Below, piece by piece: positions 1-64,000 of a stretch of 64,000 bases of DNA. The DNA lies in contig NW_026526025.1 of NCBI RefSeq assembly GCF_010183535.1, positions 248,001-312,000 on the forward strand, given 5' to 3'. The stretch is from Caenorhabditis remanei (Eukaryota; Nematoda; Chromadorea; Rhabditida; Rhabditidae). The translations under genes were made by a program, and so were the position numbers. How positions within the stretch are numbered: the first letter of the stretch is position 1; the number at the start of each line of letters is the position of its first letter. The notes beneath the pieces are model-generated. The model had not been told where the DNA came from, ran no database searches, and saw only the letters and a list, made by a program, of their open reading frames with translations.

Positions 1-1100
1 TGTTTTCTAAATATCCGACTTACGAATTCTTCTTTTTTCTGGATGTAATTTTCTTTTTTTCTCATGAATGGATCGATGCTTTGCGTTGAAAAAAGAATGA
101 GGACCATCGATACCAAGTCGTCAATTGGTGTGTAGTCGCCGTGAGTTGCCACATTGAGGCTTGAGTGCCACGCGAGAAAATTGTAGCACGAGGGTGGTGG
201 GTGAATCTGGCTGGTAAACTCGAAATCTATGAGATTGAGCTTAAGCTCCTGAAACGAAGAAGTATTTAAATTTTGAAAAAAATAGCAATTCAGCTGATAC
301 TGTCGAAAAAATAAAGTTTCGACAAGGATTTTCAAAAATATTTTCGCGGGCTGGAACACGCAAGCGCATGAAGTTGTGGGCGGAGCTTAAACTGCAAGCG
401 GCGCGGTTCTTAATTTGGAAAAAAATAACTGGAATTAGAATCGCGCCGCTTAATTAAGCTTGGAGTTTAAGCTCCGCCCACAACTTCATGCGCTTGCGTG
501 TTCCAGCCCGCGAAAATTTTTTTGAAAATTTTTGTCGAAACTTTATTTTTTCGACAGTAATGTTTCTACAATATTAGCTCCATTTCACTAACTTACCCCA
601 TCATAGTCGAGTTCTACCATTATGTTCTGGTGATGGACATCCATATGTACAAATCCCATAACGTGCATCTTCTCCAGGAGCTCAAGACACCGATACCCAA
701 TACGCACTGTATTTGCCATTGTGAATCGATACGATCGCATTTTGAGTTGGGACAACAGAGATACCCCCGCGTCGGACATGACTGAAAACAGCATTGTTTA
801 AATCAATGATCAAGTTTTGAAAAACTTACCAATGCAATCACACTCAATGTCTCCATGTGTGAAGGGGAACTCGCTGAATAAATAGGGGAATCCCTTTTTC
901 CCTTTGCATGTCTTGAGGAACTTGATCTCATTGTAGTACGCGTCATCAAATATGTCTCTTTTGTACAGTTTCAGGATACACTCGACATCTCCTTGATGCG
1001 TGTCTTTTACATTGTAGAGCTGCGTTTCTTTAGCATGGAACATGTCTAACACTCGGAATCGTCCGTTGGCAAGTGATCCGGGAGCAAATACGATGTCCAT
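1..1100 (-). CDS. CK1-like protein kinase, C-terminus beyond window
   Basis: Three minus-strand exons join cleanly: 1100-830, 781-597 and 248 to the window edge. Introns begin GTAAGT and end TTTCAG. The product reads as a divergent casein-kinase-1-type kinase of the kind greatly expanded in nematodes. Visible elements are an N-lobe lysine in the segment CILKLYKRD, the hinge-like stretch IVMSDAGVSLLSQL, the catalytic loop VHMDVHHQNIMV (HRD is HMD, the catalytic Asp and Asn are kept) and LIDFEFT in place of DFG (Gly to Glu). The region after it resembles the CK1 segment between DFG and helix F. Start: ATG at 1100, directly preceded by TTTTCTTTTAGG, which looks like a cis or spliced-leader acceptor; a possible 5' noncoding exon ends near 1147. 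The altered HRD and DFG motifs leave activity uncertain. Family-level call is firm, orthology unknown. Confidence 0.8.
300..557. mobile_element. 258-bp palindromic MITE in a kinase intron
   Basis: The segment folds back on itself. It starts CTGTCGAAAAAATAAAGT and ends with the reverse complement, and the arms continue through a GC-rich block (about 345-405 versus 445-515). It is flanked by TA on both sides (298-299, 558-559), the target duplication expected of Tc1/mariner-type transposition. It has no coding capacity and sits wholly inside the intron between 249 and 596. Confidence 0.8.
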
Positions 1101-1897
1101 CCTAAAAGAAAATTCAAGAATTCATCTTAATAATGGTTGACTTACGTCAGAAAATAGGAATCCGAGTGAAAAGATGAGAATCGTGAGAGGATGAGAATCG
1201 GAGTCGGTAGAAATATGAGAATCCGACTTGAGAGCGAAGCGAAAAATGAGGTGCCCTTATATTGTGTGTGTGTGTGTGAGGTCTATACAAACGAGCTCTG
1301 GGAAGGTACGCAATATGTCGTCACGGTGTTTGCGGGGAGAAGGGTGGATGGTCCCTCCATCTTCCCTGGTGTCAATAAAAAAACCAATTTTAAAATAAAC
1401 CATCTTTATTTCTATTTGTTTAATGAATATAAAAATACCAATTAACGATGCTCCGCACATTGTTTCTTTCCTTTCCCGTTCCGTCCGTTTTTGTACCACT
1501 ATAGTGCTGTAAAGTCGTTTCAGGAAGTGTGGTTGTTGTGACCAGTTTACGTTTGGACAGGGTAATGCACAATCCAAGTTTTTCACAGAAATACCCAAAA
1601 TATCGAGGGCCCGCCAACCGCAGCCCACAGCCTCCTCCTTTTGTACATTCTCTCGCCTCGCGAGCGGTTGTGCGTAGCGGTTGCGTGTGGCGGTCGTGCG
1701 TAGCAGTTGTCCATAGCGGTGCGGGTCACACTCTATTTTATCGACCAGCGAACGTGTAATTGGTGACTATTGGTTTTCTCTCTCTCTCTCTCTCTCTATC
1801 TGACACGCCGATTGATTTTCTTTCTGCCTTTTCACTGTTGTCTTCTCCGTTCAATTCAAATATACAGAATTATTTCATTACAGAACAAACGCTAAAA
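1101..1897. other. Intergenic region between divergent kinase and CBP-like genes
   Basis: No convincing gene. It holds a short TG run near 1263, GC-rich imperfect repeats of a GCGTAGCGGTTG-like word around 1670-1725 and a TC microsatellite at about 1778-1797. Its position between two divergent start codons (1100 minus, 1898 plus) suggests promoter sequence for both, but no specific element can be named. Confidence 0.5.
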
Positions 1898-2706
1898 ATG
1901 GCCTTTCGTGTCCACCCAGTCGACCCTAATTTGGAATACGAAGAACCTTATGAGCATCCGGTGAGCAACAAACTCAATTTTTCTTTGTAGTTGGGGGTCA
2001 TTCAAGAAATCATACCACGTAAAATCACTTTTTTTTTGAAAAAAGGAGACAGAGGAGAAAATGACGTTGCATTCTCTAAAATCCACAAGATGAGAAAACA
2101 TTCAATTTAATTTTTTCAGATCTCACCAATGAGACATCCAGTCGATAGGAACTTCGAAAGAGACGAGTTCGACGAACCTGTGTTGCGCCCTCTTCCAAAT
2201 CCAGCAGAGCCAATTGCTGAGGTACCAGTTCCAGATGTGCCTGCCGAAGCCTTAGAGATTGCAGCTCATCCACTCGCCGCAGCTCCAGTCCCGGTAATTC
2301 AAAATGCACCAGAAAACAACGAACATGCTGCTGAAGCTATGGTGCTCGATGGTAATGAAGAACCAGATAATGAAGGACTTAACGCAGCTGCTCCCAATGA
2401 GAACCAAAATCCAATGGATCCACCAGTTGTAAGAGATGCCAGAAATGCGCCAAAGAAGAAGAAGAATCAACCGCTGCCACATCCAGTCGAACAACATTTT
2501 GAAGCAGACGTATTTGACGAGCCAGAGTTTGTTGCTCATCCAGATCCAACAGTTCCAGTTGCTGATCTGCCAGATCCAGATGTGCCGATTGAAGACGCGG
2601 AAGATGCTCAAGTTGAAGAGATCCCGATTGAAGACGCTCCGCTTGGAGATGAGCCGGTTGAAGATGTACTGGTTAGAAATGTGGAGGTTGCACATCTTCC
2701 ACTTGC
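1898..2706 (+). pseudogene. CBP/p300-like gene, 5' part, cut by LTR element
   Basis: Exon 1 is 1898-1960 and exon 2 starts at 2120 after an intron with GTGAGC and TTTTTTCAG ends; frame is kept across it. The encoded N-terminal region is low complexity, rich in Pro, Glu, Asp, Ala and Val. A module of the form HPV-x-x-x-FE-x-D-x-FDEP is clear twice, with a weaker copy at the start (VHPVDPNLEYEEPYEHP). There is also a short basic patch (APKKKKNQ). I see no catalytic domain here. The frame enters the LTR at 2707 and stops at 2737 after nine element-derived codons, so without read-through the product would be a 200-odd residue acidic stub. The host exon resumes at 9681-9685 (duplicated CTTGC) in the same phase. 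The AAAATG context at 1898 supports the start. Confidence 0.75.
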
Positions 2707-3620
2707 TGTTGTGGAAACTATCGTTTCCACAAGTTGAACTAGCACTCTTGATGAGAACAAAGATTATAATACACTCTGGGATAATCTAACGTGTCAAAGG
2801 ACATGTAAACTACAATGAGATGTTTATATTGTGAAGACAATCAGTCATAAGAATTTAATTCCCCCTTTCAGATTAATTCCCTTTCAGATTCACTCGTTTG
2901 GTCCTCCCTTCGCTTCGCCGTCTCATCTTGGTCTCGCTCTCCGTAAATCTACACGCTACTGCCTGCGTCTCTCCAGTGGCGGGCGGTTCTCTTCATCGGT
3001 CGCTGCGAGACCCGCTGCGTTGGCGACGAGCGAGGAGATTGCGCACTTTTGATATATTCGCTTTTTCCTATGGGTTTGATGTAATCTTCCTTGCTAAAAC
3101 TGGCTATAATTTAGTCCCCTATTAGTATAACTTATTAGAATGACCGCTTCAGCCGAATGTCATCTAAATTTCCCTTTTTACATTGTCAATCAGCGTCTTG
3201 TCACCGGCAGCGACTCGGTAACCATTTTAGGCCCCTATTATCTCTTGGTTCAGGAGTTAATCTTCTCCTGTCTCCCGTACGATAATAAAATCTTTATCGT
3301 ATAACTGTTCTTTCTTTCTCATTCAGATTCTTCTCACTACTCTTTCAGGTGCACATTCTCTCTTTATAACTTTAACAGATTATGATATGAATCTCGAGTC
3401 CTTGTCCACGATGTCCGTCTGAATCTTCGTCAATCATCTGACATTGTGTTCTCGCTCAACGGATCTGCATAAACTTCTTGTTCTCTCCTCCATCCACTCG
3501 CTAGTTCGTCGTGGATACTCTACTCAATTGTATCCACTTGCTAGTTCTGCGTGGATACTCTACTCAAATCAAGCTTATCAATCTTCTTATTTCTTGTCTT
3601 TCCCTTCGTGATTGACAAAA
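2707..3620 (+). repeat. 5' LTR of the gag-only element
   Basis: Begins TGTTGTGGAAACTATCG and contains a short hairpin at its tip (GTGGAAAC / GTTTCCAC). It carries a GC-rich block near 2970-3045, an AATAAAA at about 3284-3290 flanked by the hairpin arms TACGATAA/TTATCGTA, and ends GATTGACAAAA before the primer-binding site. Short frames inside it occur identically in the 3' copy and are not genes. Confidence 0.9.
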
Positions 3621-3637
3621 TGGTGCATCGACCAAAT
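3621..3637 (+). promoter_or_regulatory. Primer-binding site (tRNA-Gly-like)
   Basis: TGGTGCATCGACCAAAT directly follows the 5' LTR. The first 13 bases are complementary, with at most one mismatch as I recall the tRNA, to the 3' end of a tRNA-Gly(GCC) including CCA. The same 17 bases recur behind the LTR at 62659. The site lies in a small hairpin-prone context (TGGT / ACCA). Confidence 0.7.
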
Positions 3638-6101
3638 GATAATACCACTGAACCCAAAGTCGATGTTCCGGGTGACCGAGATTCAGCTGAACACTCGATC
3701 TTCACGGAGAATTATCGCGAAAAATCGATAATTCAGAAATGACCAGCAGGTCAAATAAGATTGTGAATACCAAAATGCAGTAACGAAGTGAGCTCGCTTC
3801 AATCAAAATCGAACTTGTTATAAAGAAACTAAAATCGATCAGTAGTAGCCAGGTCATAACGAGAAAAAGTATATAGTGATAAATAAGTATCGTTCGCGCA
3901 TAGACTCAAATACGCGTGTTAGAAAAGAATATCGCCAAACCTAAGAAAATCTGGTCAAAATAAATAAATAATAGACCAACAGATCGTAATAAGAGAAATT
4001 ATCTATATAGATAAACCAGGAATCGCTCGCATATACTTAAGATCAGTTCGCTATAAAAATTATATTTGAAATCGTTTTAAATAAATAATTTCAAGACTAA
4101 AAACTCTCATTTTTCAGCTCGCTTCAATGTAAACCTAACCTGTTATAAAGAAATTTTGCTTGAAATCAATTGATTAAAGACCAGCAGGTCAGATGAAAAA
4201 AAAGGTATATAGAGATAATTAATAATCGGTCTCGTAAAAGCTTGAATTCAGTTCGCTACAAAAGATTATCATTATAGTCGTTCCAAATCAATAGTTTCAA
4301 GACAAATAAACCTAACTTCATCGTAATTGTCTCATTTTAAACAAACTCAGTGTTTAAATAGTAATAACAGAAGTAATAAAACAGAATACCTCAACAAGCA
4401 CAGACTGGTACAATGGTCTACAAAATACAGAAGACGGACAGATTACAGTGACGATTCCCTGGAAAAAACTATTGAAAAATCGGAACTTATTGAGACACTT
4501 TAATCATTAAAGAGCAACAAACAGGAATCATTTAGAGAGTAGTTTTCTCGTCTACATGTCAAAATCAAAAAAATTTGTACGAAAAATCTGGTAAAAGAGC
4601 CTTGTCTGGAAAGAAATGTGCGGTATATCTGGTATACAGACACCCAGATGGATCAGTGGAATCCAATCTGATTGGAGTAAAATCAATAGTTTACCAAGCA
4701 GCCGATCGGGTTTGACAATCCCAAGACGGGAATAATCAAAAAAGGAAATGGAATCAGACACTCAGAAAGCACTGAAAATAAAAAAGCCACATCAATGACT
4801 AATCTAGCAAGGTTAGAAACCAGTGTAAATGCTGCAGTAAGTAAGTCAATGAAAGAGAAAAATCCACCAGAAAGATACAACTAATTGTTCGTACCATTCG
4901 AGTACGCTAATTCATTGTAATCATTGACAAGGATCACAAATGTAATACTGAAATTCATATGCTCAACAACAAAAACAGAGTATTAGAAAGCAGCTCACTC
5001 AAAGAATACAAAATTGCAGTAAAATTGAAAAACGTGCAGTAAATCATGGAGATAGAAACAAAGCAACGTAAACTAGCACGTCTTATGGTATTCATAGAGC
5101 ACTACAAAGAATAAGAGAGTCAAAACTGGAAAAATTCATAGCGATTATAAACTAGCAATGATGCTCATGGATGAGATCCATAAAGAATAATAAATACACC
5201 TATCCCCAAACTATTAATTAAATTGTTCACACGTAAGTGTCAATTTCTTAACACGTTGATTACATTTCTCCTCTTAGGTATCCACTTCATTCTAGAAACT
5301 CCTCTCTCTCTCTCTAGTCCTCTTAAAGGACAACCATTCTTCCTTAAATTTGTTCTTCTCTTCTTTCTTTGTTATCTCATTGTCAACTTAAGTTCGCTAC
5401 AGAAAAAGCTGTAAAGAAACAAATACAATCCACAGTTGTTGAACAATTCGTCAACGGGTCTTGAAAGCAATACAAAGAACATAAAAGAATTAAAAAAAAG
5501 ATAATCATGTAACATGAATAGAAATTATCCTTTCCAAAGTCACGGTGGAGTGATGACACGGACAGAGACCATAAAGGTTCACTGTAGAAGGAAGGAGAGT
5601 CCATTGGGGTCGACACCAATGGGATCTCTGACAAACTTCCTTACTATTAGCCTAGCGATCGATAGGGCAAACCTTTCCCGAGTCCAAACGTACTTCGCGA
5701 GTACGGTCGTAACGAAACCTGTTGGCTTATTTGTTATAGATGTGGTTAAACAAGACAATAATAAACAAGATGGTATTAAACAAGATGGTATTAAACAAGA
5801 TGGTATAAAACAAGATTGTATTAGACTAGATATGGTTATGAATTCTGCCTTCAACTCTCCTTCTTCTCATCTCTCCTCATATCTCATCCTTCCTCCTTCC
5901 TCCTTCCTCATTACACTCTTCACCGTGTATTATTCATCTCCTTTCTCTCTCTCTCTTGGTCCTTAAGACCTTCTACCCATATAATCAACTTCATTTCAGA
6001 ACTCTTTCTCTTCTTTCTCTAGTCTAGCGGTCCTTTAGACCCATCTCATATCTAATCAATTTATTTCAGATTACTCTCTTCTTAATTGGTATCGTGTGTC
6101 C
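3638..6101 (+). other. Long AT-rich leader of the gag-only element
   Basis: About 2.46 kb with no frame I would call a gene. Degenerate repeats a few hundred bases long are visible: GACCAGCAGGTCA occurs near 3740 and 4172, with a related GACCAACAGATC near 3973, each followed by TATATAG-like and TCAGTTCGCTA-like words. A 15-bp tandem repeat (AAACAAGATGGTATT, about five copies) spans about 5748-5823. Just upstream of gag are two TTTCAG sites (about 5994-5999 and 6064-6069), which look like splice acceptors and would allow gag to be made from a spliced leader RNA. That is inference; no donor was identified. Confidence 0.5.
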
Positions 6102-8156
6102 ATGGCGCCATTCCAGACGATGGCCCAACGTGTTGGGCGCTTGAAGACCCTCATTACGAATACCCTCACGTACGCCACTAACGTCGTGAACTACGTCGAA
6201 CAATGGGAGACCGATAGGGTAGCCGAGTGTCGGAAGGCTGGCGAAGAAGGTAAAACACCTGCGAATCCAAGCCTGGAGGTAACAACTGATGCTCTCAATA
6301 CTCTTATCTCTGTCGAAGTTCAATTGGATGGATTGCCTCAAGTTCTCCAATTCAGAGCAGCAAAGCTCGTTGAGGAAGCAAAGGAAGCCGAGGAAGATTG
6401 GGAAGAATTGGAGTCTCTCTGCAAAGAAGCCTTACTTGAGCGCGAACATCAACGCCAACGGCTGATAGTAGCAGTAAGTGAAAAAATTCCCATTTTTCAA
6501 GATATCCACAGGGCTAGTAAACAAACTGTCGACCCTCCACCATTGTCTCCTGAACAAGTTTTGGGCTTGGCCGAGTCATTCGAGGATCCAAATTTGGAAT
6601 CCGTGGTGGCCTCGCCAATGAAATTTCCCCTGTATAATGTACTCTTGACGGCTGATAAGGCTGAAAAGAATCTTCAGAATGGGAATTCAGGCCTCTTGGC
6701 TGAGCAATCCCACCTGCCTAATGAGACTCAACAAAATCTCGATGAGGCATTGGGAGCTCAGACTAGAGTTGTGAACACGCCTATCCTTACTGTTAATAAT
6801 CATAATAACCCCGAGCTCGGAGGTGCCCCAGCGTGGAACGTGACCAACCAGCGAGTTGAAGAGCGACAAATACGTCGACAAAACATTAACGAGATCAATA
6901 ATAACCCAGCAGCGACTGGCATCCACCGCTTAATTTTCAATAGTCCACCAGCACACAAAAGAGGAGGAAATCAACTTCTAAGAGAATACAGTAGAAGAAA
7001 CAACTCGACAGAGAGATTTAATCCAAGAAACACTGCCGGATATACAAATTTCGGTTACAATGAAGAGAATCATGAGAGACAGTACCATGAAAGAAACTTC
7101 AATGGAAATGCGTACTCAGAATACTATCAGCAACAACAAAGATATAATAGAATGAGATACTCAGAATATCCGGACCACCAGAACACTTGGTTACAGTACC
7201 AAAACCAACCAAATCAAACTCATCAATCGCAAGGAAACTGGTATAATCAACAGATACCATATAAAAGATGCGAAGTGTGCAACGGAGATCATGAAATCAC
7301 CTTTTGTAACCAAAACGATGAAGTGGTCGCTAGAGTATGCATAAAAATTGGAATTTGTCCGAAATGCAGAGCAGGTGGTCATCAGGTTAGTGGTTGCCCA
7401 TTACTGTACCTGGAAAAGGAGCAGGCAAGAATGAATAGAGAAAAGAATCATGAAGAATCGAGAAATCGAAACCACTTCAATGACCAAGAATCGAATCGTG
7501 ATAATCGAAATTTCGTTCACCAGCAAAGAGTTAATAATCAGCCAAGATACGCAGAACAAAAGAACGAGATCTCAGAGAAAAACTTGGCAAGACATGTAGC
7601 TAACATCAAACCCTTCACCGGAATCATCTCAGAATACGCATCATTCCGTAATATCATGGCTGAATACCTGGAATCAGAGACAGTTTCTCTAGTAGTCAGA
7701 AGAGATACTTTGATGCAGAAAATCAGCGGAGAAGCCGCAGTACAGAAGTCTATTCTGGACGATCCAGGAAAAGCAATCGACATTACAATGAAAAATTTAG
7801 ACAGAACATATAAGAGAAAAGGATCAACTACAATCAGAAACCAATTCGAGAAAGTAATTGTAACAGATGAGAATATTGATGCGTTCATCAAGTCATTAGC
7901 CTTATCTAAAAGTCTACATGACAAGATCCTGGAAGAGGAGCCACACTGTTTTGGACATCACTCAATAAAAGCTCTACTGGGCAGAATGCCAGACGCAGTT
8001 CGCAGAATGTGCAACAGAATGTTGAGAGACGAAACATTATCCACGGAAAAGATCTATGAGAAAGCAGAAGAACATCTTGATAATCAAATCGAAGATGCAG
8101 AAATCACGGGAAAATCCACAAACCAGACACGAGTTTCTCGTGACCAACAACACTAA
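6102..8156 (+). CDS. Gag-like protein, zinc knuckles before a DUF1759-like part
   Basis: One intact frame of 684 codons from the ATG in CCATGG. The N-terminal about 140 residues are helical and acidic (gag-like). A long Asn/Gln/Arg/Tyr-rich middle follows. Then comes a cysteine/histidine region with two knuckle-like units (CEVCNGDHEITFC and CPKCRAGGHQVSGC). The C-terminal third (from about IKPFTGIISEYASFRNIM) resembles the DUF1759-type capsid segment of BEL/Pao gags. In ordinary BEL gags that part precedes the knuckles, as in the second element of this window, so the order here is inverted. No protease motif follows; the frame ends at TAA. Role: presumably RNA binding and particle assembly. 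Family call is likely, detailed domain calls are by eye. Confidence 0.75.
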   Translation: MAPFQTMAQRVGRLKTLITNTLTYATNVVNYVEQWETDRVAECRKAGEEGKTPANPSLEVTTDALNTLISVEVQLDGLPQVLQFRAAKLVEEAKEAEEDWEELESLCKEALLEREHQRQRLIVAVSEKIPIFQDIHRASKQTVDPPPLSPEQVLGLAESFEDPNLESVVASPMKFPLYNVLLTADKAEKNLQNGNSGLLAEQSHLPNETQQNLDEALGAQTRVVNTPILTVNNHNNPELGGAPAWNVTNQRVEERQIRRQNINEINNNPAATGIHRLIFNSPPAHKRGGNQLLREYSRRNNSTERFNPRNTAGYTNFGYNEENHERQYHERNFNGNAYSEYYQQQQRYNRMRYSEYPDHQNTWLQYQNQPNQTHQSQGNWYNQQIPYKRCEVCNGDHEITFCNQNDEVVARVCIKIGICPKCRAGGHQVSGCPLLYLEKEQARMNREKNHEESRNRNHFNDQESNRDNRNFVHQQRVNNQPRYAEQKNEISEKNLARHVANIKPFTGIISEYASFRNIMAEYLESETVSLVVRRDTLMQKISGEAAVQKSILDDPGKAIDITMKNLDRTYKRKGSTTIRNQFEKVIVTDENIDAFIKSLALSKSLHDKILEEEPHCFGHHSIKALLGRMPDAVRRMCNRMLRDETLSTEKIYEKAEEHLDNQIEDAEITGKSTNQTRVSRDQQH

Positions 8157-8766
8157 AACCAAATCAGGTACAATTATTATAAACTCAGTAAAAATAAATT
8201 AAATACAGTTATAATCAAACAATATTCAAACGAGACAAAAAAGAATCATTCCTAATAACAAACGAAACACCAAAAAAGGTGGATCAGTCATCAGATATTC
8301 TCCTTGCCAGCTCTTCGGAGATTACCTCCGGGAAAAATCTATCAACAGAAAATCAAGAAAATAAAAGGACGAACGCGTCAGAAAACCAATAACCAGTTAT
8401 TCTCCTTGTTAGTCCTTCGGAGAATATAACTTAATATAAACTCTCAGCAGAGAGACAAGAAAGTCCGTATAAAACTACTCCAGAAAATCAAGATCATGAA
8501 ATATTTGATACGATCCCTCTATACGCTGATACTTCGTTGGGAGATAAAAACGTGAGAATTAACCAGATCACCCACACGAAGCTATTGCACTAGGTAGAAC
8601 ACCAAATACAGAAGACCAGAATTCTCGTCTAGAAAAATCAGAACCTAAATTAATCCTACAAGAGTCATGCCACAAAGAAGAGCCAAAGAAGAAATAACTT
8701 ACTCTACTCCGGACTCCGACTCGGAATAACTCGATTATTCCGTCGTCGAAGCCCTCCGGGGGGGAG
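8157..8766 (+). other. 3' tail and polypurine tract of the gag-only element
   Basis: Noncoding. Two related hairpin words, TCTCCTTGCCAGCTCTTCGG near 8299 and a similar one near 8399, can pair with nearby GGAGA. The tail ends in CCTCCGGGGGGGAG (8753-8766) directly before the LTR, which fits a plus-strand primer tract. Confidence 0.65.
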
Positions 8767-9680
8767 TGTTGTGGAAACTATCGTTTCCACAAGTTGAACT
8801 AGCACTCTTGATGAGAACAAAGATTATAATACACTCTGGGATAATCTAACGTGTCAAAGGACATGTAAACTACAATGAGATGTTTATATTGTGAAGACAA
8901 TCAGTCATAAGAATTTAATTCCCCCTTTCAGATTAATTCCCTTTCAGATTCACTCGTTTGGTCCTCCCTTCGCTTCGCCGTCTCATCTTGGTCTCGCTCT
9001 CCGTAAATCTACACGCTACTGCCTGCGTCTCTCCAGTGGCGGGCGGTTCTCTTCATCGGTCGCTGCGAGACCCGCTGCGTTGGCGACGAGCGAGGAGATT
9101 GCGCACTTTTGATATATTCGCTTTTTCCTATGGGTTTGATGTAATCTTCCTTGCTAAAACTGGCTATAATTTAGTCCCCTATTAGTATAACTTATTAGAA
9201 TGACCGCTTCAGCCGAATGTCATCTAAATTTCCCTTTTTACATTGTCAATCAGCGTCTTGTCACCGGCAGCGACTCGGTAACCATTTTAGGCCCCTATTA
9301 TCTCTTGGTTCAGGAGTTAATCTTCTCCTGTCTCCCGTACGATAATAAAATCTTTATCGTATAACTGTTCTTTCTTTCTCATTCAGATTCTTCTCACTAC
9401 TCTTTCAGGTGCACATTCTCTCTTTATAACTTTAACAGATTATGATATGAATCTCGAGTCCTTGTCCACGATGTCCGTCTGAATCTTCGTCAATCATCTG
9501 ACATTGTGTTCTCGCTCAACGGATCTGCATAAACTTCTTGTTCTCTCCTCCATCCACTCGCTAGTTCGTCGTGGATACTCTACTCAATTGTATCCACTTG
9601 CTAGTTCTGCGTGGATACTCTACTCAAATCAAGCTTATCAATCTTCTTATTTCTTGTCTTTCCCTTCGTGATTGACAAAA
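8767..9680 (+). repeat. 3' LTR of the gag-only element
   Basis: Matches 2707-3620 line by line at a constant offset of 6,060 bp with no difference seen. It is followed by the duplicated target CTTGC. Confidence 0.9.
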
Positions 9681-11606
9681 CTTGCCGCTGTTTTGGATCC
9701 TATCATTCAAGATGATAATCAACAAGCTCTTGCCCCTGCCAAAGTCATAGAAATCGATGATAGTGGAGAAGAAAATAATGGAGAGATTATCGAAGCTGTT
9801 GTACCCAATGAGATGCAAAACCCACTGGTTAAACCAGATGATTGTAATGCCAGAAGCTTGCCTGGGAATAAAAACAAGACAAAACAGGATCGTAAGCGGA
9901 AAACTGATGTAAAGAAGAACAGTCCAAAAAGAAGAATGACAATCAGGAAAGCGCCGTCTACCCCCAATGCTGAGCCATCTACCTCCAATGCTCACGTTTC
10001 ACAAGTGAACAACACAACTGTCGAGACCCTGGCACTTGTTGATTTGAAGACTGCAATCGTTGACAAAGTTTCCAAAATATCCCCGAAGACAAAATCAATG
10101 GCAAGACTCCCTCAGGATCTGCAAGCGGAATTGTCCAATGTCAAAACGTTGAATGAACTCTATGAAACAGTCCACAAGTTTTTCCTCGAGTTACTCAAGG
10201 TGAACAGAGGGAGGAAAACTGAAGAGGTTTGTCAATTATTACAATGATTTTAGAACTTATTATTATTTTTATAGATCTACGCAGCAGTGAAGAGAAAACT
10301 GCGGAGTCTTGGATTATGCTGCGGAGAACTTCGAGAATACAAAGCCACCACGATGAGTTGTGAAGGAGGAAATTGCGATGGTATAAAAGCAAACGAATCC
10401 TATTATGGTTACAAAGAGGAGGACGGTGAAGAGTACTGTTATTGCGTCACATGTTTTGATGCCGATAGCATGGCAGCTACCTACCTGACGCTGCCCGAGG
10501 AGAAGGAAGTTCACAAAAATCGATTTGAAGAATGTTGTAATGTATCGATTGCGGAGCCCCTCATCGAATGCAATGCTTGCCGCAATTTCACCCATGAACC
10601 ATGCAAAGCGCTACAGGAAATCTCTATAATGTGCAACTGCGACGTAAATCCAATGTTTGATTTTGACAAGTTGCCGACCAACATGCTGACCAACTTTGTG
10701 GAAGAATCATTGAGCCAATTGAATTTCATCAAATTGTTGAAAGTTAGAATTGTCAGAAATGTGACAGCACTGGCACCGATTGGACAAAACATGAAATCGT
10801 TCTTGGAAAAATCGAAAATTTCGTTGCCGCAACAAATCCAATGCAAGGAGCGCAAAATTGTGGTATACCAGCAACAAGGAGCGGTCTTTGTAAATTTTCT
10901 TTCTTTCTCTGTCAAAGAATATGAGTCAGGCTGGATAGTGCTTTACTATCTTGATTCTGTGCAGCATCTGGAGTTGGATGACCCCAAGAAAAGAAGTGCC
11001 GTCTATCGAAAAGTTCTGAATGCTTATTTGAGTTATGCCGAAAATTGTGGCTATCAGATGGCTCATATTTGGGCGGATGCACCAAAAAAAGGAGTCGAAT
11101 TCTTTTTCAATGAGCGCCCAGAAAACCAACACTGGTGCACACAAGAACAGCTTGAAGGATTTTACAAGAAGATGTTGGAAGAAGGAGATCGATTCTATCG
11201 AATCGAATACAATTTCAAAAAGGCAAAAAGTTTTTCAAAACTATATGAAGTTCTGCAGTTTTCCGACTTTTTTATGGATTGTATGGAGGAGTATATTGGG
11301 TCGATGGACGGAAAAAATGTGACGTTCAAGGAGTTTAAAAGTCATCTGGTGAAGAAAGCGGAAAGTAGAGATGGTGCTCTTTTCTATATCAATTTGTGTG
11401 CGGATCCATTCAATGGAGAAGTCAATATTACTGATGTCGATGAAGAGATAAAATGCAATTTTGCCGTCTCTAAGGAAGACTGGATCAATTTCCAGTTTCA
11501 GAACAAGTTAACATTTGATACTCGTCGAAACGCACAATTTGCGACTATCAAAACAATTGAAGCTCTCAATAACACAATTGAGCTATTTGAAGATACTGCC
11601 GAATGA
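9681..11606 (+). pseudogene. CBP/p300-like gene, 3' part with KAT11-type HAT domain
   Basis: This continues exon 2 (to 10226), then a 48-bp intron (10227-10274) and a last exon 10275-11606, all in phase. It starts with an acidic/basic linker containing KRKTDVKKNSPKRR (possible nuclear localisation). A segment resembling the end of a bromodomain leads into LGLCCGEL, like the LGYCCGRK of p300. A cysteine-rich RING/PHD-like region follows, then the acetyltransferase core. Residues known to matter in human p300 have counterparts: Asp in YYLDSV (near 10950), Arg in RSAVY (near 10995), Trp in HIWAD (near 11068) and Tyr in FYKKM (near 11162). The p300 Trp before that Tyr is Phe here. The protein ends right after the HAT region (RRNAQFATIKTIEAL), so ZZ and TAZ2 domains are absent. 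It looks like a shortened paralog of cbp-1, now split by the LTR element. Confidence 0.8.
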
Positions 11607-11815
11607 TCAATGAGGATAAGGAAATTACACGTCAACGAGTTCCAACGAAGAAACATTCTTGTTCAGATTTTTGACTTCTAAATTAATATAATACTTTGCC
11701 ATGATATTGTTCACGTAAAAGTTTTTATGATTTAACTTTTTAGCTTTCACTTTCTGTTAAATAATTTTAATATATAAATTGATATTTGTAAAAATTTTGG
11801 TTTTTAGTTCATTAT
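11607..11815 (+). other. 3' flank of the CBP-like gene
   Basis: AT-rich sequence after the stop codon, with AATATA/ATAAAT-type words that could serve polyadenylation (for example near 11755-11780). No gene seen. Confidence 0.4.
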
Positions 11816-12440
11816 TTTCAGACCTTAAAGAATTCGAATCTGCAAGAAAAATCTGGACAGAGAGACCTTGATGACGACTGTTTATTTTTGTGTATTTTAT
11901 GTTGTTTTATAGTTTGTTTCACTGTTTTAGGCTCTTTTGGACTGTTCCACCGCAAGTTCTCAACCACTTTTAATTCCAAGTTGGTTGACTCTTCGGGACG
12001 AAGCAGTTCTCGAGAGGAGGGGAGAGCCTTAGGGAAACCCTTCGGAAAGTGGTCTCTAACTTGATCTCTTACATAGAGTTTCGAGGACGAAACCTTCTTT
12101 CCAAAGAGGGGAGGATGTCACAGGCCAGTCTCTGACCTGTCTCTACTCTCTTTTCCTCGGGTTCTCTCTCGACTGAGATGACGTATTGCTCTCGGCTCAG
12201 CGGGGCGTAAACAACCCAGCGGCCGGCCGAGAGTCCCCTTTTCTCCTCTTGACATTTTTAGTTTCTATACTGGTGCGGGTGAAGGACGGCAAGTCCTTCT
12301 CCTTGCTATACCGGGAAATAAATGATTGCAATCATAAACTAAATGTGTACCTAAAACAGACTGAAATGTTAAAATACAGAGCAGGCGCAATCTGGTATTT
12401 TACAGTACTGTGAATCTATTACTATAATTCGATGTAACAG
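11816..12440 (+). mobile_element. 3' end and LTR of a Ty3/gypsy-like element (remnant)
   Basis: The stretch TTCGAGGACGAAACC (about 12078-12095) followed by a purine tract (AAAGAGGGGAGGA) is the usual look of the 3' end of gypsy-type elements. An LTR would start directly after it at 12116 (TGTCACAGG) and run to about 12440 (...TGTAACA), with AATAAA near 12319. No gag or pol frame remains here. The left limit is uncertain; no copy of the other LTR is in the window. Confidence 0.55.
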
Positions 12441-12646
12441 ACGTCAGTCACCAAAATTTGGTGCCGGAAACTGTTCTTCAGTCCACGTCTGTCACCGATA
12501 AGGTGCAGGAAAGGAATGGCAGTGTTATACTACTATTTGATGTAACAGACGTCAGTCACCAAAGTTTGGTGCCGGAAACTGCTCTTCAGACCACGTCTGT
12601 CACCGATAAGGTGCAGGAAAGGAATGGAAATATTATACTATTATGT
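12431..12646 (+). repeat. 108-bp tandem duplication with PBS-like word
   Basis: Two units start GATGTAACAGACGTCAGTCA at 12431 and 12539. Each contains TTTGGTGCCGGAAACTG, which resembles a retroelement primer-binding site just behind an LTR, and the inverted pair ACAGACGT/ACGTCTGT. The units differ at a few positions, so the duplication is not brand new. Confidence 0.75.
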
Positions 12647-13261
12647 CTTATAAAAGTTCTAGGTTATTTACACTATTACACAAGAACTACGATAGACACA
12701 ACAACAGCAAAGACAATGAGGAAGATAATTTGGTTTTTGGCTAAGTTAAATGAAATAAATTTTTAGACGGGTTTGTTTTTGTTTTGTTTTTGTATATATT
12801 TTTTTTCAAAAGGTATTTCAAAATGGGGGGGGGGGGGGGGGGGGAGAATAAATAAATATAGAGCGGAAAGGAAAGAGCTAGTAAAAAGGAAGAAAGAGAG
12901 AGAGAGAGTAATTGAATCCCCTTTTTTTTCCAAAATATATAGATTTTTTTTTCTAAAATTATATGGGATTCTTCTTACTTCTTAGATTTTTAGAATTAGC
13001 AAAGAAACTAACTGATGATCCGATGTTGTTCCTTTGGCGCGGCAGCTGGTTCCGAAGCACGGCACACTTGTTCAAACAGGAATACAGTAGCAGAGTAGGG
13101 AAGTTGGGGCACGGGGTTTTGAGGTTGGAGATTGAAGTTTGGTTGGGGGGCAAAAGAGCACAATTCGTATGTCGGGTGACGGAATGAATGGTTGAATGAT
13201 TGGTCTTCTCCTTGCTCTCGTGGGATTAGGGGCGTGGTTGTGGTCCCCTCTCCCCTCTTTG
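12647..13261. other. Intergenic, with a 20-nt G homopolymer
   Basis: No gene supported. It contains a run of 20 G at 12825-12844, a GA microsatellite near 12893-12907, and GC-richer DNA from 13020. Short frames on both strands lack any recognisable domain. Confidence 0.4.
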
Positions 13262-13380
13262 GTCCACCTTCTCCAATTATCCAATCCACCTGCTCCAGTT
13301 GTATAATCCACCTGCTTCCGTTGCATACTCCATCTGCTTCAATTATCCGATTTTGTCGGTCCACCTGCTCCAATTATATT
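13262..13380 (+). repeat. Degenerate ~22-bp minisatellite
   Basis: About five imperfect units built on TCCACCTGCTCCAATTAT, some extended by 8-10 bases. Units differ by several substitutions. Confidence 0.65.
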
Positions 13381-14739
13381 TCCTTTCACGGCTTTCCTTT
13401 TCCGCCTCTAGTACGATGTGGTTTTCAATTATACTTCCATTCTCAGCTTTACTTTTCCGGTGTGTGAATTCGTAGTTTCGTATATCTGAATAACTGATTA
13501 GTTTTCTTTCCAAAAGATTTGTGGTCGCCTTGGTCCTGGACTACTGTAGGTCTTTCCATTGGGCGGTGCTGTCCAATGAAGGATCCAGAGTGTTTTTCCC
13601 CAGGCCTACTGTATCTATTACTGGTACCCTTCCGGAGTTTTTGTTCCGAGGTTAGGTATTTCTGAATGAAAAAAAAATGATTTTGGTTGTAGTCTTTGGT
13701 CAGAGACTAGGAAGAGATTGACTAAATCTCTTTGGACTCAGAATTTAATTTTGAAAAATGTGAATTTTTATTTGCACCAAGAAAGTTTAAGAATTTTGAA
13801 GTCAGCGGCTCATCCCATTGAGTTTTCCCCGCTTTGAGTCCGGTTCTCTATTATTCGGCAGGGTACGACGGAGTTATGACACGTGTTTTTTAGAAAATCA
13901 GAGCGTTTTTCGACTAATCTTCTTCTTTTAACCCGAAATTAGTAGAGTCGTCCATTCTTGTATGGATGCAAGATGGTAAGGTGAGTAATGTCTAGAGAAG
14001 ACCAATTCTTCTAGCGCTCACCCAACCGAACTTCTCTACGGTTCCTCTTCTATGCTTCAAATGTTGCCGGTCTTACAAAAATCTACGGTATCCAGCCCGG
14101 ATAAAAAAAAAGGAAGGAACTGATGTCCTTAATATCAAAATAGCTGTTTCAAAAAAAATGGTGAAGTGAAGGCTTGACGCCCTATTCACAATTTGGTGAA
14201 ATCAAGAGGAACCCATTGTTTTTATAACAAAAAAAAATATTTCTCCATGCCTGGTCATAAAAGGTTGGGAGCCTTTTATGCTGGATATGGTATCGGCCTG
14301 GGTCGGGTCGATCCACCAGGGGTCGTACAAGTTAAAGGGTGTTTGGTGTAGGGGGTAATTGGTGTAGCGGTTTAGAGTAAAGAAAAAGGTAGAAGGAGAG
14401 AATTTAAGAGATGAGAGAGAATGTGAGAATATGAATGTAGAATGGGGTAAAAGTCAAGAGGAACTACGAACTATTGCCGAATAGAGATTTTTATCAGAGA
14501 TTTTTTTCATTATATTTCGAAAGTGACCATCCAGAATTCCTTGGAAAACTCTACTTTACCTACGACTATGGTAGAGGGGATATCTTGTGTGGAAGAATGT
14601 GGTTAGCTATTCCTCATTACTCCCGAGCGGTTTCCAATCTCTGAACTTCGGTAACCTTCACCAGATACCACTTCCAAGGATGATACACGACCACATTTGA
14701 GTTAACAGAAAAGAAATTACTAATTTGATTAATGAATTA
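13381..14739. other. Intergenic, old transposon debris suspected
   Basis: No frame of note. The GC-rich stretch around 14280-14330 (GGCCTGGGTCGGGTCGATCC) and a small hairpin (CATAAAAGGTTGGGAGCCTTTTATG, described here only in part: CATAAAAGG pairs with CCTTTTATG at about 14256-14280) are the only structures. The maT element is inserted at its right end. Confidence 0.35.
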
Positions 14740-16043
14740 CAGGGTGCGGCAGAATTACCCGCACAAGCTATAAGTGCTATATCTAAAAAAGTAAAAGTCA
14801 GAAAACCATGGGAATCAACAAAAAGTTTATTCATGACCATATCAACAATTATCAGCTAATCTTGTTCCATCCGACCTCCTCTCTTTTCGATGACAGCACG
14901 AAGACGTCTAGGGTAGGCATCGATGGTTGCACGCAGGTACTCCGGAGACAAAGCGTCTCATTCCTTGACCAGGGTCTTCTTCAGCGCCTCGATACTTGAG
15001 TGGGGTTTAGCGTTGACCTTGTTTTGTAAAACCCCCCAGATGGAGTAGTCCAAAGGATTGAGGTCTGGCGAGGACGGTGGCCATTCGTCCTTCGGGATGA
15101 ACGCAGGCAAATGGGTTTCGCACCACTGTTGCGACAACTTGGCAGTGTGTGCTGGTGCGCCGTCTTGTTGGAACACCCAGCGACGTCCATTGAAGTGCTT
15201 CTGGGCCCAGGGAAGAAGTGTCTTTTCCAAAATCTGCGAAATGTAGACTTCTTTATTGATTTTGACTCCCTGATCGACAAAAAGCAATGGTGACTTGCCA
15301 TCAGCACACACTGCTCCAAAAACCATCACACTAGCGGGATGAGAAGCTTGATGAATGGTCCTTCCGTTTGCAAAAGCTTCCTCAGATGTCTCAGCTAGTA
15401 CTCGATGATTTTGAGGATTTAATTCGGCCTGTACCGTAAACAGCTTCTCGTCGGAGAACACTGTCACCAAGTGTTCACCATTGCGCGTGCGCTGAAGGAG
15501 CTTTTTTGACCTTTCGAGCCGTTTCTTCGTTGTAGCTTCCGAGAGAATGGCTGCTTTTCTTACACGGTAGCAGGTAAGTTTCAGCTTGTCTTTGACAATC
15601 CTTCCCATCGAACGTGAACTAATTTTCATACCTTTCGCCATTTTTCTGATGCTCCGATGTGGATTTCTTCTGATTCTCTCTTTCACAGCTTTAATCCGAT
15701 CTGGAGTCACGACTGTTGGTTTTCTGCCTCTCCCACATCTATCCAAAAACGTGCCAAGCTTTTTGAAACGAGAAATCGAATCATAGACGGTTCTACTTGG
15801 GACTCCGAGCCGTTTAATGATGTCAACCGGAGGGACTCCTGCTTTGAAAAGGTTCAAAATAGAAGAGCGATGTGGACTCGGCGGTGCCATTTACCTAAAA
15901 CAAAACCGATCAATCTGAAATTTGGCACAATGATAAAAAATGAAATAATTAACAAAAATTTAAATAATACGCGCGCCAGAATTGCGTCAATCGCCTTGCT
16001 TTATGGCGCCAAACTTTTGTGCGGGTAATTCTGCCGCACCCTG
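14740..16043 (-). mobile_element. maT-type (Tc1/mariner, DD37D) DNA transposon
   Basis: A 1,304-bp element bounded by perfect 27-bp inverted repeats beginning CAGGGTGCGGCAGAATTACC (14740-14766 and 16017-16043) and by TA duplications (14738-14739, 16044-16045). It contains one transposase frame on the minus strand. Size, repeats and the catalytic spacing fit the maT group known from insects and Caenorhabditis. Confidence 0.93.
14856..15890 (-). pseudogene. maT transposase with one premature TGA
   Basis: The frame opens at the ATG at 15890 and is uninterrupted to a TGA at 14958-14960, giving 310 residues. An N-terminal helix-turn-helix pair (residues about 1-115, including IIKRLGVPSRTVYDSI) would bind the terminal repeats. 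The DDE/D core follows: first Asp in VFSDEKLF, second in QQDGAPAH, third in PDLNPLDYSIW. There are 37 residues between the second and third, the DD37D spacing. After the TGA the same frame stays open for 33 more codons to TAG at 14856 and still reads like a transposase C-terminus. The simplest view is a full-length gene disabled by one nonsense change, probably from a Trp codon. All catalytic residues are present, so decay is recent. Confidence 0.88.
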
Positions 16044-16045
16044 TA

Positions 16046-16540
16046 ATGACGGAATTATATTTTGTGTCTATGACAGGATGGTTCCAAAATTGCCCTCTGG
16101 TCTCTCTACATGAATCGTGAGATCATATTAGAGTTCGAGAGGGACCTCCATGTTAGATGCCACCCGAAGGGGGATCTAATTTAAAATTTAGTTCCTGTAA
16201 TACACAACAAAACACAATGTCCTCTAGATAATTACTAATTTATTAAAAGAAAATAAAAGGTAAATGGAAAAAGGTTAAATGTAAAATAGAGAAAATAGAG
16301 ATAGATAAAGATGAATAAAGATAAAGAAATGAATAGAGAAGTACATAAAAAGAAAGAGTTACATATAAAAGAATAAAATGAGATAAATACTTAATGTAAA
16401 TAACCAGAAGATTATAGTGGTGTGAGTTAGGGCCTGCTGGCCCCAGACTGGCGTGGCCTCGCGTTCTGCCTCCTCCTAGTGGGAGGGGCGGAGTCAGAGG
16501 GCGTGGCATTCTTCTTCTTGCCCAGAAGTCCGCGGCGCGT
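16046..16540. other. Intergenic, purine-rich AT DNA up to the capsid-gene junction
   Basis: Nothing clearly coding. 16230-16400 is a purine-rich run of GATAAA/AGAAATG-like words. 16430-16530 is GC-rich. The change to capsid-gene sequence falls near 16541-16560, which may be the broken edge of the Maverick-type block. Confidence 0.4.
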
Positions 16541-16544
16541 CACA

Positions 16545-17660
16545 GTATTCACTTTTAAAATAACCGGTGAAGGTGGTACACCCATACCATCAACTGACAC
16601 AAAATTGTATGCACCCATCAACAATATAGCTCACTCGATCGTCAAGAATTTCACAGTACACATCAATTCTCAGTTGGTCTATCACAACTCTATGAATTAT
16701 GCATACAAGAGTTATTTTGAAAACTTGTTAATGTACAGTAAAGAGCAGAAAAATTCAACACTGAGTGTTTCTGGGTATACACACGAAGATACCATCGATC
16801 ATAAGGAAAGCCATGGCTTTCTTACCCGATGTAGATGGGTCAAAGACGGTAAATCTATGCAAGTTGCCGCAAACATTTCGATTGATTTGACCAACCAACC
16901 CCGTGTATTGTTAAACAATTGCAATATGAAATTAACAGCGTACCCAAATTCTGACTCTTTTCTAATTGATAACTATGAAAACTCTGGTGTTAAATATGAA
17001 TTACACATTGAAGATGTTCACTGTCGTGTAAACGAGTTGGAACTCGCAGATGGACTTGCCAATGAAATTGAAGCTGCTTTGATTGAACACAAATTATTCC
17101 AATACCCCCTTATTAGTTCGCAAGTTCGATCGTTTTACATTAGTGAAGGTCGTAACGATGCTCCGGCAAACACCTTATTCACTAGTAAAATGCCTCGTCG
17201 TATATTCATGGGACTCGTGAGTGCGGCAGCTATTAGCGGAGACTATAACTTATCACCCTTCAACTTCAAACCGTTTGGAATTCGAGATGTTCACATAGAT
17301 TTTTGTGGTGTCACACTGCCTGGAAGACCAATGAATTTGGACTTTAGCATGGGAAAATGTGTAGAACCCTACCTTATGCTACAAGAAGCATTAGGTCACA
17401 ATCGCAATAACACTACTTGTAACTCTATAAGTTTTGACCAATTCAAAGGGAAGGGGTTCACCATTTTTGGGTTTGAATTGAGCCCCGTTGCTAAAGATAC
17501 ATCGCTTTTCGAGCTTGTAAGACCTACAAATGTGTCTATTCGTTTGAATTTTAACGAACTTACACCTACCGGAGGTCTTTATTGTATTGTATATGCAGAA
17601 TTTGATCAACTTGTAGGTGTTGATTACCAGCGAAATCCGGTTATTGATACAACTGTATAA
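16545..17660 (+). CDS. Maverick/Polinton-type major capsid protein, 5' truncated
   Basis: The readable part is about 370 residues and closely follows the double jelly-roll major capsid protein of Maverick/Polinton elements. Landmarks: the FKITG...G start segment, YAPINNIAHSIVKNFTVHIN, NYAYKSYFENLL followed by YSKEQKN, and a C-terminal half with FGIRDVHIDFCG and FNELTPTGGLYCIVYAEFDQL. The frame is open further upstream to a GTG near 16479, but that part (GC-rich) does not look like capsid, and no ATG precedes the conserved region. The first Met is deep inside it (NSMNY). So the N-terminus is missing or lies in an unseen exon; CACAG at about 16541-16545 could be an acceptor. It ends TAA at 17660 with AATAAA soon after. 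It would form the virion shell. Confidence 0.8.
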   Translation, partial: VFTFKITGEGGTPIPSTDTKLYAPINNIAHSIVKNFTVHINSQLVYHNSMNYAYKSYFENLLMYSKEQKNSTLSVSGYTHEDTIDHKESHGFLTRCRWVKDGKSMQVAANISIDLTNQPRVLLNNCNMKLTAYPNSDSFLIDNYENSGVKYELHIEDVHCRVNELELADGLANEIEAALIEHKLFQYPLISSQVRSFYISEGRNDAPANTLFTSKMPRRIFMGLVSAAAISGDYNLSPFNFKPFGIRDVHIDFCGVTLPGRPMNLDFSMGKCVEPYLMLQEALGHNRNNTTCNSISFDQFKGKGFTIFGFELSPVAKDTSLFELVRPTNVSIRLNFNELTPTGGLYCIVYAEFDQLVGVDYQRNPVIDTTV

Positions 17661-17719
17661 TTTTTTTTTAAATAAATAATTTTTTCAAAAAAACATTTTT
17701 TTACACACAACTTATGAAT

Positions 17720-18277
17720 TTAGTACAATTTGAATAAAACGACGTGCCAATGTTTCGACTTTTCCGTCGTATCCGGTCTATATCCAACAGTTTGACCAAC
17801 TCTTGTTATTCGATTTGCGATAAAAAGTAGAGCGTGCATTCTTTCGGCCCTTTCGATTCTCAAACGTTCCCGTGTTTCTTCTTCTGTTTCTTCTTCTATA
17901 TTATGGGCCAAATCAATTGGATACAAACTCCCTGGTTTATTTTTAATGTACACATATGGTCCATTTGGGTTTTTCACATGTATAGCCCACTCACGATGTA
18001 GGTATTCTGGAATATTTTGCCAAAGCCCATCTTGCAACCAATGTTCGTCACGTGGTCTAAAAGATACACAACTTTAAGAAATGAATATACCCGGGATTTA
18101 AAAAAAATTTACTTACTCTAAAACAATTTGCGGGACACCATACACTGTGCAGCGTCGATGACGTAAACGTAAATTCATAGGTCCGATTGCTTCTAGTTGT
18201 GCATTTAACACACGTGAAGAAAGTTGACGCCAGTTTGGGAAAGCAATATCTAAAAACTGGTCAAAAGAAGACAACAT
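17720..18277 (-). CDS. Unknown two-exon gene in the capsid block (165 aa)
   Basis: Exon 1 is 18277-18117 and exon 2 is 18056-17720, joined in phase over a 60-bp intron (GTAAGT to TTTTAG). The predicted protein is soluble, with an aromatic segment (EHWLQDGLWQNIPEYLHREW) and a charged helix (EEETEEETRERLRIERAERM) in the middle. No signal peptide or membrane segment is seen, and I recognise no family. It lies tail to tail with the capsid gene (59 bp between stops) and its start is 68 bp from the stop of the next gene. That packing suggests it belongs to the Maverick-type element, perhaps a structural or accessory protein, but this is context only. Confidence 0.65.
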
Positions 18278-18345
18278 TTTGCACAAGTTTTGAAATTTCG
18301 ACTCTTTATATACAAGTCAAAGGACCGCCCACTATATTAAATATT

Positions 18346-18834
18346 CTATACACAAGAAGTAATTCGGACGGCACAAACTTCAATGGGGTGGTACCGTCCT
18401 AAAACATCAAAAATTATAGGAGAATAAGGGTAATTTATAGTGTATGCATAATCTTCCTTGTATATTTCTTCGACTGTTTTTGTAGTTGTAGGCATTCTCG
18501 TTGAAGTTGTATGGTATTCTCTGTAAGTGGATTTTTCTTTTGTTGGTTAAATAAGAATGAAACTCACGGTACGATAATAGGCAAAGGTATTGTTGTGTAA
18601 GTAATGGTGTTCCATATATGTAATACTTGAGGTTGATTTAAAAATTTTGTATATTTTTCAGTGACGTGTGGTGATAAATTTTCAACAAAATCTCCTCTAT
18701 ATCGCATGTAGTCTTTAAGATAAAAGTCCATTTCCTGAAATTTTAAATTGTTTGTAATTTTGGTACAAAAAGCTTACTGGTCTGCAGGGAGGTGTTAGCC
18801 AATACGGTGGACGAGGTGTACGAAAACGGGTCAT
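18346..18834 (-). CDS. Unknown three-exon gene in the capsid block (132 aa)
   Basis: Exons 18834-18778, 18734-18568 and 18520-18346 join in phase. Introns are 43 and 47 bp, with donors GTAAGC and GTGAGT and acceptors TTTCAG and TTACAG. It starts MTRFRTPRPPYWLTPPCRP, then has a Tyr-rich helical part (FYLKDYMRYRGDF) and a Thr-rich stretch before the tail YPYSPIIFDVLGRYHP. No recognisable domain, signal or membrane segment. The three consistent junctions make it a real gene model rather than chance. Its start codon is 27 bp from the stop of the innexin-like gene. Confidence 0.6.
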
Positions 18835-18861
18835 AATGACGGATAGAGTAGTGCTTCCGAT

Positions 18862-20119
18862 TTATATATCATAGACAGCTGGCCGGGCACAGTTTGCAAC
18901 CAAGTGTGTTGAAATATTGGTTTCACTATCTTTGTCAAAATCTCGTTTATACATTACATCTTTCATCCAATTTTGATAAAGAAATGTAGCGACTTTTATG
19001 GTGGTTTTTCCATATGGTCCTTTCATAAATTTGAAAACTAGAACCAAGTCTTGTGAAACTCTAGTTTTCACAAATTTGTCTACAAGTCGTATTGTTTCTA
19101 AATTTTTTAAATCCATGTTTTCATCCAAAAAAAATGAGCTCGCTGACAACTTGTTTACGACGTATTGTAGCAATGTTGATACCAAAGTCCGCAATTGTAA
19201 TCATACCAAGGATGCACGTCCAAAACCAATGAAAGACGAAAACGGCTTGAATGGTTTTGTTGTTTGGTAGAACACATTGAATTAATTCTTCATGCATGTT
19301 ACCTCCTGGAGTAGACATATAATTATGTATGCAGTATGCAATTGTAGGAAAAGGCTCGTTCAACAATTTGATCTCGAGTAAATAATTGTACAATATTTTG
19401 AACCCCCATACTGGTCCAAGTCCGTGATCGAAAATAATGTGCGACATTTGAAATTGTAATATAATGTTGACCACGTAGAGCAATTTTGTAGTTGTGTGCA
19501 AATGATGAAATCTTGGCTGTGGAAATACTCGAAACCATTTGAAACCACTGCTGGATGTCTGGGTCGTCAACATTTCGCACAGTTCAGCACATATGTTTTC
19601 TTTTTCTCGGTTTGAAGCCTTGTCCATTCGTTTAGTCTTTTCCATAATATCATCAATTTTTACTTCTGTATACACAGTTGTAGTTTTCCAGAATATTCGA
19701 GGTAATAAATAGCCAAACGCAGCAATCAAACAAATGTATATACAGTTTGGGTAGTAGGCAATCTTTTTGAATTGATCGTATTGCATTTTGTCTAACGGTT
19801 TGATTTTTTTCTCATAGTCCGGTAAAAACAGTAGTTCAGTTCGGTATCATTTGGTACTCGTTGTTGTACCCCACTGTGGTGAATAATGTTGTGGTGGAAA
19901 ACAGTCAAAGTTATTTCCATAGTTTCTGAAAATTTACATGAGATTGAAGTACGTATTACGTAAGACTTACACTCCTTTAGCTACCAAAAAGGCTGCTAAT
20001 ATTAAAAGCACGGTTGAAACTTTGGAAGAGATTACAGCTATAAAATCTTCCTTAATCGATAAACCTTGATTCAGATTAGAAATTGTAGAATACCAAGGCG
20101 CTGGAACTTCGGTAGACAT
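18862..20119 (-). pseudogene. Innexin-family gene with frame disruptions
   Basis: Exon 1 (20119-19971) encodes a start like MSTEVPAPWYSTISNLNQG and the first membrane segment (VSTVLLILAAFLVAK); exon 2 begins at 19925 after a 45-bp intron. Innexin landmarks follow in order: a CFPPQ start of the first loop, the YYPNC equivalent of the YYQW signature with a second hydrophobic segment, a third at LLYVVNIILQFQ, FPTIAYC and IQCVLPNN in the second loop, then VFVFHWFWTCILGMITI as the fourth, and a cytoplasmic tail (ENMDLKNLETIRLVDKFVK). All four loop cysteines can be found. The frame breaks in the first loop (a TGA near 19846 between two compensating one-base shifts) and again at a T8 run near 19127-19134. 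Innexins form gap junctions and membrane channels. This is decay or consensus error. Confidence 0.8.
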
Positions 20120-20127
20120 GTGTCAGG

Positions 20128-20819
20128 ATGTTTCCTTTTTCAAACTTATATACATTCTTTTGTTCTACAAACAAAGGTTGTCTTAGCTTCTGTGAATATT
20201 TAAAAAAGTATAAGAAGAAGAGGGTCTTTCACTGGATCCCGTCTCCACCACTTCGTATCGGAGAGAAAGACGAATTTGTAAGTTTTTTATACATCTTCTT
20301 CATTAAAAATTGTATTTTTTAGGAAATAGACCGACCGTTGAAAATTTGGATTGCTAACAAACAGTGGAATATCGACAACTTGACTAACTATCAAATAAAT
20401 GAGATTAATCTCATGTTCAATAATGCCATCGTTTGGAATTCTCTGACAAACGTTCTACTTGACACACCGGTGGTTACAAAGTAAGTTTAAAAGTTTTATT
20501 TGAGACATTACTTTGAGTTTTCAGATATCGTACTGTCGCGACGGCAAATTTACCCTTCGGAGGTAAACGCCTGAGGGAATACTATTCAACAAACTTTGGA
20601 GTGACCATTGAACACCCCTCATCTCCAATCGTTATGGACAAACTGGTACCGCATGCAATCGAATATCTTTGGATTCGAACATCTGTTAATGAAGAAGAAA
20701 ACGAAGACGAAGAAGAGGAAGAAACGGAAGATTTTGACATAGAAGACGAGGAGGAGGAAGATTTTGAATTCGAAGAAGAATTCCATTTTGAGGATGAGGA
20801 ATATGAATTTCGTAAATAA
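20128..20819 (+). CDS. Unknown three-exon gene with acidic tail (200 aa)
   Basis: Exons 20128-20277, 20323-20480 and 20525-20819 join in phase; introns are 45 and 44 bp with GTAAGT donors and TTTTTTAG/TTTTCAG acceptors. The N-terminal part has a basic cluster (KKYKKKRVFHWIP), the centre has WIANKQWNIDNLTNYQINEI, and the last about 55 residues are almost all Glu, Asp and Phe. No family recognised. Its ATG is only 8 bp from the divergent innexin-like ATG, so the 5' ends must share or overlap control sequence; alternatively the true start differs. Packing places it in the capsid-gene block. An acidic tail could bind basic proteins, but function is unknown. Confidence 0.6.
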
Positions 20820-21452
20820 GTTTTTTGTGTCAGAACCCCGATATCCTCTTTTTCTTTTACACTTTTTTTGTGTATCTTGTACACTTTTTTTTGTGGAGTT
20901 TTTTAAAATACTTTATTCATAAAAACTTTAAAATAAATTATTTGTAATTTAGGAAGTAAAAGTTCTGAAAAATTCAAAATTCAAAGAAAATTAAAATTGT
21001 ATAGAGACTCACGAAACTTGTTATTAGTATATATTTGAGACAGTTTTTACAAATTTTTGTTATATACCAAAATTTAGATTAATTAATTCCATTTTATTGC
21101 GTGTCCAGTGAATAATATAGGTTTTCATCAGTTTTGGTTAGTACGTTCGTTTTTAATTTTTTCCTGTGTGAAAATGTGATTTTTCAAAAATTGAATTAGT
21201 CGTCCTAAAATTACTATAACTCTCTGTCCGTCCAAAAAAGGGAGGGTCCGTTCAAAAAAGTTGTCAACTACAAAAATGAAGCTACACTTTTGTTTTGTAT
21301 AATTTATTAAAAATATGCTTGATGGGGCAATTACCTTTCTTGACTTGTTGTAAGTGAAGTTACTATATAATTATTGTGCTCTATTGTATTTTTCTCAGAA
21401 TTGTGTAGGTGTTTATGCATGACTGACCGTGTTATCTATTGTTGCCTTCAAT
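20820..21452. other. Intergenic DNA right of the capsid block
   Basis: AT-rich with T runs and AATAAA-like words close behind the preceding gene (near 20930). No gene, no recognisable terminal repeat of a Maverick element. The element's right edge could lie here, but I cannot place it. Confidence 0.4.
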
Positions 21453-21652
21453 AGCAGTATGTATGTGTGAAAAAAAAGGTCGAGAAAGCATAATTACCTT
21501 TGTTTGTAATTACACATTAGGGAGGGGAGGGGTAGCACACCATATGGTAGGTAGCAGTATGTGTGTGTAAAAAAAGGAACGAGGAAGCATAATTACCTTT
21601 ATTTGTAATCACACATTAGGGAGGGGAGGACCTAGCACACCATATGGTAGGT
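21453..21652 (+). repeat. Two tandem 100-bp units upstream of a small gene
   Basis: Units 21453-21552 and 21553-21652 both begin AGCAGTATGT and end CACCATATGGTAGGT. They share CATAATTACCTTT and ACATTAGGGAGGGGAGG. They differ by roughly a dozen bases. CCATATGG is a perfect palindrome in each. They end about 110 bp before the next start codon and may carry promoter sites; inference. Confidence 0.8.
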
Positions 21653-21764
21653 ATGACATTGTGGAAAGAGGCGTGGCTAACTCCACAAGAACCACCGAAA
21701 AAATTTTCGACCATTCACACACCAATCTTTACCGAATAGAGTCGTCTGTATATTTTTTCTTCAA

Positions 21765-22302
21765 ATGGAAGACGACGACGATGCCAATATTTTCAATTTT
21801 TGGATCACACATCGCCGACGGGTGGAGGAACAGGAACGAGAAAGGCGTGAAGATGAGTATGAGGATAGACGTGAGTTTTTATTTAATCATTTCTATATCT
21901 TTGTATTTTCTCCTTTTAGCTCAAGTGCAGCTGAGCGACATTGTCGACATGACGAGAGGGCGGTTGAGGAGACAACTTTCTGCCCTAGGGTCGGTGAGAG
22001 TGGAGTTTCTCCACATGCTCCATCTCCCGGCCCTGTGGACACGCATAATTCCAGACCATGAGCAAAACACGTAAGTGAACACTCTGAAAATTTCTAATCA
22101 TAACATCCTTATAATCTGTTACAGGGCACGTAGCAAAATGGTCCGAGTATGGCGCAATGATGAATACGTAACAGTCTCATTAATGAATCACTACGAGTAT
22201 TATTATGAGTTCACACTCCAATATCCAGACCTCCCGCTGGTCCGACTCGAAAGTTTCCGGCCCACGGAGGCTTTCCCAATGGAAATGATATTACTTGTTT
22301 GA
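21765..22302 (+). CDS. Unknown three-exon gene (144 aa)
   Basis: Exons 21765-21870, 21920-22070 and 22125-22302 join in phase; introns are 49 and 54 bp with GTGAGT/GTAAGT donors and TTTTAG/TTACAG acceptors. The protein starts with an acidic run (MEDDDDAN) and a highly charged helix (RRRVEEQERERREDEYEDR), then a Leu/Arg-rich part (TRGRLRRQLSALG), and a C-terminal part with YEYYYEFTLQYPDLPL. No domain recognised, no signal peptide. The ATG lies behind CTTCAA with a TATATTTTTT upstream. The stop codon lies inside a 20-bp stem-loop. It could be a lineage-specific host gene or the last gene of the neighbouring block. Confidence 0.6.
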
Positions 22303-22334
22303 TTCATAATTGATTCAAACAAGTAATATCATTT
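22283..22334. terminator. Perfect 20-bp stem-loop over the stop codon
   Basis: AAATGATATTACTTGTTTGA at 22283-22302 is exactly reverse-complemented at 22315-22334, leaving a 12-nt loop. The stop codon is the end of the left arm. In an animal mRNA this would be a 3'-UTR hairpin rather than a bacterial-type terminator; it may also be a small inverted-repeat insertion that supplied the stop. Confidence 0.7.
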
Positions 22335-22345
22335 TAATTGGGACT

Positions 22346-22456
22346 ATTGTCAAAATAAAAAAGTGATACCCCGATGTTTTGCGGACTTAGTGCTAATTTT
22401 AATAATTTTGCACTACGTCCGCAAACACCGGGTATCACTTTTTTTATTTCGACAAT
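22346..22456. mobile_element. 111-bp foldback MITE-like repeat
   Basis: Arms of about 45 bp pair with few mismatches. The left arm starts ATTGTCAAAATAAAAAAGTG, and the right arm ends TATTTCGACAAT. A possible 3-bp direct repeat ACT flanks it. No coding capacity. Confidence 0.65.
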
Positions 22457-22565
22457 ACTTATATTTATTTAATCTGTATTTATTTAACTCCTTAATTTAT
22501 TTAATCTGTGTCATCATTTTATTTAATCTGTGTCATCGTTTCATTTCATCTGTGTCATCATTTAT
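22457..22565. repeat. Short repeats of a TTTAATCTGTGTCATC word
   Basis: TTATTTAATCTGTGTCATC-like words occur about four times here and once more near 22760-22785. Spacing is about 20-25 bp with variation. Confidence 0.5.
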
Positions 22566-22676
22566 TTAAAAGAGTCCTAACTGCTTCATCACAGTGTTTT
22601 TTTGAGCTTTGTTTTCCTCCTCGACTTCTTGACGATGTTCGGACGGAACCAGTTCCAGTCCATCTGATATATCCAT
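22566..22676 (-). CDS. Possible small ORF (36 aa), minus strand
   Basis: A frame of 36 codons from ATG at 22676 to TAA at 22566. The product is charged and helical: MDISDGLELVPSEHRQEVEE then a Lys/Gln-rich end. GATGATTCAG just before the ATG looks like a splice acceptor, so it could be a last exon. The composition looks more coding than the flanks, but there is no homology support and no upstream exon found. Confidence 0.25.
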   Translation of the reverse strand: MDISDGLELVPSEHRQEVEEENKAQKNTVMKQLGLF

Positions 22677-22877
22677 TCTGAATCATCACTTAGGTATACC
22701 TATGAAATGAATGCTCTCAACAGTAAATAAGAAAAATGACAACTCTCTCACATATACGTATATTTATTTAATCTGTGTCATCCTATTATTTATTTAAAAA
22801 AATAAAGACAAACAATATTCCATTTTTTCATTATTTTAATCTTTTTAATATTTTCATATAGGAGTCAAATTTTTATA

Positions 22878-24435
22878 CAGTGTCCGACAAAACCATAGGT
22901 TCACTTTTCCAGTTGAGATTTCTGGCGATTTGAGAAGTTGCAAGAAAATTGTCCATGGACAAAAAAGACCCCTTAAATACTCTAAAACGTAAACAAGATT
23001 ACATTTGAATACCTATCATCCTACTCAAAATATGATTAAAAATGTTGAAAATGGCCACTTGCAAACGCGACAAAACTATAGGTTCACCCCAAAAAATCAA
23101 AAATTGAAAAAATAATTTTTTCCAATGAGTGAAGGAAAATGTGCTTTTATCAAATGCGGAATCTTCGTCGAAAATTAAGCTCGTTAAATACATTTCTAAA
23201 GCATTTTCAGTTAAAAAATTTTGAGAAAAATGAGAATTTCTGGAAATTCTCAAACCTCTTCGTTTTTCATTTGTCTCGTCCATATAAGTTTTATCTAGCA
23301 TCTCATTTTTGTTCTTACAAATTGTGATATCTATGCGGTAGAGTTTAGTATAGCTTTTTTAAGTATTTGACACTTTTTGAACAACTTTGGTTCAGAAGAG
23401 TCGAAAATTTTTTGAAATTGGGCACGCACTTACTCGGAAATTTCTTGATATTTTTCATTTTATCTAGTTTTTTTCTGCTTGTATACACAGAATTGGTCTT
23501 ATTGTTCACTTTTTTAACATTTTTCCTAGAGTAGCTTTACTTTAAATTAATAAAATACAGGCAACATGAATTTTCAACTGTATCGTATGGAGGAAAATTT
23601 ATAGCACTTTTGAAAATTGTCGCGGCGGTAATCTAATTCTAAAAACCTAACGAACCCATAATGATTAATATTTTGTATCCTGGAATATTACCATCATTGC
23701 TCATTGAACACATTTTGAATGAGCTGGTGATTTTGCGTCTACTTTTCTGATCTCAAAACTATTTTTGCTACTTTTTTGCTAATTTAAAGTAAAGCTACTC
23801 TAGGAAAAATGTTAAAAAAGTGAACAATAAGACCAATTCTGTGTATACAAGCAGAAAAAATTAGATAAAATGAAAAATATCAAGAAATTTCCGAGTAAGT
23901 GCGTGCCCAATTTCAAAAAATTTTCGACTCTTCTGAACCAAAGTTGTTCAAAAAGTGTCAAATACTTAAAAAAGCTATACTAAACTCTACCGCATAGATA
24001 TCACAATTTGTAAGAACAAAAATGAGATGCTAGATAAAACTTATATGGACGAGACAAATGGAAAACGAAGAGGTTTGAGAATTTCCAGAAATTCTCGTTT
24101 TTCTCAAAAATTTTCTACTGAAAATGTTTTAGAAATATATTTGACTTGCTCAATTTTTGTCGAAGATTCTAAATTTGATAAAACAACACTTTGATTCACT
24201 CACTGGGAAAAATTATTTTTTGGGGTGAACCTATAGTTTTGTCGCGTTTGCAAGTGGCCATCTTCAACATTTTTAATCATATTTTGAGTAGGATGATAGG
24301 TATTCGAATGTAATCTTGTTTACGTTTTAGAGTATTTGAGGGGTCTTTTTTTGTCCATGGACAATTTTCTTGCAACTTCTCAAATCGCTAGAAAACTCAA
24401 CTGGAAAAGTGAACCTATGGTTTTGTCGGACACTG
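22878..24435. mobile_element. 1,558-bp foldback element with ~660-bp arms
   Basis: It starts CAGTGTCCGACAAAACCATA and ends with the reverse complement. Arms run about 22878-23550 and 23780-24435 around a spacer of about 220 bp. TA lies on both sides (22876-22877, 24436-24437). Arms differ at scattered positions. There is no transposase; short frames within one arm are mirrored in the other. Tips and target site fit a nonautonomous Tc1/mariner derivative. Confidence 0.85.
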
Positions 24436-24437
24436 TA

Positions 24438-24702
24438 TAGGATGTGGGAAGAGGGTGTTCCGAGGAGTGAAATAAAAGGGGTCTAAAAAGCAAATTATGA
24501 ATAGAAACAGTGGGAAAGATTACCATTCAACGGAACGGTATATAAATGCGATCAGTTTCCAATTTCCATCATTTTAATTTTTTTGGTTAGAGGTAGGTGA
24601 CAAATATTAATAGTAAAATTGAAATAACAAAAATTAATAATATAGAAACATTTTCGATTTAGAATTTTCCAAAATCAATACATGACGTGATAGTTTGATC
24701 GC
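24438..24702. other. Unique flank left of the satellite
   Basis: No gene. GGTATATAAATGCGATCAG at about 24538-24556 is a good TATA-like sequence about 165 bp left of the array, followed by a T-rich tract and TTTTGGTTAG. Whether it drives transcription toward the array is unknown. Confidence 0.4.
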
Positions 24703-25160
24703 TAAGAACTCTAAGGATATCTGCAGATGAGGAACTAAACTCCACGACAGACGGGTCAATTGGTCTATGTTTTATTGTCTTATCTTTTTATAAGAACTCT
24801 AAGGATATCTGCTGATGAGGAACTAAACTCCACGACAGACGGGTCAATTGGCCTATGTTTTATTGTCTTATCTTTTTATAAGAACTCTAAGGATATCTGC
24901 TGATGAGGAACTAAACTCCACGACAGACGGGTCAATTGGCCTATGTTTTATTGTCTTATCTTTTTATAAGAACTCTAAGGATATCTGCTGATGAGGAACT
25001 AAACTCCACGACAGACGGGTCAATTGGTCTATGTTTTATTGTCTTATCTTTTTATAAGAACTCTAAGGATATCTGCTGATGAGGAACTAAACTCCACGAC
25101 AGACGGGTCAATTGGCCTATGTTTTATTGTCTTATCTTTTTATAAGAACTCTAAGGATAT

Positions 25161-25955
25161 CTGCTGATGAAAAACTAAACTCCACGACAGACGGGTCAAT
25201 TGGTCTATGTTTTATTGTCTTATCTTTTTATAAGAACTCTAAGGATATCTGCTGATGAGGAACTAAACTCCACGACAGACGGGTCAATTGGCCTATGTTT
25301 TATTGTCTTATCTTTTTATAAGAACTCTAAGGATATCTGCTGATGAGAAACTAAAACTCCACGACAGACGGGTCAATTGGCCTATGTTTTATTGTCTTAT
25401 CTTTTTATAAGAACTCTAAGGATATCTGCTGATGAAAAACTAAACTCCACGACAGACGGGTCAATTGGTCTATGTTTTATTGTCTTATCTTTTTATAAGA
25501 ACTCTAAGGATATCTGCTGATGAGGAACTAAACTCCACGACAGACGGGTCAATTGGCCTATGTTTTATTGTCTTATCTTTTTATAAGAACTCTAAGGATA
25601 TCTGCTGATGAGAAACTAAAACTCCACGACAGACGGGTCAATTGGCCTATGTTTTATTGTCTTATCTTTTTATAAGAACTCTAAGGATATCTGCTGATGA
25701 AAAACTAAACTCCACGACAGACGGGTCAATTGGTCTATGTTTTATTGTCTTATCTTTTTATAAGAACTCTAAGGATATCTGCTGATGAGGAACTAAACTC
25801 CACGACAGACGGGTCAATTGGCCTATGTTTTATTGTCTTATCTTTTTATAAGAACTCTAAGGATATCTGCTGATGAGAAACTAAAACTCCACGACAGACG
25901 GGTCAATTGGTCTATGTTTTATTGTCTTATCTTTTTATAAGAACTCTAAGAATAT
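25161..25955 (+). repeat. Three-unit higher-order repeat, period 265 bp
   Basis: A unit with GATGAAAAACTAAAC recurs at about 25161, 25426 and 25691. It is always followed by a GATGAGGAAC unit and then a GATGAGAAACTAAAAC unit (89 bp). This gives an 88+88+89 bp block in three copies. Confidence 0.75.
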
Positions 25956-28900
25956 CTGCTGATGAGGAACTAAACTCCACGACAGACGGGTCAATTGGCC
26001 TATGTTTTATTGTCTTATCTTTTTATAAGAACTCTAAGAATTTCTGCTGATGAGGAACTAAACTCCACGACAGACGGGTCAATTGGTCTATGTTTTATTG
26101 TCTTATCTTTTTATAAGAACTCTAAGGATATCTGCTGATGAGGAAGTAAACTCCACGACAGACGGGTCAATTGGCCTATGTTTTATTGTCTTATCTTTTT
26201 ATAAGAACTCTAAGGATATCTGCTGATGAGGAACTAAACTCCACGACAGACGGGTCAATTGGCCTATGTTTTATTGTCTTATCTTTTTATAAGAACTCTA
26301 AGAATTTCTGCTGATGAGGAACTAAACTCCACGACAGACGGGTCAATTGGTCTATGTTTTATTGTCTTATCTTTTTATAAGAACTCTAAGAATTTCTGCT
26401 GATGAGGAACTAAACTCCACGACAGACGGGTCATTTGGTCTATGTTCAAGTGTCTTATCTTTTTATAAGAACTCTAAGAATATCTGCTGATGAGGAACTA
26501 AACTCCACGACAGACGGGTCAATTGGTCTATGTTTTATTGTCTTATCTTTTTATAAGAACTCTAAGGATATCTGCTGATGAGGAACTAAACTCCACGACA
26601 GACGGGTCAATTGGTCTATGTTTTATTGTCTTATCTTTTTATAAGAACTCTAAGGATATCTGCTGATGAGGAACTAAACTCCACGACAGACGGGTCATTT
26701 GGTCTATGTTCAAGTGTCTTATCTTTTTATAAGAACTCTAAGAATATCTGCTGATGAGGAACTAAACTCCACGACAGACGGGTCAATTGGTCTATGTTTT
26801 ATTGTCTTATCTTTTTATAAGAACTCTAAGGATATCTGCTGATGAGGAAGTAAACTCCACGACAGACGGGTCAATTGGCCTATGTTTTATTGTCTTATCT
26901 TTTTATAAGAACTCTAAGGATATCTGCTGATGAGGAACTATACTCCACGACAGACGGGTCAATTGGCCTATGTTTTATTGTCTTATCTTTTTATAAGAAC
27001 TCTAAGGATATCTGCTGATGAGGAACTATACTCCACGACAGACGGGTCAATTGGTCTATGTTTTATTGTCTTATCTTTTTATAAGAACTCTAAGGATATC
27101 TGCTGATGAGGAACTATACTCCACGACAGACGGGTCAATTGGTCTATGTTTTATTGTCTTATCTTTTTATAAGAACTCTAAGGATATCTGCTGATGAGGA
27201 ACTAAACTCCACGACAGACGGGTCAATTGGTCTATGTTTTATTGTCTTATCTTTTTATAAGAACTCTAAGGATATCTGCTGATGAGGAACTATACTCCAC
27301 GACAGACGGGTCAATTGGTCTATGTTTTATTGTCTTATCTTTTTATAAGAACTCTAAGGATATCTGCTGATGAGGAACTAAACTCCACGACAGACGGGTC
27401 AATTGGTCTATGTTTTATTGTCTTATCTTTTTATAAGAACTCTAAGGATATCTGCTGATGAGGAACTAAACTCCACGACAGACGGGTCAATTGGCCTATG
27501 TTCAATTGTCTTATCTTTTTATAAGAACTCTAAGGATATCTGCTGATGAGGAACTATACTCCACGACAGACGGGTCAATTGGTCTATGTTTTATTGTCTT
27601 ATCTTTTTATAAGAACTCTAAGGATATCTGCTGATGAGGAACTAAACTCCACGACAGACGGGTCAATTGGCCTATGTTTTATTGTCTTATCTTTTTATAA
27701 GAACTCTAAGGATATCTGCTGATGAGGAACTAAACTCCACGACAGACGGGTCAATTGGCCTATGTTCAATTGTCTTATCTTTTTATAAGAACTCTAAGGA
27801 TATCTGCTGATGAGGAACTATACTCCACGACAGACGGGTCAATTGGCCTATGTTTTATTGTCTTATCTTTTTATAAGAACTCTAAGGATATCTGCTGATG
27901 AGGAACTAAACTCCACGACAGACGGGTCAATTGGCCTATGTTTTATTGTCTTATCTTTTTATGAGAACTCTAAGGATATCTGCTGATGAGGAACTAAACT
28001 CCACGACAGACGGGTCAATTGGCCTATGTTCAATTGTCTTATCTTTTTATAAGAACTCTAAGGATATCTGCTGATGAGGAACTATACTCCACGACAGACG
28101 GGTCAATTGGCCTATGTTTTATTGTCTTATCTTTTTATAAGAACTCTAAGGATATCTGCTGATGAGGAACTAAACTCCACGACAGACGGGTCAATTGGCC
28201 TATGTTTTATTGTCTTATCTTTTTATAAGAACTCTAAGGATATCTGCAGATGAGAAACTAAAACTCCACGACAGACGGGTCAATTGGTCTATGTTTTATT
28301 GTCTTATCTTTTTATAAGAACTCTAAGGATATCTGCTGATGAGGAAGTAAACTCCACGACAGACGGGTCAATTGGCCTATGTTTTATTGTCTTATCTTTT
28401 TATAAGAACTCTAAGGATATCTGCTGATGAGGAACTATACTCCACGACAGACGGGTCAATTGGTCTATGTTTTATTGTCTTATCTTTTTATAAGAACTCT
28501 AAGGATATCTGCAGATGAGAAACTAAAACTCCACGACAGACGGGTCAATTGGCCTATGTTTTATTGTCTTATCTTTTTATAAGAACTCTAAGGATATCTG
28601 CTGATGAGGAAGTAAACTCCACGACAGACGGGTCAATTGGCCTATGTTTTATTGTCTTATCTTTTTATAAGAACTCTAAGGATATCTGCTGATGAGGAAC
28701 TATACTCCACGACAGACGGGTCAATTGGTCTATGTTTTATTGTCTTATCTTTTTATAAGAACTCTAAGGATATCTGCTGATGAGGAAGTAAACTCCACGA
28801 CAGACGGGTCAATTGGCCTATGTTTTATTGTCTTATCTTTTTATAAGAACTCTAAGGATATCTGCTGATGAGGAACTATACTCCACGACAGACGGGTCAA

Positions 28901-31900
28901 TTGGTCTATGTTTTATTGTCTTATCTTTTTATAAGAACTCTAAGGATATCTGCAGATGAGAAACTAAAACTCCACGACAGACGGGTCAATTGGCCTATGT
29001 TTTATTGTCTTATCTTTTTATAAGAACTCTAAGGATATCTGCAGATGAGAAACTAAAACTCCACGACAGACGGGTCAATTGGCCTATGTTTTATTGTCTT
29101 ATCTTTTTATAAGAACTCTAAGGATATCTGCTGATGAGGAACTATACTCCACGACAGACGGGTCAATTGGTCTATGTTTTATTGTCTTATCTTTTTATAA
29201 GAACTCTAAGGATATCTGCTGATGAGGAAGTAAACTCCACGACAGACGGGTCAATTGGCCTATGTTTTATTGTCTTATCTTTTATAAGAACTCTAAGAAT
29301 ATCTGCTGATGAGGAACTAAACTCCACGACAGACGGGTCAATTGGCCTATGTTCAATTGTCTTATCTTTTTATAAGAACTCTAAGGATATCTGCTGATGA
29401 GGAACTAAACTCCACGACAGACGGGACAATTGGCCTATGTTCAATTGTCTTATCTTTTTATAAGAACTCTAAGGATATCTGCTGATGAGGAACTAAACTC
29501 CACGACAGACGGGTCAATTGGTCTATGTTTTATTGTCTTATCTTTTTATAAGAACTCTAAGGATATCTGCTGATGAGGAACTAAACTCCACGACAGACGG
29601 GTCAATTGGTCTATGTTTTATTGTCTTATCTTTTTATAAGAACTCTAAGGATATCTGCAGATGAGGAACTAAACTCCACGACAGACGGGTCAATTGGCCT
29701 ATGTTTTATTGTCTTATCTTTTTATAAGAACTCTAAGGATATCTGCTGATGAGGAACTAAACTCCACGACAGACGGGTCAATTGGCCTATGTTTTATTGT
29801 CTTATCTTTTTATAAGAACTCTAAGAATTTCTGCTGATGAGGAACTAAACTCCACGACAGACGGGTCAATTGGTCTATGTTTTATTGTCTTATCTTTTTA
29901 TAAGAACTCTAAGAATTTCTGCTGATGAGGAACTAAACTCCACGACAGACGGGTCATTTGGTCTATGTTCAAGTGTCTTATCTTTTTATAAGAACTCTAA
30001 GAATATCTGCTGATGAGGAACTAAACTCCACGACAGACGGGTCAATTGGTCTATGTTTTATTGTCTTATCTTTTTATAAGAACTCTAAGGATATCTGCTG
30101 ATGAGGAACTAAACTCCACGACAGACGGGTCAATTGGTCTATGTTTTATTGTCTTATCTTTTTATAAGAACTCTAAGGATATCTGCTGATGAGGAACTAA
30201 ACTCCACGACAGACGGGTCAATTGGCCTATGTTTTATTGTCTTATCTTTTTATAAGAACTCTAAGGATATCTGCTGATGAGGAACTAAACTCCACGACAG
30301 ACGGGTCAATTGGCCTATGTTTTATTGTCTTATCTTTTTATAAGAACTCTAAGGATATCTGCTGATGAGGAACTAAACTCCACGACAGACGGGTCAATTG
30401 GCCTATGTTTTATTGTCTTATCTTTTTATAAGAACTCTAAGGATATCTGCTGATGAGGAACTAAACTCCACGACAGACGGGTCAATTGGCCTATGTTTTA
30501 TTGTCTTATCTTTTTATAAGAACTCTAAGGATATCTGCTGATGAGGAACTAAACTCCACGACAGACGGGTCATTTGGTCTATGTTCAAGTGTCTTATCTT
30601 TTTATAAGAACTCTAAGAATATCTGCTGATGAGGAACTAAACTCCACGACAGACGGGTCAATTGGCCTATGTTTTATTGTCTTATCTTTTTATAAGAACT
30701 CTAAGGATATCTGCTGATGAGGAACTATACTCCACGACAGACGGGTCAATTGGCCTATGTTTTATTGTCTTATCTTTTTATAAGAACTCTAAGGATATCT
30801 GCTGATGAGGAACTAAACTCCACGACAGACGGGTCAATTGGCCTATGTTTTATTGTCTTATCTTTTTATAAGAACTCTAAGGATATCTGCAGATGAGAAA
30901 CTAAAACTCCACGACAGACGGGTCAATTGGCCTATGTTTTATTGTCTTTTCTTTTTATAAGAACTCTAAGGATATCTGCTGATGAGAAACTAAAACTCCA
31001 CGACAGACGGGTCAATTGGCCTATGTTTTATTGTCTTTTCTTTTTATAAGAACTCTAAGGATATCTGCTGATGAGGAACTAAACTCCACGACAGACGGGT
31101 CAATTGGCCTATGTTTTATTGTCTTATCTTTTTATAAGAACTCTAAGGATATCTGCTGATGAGAAACTAAAACTCCACGACAGACGGGTCAATTGGCCTA
31201 TGTTTTATTGTCTTTTCTTTTTATAAGAACTCTAAGGATATCTGCTGATGAGGAACTAAACTCCACGACAGACGGGTCAATTGGCCTATGTTTTATTGTC
31301 TTATCTTTTTATAAGAACTCTAAGAATTTCTGCTGATGAGGAACTAAACTCCACGACAGACGGGTCAATTGGTCTATGTTTTATTGTCTTATCTTTTTAT
31401 AAGAACTCTAAGAATTTCTGCTGATGAGGAACTAAACTCCACGACAGACGGGTCAATTGGCCTATGTTTTATTGTCTTATCTTTTTATAAGAACTCTAAG
31501 AATTTCTGCTGATGAGGAACTAAACTCCACGACAGACGGGTCATTTGGTCTATGTTCAAGTGTCTTATCTTTTTATAAGAACTCTAAGAATTTCTGCTGA
31601 TGAGGAACTAAACTCCACGACAGACGGGTCAATTGGTCTATGTTTTATTGTCTTATCTTTTTATAAGAACTCTAAGAATTTCTGCTGATGAGGAACTAAA
31701 CTCCACGACAGACGGGTCATTTGGTCTATGTTCAAGTGTCTTATCTTTTTATAAGAACTCTAAGAATATCTGCTGATGAGGAACTAAACTCCACGACAGA
31801 CGGGTCAATTGGTCTATGTTTTATTGTCTTATCTTTTTATAAGAACTCTAAGGATATCTGCTGATGAGGAACTAAACTCCACGACAGACGGGTCAATTGG

Positions 31901-34900
31901 TCTATGTTTTATTGTCTTATCTTTTTATAAGAACTCTAAGGATATCTGCTGATGAGGAACTAAACTCCACGACAGACGGGTCAATTGGCCTATGTTTTAT
32001 TGTCTTATCTTTTATAAGAACTCTAAGAATATCTTCTGATGAGGAACTAAACTCCACGACAGACGGGTCAATTGGTCTATGTTTTATTGTCTTATCTTTT
32101 TATAAGAACTCTAAGAATATCTTCTGATGAGGAACTAAACTCCACGACAGACGGGTCAATTGGTCTATGTTTTATTGTCTTATCTTTTTATAAGAACTCT
32201 AAGAATATCTGCTGATGAGGAACTAAACTCCACGACAGACGGGTCAATTGGCCTATGTTTTATTGTCTTATCTTTTATAAGAACTCTAAGGATATCTTCT
32301 GATGAGTAACTAAACTCCACGACAGACGGGTCAATTGGTCTATGTTTTATTGTCTTATCTTTTTATAAGAACTCTAAGGATATCTGCTGATGAGTAACTA
32401 AACTCCACGACAGACGGGTCAATTGGTCTATGTTTTATTGTCTTATCTTTTTATAAGAACTCTAAGAATATCTGCTGATGAGGAACTAAACTCCACGACA
32501 GACGGGTCAATTGGCCTATGTTTTATTGTCTTATCTTTTTATAAGAACTCTAAGGATATCTGCTGATGAGGAACTAAACTCCACGACAGACGGGTCAATT
32601 GGCCTATGTTTTATTGTCTTATCTTTTTATAAGAACTCTAAGGATATCTGCTGATGAGGAACTAAACTCCACGACAGACGGGTCAATTGGTCTATGTTCA
32701 AGTGTCTTATCTTTTTATAAGAACTCTAAGGATATCTGCAGATGAGAAACTAAAACTCCACGACAGACGGGTCAATTGGTCTATGTTTTATTGTCTTATC
32801 TTTTTATAAGAACTCTAAGAATATCTGCTGATGAGGAACTAAACTCCACGACAGACGGGTCAATTGGTCTATGTTTTATTGTCTTATCTTTTTATAAGAA
32901 CTCTAAGAATATCTGCTGATGAGGAACTAAACTCCACGACAGACGGGTCAATTGGTCTATGTTTTATTGTCTTATCTTTTTATAAGAACTCTAAGAATAT
33001 CTGCTGATGAGGAACTAAACTCCACGACAGACGGGTCAATTGGTCTATGTTTTATTGTCTTATCTTTTTATAAGAACTCTAAGGATATCTGCAGATGAGG
33101 AAACTAAAACTCCACGACAGACGGGTCAATTGGCCTATGTTTTATTGTCTTATCTTTTTATAAGAACTCTAAGAATATCTGCTGATGAGGAGCTAAACTC
33201 CACGACAGACGGGTCAATTGGCCTATGTTTTATTGTCTTATCTTTTTATAAGAACTCTAAGAATATCTGCTGATGAGGAACTGAACTCCACGACAGACGG
33301 GTCAATTGGTCTATGTTTATTGTCTTATCTTTTTATAAGAACTCTAAGAATATCTGCTGATGAGGAACTAAACTCCACGACAGACGGGTCAATTGGTCTA
33401 TGTTTTATTGTCTTATCTTTTTATAAGAACTCTAAGAATATCTGCTGATGAGGAACTAAACTCCACGACAGACGGGTCAATTGGTCTATGTTTTATTGTC
33501 TTATCTTTTTATAAGAACTCTAAGAATATCTGCTGATGAGGAACTAAACTCCACGACAGACGGGTCAATTGGCCTATGTTTATTGTCTTATCTTTTTATA
33601 AGAACTCTAAGAATATCTGCTGATGAGGAACTAAACTCCACGACAGACGGGTCAATTGGTCTATGTTTTATTGTCTTATCTTTTTATAAGAACTCTAAGA
33701 ATATCTGCTGATGAGGAACTAAACTCCACGACAGACGGGTCAATTGGTCTATGTTTTATTGTCTTATCTTTTTATAAGAACTCTAAGAATATCTGCTGAT
33801 GAGGAACTAAACTCCACGACAGACGGGTCAATTGGTCTATGTTTTATTGTCTTATCTTTTTATAAGAACTCTAAGAATATCTGCTGATGAGGAACTAAAC
33901 TCCACGACAGACGGGTCAATTGGTCTATGTTTTATTGTCTTATCTTTTTATAAGAACTCTAAGAATATCTGCTGATGAGGAACTAAACTCCACGACAGAC
34001 GGGTCAATTGGTCTATGTTTTATTGTCTTATCTTTTATAAGAACTCTAAGAATATCTGCTGATGAGGAACTAAACTCCACGACAGACGGGTCAATTGGCC
34101 TATGTTTTATTGTCTTATCTTTTTATAAGAACTCTAAGAATATCTGCTGATGAGGAACTAAACTCCACGACAGACGGGTCAATTGGCCTATGTTTTATTG
34201 TCTTATCTTTTTATAAGAACTCTAAGGATATCTGCTGATGAGGAACTAAACTCCACGACAGACGGGTCAATTGGTCTATGTTCAAGTGTCTTATCTTTTT
34301 ATAAGAACTCTAAGAATATCTGCTGATGAGGAACTAAACTCCACGACAGACGGGTCAATTGGTCTATGTTTTATTGTCTTATCTTTTTATAAGAACTCTA
34401 AGGATATCTGCAGATGAGAAACTAAAACTCCACGACAGACGGGTCAATTGGCCTATGTTTTATTGTCTTATCTTTTTATAGAACTCTAAGGATATCTGCA
34501 GATGAGAAACTAAAACTCCACGACAGACGGGACAATTGGCCTATGTTCAATTGTCTTATCTTTTTATAAGAACTCTAAGGATATCTGCTGATGAGGAACT
34601 AAACTCCACGACAGACGGGTCAATTGGTCTATGTTTTATTGTCTTATCTTTTTATAAGAACTCTAAGGATATCTGCTGATGAGGAACTAAACTCCACGAC
34701 AGACGGGTCAATTGGTCTATGTTTTATTGTCTTATCTTTTTATAAGAACTCTAAGGATATCTGCAGATGAGAAACTAAAACTCCACGACAGACGGGTCAA
34801 TTGGTCTATGTTTTATTGTCTTATCTTTTTATAAGAACTCTAAGGATATCTGCTGATGAGGAACTAAACTCCACGACAGACGGGTCAATTGGTCTATGTT

Positions 34901-36239
34901 TTATTGTCTTATCTTTTTATAAGAACTCTAAGAATATCTGCTGATGAGGAACTAAAACTCCACGACAGACGGGTCAATTGGTCTATGTTTTATTGTCTTA
35001 TCTTTTTATAAGAACTCTAAGGATATCTGCTGATGAGGAACTAAACTCCACGACAGACGGGTCAATTGGTCTATGTTTTATTGTCTTATCTTTTTATAAG
35101 AACTCTAAGGATATCTGCTGATGAGGAACTAAACTCCACGACAGACGGGTCAATTGGCCTATGTTTTATTGTCTTATCTTTTTATAAGAACTTCTAAGAA
35201 TATCTGCTGATGAGGAACTAAACTCCACGACAGACGGGTCAATTGGTCTATGTTTTATTGTCTTATCTTTTTATAAGAACTCTAAGGATATCTGCTGATG
35301 AGGAACTAAACTCCACGACAGACGGGTCAATTGGTCTATGTTTTATTGTCTTATCTTTTTATAAGAACTCTAAGAATATCTGCTGATGAGGAACTAAACT
35401 CCACGACAGACGGGTCAATTGGCCTATGTTTTATTGTCTTATCTTTTATAAGAACTCTAAGAATATCTGCAGATGAGGAACTAAACTCCACGACAGACGG
35501 GTCAATTGGCCTATGTTTTATTGTCTTATCTTTTTATAAGAACTCTAAGGATATCTGCTGATGAGGAACTAAACTCCACGACAGACGGGTCAATTGGCCT
35601 ATGTTTTATTGTCTTATCTTTTTATAAGAACTCTAAGGATATCTGCTGATGAGGAACTAAACTCCACGACAGACGGGTCAATTGGTCTATGTTTTATTGT
35701 CTTATCTTTTTATAAGAACTCTAAGAATATCTGCTGATGAGGAACTAAACTCCACGACAGACGGGTCAATTGGCCTATGTTCATTGTCTTATCTTTTTAT
35801 AAGAACTCTAAGGATATCTGCTGATGAGGAACTAAACTCCACGACAGACGGGTCAATTGGTCCTATGTTTTATTGTCTTATCTTTTTATAAGAACTCTAA
35901 GGATATCTGCTGATGAGGAACTAAACTCCACGACAGACGGGTCAATTGGTCTATGTTTATTGTCTTATCTTTTTATAAGAACTCTAAGGATATCTGCTAG
36001 ATGAGGAAACTAAACTCCACGACAGACGGGTCAATTGGTCTATGTTTTATTGTCTTATCTTTTTATAAGAACTCTAAGGATATCTGCTGATGAGGAACTA
36101 AACTCCACGACAGACGGGTCAATTGGTCTATGTTTTATTGTCTTATCTTTTTATAAGAACTCTAAGAATATCTGCTGATGAGGAACTAAACTCCACGACA
36201 GACGGGTCAATTGGTCTATGTTTTATTGTCTTATCTTTT

Positions 36240-36900
36240 ATAAGAACTCTAAGATATCTGCTGATGAGGAACTAAACTCCACGACAGACGGGTCATTGGT
36301 CTATGTTTTATTGTCTTATCTTTTTATAAGAACTCTAAGGATATCTGCAGATGAGAACTAAAACTCCACGACAGACGGTCAATTGGCCTATGTTTTATTG
36401 TCGTAATCTTTTTATAAGAACTCTAAAGATATCTGCTGATGAGGAGCTAAACTCCACGACAGACGGGTCAATTGGCCTATGTTTTATTGTCTTATTTTTA
36501 TAAGAACTCTAAAGAATATCTTCTGATGAGGAACTGAACTCCACGACAGACGGGTCAATTGGCCTAAATGTTTTATTGTCGTAATCTTTTATAAGAACGC
36601 TAAGAATATTCTGCTGATGAGGAACTGAAACAAACTCAAACGAAAGCGGTCATATGGTCTTTCCTTTATACGAACTCTAAGAATATCTGCTGATGAGGAA
36701 CTTAACTTCAACGACAGAACGGGTCAATTGGTCTATGTTTAATTGTCCTTAATCTTTTTATAAGAACTCTAAGAATATCTGCTGATGAGGAACTAAACTC
36801 CACGACAGACGGTCAATTGGTCTATGTGTTATATTGTCTTATCGTTTTATTAGACTCTAAGAATATCTGCTGATGAGGAACTAAACTCCACGACAGACGG
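36240..36900 (+). repeat. Degraded satellite pocket 1
   Basis: Units here carry clustered substitutions and indels (for example TCGTAATC, a unit with AAACGAAAGCGG and a large loss near 36640-36670), unlike the neighbouring units. It looks like poorly corrected sequence or an unusual local decay. Confidence 0.6.
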
Positions 36901-39900
36901 GTCAATTGGTCTATGTTTTATTGTCTTATCTTTTTATAAGAACTCTAAGATATCTGCTGATGAGGAACTAAACTCCACGACAGACGGGTCAATTGGTCTA
37001 TGTTTTATTGTCTTATCTTTTTATAAGAACTCTAAGGAATATCTGCTGATGAGGAACTAAACTCCACGACAGACGGGTCAATTGGTCTATGTTTATTGTC
37101 TTATCTTTTTATAAGAACTCTAAGAATATCTGCTGATGAGGAACTAAACTCCACGACAGACGGGTCAATTGGTCTATGTTTTATTGTCTTATCTTTTATA
37201 AGAACTCTAAGGATATCTGCTGATGAGGAACTAAACTCCACGACAGACGGGTCAATTGGTCTATGTTTTATTGTCTTATCTTTTTATAAGAACTCTAAGA
37301 ATATCTGCTGATGAGGAACTAAACTCCACGACAGACGGGTCAATTGGTCTATGTTTATTGTCTTATCTTTTTATAAGAACTCTAAGAATATCTGCTGATG
37401 AGGAACTAAACTCCACGACAGACGGGTCAATTGGCCTATGTTTTTATTGTCTTATCTTTTTATAAGAACTCTAAGAATATCTGCTGATGAGGAACTAAAC
37501 TCCACGACAGACGGGTCAATTGGCCTATGTTTTAATTGTCTTATCTTTTTATAAGAACTCTAAGGATATCTGCTGATGAGGAACTAAACTCCACGACAGA
37601 CGGGTCAATTGGTCTATGTTCAAGTGTCTTATCTTTTTATAAGAACTCTAAGAATATCTGCTGATGAGGAACTAAACTCCACGACAGACGGGTCAATTGG
37701 TCTATGTTTTATTGTCTTATCTTTTTATAAGAACTCTAAGGATATCTGCAGATGAGAAACTAAACTCCACGACAGACGGGTCAAATTGGCCTATGTTTTA
37801 TTGTCTTATCTTTTTATAAGAACTCTAAGGATATCTGCTGATGAGAACTAAACTCCACGACAGACGGGTCAATTGGCCTATGTTTAATTGTCTTATCTTT
37901 TTATAAGAACTCTAAGGATATCTGCTGATGAGGAACTAAACTCCACGACAGACGGGTCAATTGGTCTATGTTTTATTGTCTTATCTTTTTATAAGAACTC
38001 TAAGGATATCTGCTGATGAGGAACTAAACTCCACGACAGACGGGTCAATTGGTCTATGTTTATTGTCTTATCTTTTTATAAGAACTCTAAGGAATATCTG
38101 CTGATGAGGAACTAAACTCCACGACAGACGGGTCAATTGGTCTATGTTTTATTGTCTTATCTTTTTATAAGAACTCTAAGAATATCTGCTGATGAGGAAC
38201 TAAACTCCACGACAGACGGGTCAATTGGTCTATGTTTTATTGTCTTATCTTTTTATAAGAACTCTAAGAATATCTGCTGATGAGGAACTAAAACTCCACG
38301 ACAGACGGGTCAATTGGTCTATGTTTTATTGTCTTATCTTTTTATAAGAACTCTAAGGATATCTGCTGATGAGGAACTAAACTCCACGACAGACGGGTCA
38401 ATTGGTCTATGTTTTATTGTCTTATCTTTTTATAAGAACTCTAAGAATATCTGCTGATGAGGAACTAAACTCCACGACAGACGGGTCAATTGGTCCTATG
38501 TTTATTGTCTTATCTTTTTATAAGAACTCTAAGAATATCTGCTGATGAGGAACTAAACTCCACGACAGACGGGTCAATTGGTCTATGTTTTATTGTCTTA
38601 TCTTTTTATAAGAACTCTAAGGAATATCTGCTGATGAGGAACTAAACTCCACGACAGACGGGTCAATTGGCCTATGTTTATTGTCTTATCTTTTTATAAG
38701 AACTCTAAGAATATCTGCTGATGAGGAACTAAACTCCACGACAGACGGGTCAATTGGTCTATGTTTTATTGTCTTATCTTTTTATAAGAACTCTAAGAAT
38801 ATCTGCTGATGAGGAACTAAACTCCACGACAGACGGGTCAATTGGTCTATGTTTATTGTCTTATCTTTTTATAAGAACTCTAAGGATATCTGCTGATGAG
38901 GAACTAAACTCCACGACAGACGGGTCAATTGGCCTATGTTTTATTGTCTTATCTTTTATAAGAACTCTAAGAATATCTGCTGATGAGGAACTAAACTCCA
39001 CGACAGACGGGTCAATTGGTCTATGTTTTATTGTCTTATCTTTTTATAAGAACTCTAAGAATATCTGCTGATGAGGAACTAAACTCCACGACAGACGGGT
39101 CAATTGGCCTATGTTTTATTGTCTTATCTTTTTATAAGAACTCTAAGGATATCTGCTGATGAGGAACTAAACTCCACGACAGACGGGTCAATTGGTCTAT
39201 GTTTTATTGTCTTATCTTTTTATAAGAACTCTAAGAATATCTGCTGATGAGGAACTAAACTCCACGACAGACGGGTCAATTGGCCTATGTTTTATTGTCT
39301 TATCTTTTTATAAGAACTCTAAGGATATCTGCTGATGAGGAACTAAACTCCACGACAGACGGGTCAGGTCTATGTTTATTGTCTTATCTTTTTATAAGAA
39401 CTCTAAGAATATCTGCTGATGAGGAACTAACTCCACGACAGACGGGTCAATTGGTCCATGTTTTATTGTCTTATCTTTTTATAAGAACTCTAAGAATATC
39501 TGCTGATGAGAACTAAACTCCACGACAGACGGGTCAATTGGTCTATGTTTATTGTCTTACTTTTTATAAGAACTCTAAGGATATCTGCTGATGAGAACTA
39601 AACTCCACGACAGACGGGTCAATTGGCCTATGTTTTATTGTCTTATCTTTTTATAAGAACTCTAAGGATATCTGCTGATGAGGAACTAAACTCCACGACA
39701 GACGGGTCAATTGGCCTATGTTTTATTGTCTTATCTTTTTATAAGAACTCTAAGGATATCTGATGAGGAACTAAACTCCACGACAGACGGTCAATTGGTC
39801 TATGTTTTATTGTCTTATCTTTTTATAAGAACTCTAAGGATATCTGCTGATGAGGAACTAAACTCCACGACAGACGGGTCAATTGGCCTATGTTTATTGT

Positions 39901-42544
39901 CTTATCTTTTTATAAGAACTCTAAGATATCTGCTGATGAGGAACTAAACTCCACGACAGACGGGTCAATTGGTCTATGTTTTATTGTCTTATCTTTTTAT
40001 AAGAACTCTAAGGATATCTGCATGATGAGGAACTAAACTCCACGACAGACGGGTCAATTGGCCTATGTTTTATTGTCTTATCTTTTTATAAGAACTCTAA
40101 GGAATATCTGCTGATGAGGAACTAAACTCCACGACAGACGGGTCAATTGGCCTATGTTTTATTGTCTTATCTTTTTATAAGAACTCTAAGGATATCTGCA
40201 TGATGAGGAACTAAACTCCACGACAGACGGGTCAATTGGTCCTATGTTTTATTGTCTTATCTTTTTATAAGAACTCTAAGGATATCTGCTGATGAGGAAC
40301 TAAACTCCACGACAGACGGGTCAATTGGCCTATGTTTTATTGTCTTATCTTTTTATAAGAACTCTAAGAATATCTGCTGATGAGGAACTAAACTCCACGA
40401 CAGACGGGTCAATTGGTCTATGTTTTATTGTCTTATCTTTTTATAAGAACTCTAAGATATCTGCTGATGAGGAACTAAACTCCACGACAGACGGGTCAAT
40501 TGGTCTATGTTTTATTGTCTTATCTTTTATAAGAACTCTAAGAATATCTGCTGATGAGGAACTAAACTCCACGACAGACGGGTCAATTGGTCTATGTTTT
40601 ATTGTCTTATCTTTTTATAAGAACTCTAAGGATATCTGCTGATGAGGAACTAAACTCCACGACAGACGGGTCAATTGGTCTATGTTTTATTGTCTTATCT
40701 TTTTATAAGAACTCTAAGGAATATCTGCAGATGAGGAACTAAACTCCACGACAGACGGGTCAATTGCCTATGTTTATTGTCTTATCTTTTTATAAGAACT
40801 CTAAGGATATCTGCTGATGAGGAACTAAACTCCACGACAGACGGGTCAATTGGCCTATGTTTTATTGTCTTATCTTTTTATAAGAACTCTTAAGGATATC
40901 TGCTGATGAGGAACTAAACTCCACGACAGACGGGTCAATTGGTCTATGTTTTATTGTCTTATCTTTTATAAGAACTCTAAGAATATCTGCAGATGAGGAA
41001 CTAAACTCCACGACAGACGGGTCAATTGGCCTATGTTTATTGTCTTATCTTTTTATAAGAACTCTAAGAATATCTGCAGATGAGGAACTAAACTCCACGA
41101 CAGACGGGTCAATTGGCCTATGTTTTATTGTCTTATCTTTTTATAAGAACTCTAAGAATATCTGCTGATGAGGAACTAAACTCCACGACAGACGGGTCAA
41201 TTGGCCTATGTTTTATTGTCTTATCTTTTTATAAGAACTCTAAGGAATATCTGCTGATGAGGAACTAAACTCCACGACAGACGGGTCAATTGGCCTATGT
41301 TTATTGTCTTATCTTTTTATAAGAACTCTAAGATATCTGCAGATGAGGAACTAAACTCCACGACAGACGGGTCAATTGGCCTATGTTTTATTGTCTTATC
41401 TTTTTATAAGAACTCTAAGAATATCTGCAGATGAGGAACTAAACTCCACGACAGACGGGTCAATTGGCCTATGTTTTATTGTCTTATCTTTTTATAAGAA
41501 CTCTAAGAATATCTGCAGATGAGGAACTAAACTCCACGACAGACGGGTCAATTGGCCTATGTTTAATTGTCTTATCTTTTTATAAGAACTCTAAGGATAT
41601 CTGCAGATGAGGAACTAAACTCCACGACAGACGGGTCAATTGGCCTATGTTTTATTGTCTTATCTTTTTATAAGAACTCTAAGGATATCTGCAGATGAGG
41701 AACTAAACTCCACGACAGACGGGTCAATTGGCCTATGTTTTATTGTCTTATCTTTTATAAGAACTCTAAGGATATCTGCTGATGAGGAACTAAACTCCAC
41801 GACAGACGGGTCAATTGGCCTATGTTTTATTGTCTTATCTTTTTATAAGAACTCTAAGGATATCTGCTGATGAGGAACTAAACTCCACGACAGACGGGTC
41901 AATTGGCCTATGTTTATTGTCTTATCTTTTTATAAGAACTCTAAGGATATCTGCTGATGAGGAACTAAACTCCACGACAGACGGGTCAATTGGCCTATGT
42001 TTATTGTCTTATCTTTTTATAAGAACTCTAAGAATATCTGCTGATGAGGAACTAAACTCCACGACAGACGGGTCAATTGGCCTATGTTTTATTGTCTTAT
42101 CTTTTTATAAGAACTCTAAGGAATATCTGCTGATGAGGAACTAAACTCCACGACAGACGGGTCAATTGGCCTATGTTTTATTGTCTTATCTTTTTATAAG
42201 AACTCTAAGAATATCTGCATGATGAGGAACTAAACTCCACGACAGACGGGTCAATTGGCCTATGTTTATTGTCTTATCTTTTTATAAGAACTCTAAGAAT
42301 ATCTGCTGATGAGGAACTAAACTCCACGACAGACGGGTCAATTGGCCTATGTTTTATTGTCTTATCTTTTTATAAGAACTCTAAGAATATCTGCTGATGA
42401 GGAACTAAACTCCACGACAGACGGGTCAATTGGCCTATGTTTATTGTCTTATCTTTTTATAAGAACTCTAAGAATATCTGCTGATGAGGAAACTAAAACT
42501 CCACGACAGACGGGTCAATTGGCCTATGTTTTATTGTCTTAATC

Positions 42545-43050
42545 TTTTTATAAGAACTCTAAGAAATATCTGATGATGAGGAACTAAACTCCACGACGAA
42601 GGGTCAATTGGCCTATGTTTCAATTGCTCTTATCTTTTGATAAGACGCTAATGAAATATCCGGCATGATGAGGAAAAACAACTAAACTCCACGACAGACG
42701 GGGTCAATTGGCCTATGTTTATTGGTCTTATCTTTTATAAGAACTCTAAGATATCTGCTGATGAGGAAATAAACTCCCGACAGAAGGGTCATGGTCTATG
42801 TTCAGTGTCTTATCTTGTAAGAAACTCTAAGATTATGCAGAGATTGAGAAACTAAAACTCCACACATAGGTCATTGTCTATTTTTATGTCTTATCTTTTT
42901 ATAAGACTCTAGAAGATCTGCCTGAGTGAGGAACTAACTCCACGACAGACGGTCAATGGCCTAGTTTTTATTGTCTTATCTTTTATAAGACTCTTAGATA
43001 TCTCTGATGAGTAACTAACTCCACGACAGACGGGTCAATTGGCTCTATGT
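42545..43050 (+). repeat. Degraded satellite pocket 2
   Basis: About six units with one error every few bases, mostly indels (for example around 42770-42920), between near-perfect units on both sides. Confidence 0.65.
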
Positions 43051-46000
43051 TTGATTGTCTTATCTTTTTATAAGAACTCTAAGGATATCTGCTGATGAGG
43101 AACTAAACTCCACGACAGACGGGTCAATTGGCCTATGTTTTATTGTCTTATCTTTTTATAAGAACTCTAAGGATATCTGCTGATGAGAACTAAACTCCAC
43201 GACAGACGGGTCAATTGGCCTATGTTTTATTGTCTTATCTTTTTATAAACTCTAAGGATATCTGCTGATGAGAAACTAAAACTCCACGACAGACGGGTCA
43301 ATTGGCCTATGTTTTATTGTCTTATCTTTTTATAAGAACTCTAAGGATATCTGCTGATGAGGAACTAAACTCCACGACAGACGGGTCAATTGGCCTATGT
43401 TTTATTGTCTTATCTTTTATAAGAACTCTAAGGATATCTGCTGATGAGAACTAAACTCCACGACAGACGGGTCAATTGGTCCTATGTTTTATTGTCTTAT
43501 TCTTTTATAAGAACTCTAAGGATATCTGCTGATGAGGAACTAAACTCCACGACAGACGGGTCAATTGGCCTATGTTTTATTGTCTTATCTTTTTATAAGA
43601 ACTCTAAGAATATCTGCATGATGAGGAACTAAACTCCACGACAGACGGGTCAATTGGTCCTATGTTTATTGTCTTATCTTTTTATAAGAACTCTAAGAAT
43701 ATCTGCTGATGAGGAACTAAACTCCACGACAGACGGGTCAATTGGTCTATGTTTTATTGTCTTATCTTTTTATAAGAACTCTAAGGATATCTGCTGATGA
43801 GGAACTAAACTCCACGACAGACGGGTCAATTGGCCTATGTTTTATTGTCTTATCTTTTTATAAGAACTCTAAGAATATCTGCTGATGAGGAACTAAACTC
43901 CACGACAGACGGGTCAATTGGTCCTATGTTTTATTGTCTTATCTTTTTATAAGAACTCTAAGATATCTGCTGATGAGGAACTAAACTCCACGACAGACGG
44001 GTCAATTGGTCCTATGTTTTATTGTCTTATCTTTTTATAAGAACTCTAAGAATATCTGCTGATGAGGAACTAAACTCCACGACAGACGGGTCAATTGGCC
44101 TATGTTTATTGTCTTATCTTTTTATAAGAACTCTAAGAATATCTGCAGATGAGGAACTAAACTCCACGACAGACGGGTCAATTGGCCTATGTTTATTGTC
44201 TTATCTTTTTATAAGAACTCTAAGAATATCTGCATGATGAGGAACTAAACTCCACGACAGACGGGTCAATTGGCCTATGTTTATTGTCTTATCTTTTTAT
44301 AAGAACTCTAAGGATATCTGCATGATGAGGAACTAAACTCCACGACAGACGGGTCAATTGGCCTATGTTTTATTGTCTTATCTTTTTATAAGAACTCTAA
44401 GAATATCTGCTGATGAGGAACTAAACTCCACGACAGACGGGTCAATTGGCCTATGTTTATTGTCTTATCTTTTTATAAGAACTCTAAGAATATCTGCATG
44501 ATGAGGAACTAAACTCCACGACAGACGGGTCAATTGGTCTATGTTTTATTGTCTTATCTTTTTATAAGAACTCTAAGAATATCTGCTGATGAGGAACTAA
44601 ACTCCACGACAGACGGGTCAATTGGCCTATGTTTTATTGTCTTATCTTTTTATAAGAACTCTAAGGATATCTGCAGATGAGGAACTAAACTCCACGACAG
44701 ACGGGTCAATTGGCCTATGTTTTATTGTCTTATCTTTTTATAAGAACTCTAAGAATATCTGCTGATGAGGAACTAAACTCCACGACAGACGGGTCAATTG
44801 GCCTATGTTTTATTGTCTTATCTTTTTATAAGAACTCTAAGGAATATCTGCTGATGAGGAACTAAACTCCACGACAGACGGGTCAATTGGTCTATGTTTT
44901 ATTGTCTTATCTTTTATAAGAACTCTAAGAATATCTGCTGATGAGGAACTAAACTCCACGACAGACGGGTCAATTGGCCTATGTTTTATTGTCTTATCTT
45001 TTTATAAGAACTCTAAGAATATCTGCATGATGAGGAACTAAACTCCACGACAGACGGGTCAATTGGCCTATGTTTAATTGTCTTATCTTTTTATAAGAAC
45101 TCTAAGGATATCTGCTGATGAGGAACTAAACTCCACGACAGACGGGTCAATTGGCCTATGTTTTATTGTCTTATCTTTTTATAAGAACTCTAAGGATATC
45201 TGCAGATGAGGAACTAAACTCCACGACAGACGGGTCAATTGGCCTATGTTTTATTGTCTTATCTTTTTATAAGAACTCTAAGGATATCTGCATGATGAGG
45301 AACTAAACTCCACGACAGACGGGTCAATTGGCCTATGTTTTATTGTCTTATCTTTTTATAAGAACTCTAAGGAATATCTGCTGATGAGGAACTAAACTCC
45401 ACGACAGACGGGTCAATTGGCCTATGTTTATTGTCTTATCTTTTTATAAGAACTCTAAGGATATCTGCAGATGAGGAACTAAACTCCACGACAGACGGGT
45501 CAATTGGCCTATGTTTTATTGTCTTATCTTTTTATAAGAACTCTAAGAATATCTGCTGATGAGGAACTAAACTCCACGACAGACGGGTCAATTGGCCTAT
45601 GTTTTATTGTCTTATCTTTTTATAAGAACTCTAAGGATATCTGCTGATGAGGAACTAAACTCCACGACAGACGGGTCAATTGGCCTATGTTTTATTGTCT
45701 TATCTTTTTATAAGAACTCTAAGGATATCTGCTGATGAGGAACTAAACTCCACGACAGACGGGTCAATTGGCCTATGTTTTATTGTCTTATCTTTTTATA
45801 AGAACTCTAAGGAATATCTGCAGATGAGGAACTAAACTCCACGACAGACGGGTCAATTGGCCTATGTTTTATTGTCTTATCTTTTTATAAGAACTCTAAG
45901 GATATCTGCTGATGAGGAACTAAACTCCACGACAGACGGGTCAATTGGCCTATGTTTCAATTGTCTTATCTTTTTATAAGAACTCTAAGGAATATCTGCT

Positions 46001-46179
46001 GATGAGGAACTAAACTCCACGACAGACGGGTCAATTGGCCTATGTTTATTGTCTTATCTTTTTATAAGAACTCTAAGGAATATCTGCTGATGAGGAACTA
46101 AACTCCACGACAGACGGGTCAATTGGCCTATGTTTATTGTCTTATCTTTTTATAAGAACTCTAAGGAATATCTGCATGA

Positions 46180-47130
46180 TGAGGAAACTAAACTCCAGAC
46201 AGACGGGTCAATTGGTCTATGTTTTATTGTCTTATCTTTTTATAAGAACTCTAAGAATATCTGCTGATGAGGAACTCAAACTCCACGACAGACGGGTCAA
46301 TGGTCTATGTTTTATTGTCTTATCTTTTTATAAGAACTCTAAGAATATCTGCTGATGAGGAACTAAACTCCACGACAGACGGGTCAATTGCGTCTATGTT
46401 TTATTGTCTTATCTTTTTATAAGAACTCTAAGGAATATCTGCTAGATGAGGAACTAAAAACTCCACGACAGATGGGTCATTGGTCCTATGTTTTATTGTC
46501 TTATCTTTTTTATAAGAACTCTCAGGATATCTGCAGATGAGGCCAAAACTCCACGACAGACGGGTCCATTGGTCCTATGTTTTTATTGTCTTATCTTTTT
46601 TATAAGAACTCTAAGGAATATCTGCTGATGAGGCTAAAACTCCACGACAGACGGGTCAATGGCCTATTTTTATTGTCTTATCTTTTATAAGAACTCTAGA
46701 ATATATCGCGATGAGGAACTAAACTCCACGACAGATCGGGTCAATTGGCCTATGTTTATTGTCTTATCTTTTTATAAGAACTCTAAGAATATCTGCAGAT
46801 GAGGAACTAAACTCCACGACAGACGGGTCAATGGTCCTATGTTTATTGTCTTATCTTTTTATAAGAACTCTAAAGGATATCTGCAGATGAGGAACTAAAC
46901 TCCACGACAGACGGGTCAATGGGCCTATGTTTTATTGTCTTATCTTTTTATAAGAACTCTAAGATATCTGCAGATTGAGGAACTAAACTCCACGACAGAA
47001 CGGGTCAATTGGTCTAATGTTTAATTGTGCTTATTATCTTTTTATAGAAACTCTAAGGATATCTGCAGATGAGGAAACTAAAACTCCACGACAGACGGGT
47101 CAATTGGCCTATGTTCAATTGTCTTATCTT
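46180..47130 (+). repeat. Degraded satellite pocket 3
   Basis: About eleven units with frequent indels and homopolymer changes, again bounded by clean units. Confidence 0.55.
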
Positions 47131-50100
47131 TTAATAAGAACTCTAAGGATATCTGCAGATGAGGAACTAAACTCCACGACAGACGGGTCAATTGGCCTAT
47201 GTTTTATTGTCTTATCTTTTTATAAGAACTCTAAGAATATCTGCAGATGAGGAACTAAACTCCACGACAGACGGGTCAATTGGCCTATGTTTTATTGTCT
47301 TATCTTTTGATAAGAACTCTAAGAATATCTGCAGATGAGGAACTAAACTCCACGACAGACGGGTCAATTGGCCTATGTTTATTGTCTTATCTTTTTATAA
47401 GAACTCTAAGGATATCTGCAGATGAGGAACTAAACTCCACGACAGACGGGTCAATTGGCCTATGTTTTATTGTCTTATCTTTTTATAAGAACTCTAAGAA
47501 TATCTGCAGATGAGGAACTAAACTCCACGACAGACGGGTCAATTGGCCTATGTTTTATTGTCTTATCTTTTTATAAGAACTCTAAGAATATCTGCAGATG
47601 AGGAACTAAACTCCACGACAGACGGGTCAATTGGCCTATGTTTTATTGTCTTATCTTTTATAAGAACTCTAAGAATATCTGCATGATGAGGAACTAAACT
47701 CCACGACAGACGGGTCAATTGGCCTATGTTTATTGTCTTATCTTTTTATAAGAACTCTAAGAATATCTGCAGATGAGGAACTAAACTCCACGACAGACGG
47801 GTCAATTGGCCTATGTTTTATTGTCTTATCTTTTTATAAGAACTCTAAGGATATCTGCAGATGAGGAACTAAACTCCACGACAGACGGGTCAATTGGCCT
47901 ATGTTTTATTGTCTTATCTTTTTATAAGAACTCTAAGGAATATCTGCAGATGAGGAACTAAACTCCACGACAGACGGGTCAATTGGCCTATGTTTTATTG
48001 TCTTATCTTTTATAAGAACTCTAAGGAATATCTGCAGATGAGGAACTAAACTCCACGACAGACGGGTCAATTGGCCTATGTTTAATTGTCTTATCTTTTT
48101 ATAAGAACTCTAAGATATCTGCATGATGAGGAACTAAACTCCACGACAGACGGGTCAATTGGCCTATGTTTTATTGTCTTATCTTTTTATAAGAACTCTA
48201 AGGATATCTGCTGATGAGGAACTAAACTCCACGACAGACGGGTCAATTGGTCTATGTTTTATTGTCTTATCTTTTTATAAGAACTCTAAGAATATCTGCT
48301 GATGAGGAACTAAACTCCACGACAGACGGGTCAATTGGCCTATGTTTTATTGTCTTATCTTTTTATAAGAACTCTAAGAATATCTGCTGATGAGGAACTA
48401 AACTCCACGACAGACGGGTCAATTGGCCTATGTTTATTGTCTTATCTTTTTATAAGAACTCTAAGGATATCTGCAGATGAGGAACTAAACTCCACGACAG
48501 ACGGGTCAATTGGCCTATGTTTTATTGTCTTATCTTTTTATAAGAACTCTAAGGATATCTGCAGATGAGGAACTAAACTCCACGACAGACGGGTCAATTG
48601 GTCCTATGTTTATTGTCTTATCTTTTTATAAGAACTCTAAGGATATCTGCATGATGAGGAACTAAACTCCACGACAGACGGGTCAATTGGCCTATGTTTT
48701 ATTGTCTTATCTTTTTATAAGAACTCTAAGGATATCTGCTGATGAGGAACTAAACTCCACGACAGACGGGTCAATTGGCCTATGTTTTATTGTCTTATCT
48801 TTTTATAAGAACTCTAAGGAATATCTGCATGATGAGGAACTAAACTCCACGACAGACGGGTCAATTGGCCTATGTTTTATTGTCTTATCTTTTATAAGAA
48901 CTCTAAGAATATCTGCTGATGAGGAACTAAACTCCACGACAGACGGGTCAATTGGCCTATGTTTTATTGTCTTATCTTTTTATAAGAACTCTAAGGAATA
49001 TCTGCTGATGAGGAACTAAACTCCACGACAGACGGGTCAATTGGTCCTATGTTTTATTGTCTTATCTTTTTATAAGAACTCTAAGAATATCTGCAGATGA
49101 GGAACTAAACTCCACGACAGACGGGTCAATTGGCCTATGTTTTATTGTCTTATCTTTTTATAAGAACTCTAAGAATATCTGCTGATGAGGAACTAAACTC
49201 CACGACAGACGGGTCAATTGGCCTATGTTTTATTGTCTTATCTTTTTATAAGAACTCTAAGAATATCTGCTGATGAGGAACTAAACTCCACGACAGACGG
49301 GTCAATTGGCCTATGTTTTATTGTCTTATCTTTTTATAAGAACTCTAAGGAATATCTGCAGATGAGGAACTAAACTCCACGACAGACGGGTCAATTGGCC
49401 TATGTTTAATTGTCTTATCTTTTTATAAGAACTCTAAGAATATCTGCAGATGAGGAACTAAACTCCACGACAGACGGGTCAATTGGCCTATGTTTTATTG
49501 TCTTATCTTTTTATAAGAACTCTAAGAATATCTGCATGATGAGGAACTAAACTCCACGACAGACGGGTCAATTGGCCTATGTTTTATTGTCTTATCTTTT
49601 TATAAGAACTCTAAGAATATCTGCAGATGAGGAACTAAACTCCACGACAGACGGGTCAATTGGCCTATGTTTATTGTCTTATCTTTTTATAAGAACTCTA
49701 AGAATATCTGCAGATGAGGAACTAAACTCCACGACAGACGGGTCAATTGGCCTATGTTTATTGTCTTATCTTTTTATAAGAACTCTAAGAATATCTGCAG
49801 ATGAGGAACTAAACTCCACGACAGACGGGTCAATTGGCCTATGTTTTATTGTCTTATCTTTTTATAAGAACTCTAAGAATATCTGCAGATGAGGAACTAA
49901 ACTCCACGACAGACGGGTCAATTGGCCTATGTTTTATTGTCTTATCTTTTTATAAGAACTCTAAGAATATCTGCAGATGAGGAACTAAACTCCACGACAG
50001 ACGGGTCAATTGGCCTATGTTTTATTGTCTTATCTTTTTATAAGAACTCTAAGAATATCTGCAGATGAGGAACTAAACTCCACGACAGACGGGTCAATTG

Positions 50101-53100
50101 GCCTATGTTTTATTGTCTTATCTTTTTATAAGAACTCTAAGAATATCTGCAGATGAGGAACTAAACTCCACGACAGACGGGTCAATTGGCCTATGTTTTA
50201 TTGTCTTATCTTTTTATAAGAACTCTAAGAATATCTGCTGATGAGGACTAAACTCCACGACAGACGGGTCAATTGGTCTATGTTTTATTGTCTTATCTTT
50301 TATAAGAACTCTAAGAATATCTGCTGATGAGGAACTAAACTCCACGACAGACGGGTCAATTGGCCTATGTTTTATGGTCTTATCTTTTTATAAGAAACTC
50401 TAAGGAATATCTTCTGATGAGGAACTAAAACTCCACGACAGACGGGTCAATTGGTCTATGTTTTATTGTCTTATCTTTTATAAGAACTCTAAGAATATCT
50501 GCAGATGAGGAACTAAACTCCACGACAGACGGGTCAATTGGCCTATGTTTTATTGTCTTATCTTTTATAAGAACTCTAAGAATATCTGCTGATGAGGAAC
50601 TAAACTCCACGACAGACGGGTCAATTGGTCTATGTTTTATTGTCTTATCTTTTTATAAGAACTCTAAGGATATCTGCTGATGAGGAACTAAACTCCACGA
50701 CAGACGGGTCAATTGGCTCTATGTTTTATTGTCTTATCTTTTTATAAGAACTCTAAGAATATCTGCAGATGAGGAACTAAACTCCACGACAGACGGGTCA
50801 ATTGGCCTATGTTTAATTGTCTTATCTTTTTATAAGAACTCTAAGATATCTGCAGATGAGGAACTAAACTCCACGACAGACGGGTCAATTGGCCTATGTT
50901 TAATTGTCTTATCTTTTTATAAGAACTCTAAGAATATCTGCAGATGAGGAACTAAACTCCACGACAGACGGGTCAATTGGCCTATGTTTAATTGTCTTAT
51001 CTTTTTATAAGAACTCTAAGAATATCTGCAGATGAGGAACTAAACTCCACGACAGACGGGTCAATTGGCCTATGTTTTATTGTCTTATCTTTTTATAAGA
51101 ACTCTAAGAATATCTGCAGATGAGGAACTAAACTCCACGACAGACGGGTCAATTGGCCTATGTTTATTGTCTTATCTTTTTATAAGAACTCTAAGAATAT
51201 CTGCAGATGATGAGGAACTAAACTCCACGACAGACGGGTCAATTGGCCTATGTTTATTGTCTTATCTTTTTATAAGAACTCTAAGAATATCTGCTGATGA
51301 GGAACTAAAACTCCACGACAGACGGGTCAATTGGCCTATGTTTTATTGTCTTATCTTTTTATAAGAACTCTAAGAATATCTGCTGATGAGGAACTAAACT
51401 CCACGACAGACGGGTCAATTGGCCTATGTTTCAATTGTCTTATCTTTTATAAGAACTCTAAGAATATCTGCTGATGAGGAACTAAACTCCACGACAGACG
51501 GGTCAATTGGTCTATGTTTATTGTCTTATCTTTTTATAAGAACTCTAAGAATATCTGCTGATGAGGAACTAAACTCCACGACAGACGGGTCAATTGGCCT
51601 ATGTTTAATTGTCTTATCTTTTATAAGAACTCTAAGAATATCTGCATGATGAGGAACTAAACTCCACGACAGACGGGTCAATTGGTCTATGTTTTATTGT
51701 CTTATCTTTTTATAAGAACTCTAAGAATATCTGCATGATGAGGAACTAAACTCCACGACAGACGGGTCAATTGGCCTATGTTTTATTGTCTTATCTTTTT
51801 ATAAGAACTCTAAGAATATCTGCTGATGAGGAACTAAACTCCACGACAGACGGGTCAATTGGCCTATGTTTTATTGTCTTATCTTTTATAAGAACTCTAA
51901 GAATATCTGCTGATGAGGAACTAAACTCCACGACAGACGGGTCAATTGGTCTATGTTTTATTGTCTTATCTTTTTATAAGAACTCTAAGAATATCTGCAT
52001 GATGAGGAACTAAACTCCACGACAGACGGGTCAATTGGCCTATGTTTATTGTCTTATCTTTTTATAAGAACTCTAAGAATATCTGCAGATGAGGAACTAA
52101 ACTCCACGACAGACGGGTCAATTGGCCTATGTTTATTGTCTTATCTTTTATAAGAACTCTAAGAATATCTGCTGATGAGGAACTAAACTCCACGACAGAC
52201 GGGTCAATTGGCCTATGTTTTATTGTCTTATCTTTTATAAGAACTCTAAGAATATCTGCATGATGAGGAACTAAACTCCACGACAGACGGGTCAATTGGC
52301 CTATGTTTTATTGTCTTATCTTTTTATAAGAACTCTAAGAATATCTGCTGATGAGGAACTAAACTCCACGACAGACGGGTCAATTGGCCTATGTTTTATT
52401 GTCTTATCTTTTTATAAGAACTCTAAGAATATCTGCATGATGAGGAACTAAACTCCACGACAGACGGGTCAATTGGCCTATGTTTTAATTGTCTTATCTT
52501 TTTATAAGAACTCTAAGAATATCTGCTGATGAGGAACTAAACTCCACGACAGACGGGTCAATTGGTCCTATGTTTATTGTCTTATCTTTTTATAAGAACT
52601 CTAAGAATATCTGCAGATGAGGAACTAAACTCCACGACAGACGGGTCAATTGGTCTATGTTTTATTGTCTTATCTTTTTATAAGAACTCTAAGAATATCT
52701 GCAGATGAGGAACTAAACTCCACGACAGACGGGTCAATTGGTCTATGTTTTATTGTCTTATCTTTTTATAAGAACTCTAAGATATCTGCATGATGAGGAA
52801 CTAAACTCCACGACAGACGGGTCAATTGGCCTATGTTTTATTGTCTTATCTTTTTATAAGAACTCTAAGAATATCTGCTGATGAGGAACTAAACTCCACG
52901 ACAGACGGGTCAATTGGCCTATGTTTATTGTCTTATCTTTTTATAAGAACTCTAAGGAATATCTGCATGATGAGGAACTAAACTCCACGACAGACGGGTC
53001 AATTGGCCTATGTTTTATTGTCTTATCTTTTTATAAGAACTCTAAGAATATCTGCAGATGAGGAACTAAACTCCACGACAGACGGGTCAATTGGCCTATG

Positions 53101-55489
53101 TTTTATTGTCTTATCTTTTTATAAGAACTCTAAGGATATCTGCAGATGAGGAACTAAACTCCACGACAGACGGGTCAATTGGTCCTATGTTTTATTGTCT
53201 TATCTTTTTATAAGAACTCTAAGGAATATCTGCTGATGAGGAACTAAACTCCACGACAGACGGGTCAATTGGTCTATGTTTTATTGTCTTATCTTTTTAT
53301 AAGAACTCTAAGGAATATCTGCCTGATGAGGAACTAAACTCCACGACAGACGGGTCAATTGGTCTATGTTTTATTGTCTTATCTTTTATAATAACTCTAA
53401 GAATATCTGCTGATGAGGAACTAAACTCCACGACAGACGGGTCAATTGGTCTATGTTTTATTGTCTTATCTTTTTATAAGAACTCTAAGGAATATCTGCT
53501 GATGAGGAACTAACTCCACGACAGACGGGTCAATTGGTCTATGTTTTATTGTCTTATCTTTTTATAAGAACTCTAAGATATCTGCTGATGAGGAACTAAA
53601 CTCCACGACAGACGGGTCAATTGGTCTATGTTTTATTGTCTTATCTTTTTATAAGAACTCTAAGAATATCTGCTGATGAGGAACTAAACTCCACGACAGA
53701 CGGTCAATTGGTCTATGTTTATTGTCTTATCTTTTTATAAGAACTCTAAGGATATCTGCAGATGAGGAACTAAACTCCACGACAGACGGGTCAATTGGCC
53801 TATGTTTTATTGTCTTATCTTTTTATAAGAACTCTAAGAATATCTGCATGATGAGGAACTAAACTCCACGACAGACGGGTCAATTGGTCCTATGTTTTAT
53901 TGTCTTATCTTTTTATAAGAACTCTAAGGATATCTGCTGATGAGGAACTAAACTCCACGACAGACGGGTCAATTGGTCTATGTTTTATTGTCTTATCTTT
54001 TTATAAGAACTCTAAGAATATCTGCTGATGAGGAACTAAACTCCACGACAGACGGGTCAATTGGCCTATGTTTTATTGTCTTATCTTTTTATAAGAACTC
54101 TAAGAATATCTGCTGATGAGGAACTAAACTCCACGACAGACGGGTCAATTGGCTATGTTTTATTGTCTTATCTTTTTATAAGAACTCTAAGAATATCTGC
54201 AGATGAGGAACTAAACTCCACGACAGACGGGTCAATTGGTCTATGTTTTATTGTCTTATCTTTTTATAAGAACTCTAAGAATATCTGCATGATGAGGAAC
54301 TAAACTCCACGACAGACGGGTCAATTGGCCTATGTTTTATTGTCTTATCTTTTTATAAGAACTCTAAGAATATCTGCATGATGAGGAACTAAACTCCACG
54401 ACAGACGGGTCAATTGGCCTATGTTTTATTGTCTTATCTTTTTATAAGAACTCTAAGAATATCTGCAGATGAGGAACTAAACTCCACGACAGACGGGTCA
54501 ATTGGCCTATGTTTTATTGTCTTATCTTTTTATAAGAACTCTAAGAATATCTGCAGATGAGGAACTAAACTCCACGACAGACGGGTCAATTGGCCTATGT
54601 TTTATTGTCTTATCTTTTTATAAGAACTCTAAGAATATCTGCAGATGAGGAACTAAACTCCACGACAGACGGGTCAATTGGCCTATGTTTTATTGTCTTA
54701 TCTTTTTATAAGAACTCTAAGAATATCTGCAGATGAGGAACTAAACTCCACGACAGACGGGTCAATTGGCCTATGTTTTATTGTCTTATCTTTTTATAAG
54801 AACTCTAAGAATATCTGCAGATGAGGAACTAAACTCCACGACAGACGGGTCAATTGGCCTATGTTTATTGTCTTATCTTTTTATAAGAACTCTAAGAATA
54901 TCTGCAGATGAGGAACTAAACTCCACGACAGACGGGTCAATTGGCCTATGTTTTATTGTCTTATCTTTTTATAAGAACTCTAAGAATATCTGCAGATGAG
55001 GAACTAAACTCCACGACAGACGGGTCAATTGGCCTATGTTTTATTGTCTTATCTTTTTATAAGAACTCTAAGAATATCTGCAGATGAGGAACTAAACTCC
55101 ACGACAGACGGGTCAATTGGCCTATGTTTAATTGTCTTATCTTTTTATAAGAACTCTAAGGATATCTGCAGATGAGGAACTAAACTCCACGACAGACGGG
55201 TCAATTGGCCTATGTTTATTGTCTTATCTTTTTATAAGAACTCTAAGAATATCTGCAGATGAGGAACTAAACTCCACGACAGACGGGTCAATTGGCTATG
55301 TTTTATTGTCTTATCTTTTTATAAGAACTCTAAGGATATCTGCTGATGAGGAACTAAACTCCACGACAGACGGGTCAATTGGCCTATGTTTTATTGTCTT
55401 ATCTTTTTATAAGAACTCTAAGGATATCTGCTGATGAGGAACTAAACTCCACGACAGACGGGTCAATTGGCCTATGTTTTATTGTCTTA

Positions 55490-56400
55490 TCTTTTTTAAT
55501 AGAACTCTAAGAATATCTGCTGATGAGGAACTAAACTCCACGACAGACGGGTCAATTGCCTATGTTTTATTGTCTTATCTTTTTATAAGAACTCGAATAA
55601 TCTGCTGATGAGGACTAACTCCACGACAGACGGGTCAATTGGCCTATGTTTTATTGTCTTATCTTTTTATAAGAACTCTAAGGATATCTGCTGATGAGAA
55701 CTAAACTCCACGACAGACGGGTCAATTGGTCCTATGTTTTATTGTCTTATCTTTTTATAAGAACTCTAAGATATCTGCAGATGAGGAACGAAACTCACGA
55801 CAGACGGTCATTGGCCTATGTTTTATTTCTTATCTTTTATAAGAATCCTAGAATATCTGCAGATGGGAACTAAATCACGGACAGACGTTCACATGGATTA
55901 TGTTTTATGTATTATATGTTGATAAGAACTCTAAGAAATATTGCGATGAAGGAACGGAAACTTCAAGAAAACGTGTTCATTGGGCCGAGTTTTTCTTGTC
56001 ATTCTTTTATAAGAATTATAAGAATATCTGCAGAGAGGGAAAACTAAATCCACGGACCGAGCGGTCAAATGGCCATGTTTAATTTTCTATCTATTTGATA
56101 AGAAACTCTAAGAATATCTGCAGATGAGGAACTAAACTCCAACGACAGACGGGTCATTGGCCTTATTGATCAATTGTCTATCTTTTATAAGAACTCTAAC
56201 GAATATCGTTGACTGATGAGGGAAACTAAACTCCACCGCACACGACGGGTCAATTGGCCTATGTTCTATTGTCTTATCTGTTGATAAGAACTCTAAGAAT
56301 ATCTGCATGATGAGGAACTAACTCCACGACAGACGGGTCAATTGGCCTATGTTTAATTGTCGTATCTTAGTTCCACGACAGACGGGTCAATTGTCTATGT
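55490..56400 (+). repeat. Degraded satellite pocket 4
   Basis: The worst stretch of the array: near 55850-56060 units are barely recognisable, and near 56370 a unit is partly lost. Units beyond are regular again. Confidence 0.65.
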
Positions 56401-59400
56401 TTTATTGTCTTATCTTTTATAAGAACTCTAAGAATATCTGCTGATGAGGAACTAAACTCCACGACAGACGGGTCAATTGGCCTATGTTTTATTGTCTTAT
56501 CTTTTTATAAGAACTCTAAGGAATATCTGCATGATGAGGAAACTAAACTCCACGACAGACGGGTCAATTGGCCTATGTTTATTGTCTTATCTTTTTATAA
56601 GAACTCTAAGAATATCTGCATGATGAGGAACTAAACTCCACGGACAGACGGGTCAATTGGCCTATGTTTTATTGTCTTATCTTTTATAAGAACTCTAAGG
56701 ATATCTGCAGATGAGAAACTAAACCACTCCACGACAGACGGGTCAATTGGCCTATGTTTTATTGTCTTATCTTTTTATAAGAACTCTAAGAATTCTTGCT
56801 GATGAGGAACTAAACTCCACGACAGACGGGTCAATTGGCCTATGTTTTATTGTCTTATCTTTTTATAGAACTCTAAGAATATCTGCTGATGAGGAACTAA
56901 ACTCCACGACAGACGGGTCAATTGGCCTATGTTTTATTGTCTTATCTTTTTATAAGAACTCTAAGGATATCTGCAGATGAGGAACTAAACTCCACGACAG
57001 ACGGGTCAATTGGCCTATGTTTATTGTCTTATCTTTTTATAAGAACTCTAAGGATATCTGCTGATGAGGAACTAAACTCCACGACAGACGGGTACAATTG
57101 GCCTATGTTCAATTGTCTTATCTTTTTATAAGAACTCTAAGGATATCTGCTGATGAGGAACTAAACTCCACGACAGACGGGTCAATTGGCCTATGTTTAA
57201 TTGTCTTATCTTTTTATAAGAACTCTAAGGATATCTGCATGATGAGGAACTAAACTCCACGACAGACGGGTCAATTGGCCTATGTTTTATTGTCTTATCT
57301 TTTTATAAGAACTCTAAGGATATCTGCAGATGAGGAACTAAACTCCACGACAGACGGGTCAATTGGCCTATGTTTATTGTCTTATCTTTTTATAAGAACT
57401 CTAAGAATATCTGCTGATGAGGAACTAAACTCCACGACAGACGGGTCAATTGGCCTATGTTCAATTGTCTTATCTTTTTATAAGAACTCTAAGGATATCT
57501 GCTGATGAGGAACTAAACTCCACGACAGACGGGTCAATTGGCCTATGTTTTATTGTCTTATCTTTTTATAAGAACTCTAAGGATATCTGCTGATGAGGAA
57601 CTAAACTCCACGACAGACGGGTACAATTGGCCTATGTTCAATTGTCTTATCTTTTTATAAGAACTCTAAGGATATCTGCTGATGAGGAACTAAACTCCAC
57701 GACAGACGGGTCAATTGGTCTATGTTTTATTGTCTTATCTTTTTATAAGAACTCTAAGGATATCTGCTGATGAGGAACTAAACTCCACGACAGACGGGTC
57801 AATTGGTCTATGTTTTATTGTCTTATCTTTTTATAAGAACTCTAAGAATTCTGCTGATGAGGAACTAAACTCCACGACAGACGGGTCAATTGGTCTATGT
57901 TTTATTGTCTTATCTTTTTATAAGAACTCTAAGAATATCTGCAGATGAGGAACTAAACTCCACGACAGACGGGTCAATTGGTCTATGTTTTATTGTCTTA
58001 TCTTTTATAAGAACTCTAAGGATATCTGCAGATGAGGAACTAAACTCCACGACAGACGGGTCAATTGGCCTATGTTTTATTGTCTTATCTTTTTATAAGA
58101 ACTCTAAGGATATCTGCTGATGAGGAACTAAACTCCACGACAGACGGGTCAATTGGTCTATGTTTTATTGTCTTATCTTTTTATAAGAACTCTAAGAATA
58201 TCTGCAGATGAGGAACTAAACTCCACGACAGACGGGTCAATTGGCCTATGTTTATTGTCTTATCTTTTTATAAGAACTCTAAGGATATCTGCAGATGAGG
58301 AACTAAACTCCACGACAGACGGGTCAATTGGCCTATGTTTATTGTCTTATCTTTTTATAAGAACTCTAAGGATATCTGCAGATGAGGAACTAAACTCCAC
58401 GACAGACGGGTCAATTGGCCTATGTTTTATTGTCTTATCTTTTTATAAGAACTCTAAGGAATATCTGCATGATGAGGAACTAAACTCCACGACAGACGGG
58501 TCAATTGGCCTATGTTCTTAATTGTCTTATCTTTTTATAAGAACTCTAAGAATATCTGCTGATGAGGAACTAAACTCCACGACAGACGGGTCAATTGGCC
58601 TATGTTTTATTGTCTTATCTTTTTATAAGAACTCTAAGGATATCTGCATGATGAGGAACTAAACTCCACGACAGACGGGTCAATTGGTCCTATGTTTTAT
58701 TGTCTTATCTTTTTATAAGAACTCTAAGAATATCTGCTGATGAGGAACTAAACTCCACGACAGACGGGTCAATTGGTCCTATGTTTTATTGTCTTATCTT
58801 TTTATAAGAACTCTAAGGATATCTGCAGATGAGGAACTAAACTCCACGACAGACGGGTCAATTGGCCTATGTTTTATTGTCTTATCTTTTTATAAGAACT
58901 CTAAGGATATCTGCAGATGAGGAACTAAACTCCACGACAGACGGGTCAATTGGCCTATGTTTCAATTGTCTTATCTTTTTATAAGAACTCTAAGGATATC
59001 TGCAGATGAGGAACTAAACTCCACGACAGACGGGTCAATTGGTCTATGTTTTATTGTCTTATCTTTTTATAAGAACTCTAAGAATATCTGCTGATGAGGA
59101 ACTAAACTCCACGACAGACGGGTCAATTGGCCTATGTTTTATTGTCTTATCTTTTATAAGAACTCTAAGGATATCTGCTGATGAGGAACTAAACTCCACG
59201 ACAGACGGGTCAATTGGTCTATGTTTTATTGTCTTATCTTTTTATAAGAACTCTAAGGATATCTGCTGATGAGGAACTAAACTCCACGACAGACGGGTCA
59301 ATTGGTCTATGTTTTATTGTCTTATCTTTTTATAAGAACTCTAAGGATATCTGCAGATGAGAAACTAAACTCCACGACAGACGGGTCAATTGGTCTATGT

Positions 59401-62400
59401 TTTATTGTCTTATCTTTTTATAAGAACTCTAAGGATATCTGCTGATGAGGAACTAAACTCCACGACAGACGGGTCAATTGGTCTATGTTTTATTGTCTTA
59501 TCTTTTTATAAGAACTCTAAGAATATCTGCTGATGAGGAACTAAAACTCCACGACAGACGGGTCAATTGGTCCTATGTTTTATTGTCTTATCTTTTTATA
59601 AGAACTCTAAGTATATCTGCTGATGAGGAACTAAACTCCACGACAGACGGGTCAATTGGCCTATGTTTTATTGTCTTATCTTTTTATAAGAACTCTAAGG
59701 ATATCTGCTGATGAGGAACTAAACTCCACGACAGACGGGTCAATTGGTCCTATGTTTTATTGTCTTATCTTTTTATAAGAACTCTAAGGATATCTGCTGA
59801 TGAGGAACTAAACTCCACGACAGACGGGTCAATTGGCCTATGTTTTATTGTCTTATCTTTTTATAAGAACTCTAATTATATCTGCTGATGAGGAACTAAA
59901 CTCCACGACAGACGGGTCAATTGGCCTATGTTTTATTGTCTTATCTTTTTATAAGAACTCTAAGTATATCTGCTGATGAGGAACTAAACTCCACGACAGA
60001 CGGGTCAATTGGCCTATGTTTATTGTCTTATCTTTTTATAAGAACTCTAAGGATATCTGCTGATGAGGAACTAAACTCCACGACAGACGGGTCAATTGGT
60101 CTATGTTTTATTGTCTTATCTTTTTATAAGAACTCTAAGGATATCTGCTGATGAGGAACTAAACTCCACGACAGACGGGTCAATTGGCCTATGTTTTATT
60201 GTCTTATCTTTTTATAAGAACTCTAAGGATATCTGCTGATGAGGAACTAAACTCCACGACAGACGGGTCAATTGGTCTATGTTTTATTGTCTTATCTTTT
60301 TATAAGAACTCTAAGGATATCTGCTGATGAGGAACTAAACTCCACGACAGACGGGTCAATTGGCCTATGTTTTATTGTCTTATCTTTTTATAAGAACTCT
60401 AAGGATATCTGCTGATGAGGAACTAAACTCCACGACAGACGGGTCAATGGCCTATGTTTTATTGTCTTATCTTTTTATAAGAACTCTAAGGATATCTGCA
60501 GATGAGAAACTAAAACTCCACGACAGACGGGTCAATTGGCCTATGTTTTATTGTCTTATCTTTTTATAAGAACTCTAAGGATATCTGCAGATGAGGAACT
60601 AAACTCCACGACAGACGGGTCAATTGGGCCTATGTTTTATTGTCTTATCTTTTTATAAGAACTCTAAGGATATCTGCTGATGAGGAACTAAACTCCACGA
60701 CAGACGGGACAATTGGCCTATGTTCAATTGTCTTATCTTTTTATAAGAACTCTAAGGATATCTGCTGATGAGGAACTAAACTCCACGACAGACGGGACAA
60801 TTGGCCTATGTTCAATTGTCTTATCTTTTTATAAGAACTCTAAGGATATCTGCTGATGAGGAACTAAACTCCACGACAGACAGGTCAATTGGTCTATGTT
60901 TTATTGTCTTATCTTTTTATAAGAACTCTAAGGATATCTGCAGATGAGAAACTAAAACTCCACGACAGACGGGTCAATTGGCCTATGTTTTATTGTCTTA
61001 TCTTTTTATAAGAACTCTAAGAATATCTGCTGATGAGGAACTAAACTCCACGACAGACGGGTCAATTGGCCTATGTTCAATTGTCTTATCTTTTTATAAG
61101 AACTCTAAGGATATCTGCTGATGAGGAACTAAACTCCACGACAGACGGGTCAATTGGCCTATGTTTTATTGTCTTATCTTTTTATAAGAACTCTAAGGAT
61201 ATCTGCTGATGAGGAACTAAACTCCACGACAGACGGGACAATTGGCCTATGTTCAATTGTCTTATCTTTTTATAAGAACTCTAAGGATATCTGCTGATGA
61301 GGAACTAAACTCCACGACAGACGGGTCAATTGGTCTATGTTTTATTGTCTTATCTTTTTATAAGAACTCTAAGGATATCTGCTGATGAGGAACTAAACTC
61401 CACGACAGACGGGTCAATTGGTCTATGTTTTATTGTCTTATCTTTTTATAAGAACTCTAAGAATTTCTGCTGATGAGGAACTAAACTCCACGACAGACGG
61501 GTCAATTGGTCTATGTTTTATTGTCTTATCTTTTATAAGAACTCTAAGGATATCTGCTGATGAGGAACTAAACTCCACGACAGACGGGTCAATTGGTCTA
61601 TGTTTTATTGTCTTATATTTTTATAAGAACTCTAAGGATATCTGCAAATGAGAAACTAAAACTCCACGACAGACGGGTCAATTGGCCTATGTTTTATTGT
61701 CTTATCTTTTTATAAGAACGCTAAGAATATCTGCAGATGAGGAACTAAAACTCCACGACAGACGGGTCAATTGGCCTATGTTTTATTGTCTTATCTTTTT
61801 ATAAGAACTCTAAGGATATCTGCAAATGAGAAACTAAAACTCCACGACAGACGGGTCAATTGGTCTATGTTTTATTGTCTTATCTTTTTATAAGAACTCT
61901 AAGGATATCTGCAAATGAGAAACTAAAACTCCACGACAGACGGGTCAATTGGTCTATGTTTTATTGTCTTATCTTTTTATAAGAACGCTAAGAATATCTG
62001 CTGATGAGGAACTAAACTCTACGACAGACGGGTCAATTGGTCTATGTTTTATTGTCTTATCTTTTTATAAGAACGCTAAGAATATCTGCAGATGAGGAAC
62101 TAAAACTCCACGACAGACGGGTCAATTGGTCTATGTTTTATTGTCTTATCTTTTTATAAGAACTCTAAGAATATCTGCAAATGAGAAACTAAAACTCCAC
62201 GACAGACGGGTCAATTGGTCTATGTTTTATTGTCTTATCTTTTTATAAGAACTCTAAGGATATCTGCTGATGAGGAACTAAACTCTACGACAGACGGGTC
62301 AATTGGTCTATGTTTTATTGTCTTATCTTTTTATAAGAACTCTAAGGATATCTGCTGATGAGGAACTAAACTCCACGACAGACGGGTCAATTGGCCTATG

Positions 62401-62461
62401 TTTTATTGTCTTATCTTTTTATAAGAACTCTAAGGATATCTGCTGATGAGGAACTAAACTC

Positions 62462-62658
62462 TGTAGAGATGATGTATGATCTCTACGAGCAATTCGTCTC
62501 TCGACGTCACAAAAACGATTGGTTGAAGACCAAGACCAATCCTCTCTCCCTTAATCTAACCGGTTTTCCTTTTTGTCATCATAAACTCCTGTATAAAAGA
62601 GGAGACTCTATTACTGTTATATGTTTAATAAATATTATATACCACTGAACCTTATATT
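62462..62658 (+). repeat. 5' LTR of the second BEL/Pao element (197 bp)
   Basis: Begins TGTAGAGAT with a tip hairpin (GTAGAGAT / ATCTCTAC). TATAAAAG at about 62594 and AATAAA at about 62628 are well placed as TATA box and polyadenylation signal. It ends directly before the primer-binding site. The other LTR is outside the window, so exact limits are inferred. Confidence 0.7.
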
Positions 62659-62675
62659 TGGTGCATCGACCAAAT
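62659..62675 (+). promoter_or_regulatory. Primer-binding site identical to that of the first element
   Basis: TGGTGCATCGACCAAAT, the same 17 bases as at 3621. Here it sits in a perfect 9-bp hairpin (ATATTTGGT / ACCAAATAT) with GCATCG as the loop. Confidence 0.75.
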
Positions 62676-62722
62676 ATTTTTTGGATCTACCTTCTTCTCT
62701 CTCTCTCTCTTCCTACAAAACA

Positions 62723-62813
62723 GGCCAAGACGCCAACAGAAAGGCCAAGACGCCAACAGAAAGGCCCAGACGCCAACAGAAAGGCCCAGACGCCAAGTAG
62801 GCCCAGACGCCAG
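62723..62813 (+). repeat. 20-bp minisatellite in the leader
   Basis: About five units built on GGCCAAGACGCCAACAGAAA, the last two shortened, between the primer-binding site and the gag start. This could be a packaging or translation element, or slippage in reverse transcription. Confidence 0.8.
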
Positions 62814-62860
62814 AAAAAAACGGACAAGAAGTCCACAGACTAGAGTCTAATAAAGTAAAA

Positions 62861-64000
62861 ATGAGTGAACAAGACCTTGATGAAATAATCGACATAGTCA
62901 ACACTGTGACCGATGAGATAACTACAAATCTAAAAAGATCGATTAATGTCAACACCAAACCACTTCCTAGAAAGGAAAGCGCAGAAATTGATGAACTCCA
63001 ATTAGAAGAATACGCACAGAAATTTGCAATGAACCTGCTCAATGAAGAGAGCAACAACACCCAACAATATCAAAAATTTCATGAGATTATGAACGAAAAC
63101 TTAAAGCAACTGTACCAGTTCCCAGCAGACAAAATTATTTCAAAAGTGGCAATTGAAACAATTGAAAGCATCAACAACAAAAAACAAGAAATAGCTGAAC
63201 TAGTGAAAAAGAGTGAAGAAAGATTAAACAAAAGATATGGAGAAACTAATGAACTATTGATTAAAGAAGGGAACACACCTCTCGAACCATACAATTTTAA
63301 CATCGTTCTAAAGAAAATACAAAAACAAAACACGAAAAACGAAGGACAAGCACCAAGAGAAAACTACAAAGTAAATCAAACAAGCACATCACTCAATCTA
63401 TTAGGACCTAAGCATATGGGTCTACCGACATTTCAAGGAGAAATTGAAGAATGGCCAGCCTTTTATATGATTTTTAAAACAATGGTTGTAGACGACAAAA
63501 CTATCCACAATGTAATGAAACATAACATTTTGAGACTTCATCTCCGTGGTCCTCCATTCAACTTGATAAAACCTTTTAAAACAGATGGTACCGAATTCGA
63601 AAATGCATTACAAAGACTTGTAAAAATGTACGACTCAAAAGATAAACAATATGAACACTTATGGAACAAATTGTTGGCAATGCCGCCAAGCAGAGAGACA
63701 CCAGAACATCTAAGAACAACGCATAACGAAATGTATGCAATCATAAATGGATTGAAATCCCATGGAAAAGAAGAAGCAGAAGCGCAAATGTTCCAAGCAG
63801 TAATTCGCAGCAAATTACCAAAAAGAATTCTTACAGAATGTCTTAAAGAAAGCCCAGAAAATACCACAGAACTCCTCGAAGCACTCGACGAAGTAATCAC
63901 CAGAGAAGAACTTGTTTATAGATCCCGTCCGCATGAAAAAGAAGAGAGAACAATCATGTCCGTAAAACACACAACCCAAAAGAATCCGTGCAAATACTGC
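62861..64000 (+). CDS. BEL/Pao gag, 3' end beyond window
   Basis: The frame opens at ATG 62861 (AAAAATG) and runs 380 codons to the window edge without a stop. The first about 185 residues are acidic and helical with coiled-coil character. From LPTFQGEIEEWPAFYMIFKT to about residue 350 it reads as the DUF1759-type capsid part of BEL/Pao gags, including a YDSKDKQYEHLWNKLL segment. The last visible residues, NPCKYC, start a CCHC-type zinc knuckle. The order (capsid part, then knuckle) is the usual one. It may continue as gag-pol. It would package the element's RNA in virus-like particles. Confidence 0.85.
   Translation, partial: MSEQDLDEIIDIVNTVTDEITTNLKRSINVNTKPLPRKESAEIDELQLEEYAQKFAMNLLNEESNNTQQYQKFHEIMNENLKQLYQFPADKIISKVAIETIESINNKKQEIAELVKKSEERLNKRYGETNELLIKEGNTPLEPYNFNIVLKKIQKQNTKNEGQAPRENYKVNQTSTSLNLLGPKHMGLPTFQGEIEEWPAFYMIFKTMVVDDKTIHNVMKHNILRLHLRGPPFNLIKPFKTDGTEFENALQRLVKMYDSKDKQYEHLWNKLLAMPPSRETPEHLRTTHNEMYAIINGLKSHGKEEAEAQMFQAVIRSKLPKRILTECLKESPENTTELLEALDEVITREELVYRSRPHEKEERTIMSVKHTTQKNPCKYC

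Follow-up and report, generated by a model that had tools for sequence, protein, structure and literature searches.

A divergent innexin gene in a Maverick-type element fragment of Caenorhabditis remanei and its probable capture from a nematode genome

Gene content of the locus

The window analyzed here is a 64,000-bp stretch of the C. remanei assembly GCF_010183535.1 (contig NW_026526025.1, positions 248,001 to 312,000). It contains a tightly packed block composed of a capsid gene on the plus strand, genes A and B and an innexin gene on the minus strand, and gene C on the plus strand. C1 to C6 denote C. remanei chromosomes I, II, III, IV, V, and X, respectively, and C148 is the unplaced scaffold (337 kb) to which the window belongs. 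The features are as follows:

16545..17660, plus: capsid gene, assigned to the Maverick family; 89 genome matches, with 79% identity to the C3 and C4 elements
17720..18277, minus: gene A, two exons; position and strand conserved in the X copy and three sister elements
18346..18834, minus: gene B, spliced; position and strand conserved in the X copy and three sister elements
18862..20119, minus: innexin, whole gene; ATG at 20119, stop codon at 18862-18864
18862..19140, minus: cytoplasmic tail part of the innexin, in a frame different from that of the middle part (translation; 97% match to the X copy)
19121..19846, minus: middle part of the innexin, membrane segments 2-4 and loop 2 (Pfam Innexin, E 7.9e-28)
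19847..19849, minus: in-frame stop codon within the innexin (translation)
19850..19925, minus: start of innexin exon 2, with the first cysteine of loop 1 (translation, alignment)
19926..19970, minus: phase 2 intron at the host innexin intron place (compared with six host innexin loci)
19971..20119, minus: exon 1 of the innexin, encoding the N-terminus and membrane segment 1 (translation, hydropathy)
20128..20820, plus: gene C, three exons, acidic C-terminus; begins 8 bp from the innexin
20146..20152, minus: TATATAA box of the innexin, inside gene C, 33 bp before the innexin ATG

The N-terminus of the capsid gene is about 60 residues short compared with a relative. At the amino acid level, gene A is 93-100% identical to the X copy and 47-60% identical to the three sister elements. 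The corresponding values for gene B are 96-98% and 63-64%, and this gene has one further weak match (C6:1254889) with no capsid match nearby. Gene C likely belongs to the element; its exon 2 has four other partial relatives genome-wide, of which three contain a stop and none is near a capsid match. To the right, the block ends somewhere from about 20830 to 21150, because the region 21150-22860 corresponds to other repeats present on C3 and C4. For the same reason, 21765-22300 was rejected as a further block gene. The fragment in the window has no terminal inverted repeats and no adenovirus-type protease.

Identity and state of the innexin gene

Innexins are the gap-junction proteins of the host, and the gene at 18862-20119 is a divergent member of this family. 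Its middle part matches the Pfam Innexin family (PF00876) with 98 bits, compared with a curated cut-off of 25, and the PDB chain Innexin-6 (E 1.5e-9). Membrane segments 1, 2, and 4 pass the hydropathy cut-off, whereas segment 3 falls below it, although it is aligned to the profile. Host innexins align with it at the first loop 1 cysteine, at both loop 2 cysteines, and across the junction between loop 2 and segment 4. Loop 1 is degraded, and its second cysteine, which is expected in innexins, is absent from the main frame of this broken copy.

The reading frame is broken twice, by the stop codon at 19847-19849 and by a frame change near 19130, so the gene as assembled cannot encode a single whole protein. 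This copy is now a fossil. The initial annotation had placed the gene correctly at 18862-20119 and had also given the right distances to its neighbors, namely 27 bp to gene B (starting at 18834) and 8 bp to gene C (starting at 20128). Its description of innexin landmarks from the first membrane segment to the cytoplasmic tail agrees with the Pfam, PDB, and alignment results, but the two frame breaks had been overlooked.

Probable Maverick identity of the element family

Maverick (Polinton) elements are characterized by a double jelly-roll capsid, an Adenain/Ulp1-type protease, terminal inverted repeats, a protein-primed DNA polymerase B, a retrovirus-type integrase, a packaging ATPase, and target-site duplications. 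The capsid gene of the window, which we take to be a Maverick capsid, in agreement with the initial annotation, from its size, conservation, and neighbors, was searched against the whole genome (130.5 Mb) to obtain the 89 matches listed above. The capsid profile had no match in PDB, and a single-sequence structure model was useless (pLDDT 31). Three sister elements on C3, C4, and C1 have capsids that are 79-80% identical to that of the window (the C1 capsid is shortened), and the capsid-A-B order is common to all three. The sequence common to these elements ends at one shared terminus, next to which lie three different flanks. This 24-base terminus occurs in inverted pairs around the sister capsids, with spans of 10.6 kb (C3), 11.1 kb (C4), and 13.6 kb (C1). 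Allowing up to 3 mismatches, it is found at 26 places in the genome, compared with none for a reversed-pattern control. Beyond gene B, all three sisters have about 1 kb or more with tandem repeats, followed by the terminus.

Four copies were scanned for the adenovirus-type protease domain Peptidase_C5 (Pfam), which scored above the cut-off in L019 and below it in L022, and had no match in L024 or in L016, the one sister element scanned. L019 is a more distant copy (64% capsid relative) with the protease near its capsid. When compared with PDB, this protease matched S273R (E 5.8e-5), which we take to be the African swine fever virus enzyme, and weakly matched adenain (E 0.062). A Pfam scan of ten other open reading frames near capsids identified a PIF1-type helicase in L036 and an F-box-associated domain in L035, with no polymerase and no integrase among the ten. 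The initial annotation had described the block as Maverick-type, and this assignment is supported at the sequence level by the repeated capsid, the inverted termini of the sister elements, and the protease of the distant copy. No relative was found among viral contigs when these were scanned with the innexin, with the capsid, and with an alignment of 10 capsid rows (10 of the 89 matches).

Four further pairs of the terminus lack a match to this capsid (C2:17948105-17957521, C3:2066683-2075448, C4:8109733-8119134, and C5:10839340-10849249). These pairs are inverted, have 1-2 mismatches, and are 8.8-9.9 kb apart; they are perhaps capsid-less derivatives or elements with another capsid type. In addition, broken capsid-like matches, some in each orientation, are clustered on the X chromosome (C6:3693470-3708176).

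Linkage of the innexin to the element

A second copy of the block is located on the X chromosome. It aligns with positions 16911-19312 of the window at 98.75% identity over 2403 columns (about 2.4 kb), plus 96 bp in inverted orientation, and contains the capsid, genes A and B, and the end of the innexin with the capsid-A-B-innexin order kept. Comparison of window positions 1-24500 with a 9.9 kb stretch of the X chromosome found nothing else shared, and the flanks are unrelated. To the left of the X copy is another element gene, which has 21 other matches that all start within 7 kb of a capsid (22 of the 89 capsid places were compared), and to the right is a retroelement frame with integrase domains. 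Because the X copy repeats the block amid unrelated flanks and next to another element gene, the innexin travels with the element. The X innexin remains open through the second break place and ends at its own stop a few codons further, so the window and X innexins are broken differently; the first break place (19847-19849) lies outside the coverage of the X copy.

Two more innexin relics were found. The one at C1:12.394 Mb is 86% identical over 185 bp; a capsid fragment of 43 residues lies 4.2 kb from it, and the two are ordered and oriented relative to each other as in the window. The other, at C2:15.761 Mb, contains stops and is 80-85% identical over 320-410 bp; the 9.9 kb examined there contain no match to the capsid. 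A 63-bp match at C1:13.209 Mb was left out of this count. The innexin is broken or partial at all four places (window, X, C1, and C2), and exon 1 was found in the window only. None of the 73 matches of a whole-genome innexin scan is located in the three sister elements. In the window, the innexin occupies the end region beyond gene B, where the sisters carry no innexin and have only the repeats and the terminus. The initial annotation had regarded the lack of an intact Maverick with an innexin as evidence against capture. No such intact element was found in this one genome. The X chromosome provides a second linked copy. The association of the innexin with a viral-type genome is therefore seen at two sites, in fragments only.

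The sequences upstream of the genes have a bearing on this association. TATATAA precedes the ATGs of gene A, gene B, and the innexin by 35, 34, and 33 bp, respectively, and these are the only 3 of the 763 ATGs in window positions 1-24500 (both strands) that have this motif starting at -36 to -33. For gene A, the motif is present at -34 in all three sister elements, while their gene B has no TATATAA in the stretch examined. The final bases of the gene B box are also part of the innexin stop codon, and such interlocking of boxes with neighboring genes suggests that the innexin was an established part of the element. At gene starts in other copies, TATATAA is absent between -45 and -25 (capsid, 0/12; pX-like, 0/8; protease, 0/4), and TATAAA or TATATA occurs within 80 bp (7/12, 7/8, and 4/4, respectively). 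One host innexin (L005) has TATATAA 37 bp before its ATG, such that the box need not be element-derived. The TATA argument for element membership is thus weaker than it looks.

One alternative is that a Maverick landed by chance beside a host innexin and that a segmental duplication subsequently placed a copy of both together on the X chromosome. The full linkage is seen at two places only, both of which are rearranged, as such an origin might leave it. We nevertheless consider this scenario very improbable, given that the genome contains no close host innexin (the best host match is 34% identical over a short stretch, or 28% over 198 residues) and that two additional innexin relics exist on C1 and C2. 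Moreover, an element gene that is missing in the window is present in the X copy, which thus was not derived from the remnant in the window. The overlap of the gene B promoter box with the innexin stop is also difficult to reconcile with a chance neighborhood.

Probable host origin of the innexin

The window innexin has its intron in phase 2, and the eighth residue downstream of the split codon is the first loop 1 cysteine. An intron of the same place and phase is present in four (L001, L002, L005, and L006) of the six host innexin loci that were compared; of these, L005 and L006 are nearly duplicates of each other, with 90% identity, and L001 was seen at the acceptor side only. The other two loci (L003 and L004) have no intron at that place. 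Because the intron matches host innexins in place and phase, the sequence argues for an innexin that was taken as genomic DNA from a nematode innexin.

Compared with ten rows taken from this genome, one of which (contig C53) may be a contaminant, the window innexin is 16-24% identical. The ten rows are 19-50% identical among themselves, except for one pair at 90%. In a tree built from the window innexin and nine rows of the host genome (the partial row H_C1_10.3297 was left out), the window branch is very long (2.34 substitutions per site) and is grouped with the X:4.42 / IV:14.71 pair and C53 (support 87; the pair and C53 are joined with a support of 58). This grouping is likely due to long-branch attraction, and no donor is claimed. 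Among 11 host-locus frames, the number of residues between the loop 2 cysteines is 17 in the same pair and C53 and 16 in the rest, compared with 18 in the window. Overall, the window innexin resembles Caenorhabditis host innexins in its segment order, loop 2 cysteines, and first intron place and phase, and differs from them in its low identity, long branch, and broken frame. Contig C53 was also considered as a second site with an element-borne innexin and was rejected, since it has no capsid match. The divergent innexin on this contig (L046; C53:16000-25900) is accompanied by long serine and proline-lysine repeats and may come from another animal as a contaminant.

The capture by a Maverick-type element that had been suggested initially is supported by the X copy, the repeated capsid, the termini of the sister elements, the distant protease, and the host-type intron. 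We therefore favor, with a probability of roughly 0.87, the interpretation that a Caenorhabditis Maverick captured a nematode innexin and kept it as a cargo gene. The lineage would have acquired the gene as genomic DNA, intron included, and would have retained it beyond gene B with a short TATA-type promoter arrangement like those of genes A and B.

Selection on the innexin

Comparison of the window innexin with the C1 relic covered 66 codons, with 17 synonymous and 18 non-synonymous differences (dN 0.12, dS 0.69, dN/dS 0.18; Fisher p 1e-5). This one stretch of the innexin evolved under constraint, as measured against a single relic that is tied to the element by the 43-residue capsid fragment. 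For the capsid, comparison between the window and C3 gave a dN of 0.14 with saturated synonymous sites. Between the window and the X copy, changes are too few to be informative, with 2 synonymous and 5 non-synonymous changes in 249 codons of the capsid, and 0 and 1, respectively, in 88 codons of the innexin tail.

These patterns are relevant to the hypothesis that the innexin was a passenger of no benefit to the element, which was kept briefly and is now decaying. That every copy in this genome is broken or partial, and that three sister elements manage without an innexin, would both be expected of a passenger. However, given the dN/dS of 0.18 at a dS of 0.69 and the protein-level similarity that the C2 relic has retained despite its stops, the constraint appears to have outlasted the capture considerably, and we regard a mere passenger as improbable.

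Comparison with known viral innexins and Maverick cargo

Nematode Mavericks are described as carriers of cargo genes that encode wosp proteases and krma kinases, and as vehicles that move genes between nematode species (Widen and colleagues, as presented in a meeting report, PMC10680173). The captured innexin resembles the wosp and krma cargo in being a nematode gene family taken up by a Caenorhabditis Maverick, and differs in that it encodes a membrane channel.

For viruses, the initial annotation had noted that innexins are established in polydnaviruses. This is correct, although they are known more widely, as endogenous nimaviruses (majaniviruses) also have innexins, such as Nimav-1_LVa g155 (PMC7016691, PMC10871703). 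In both this case and ours, an animal DNA virus in a host genome has a spliced, host-derived innexin. Nevertheless, the nimavirus is an unrelated 280 kb shrimp virus with an innexin of four exons, whereas the elements here are nematode elements of the 10-14 kb class with one intron in the innexin. Ichnovirus innexins lack introns and are thought to have originated from reverse-transcribed insect genes (PMC4553618). In comparison, the window innexin keeps a host intron and has a predicted role, while the function of ichnovirus vinnexins has been tested.

Viral innexins and Maverick cargo genes are both known. No report that joins an innexin with a Maverick or Polinton was found in a search of the open literature, where PMC4553618 names Mavericks and innexins without connecting them; an earlier report is possible. 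A captured innexin would represent a Maverick cargo with an obvious route to affect the host, namely cell coupling, and Mavericks would be a third virus group with an innexin, beside ichnoviruses and nimaviruses. Repeated independent capture of innexins would suggest that gap junctions are a general viral target, and the placement in a model genus allows this to be tested.

Possible role of the innexin

While the elements were active, the innexin may have been made in infected or element-bearing cells, and the protein would have entered the membrane to form channels alone or with host innexins. Such channels could have shifted gap-junction coupling or hemichannel opening, for example between the somatic gonad and germ cells, and the altered coupling may have favored the spread of the element or blunted the host response. 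Ichnovirus vinnexins are reported to depolarize hemocytes, disturb encapsulation and moulting, and slow development (PMC8402728). By analogy with these effects, a role in disturbing multicellular responses would be the most plausible model.

It is also conceivable that the innexin was an unpaired, viroporin-like membrane pore, or an entry or assembly factor, rather than a gap-junctional protein. The loop 2 cysteines have 18 residues between them, whereas 11 host-locus frames have 16 or 17, and loop 1 is degraded; both features are compatible with this possibility. However, the membrane segments and the loop 2 cysteines are retained, and we consider such a function unlikely. Regarding the gap-junctional role, that the innexin changed coupling or hemichannel opening for the benefit of the element is a serious possibility, albeit one to which we assign a little less than an even chance. 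More tentatively, a nematode Maverick lineage may have turned a captured host innexin into its own gap-junction protein and reshaped coupling, possibly between soma and germline, to help it pass from cell to cell or reach the germ line.

Other repeats in the window

Several other mobile or repetitive sequences surround the element fragment. Directly to its left is an open transposase frame with a DDE_3 domain (14958-15890), presumably of the mariner/Tc1 type. Further to the left is an LTR-retrotransposon-like insertion (2707-9680), which has two 914-bp ends that are 100% identical and a long open reading frame (6039-8156) with no Pfam match. This insertion apparently splits a gene, the right part of which has weak p300-type similarity that is below the domain cut-offs. 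To the right of the fragment, an inverted repeat (22874-24439) with arms of about 680 bp at 93% identity and the ends TACAGTGTCCGACAAAACC is a probable transposon. Finally, a satellite array with an 88-bp unit extends over about 37.8 kb (24703-62461).
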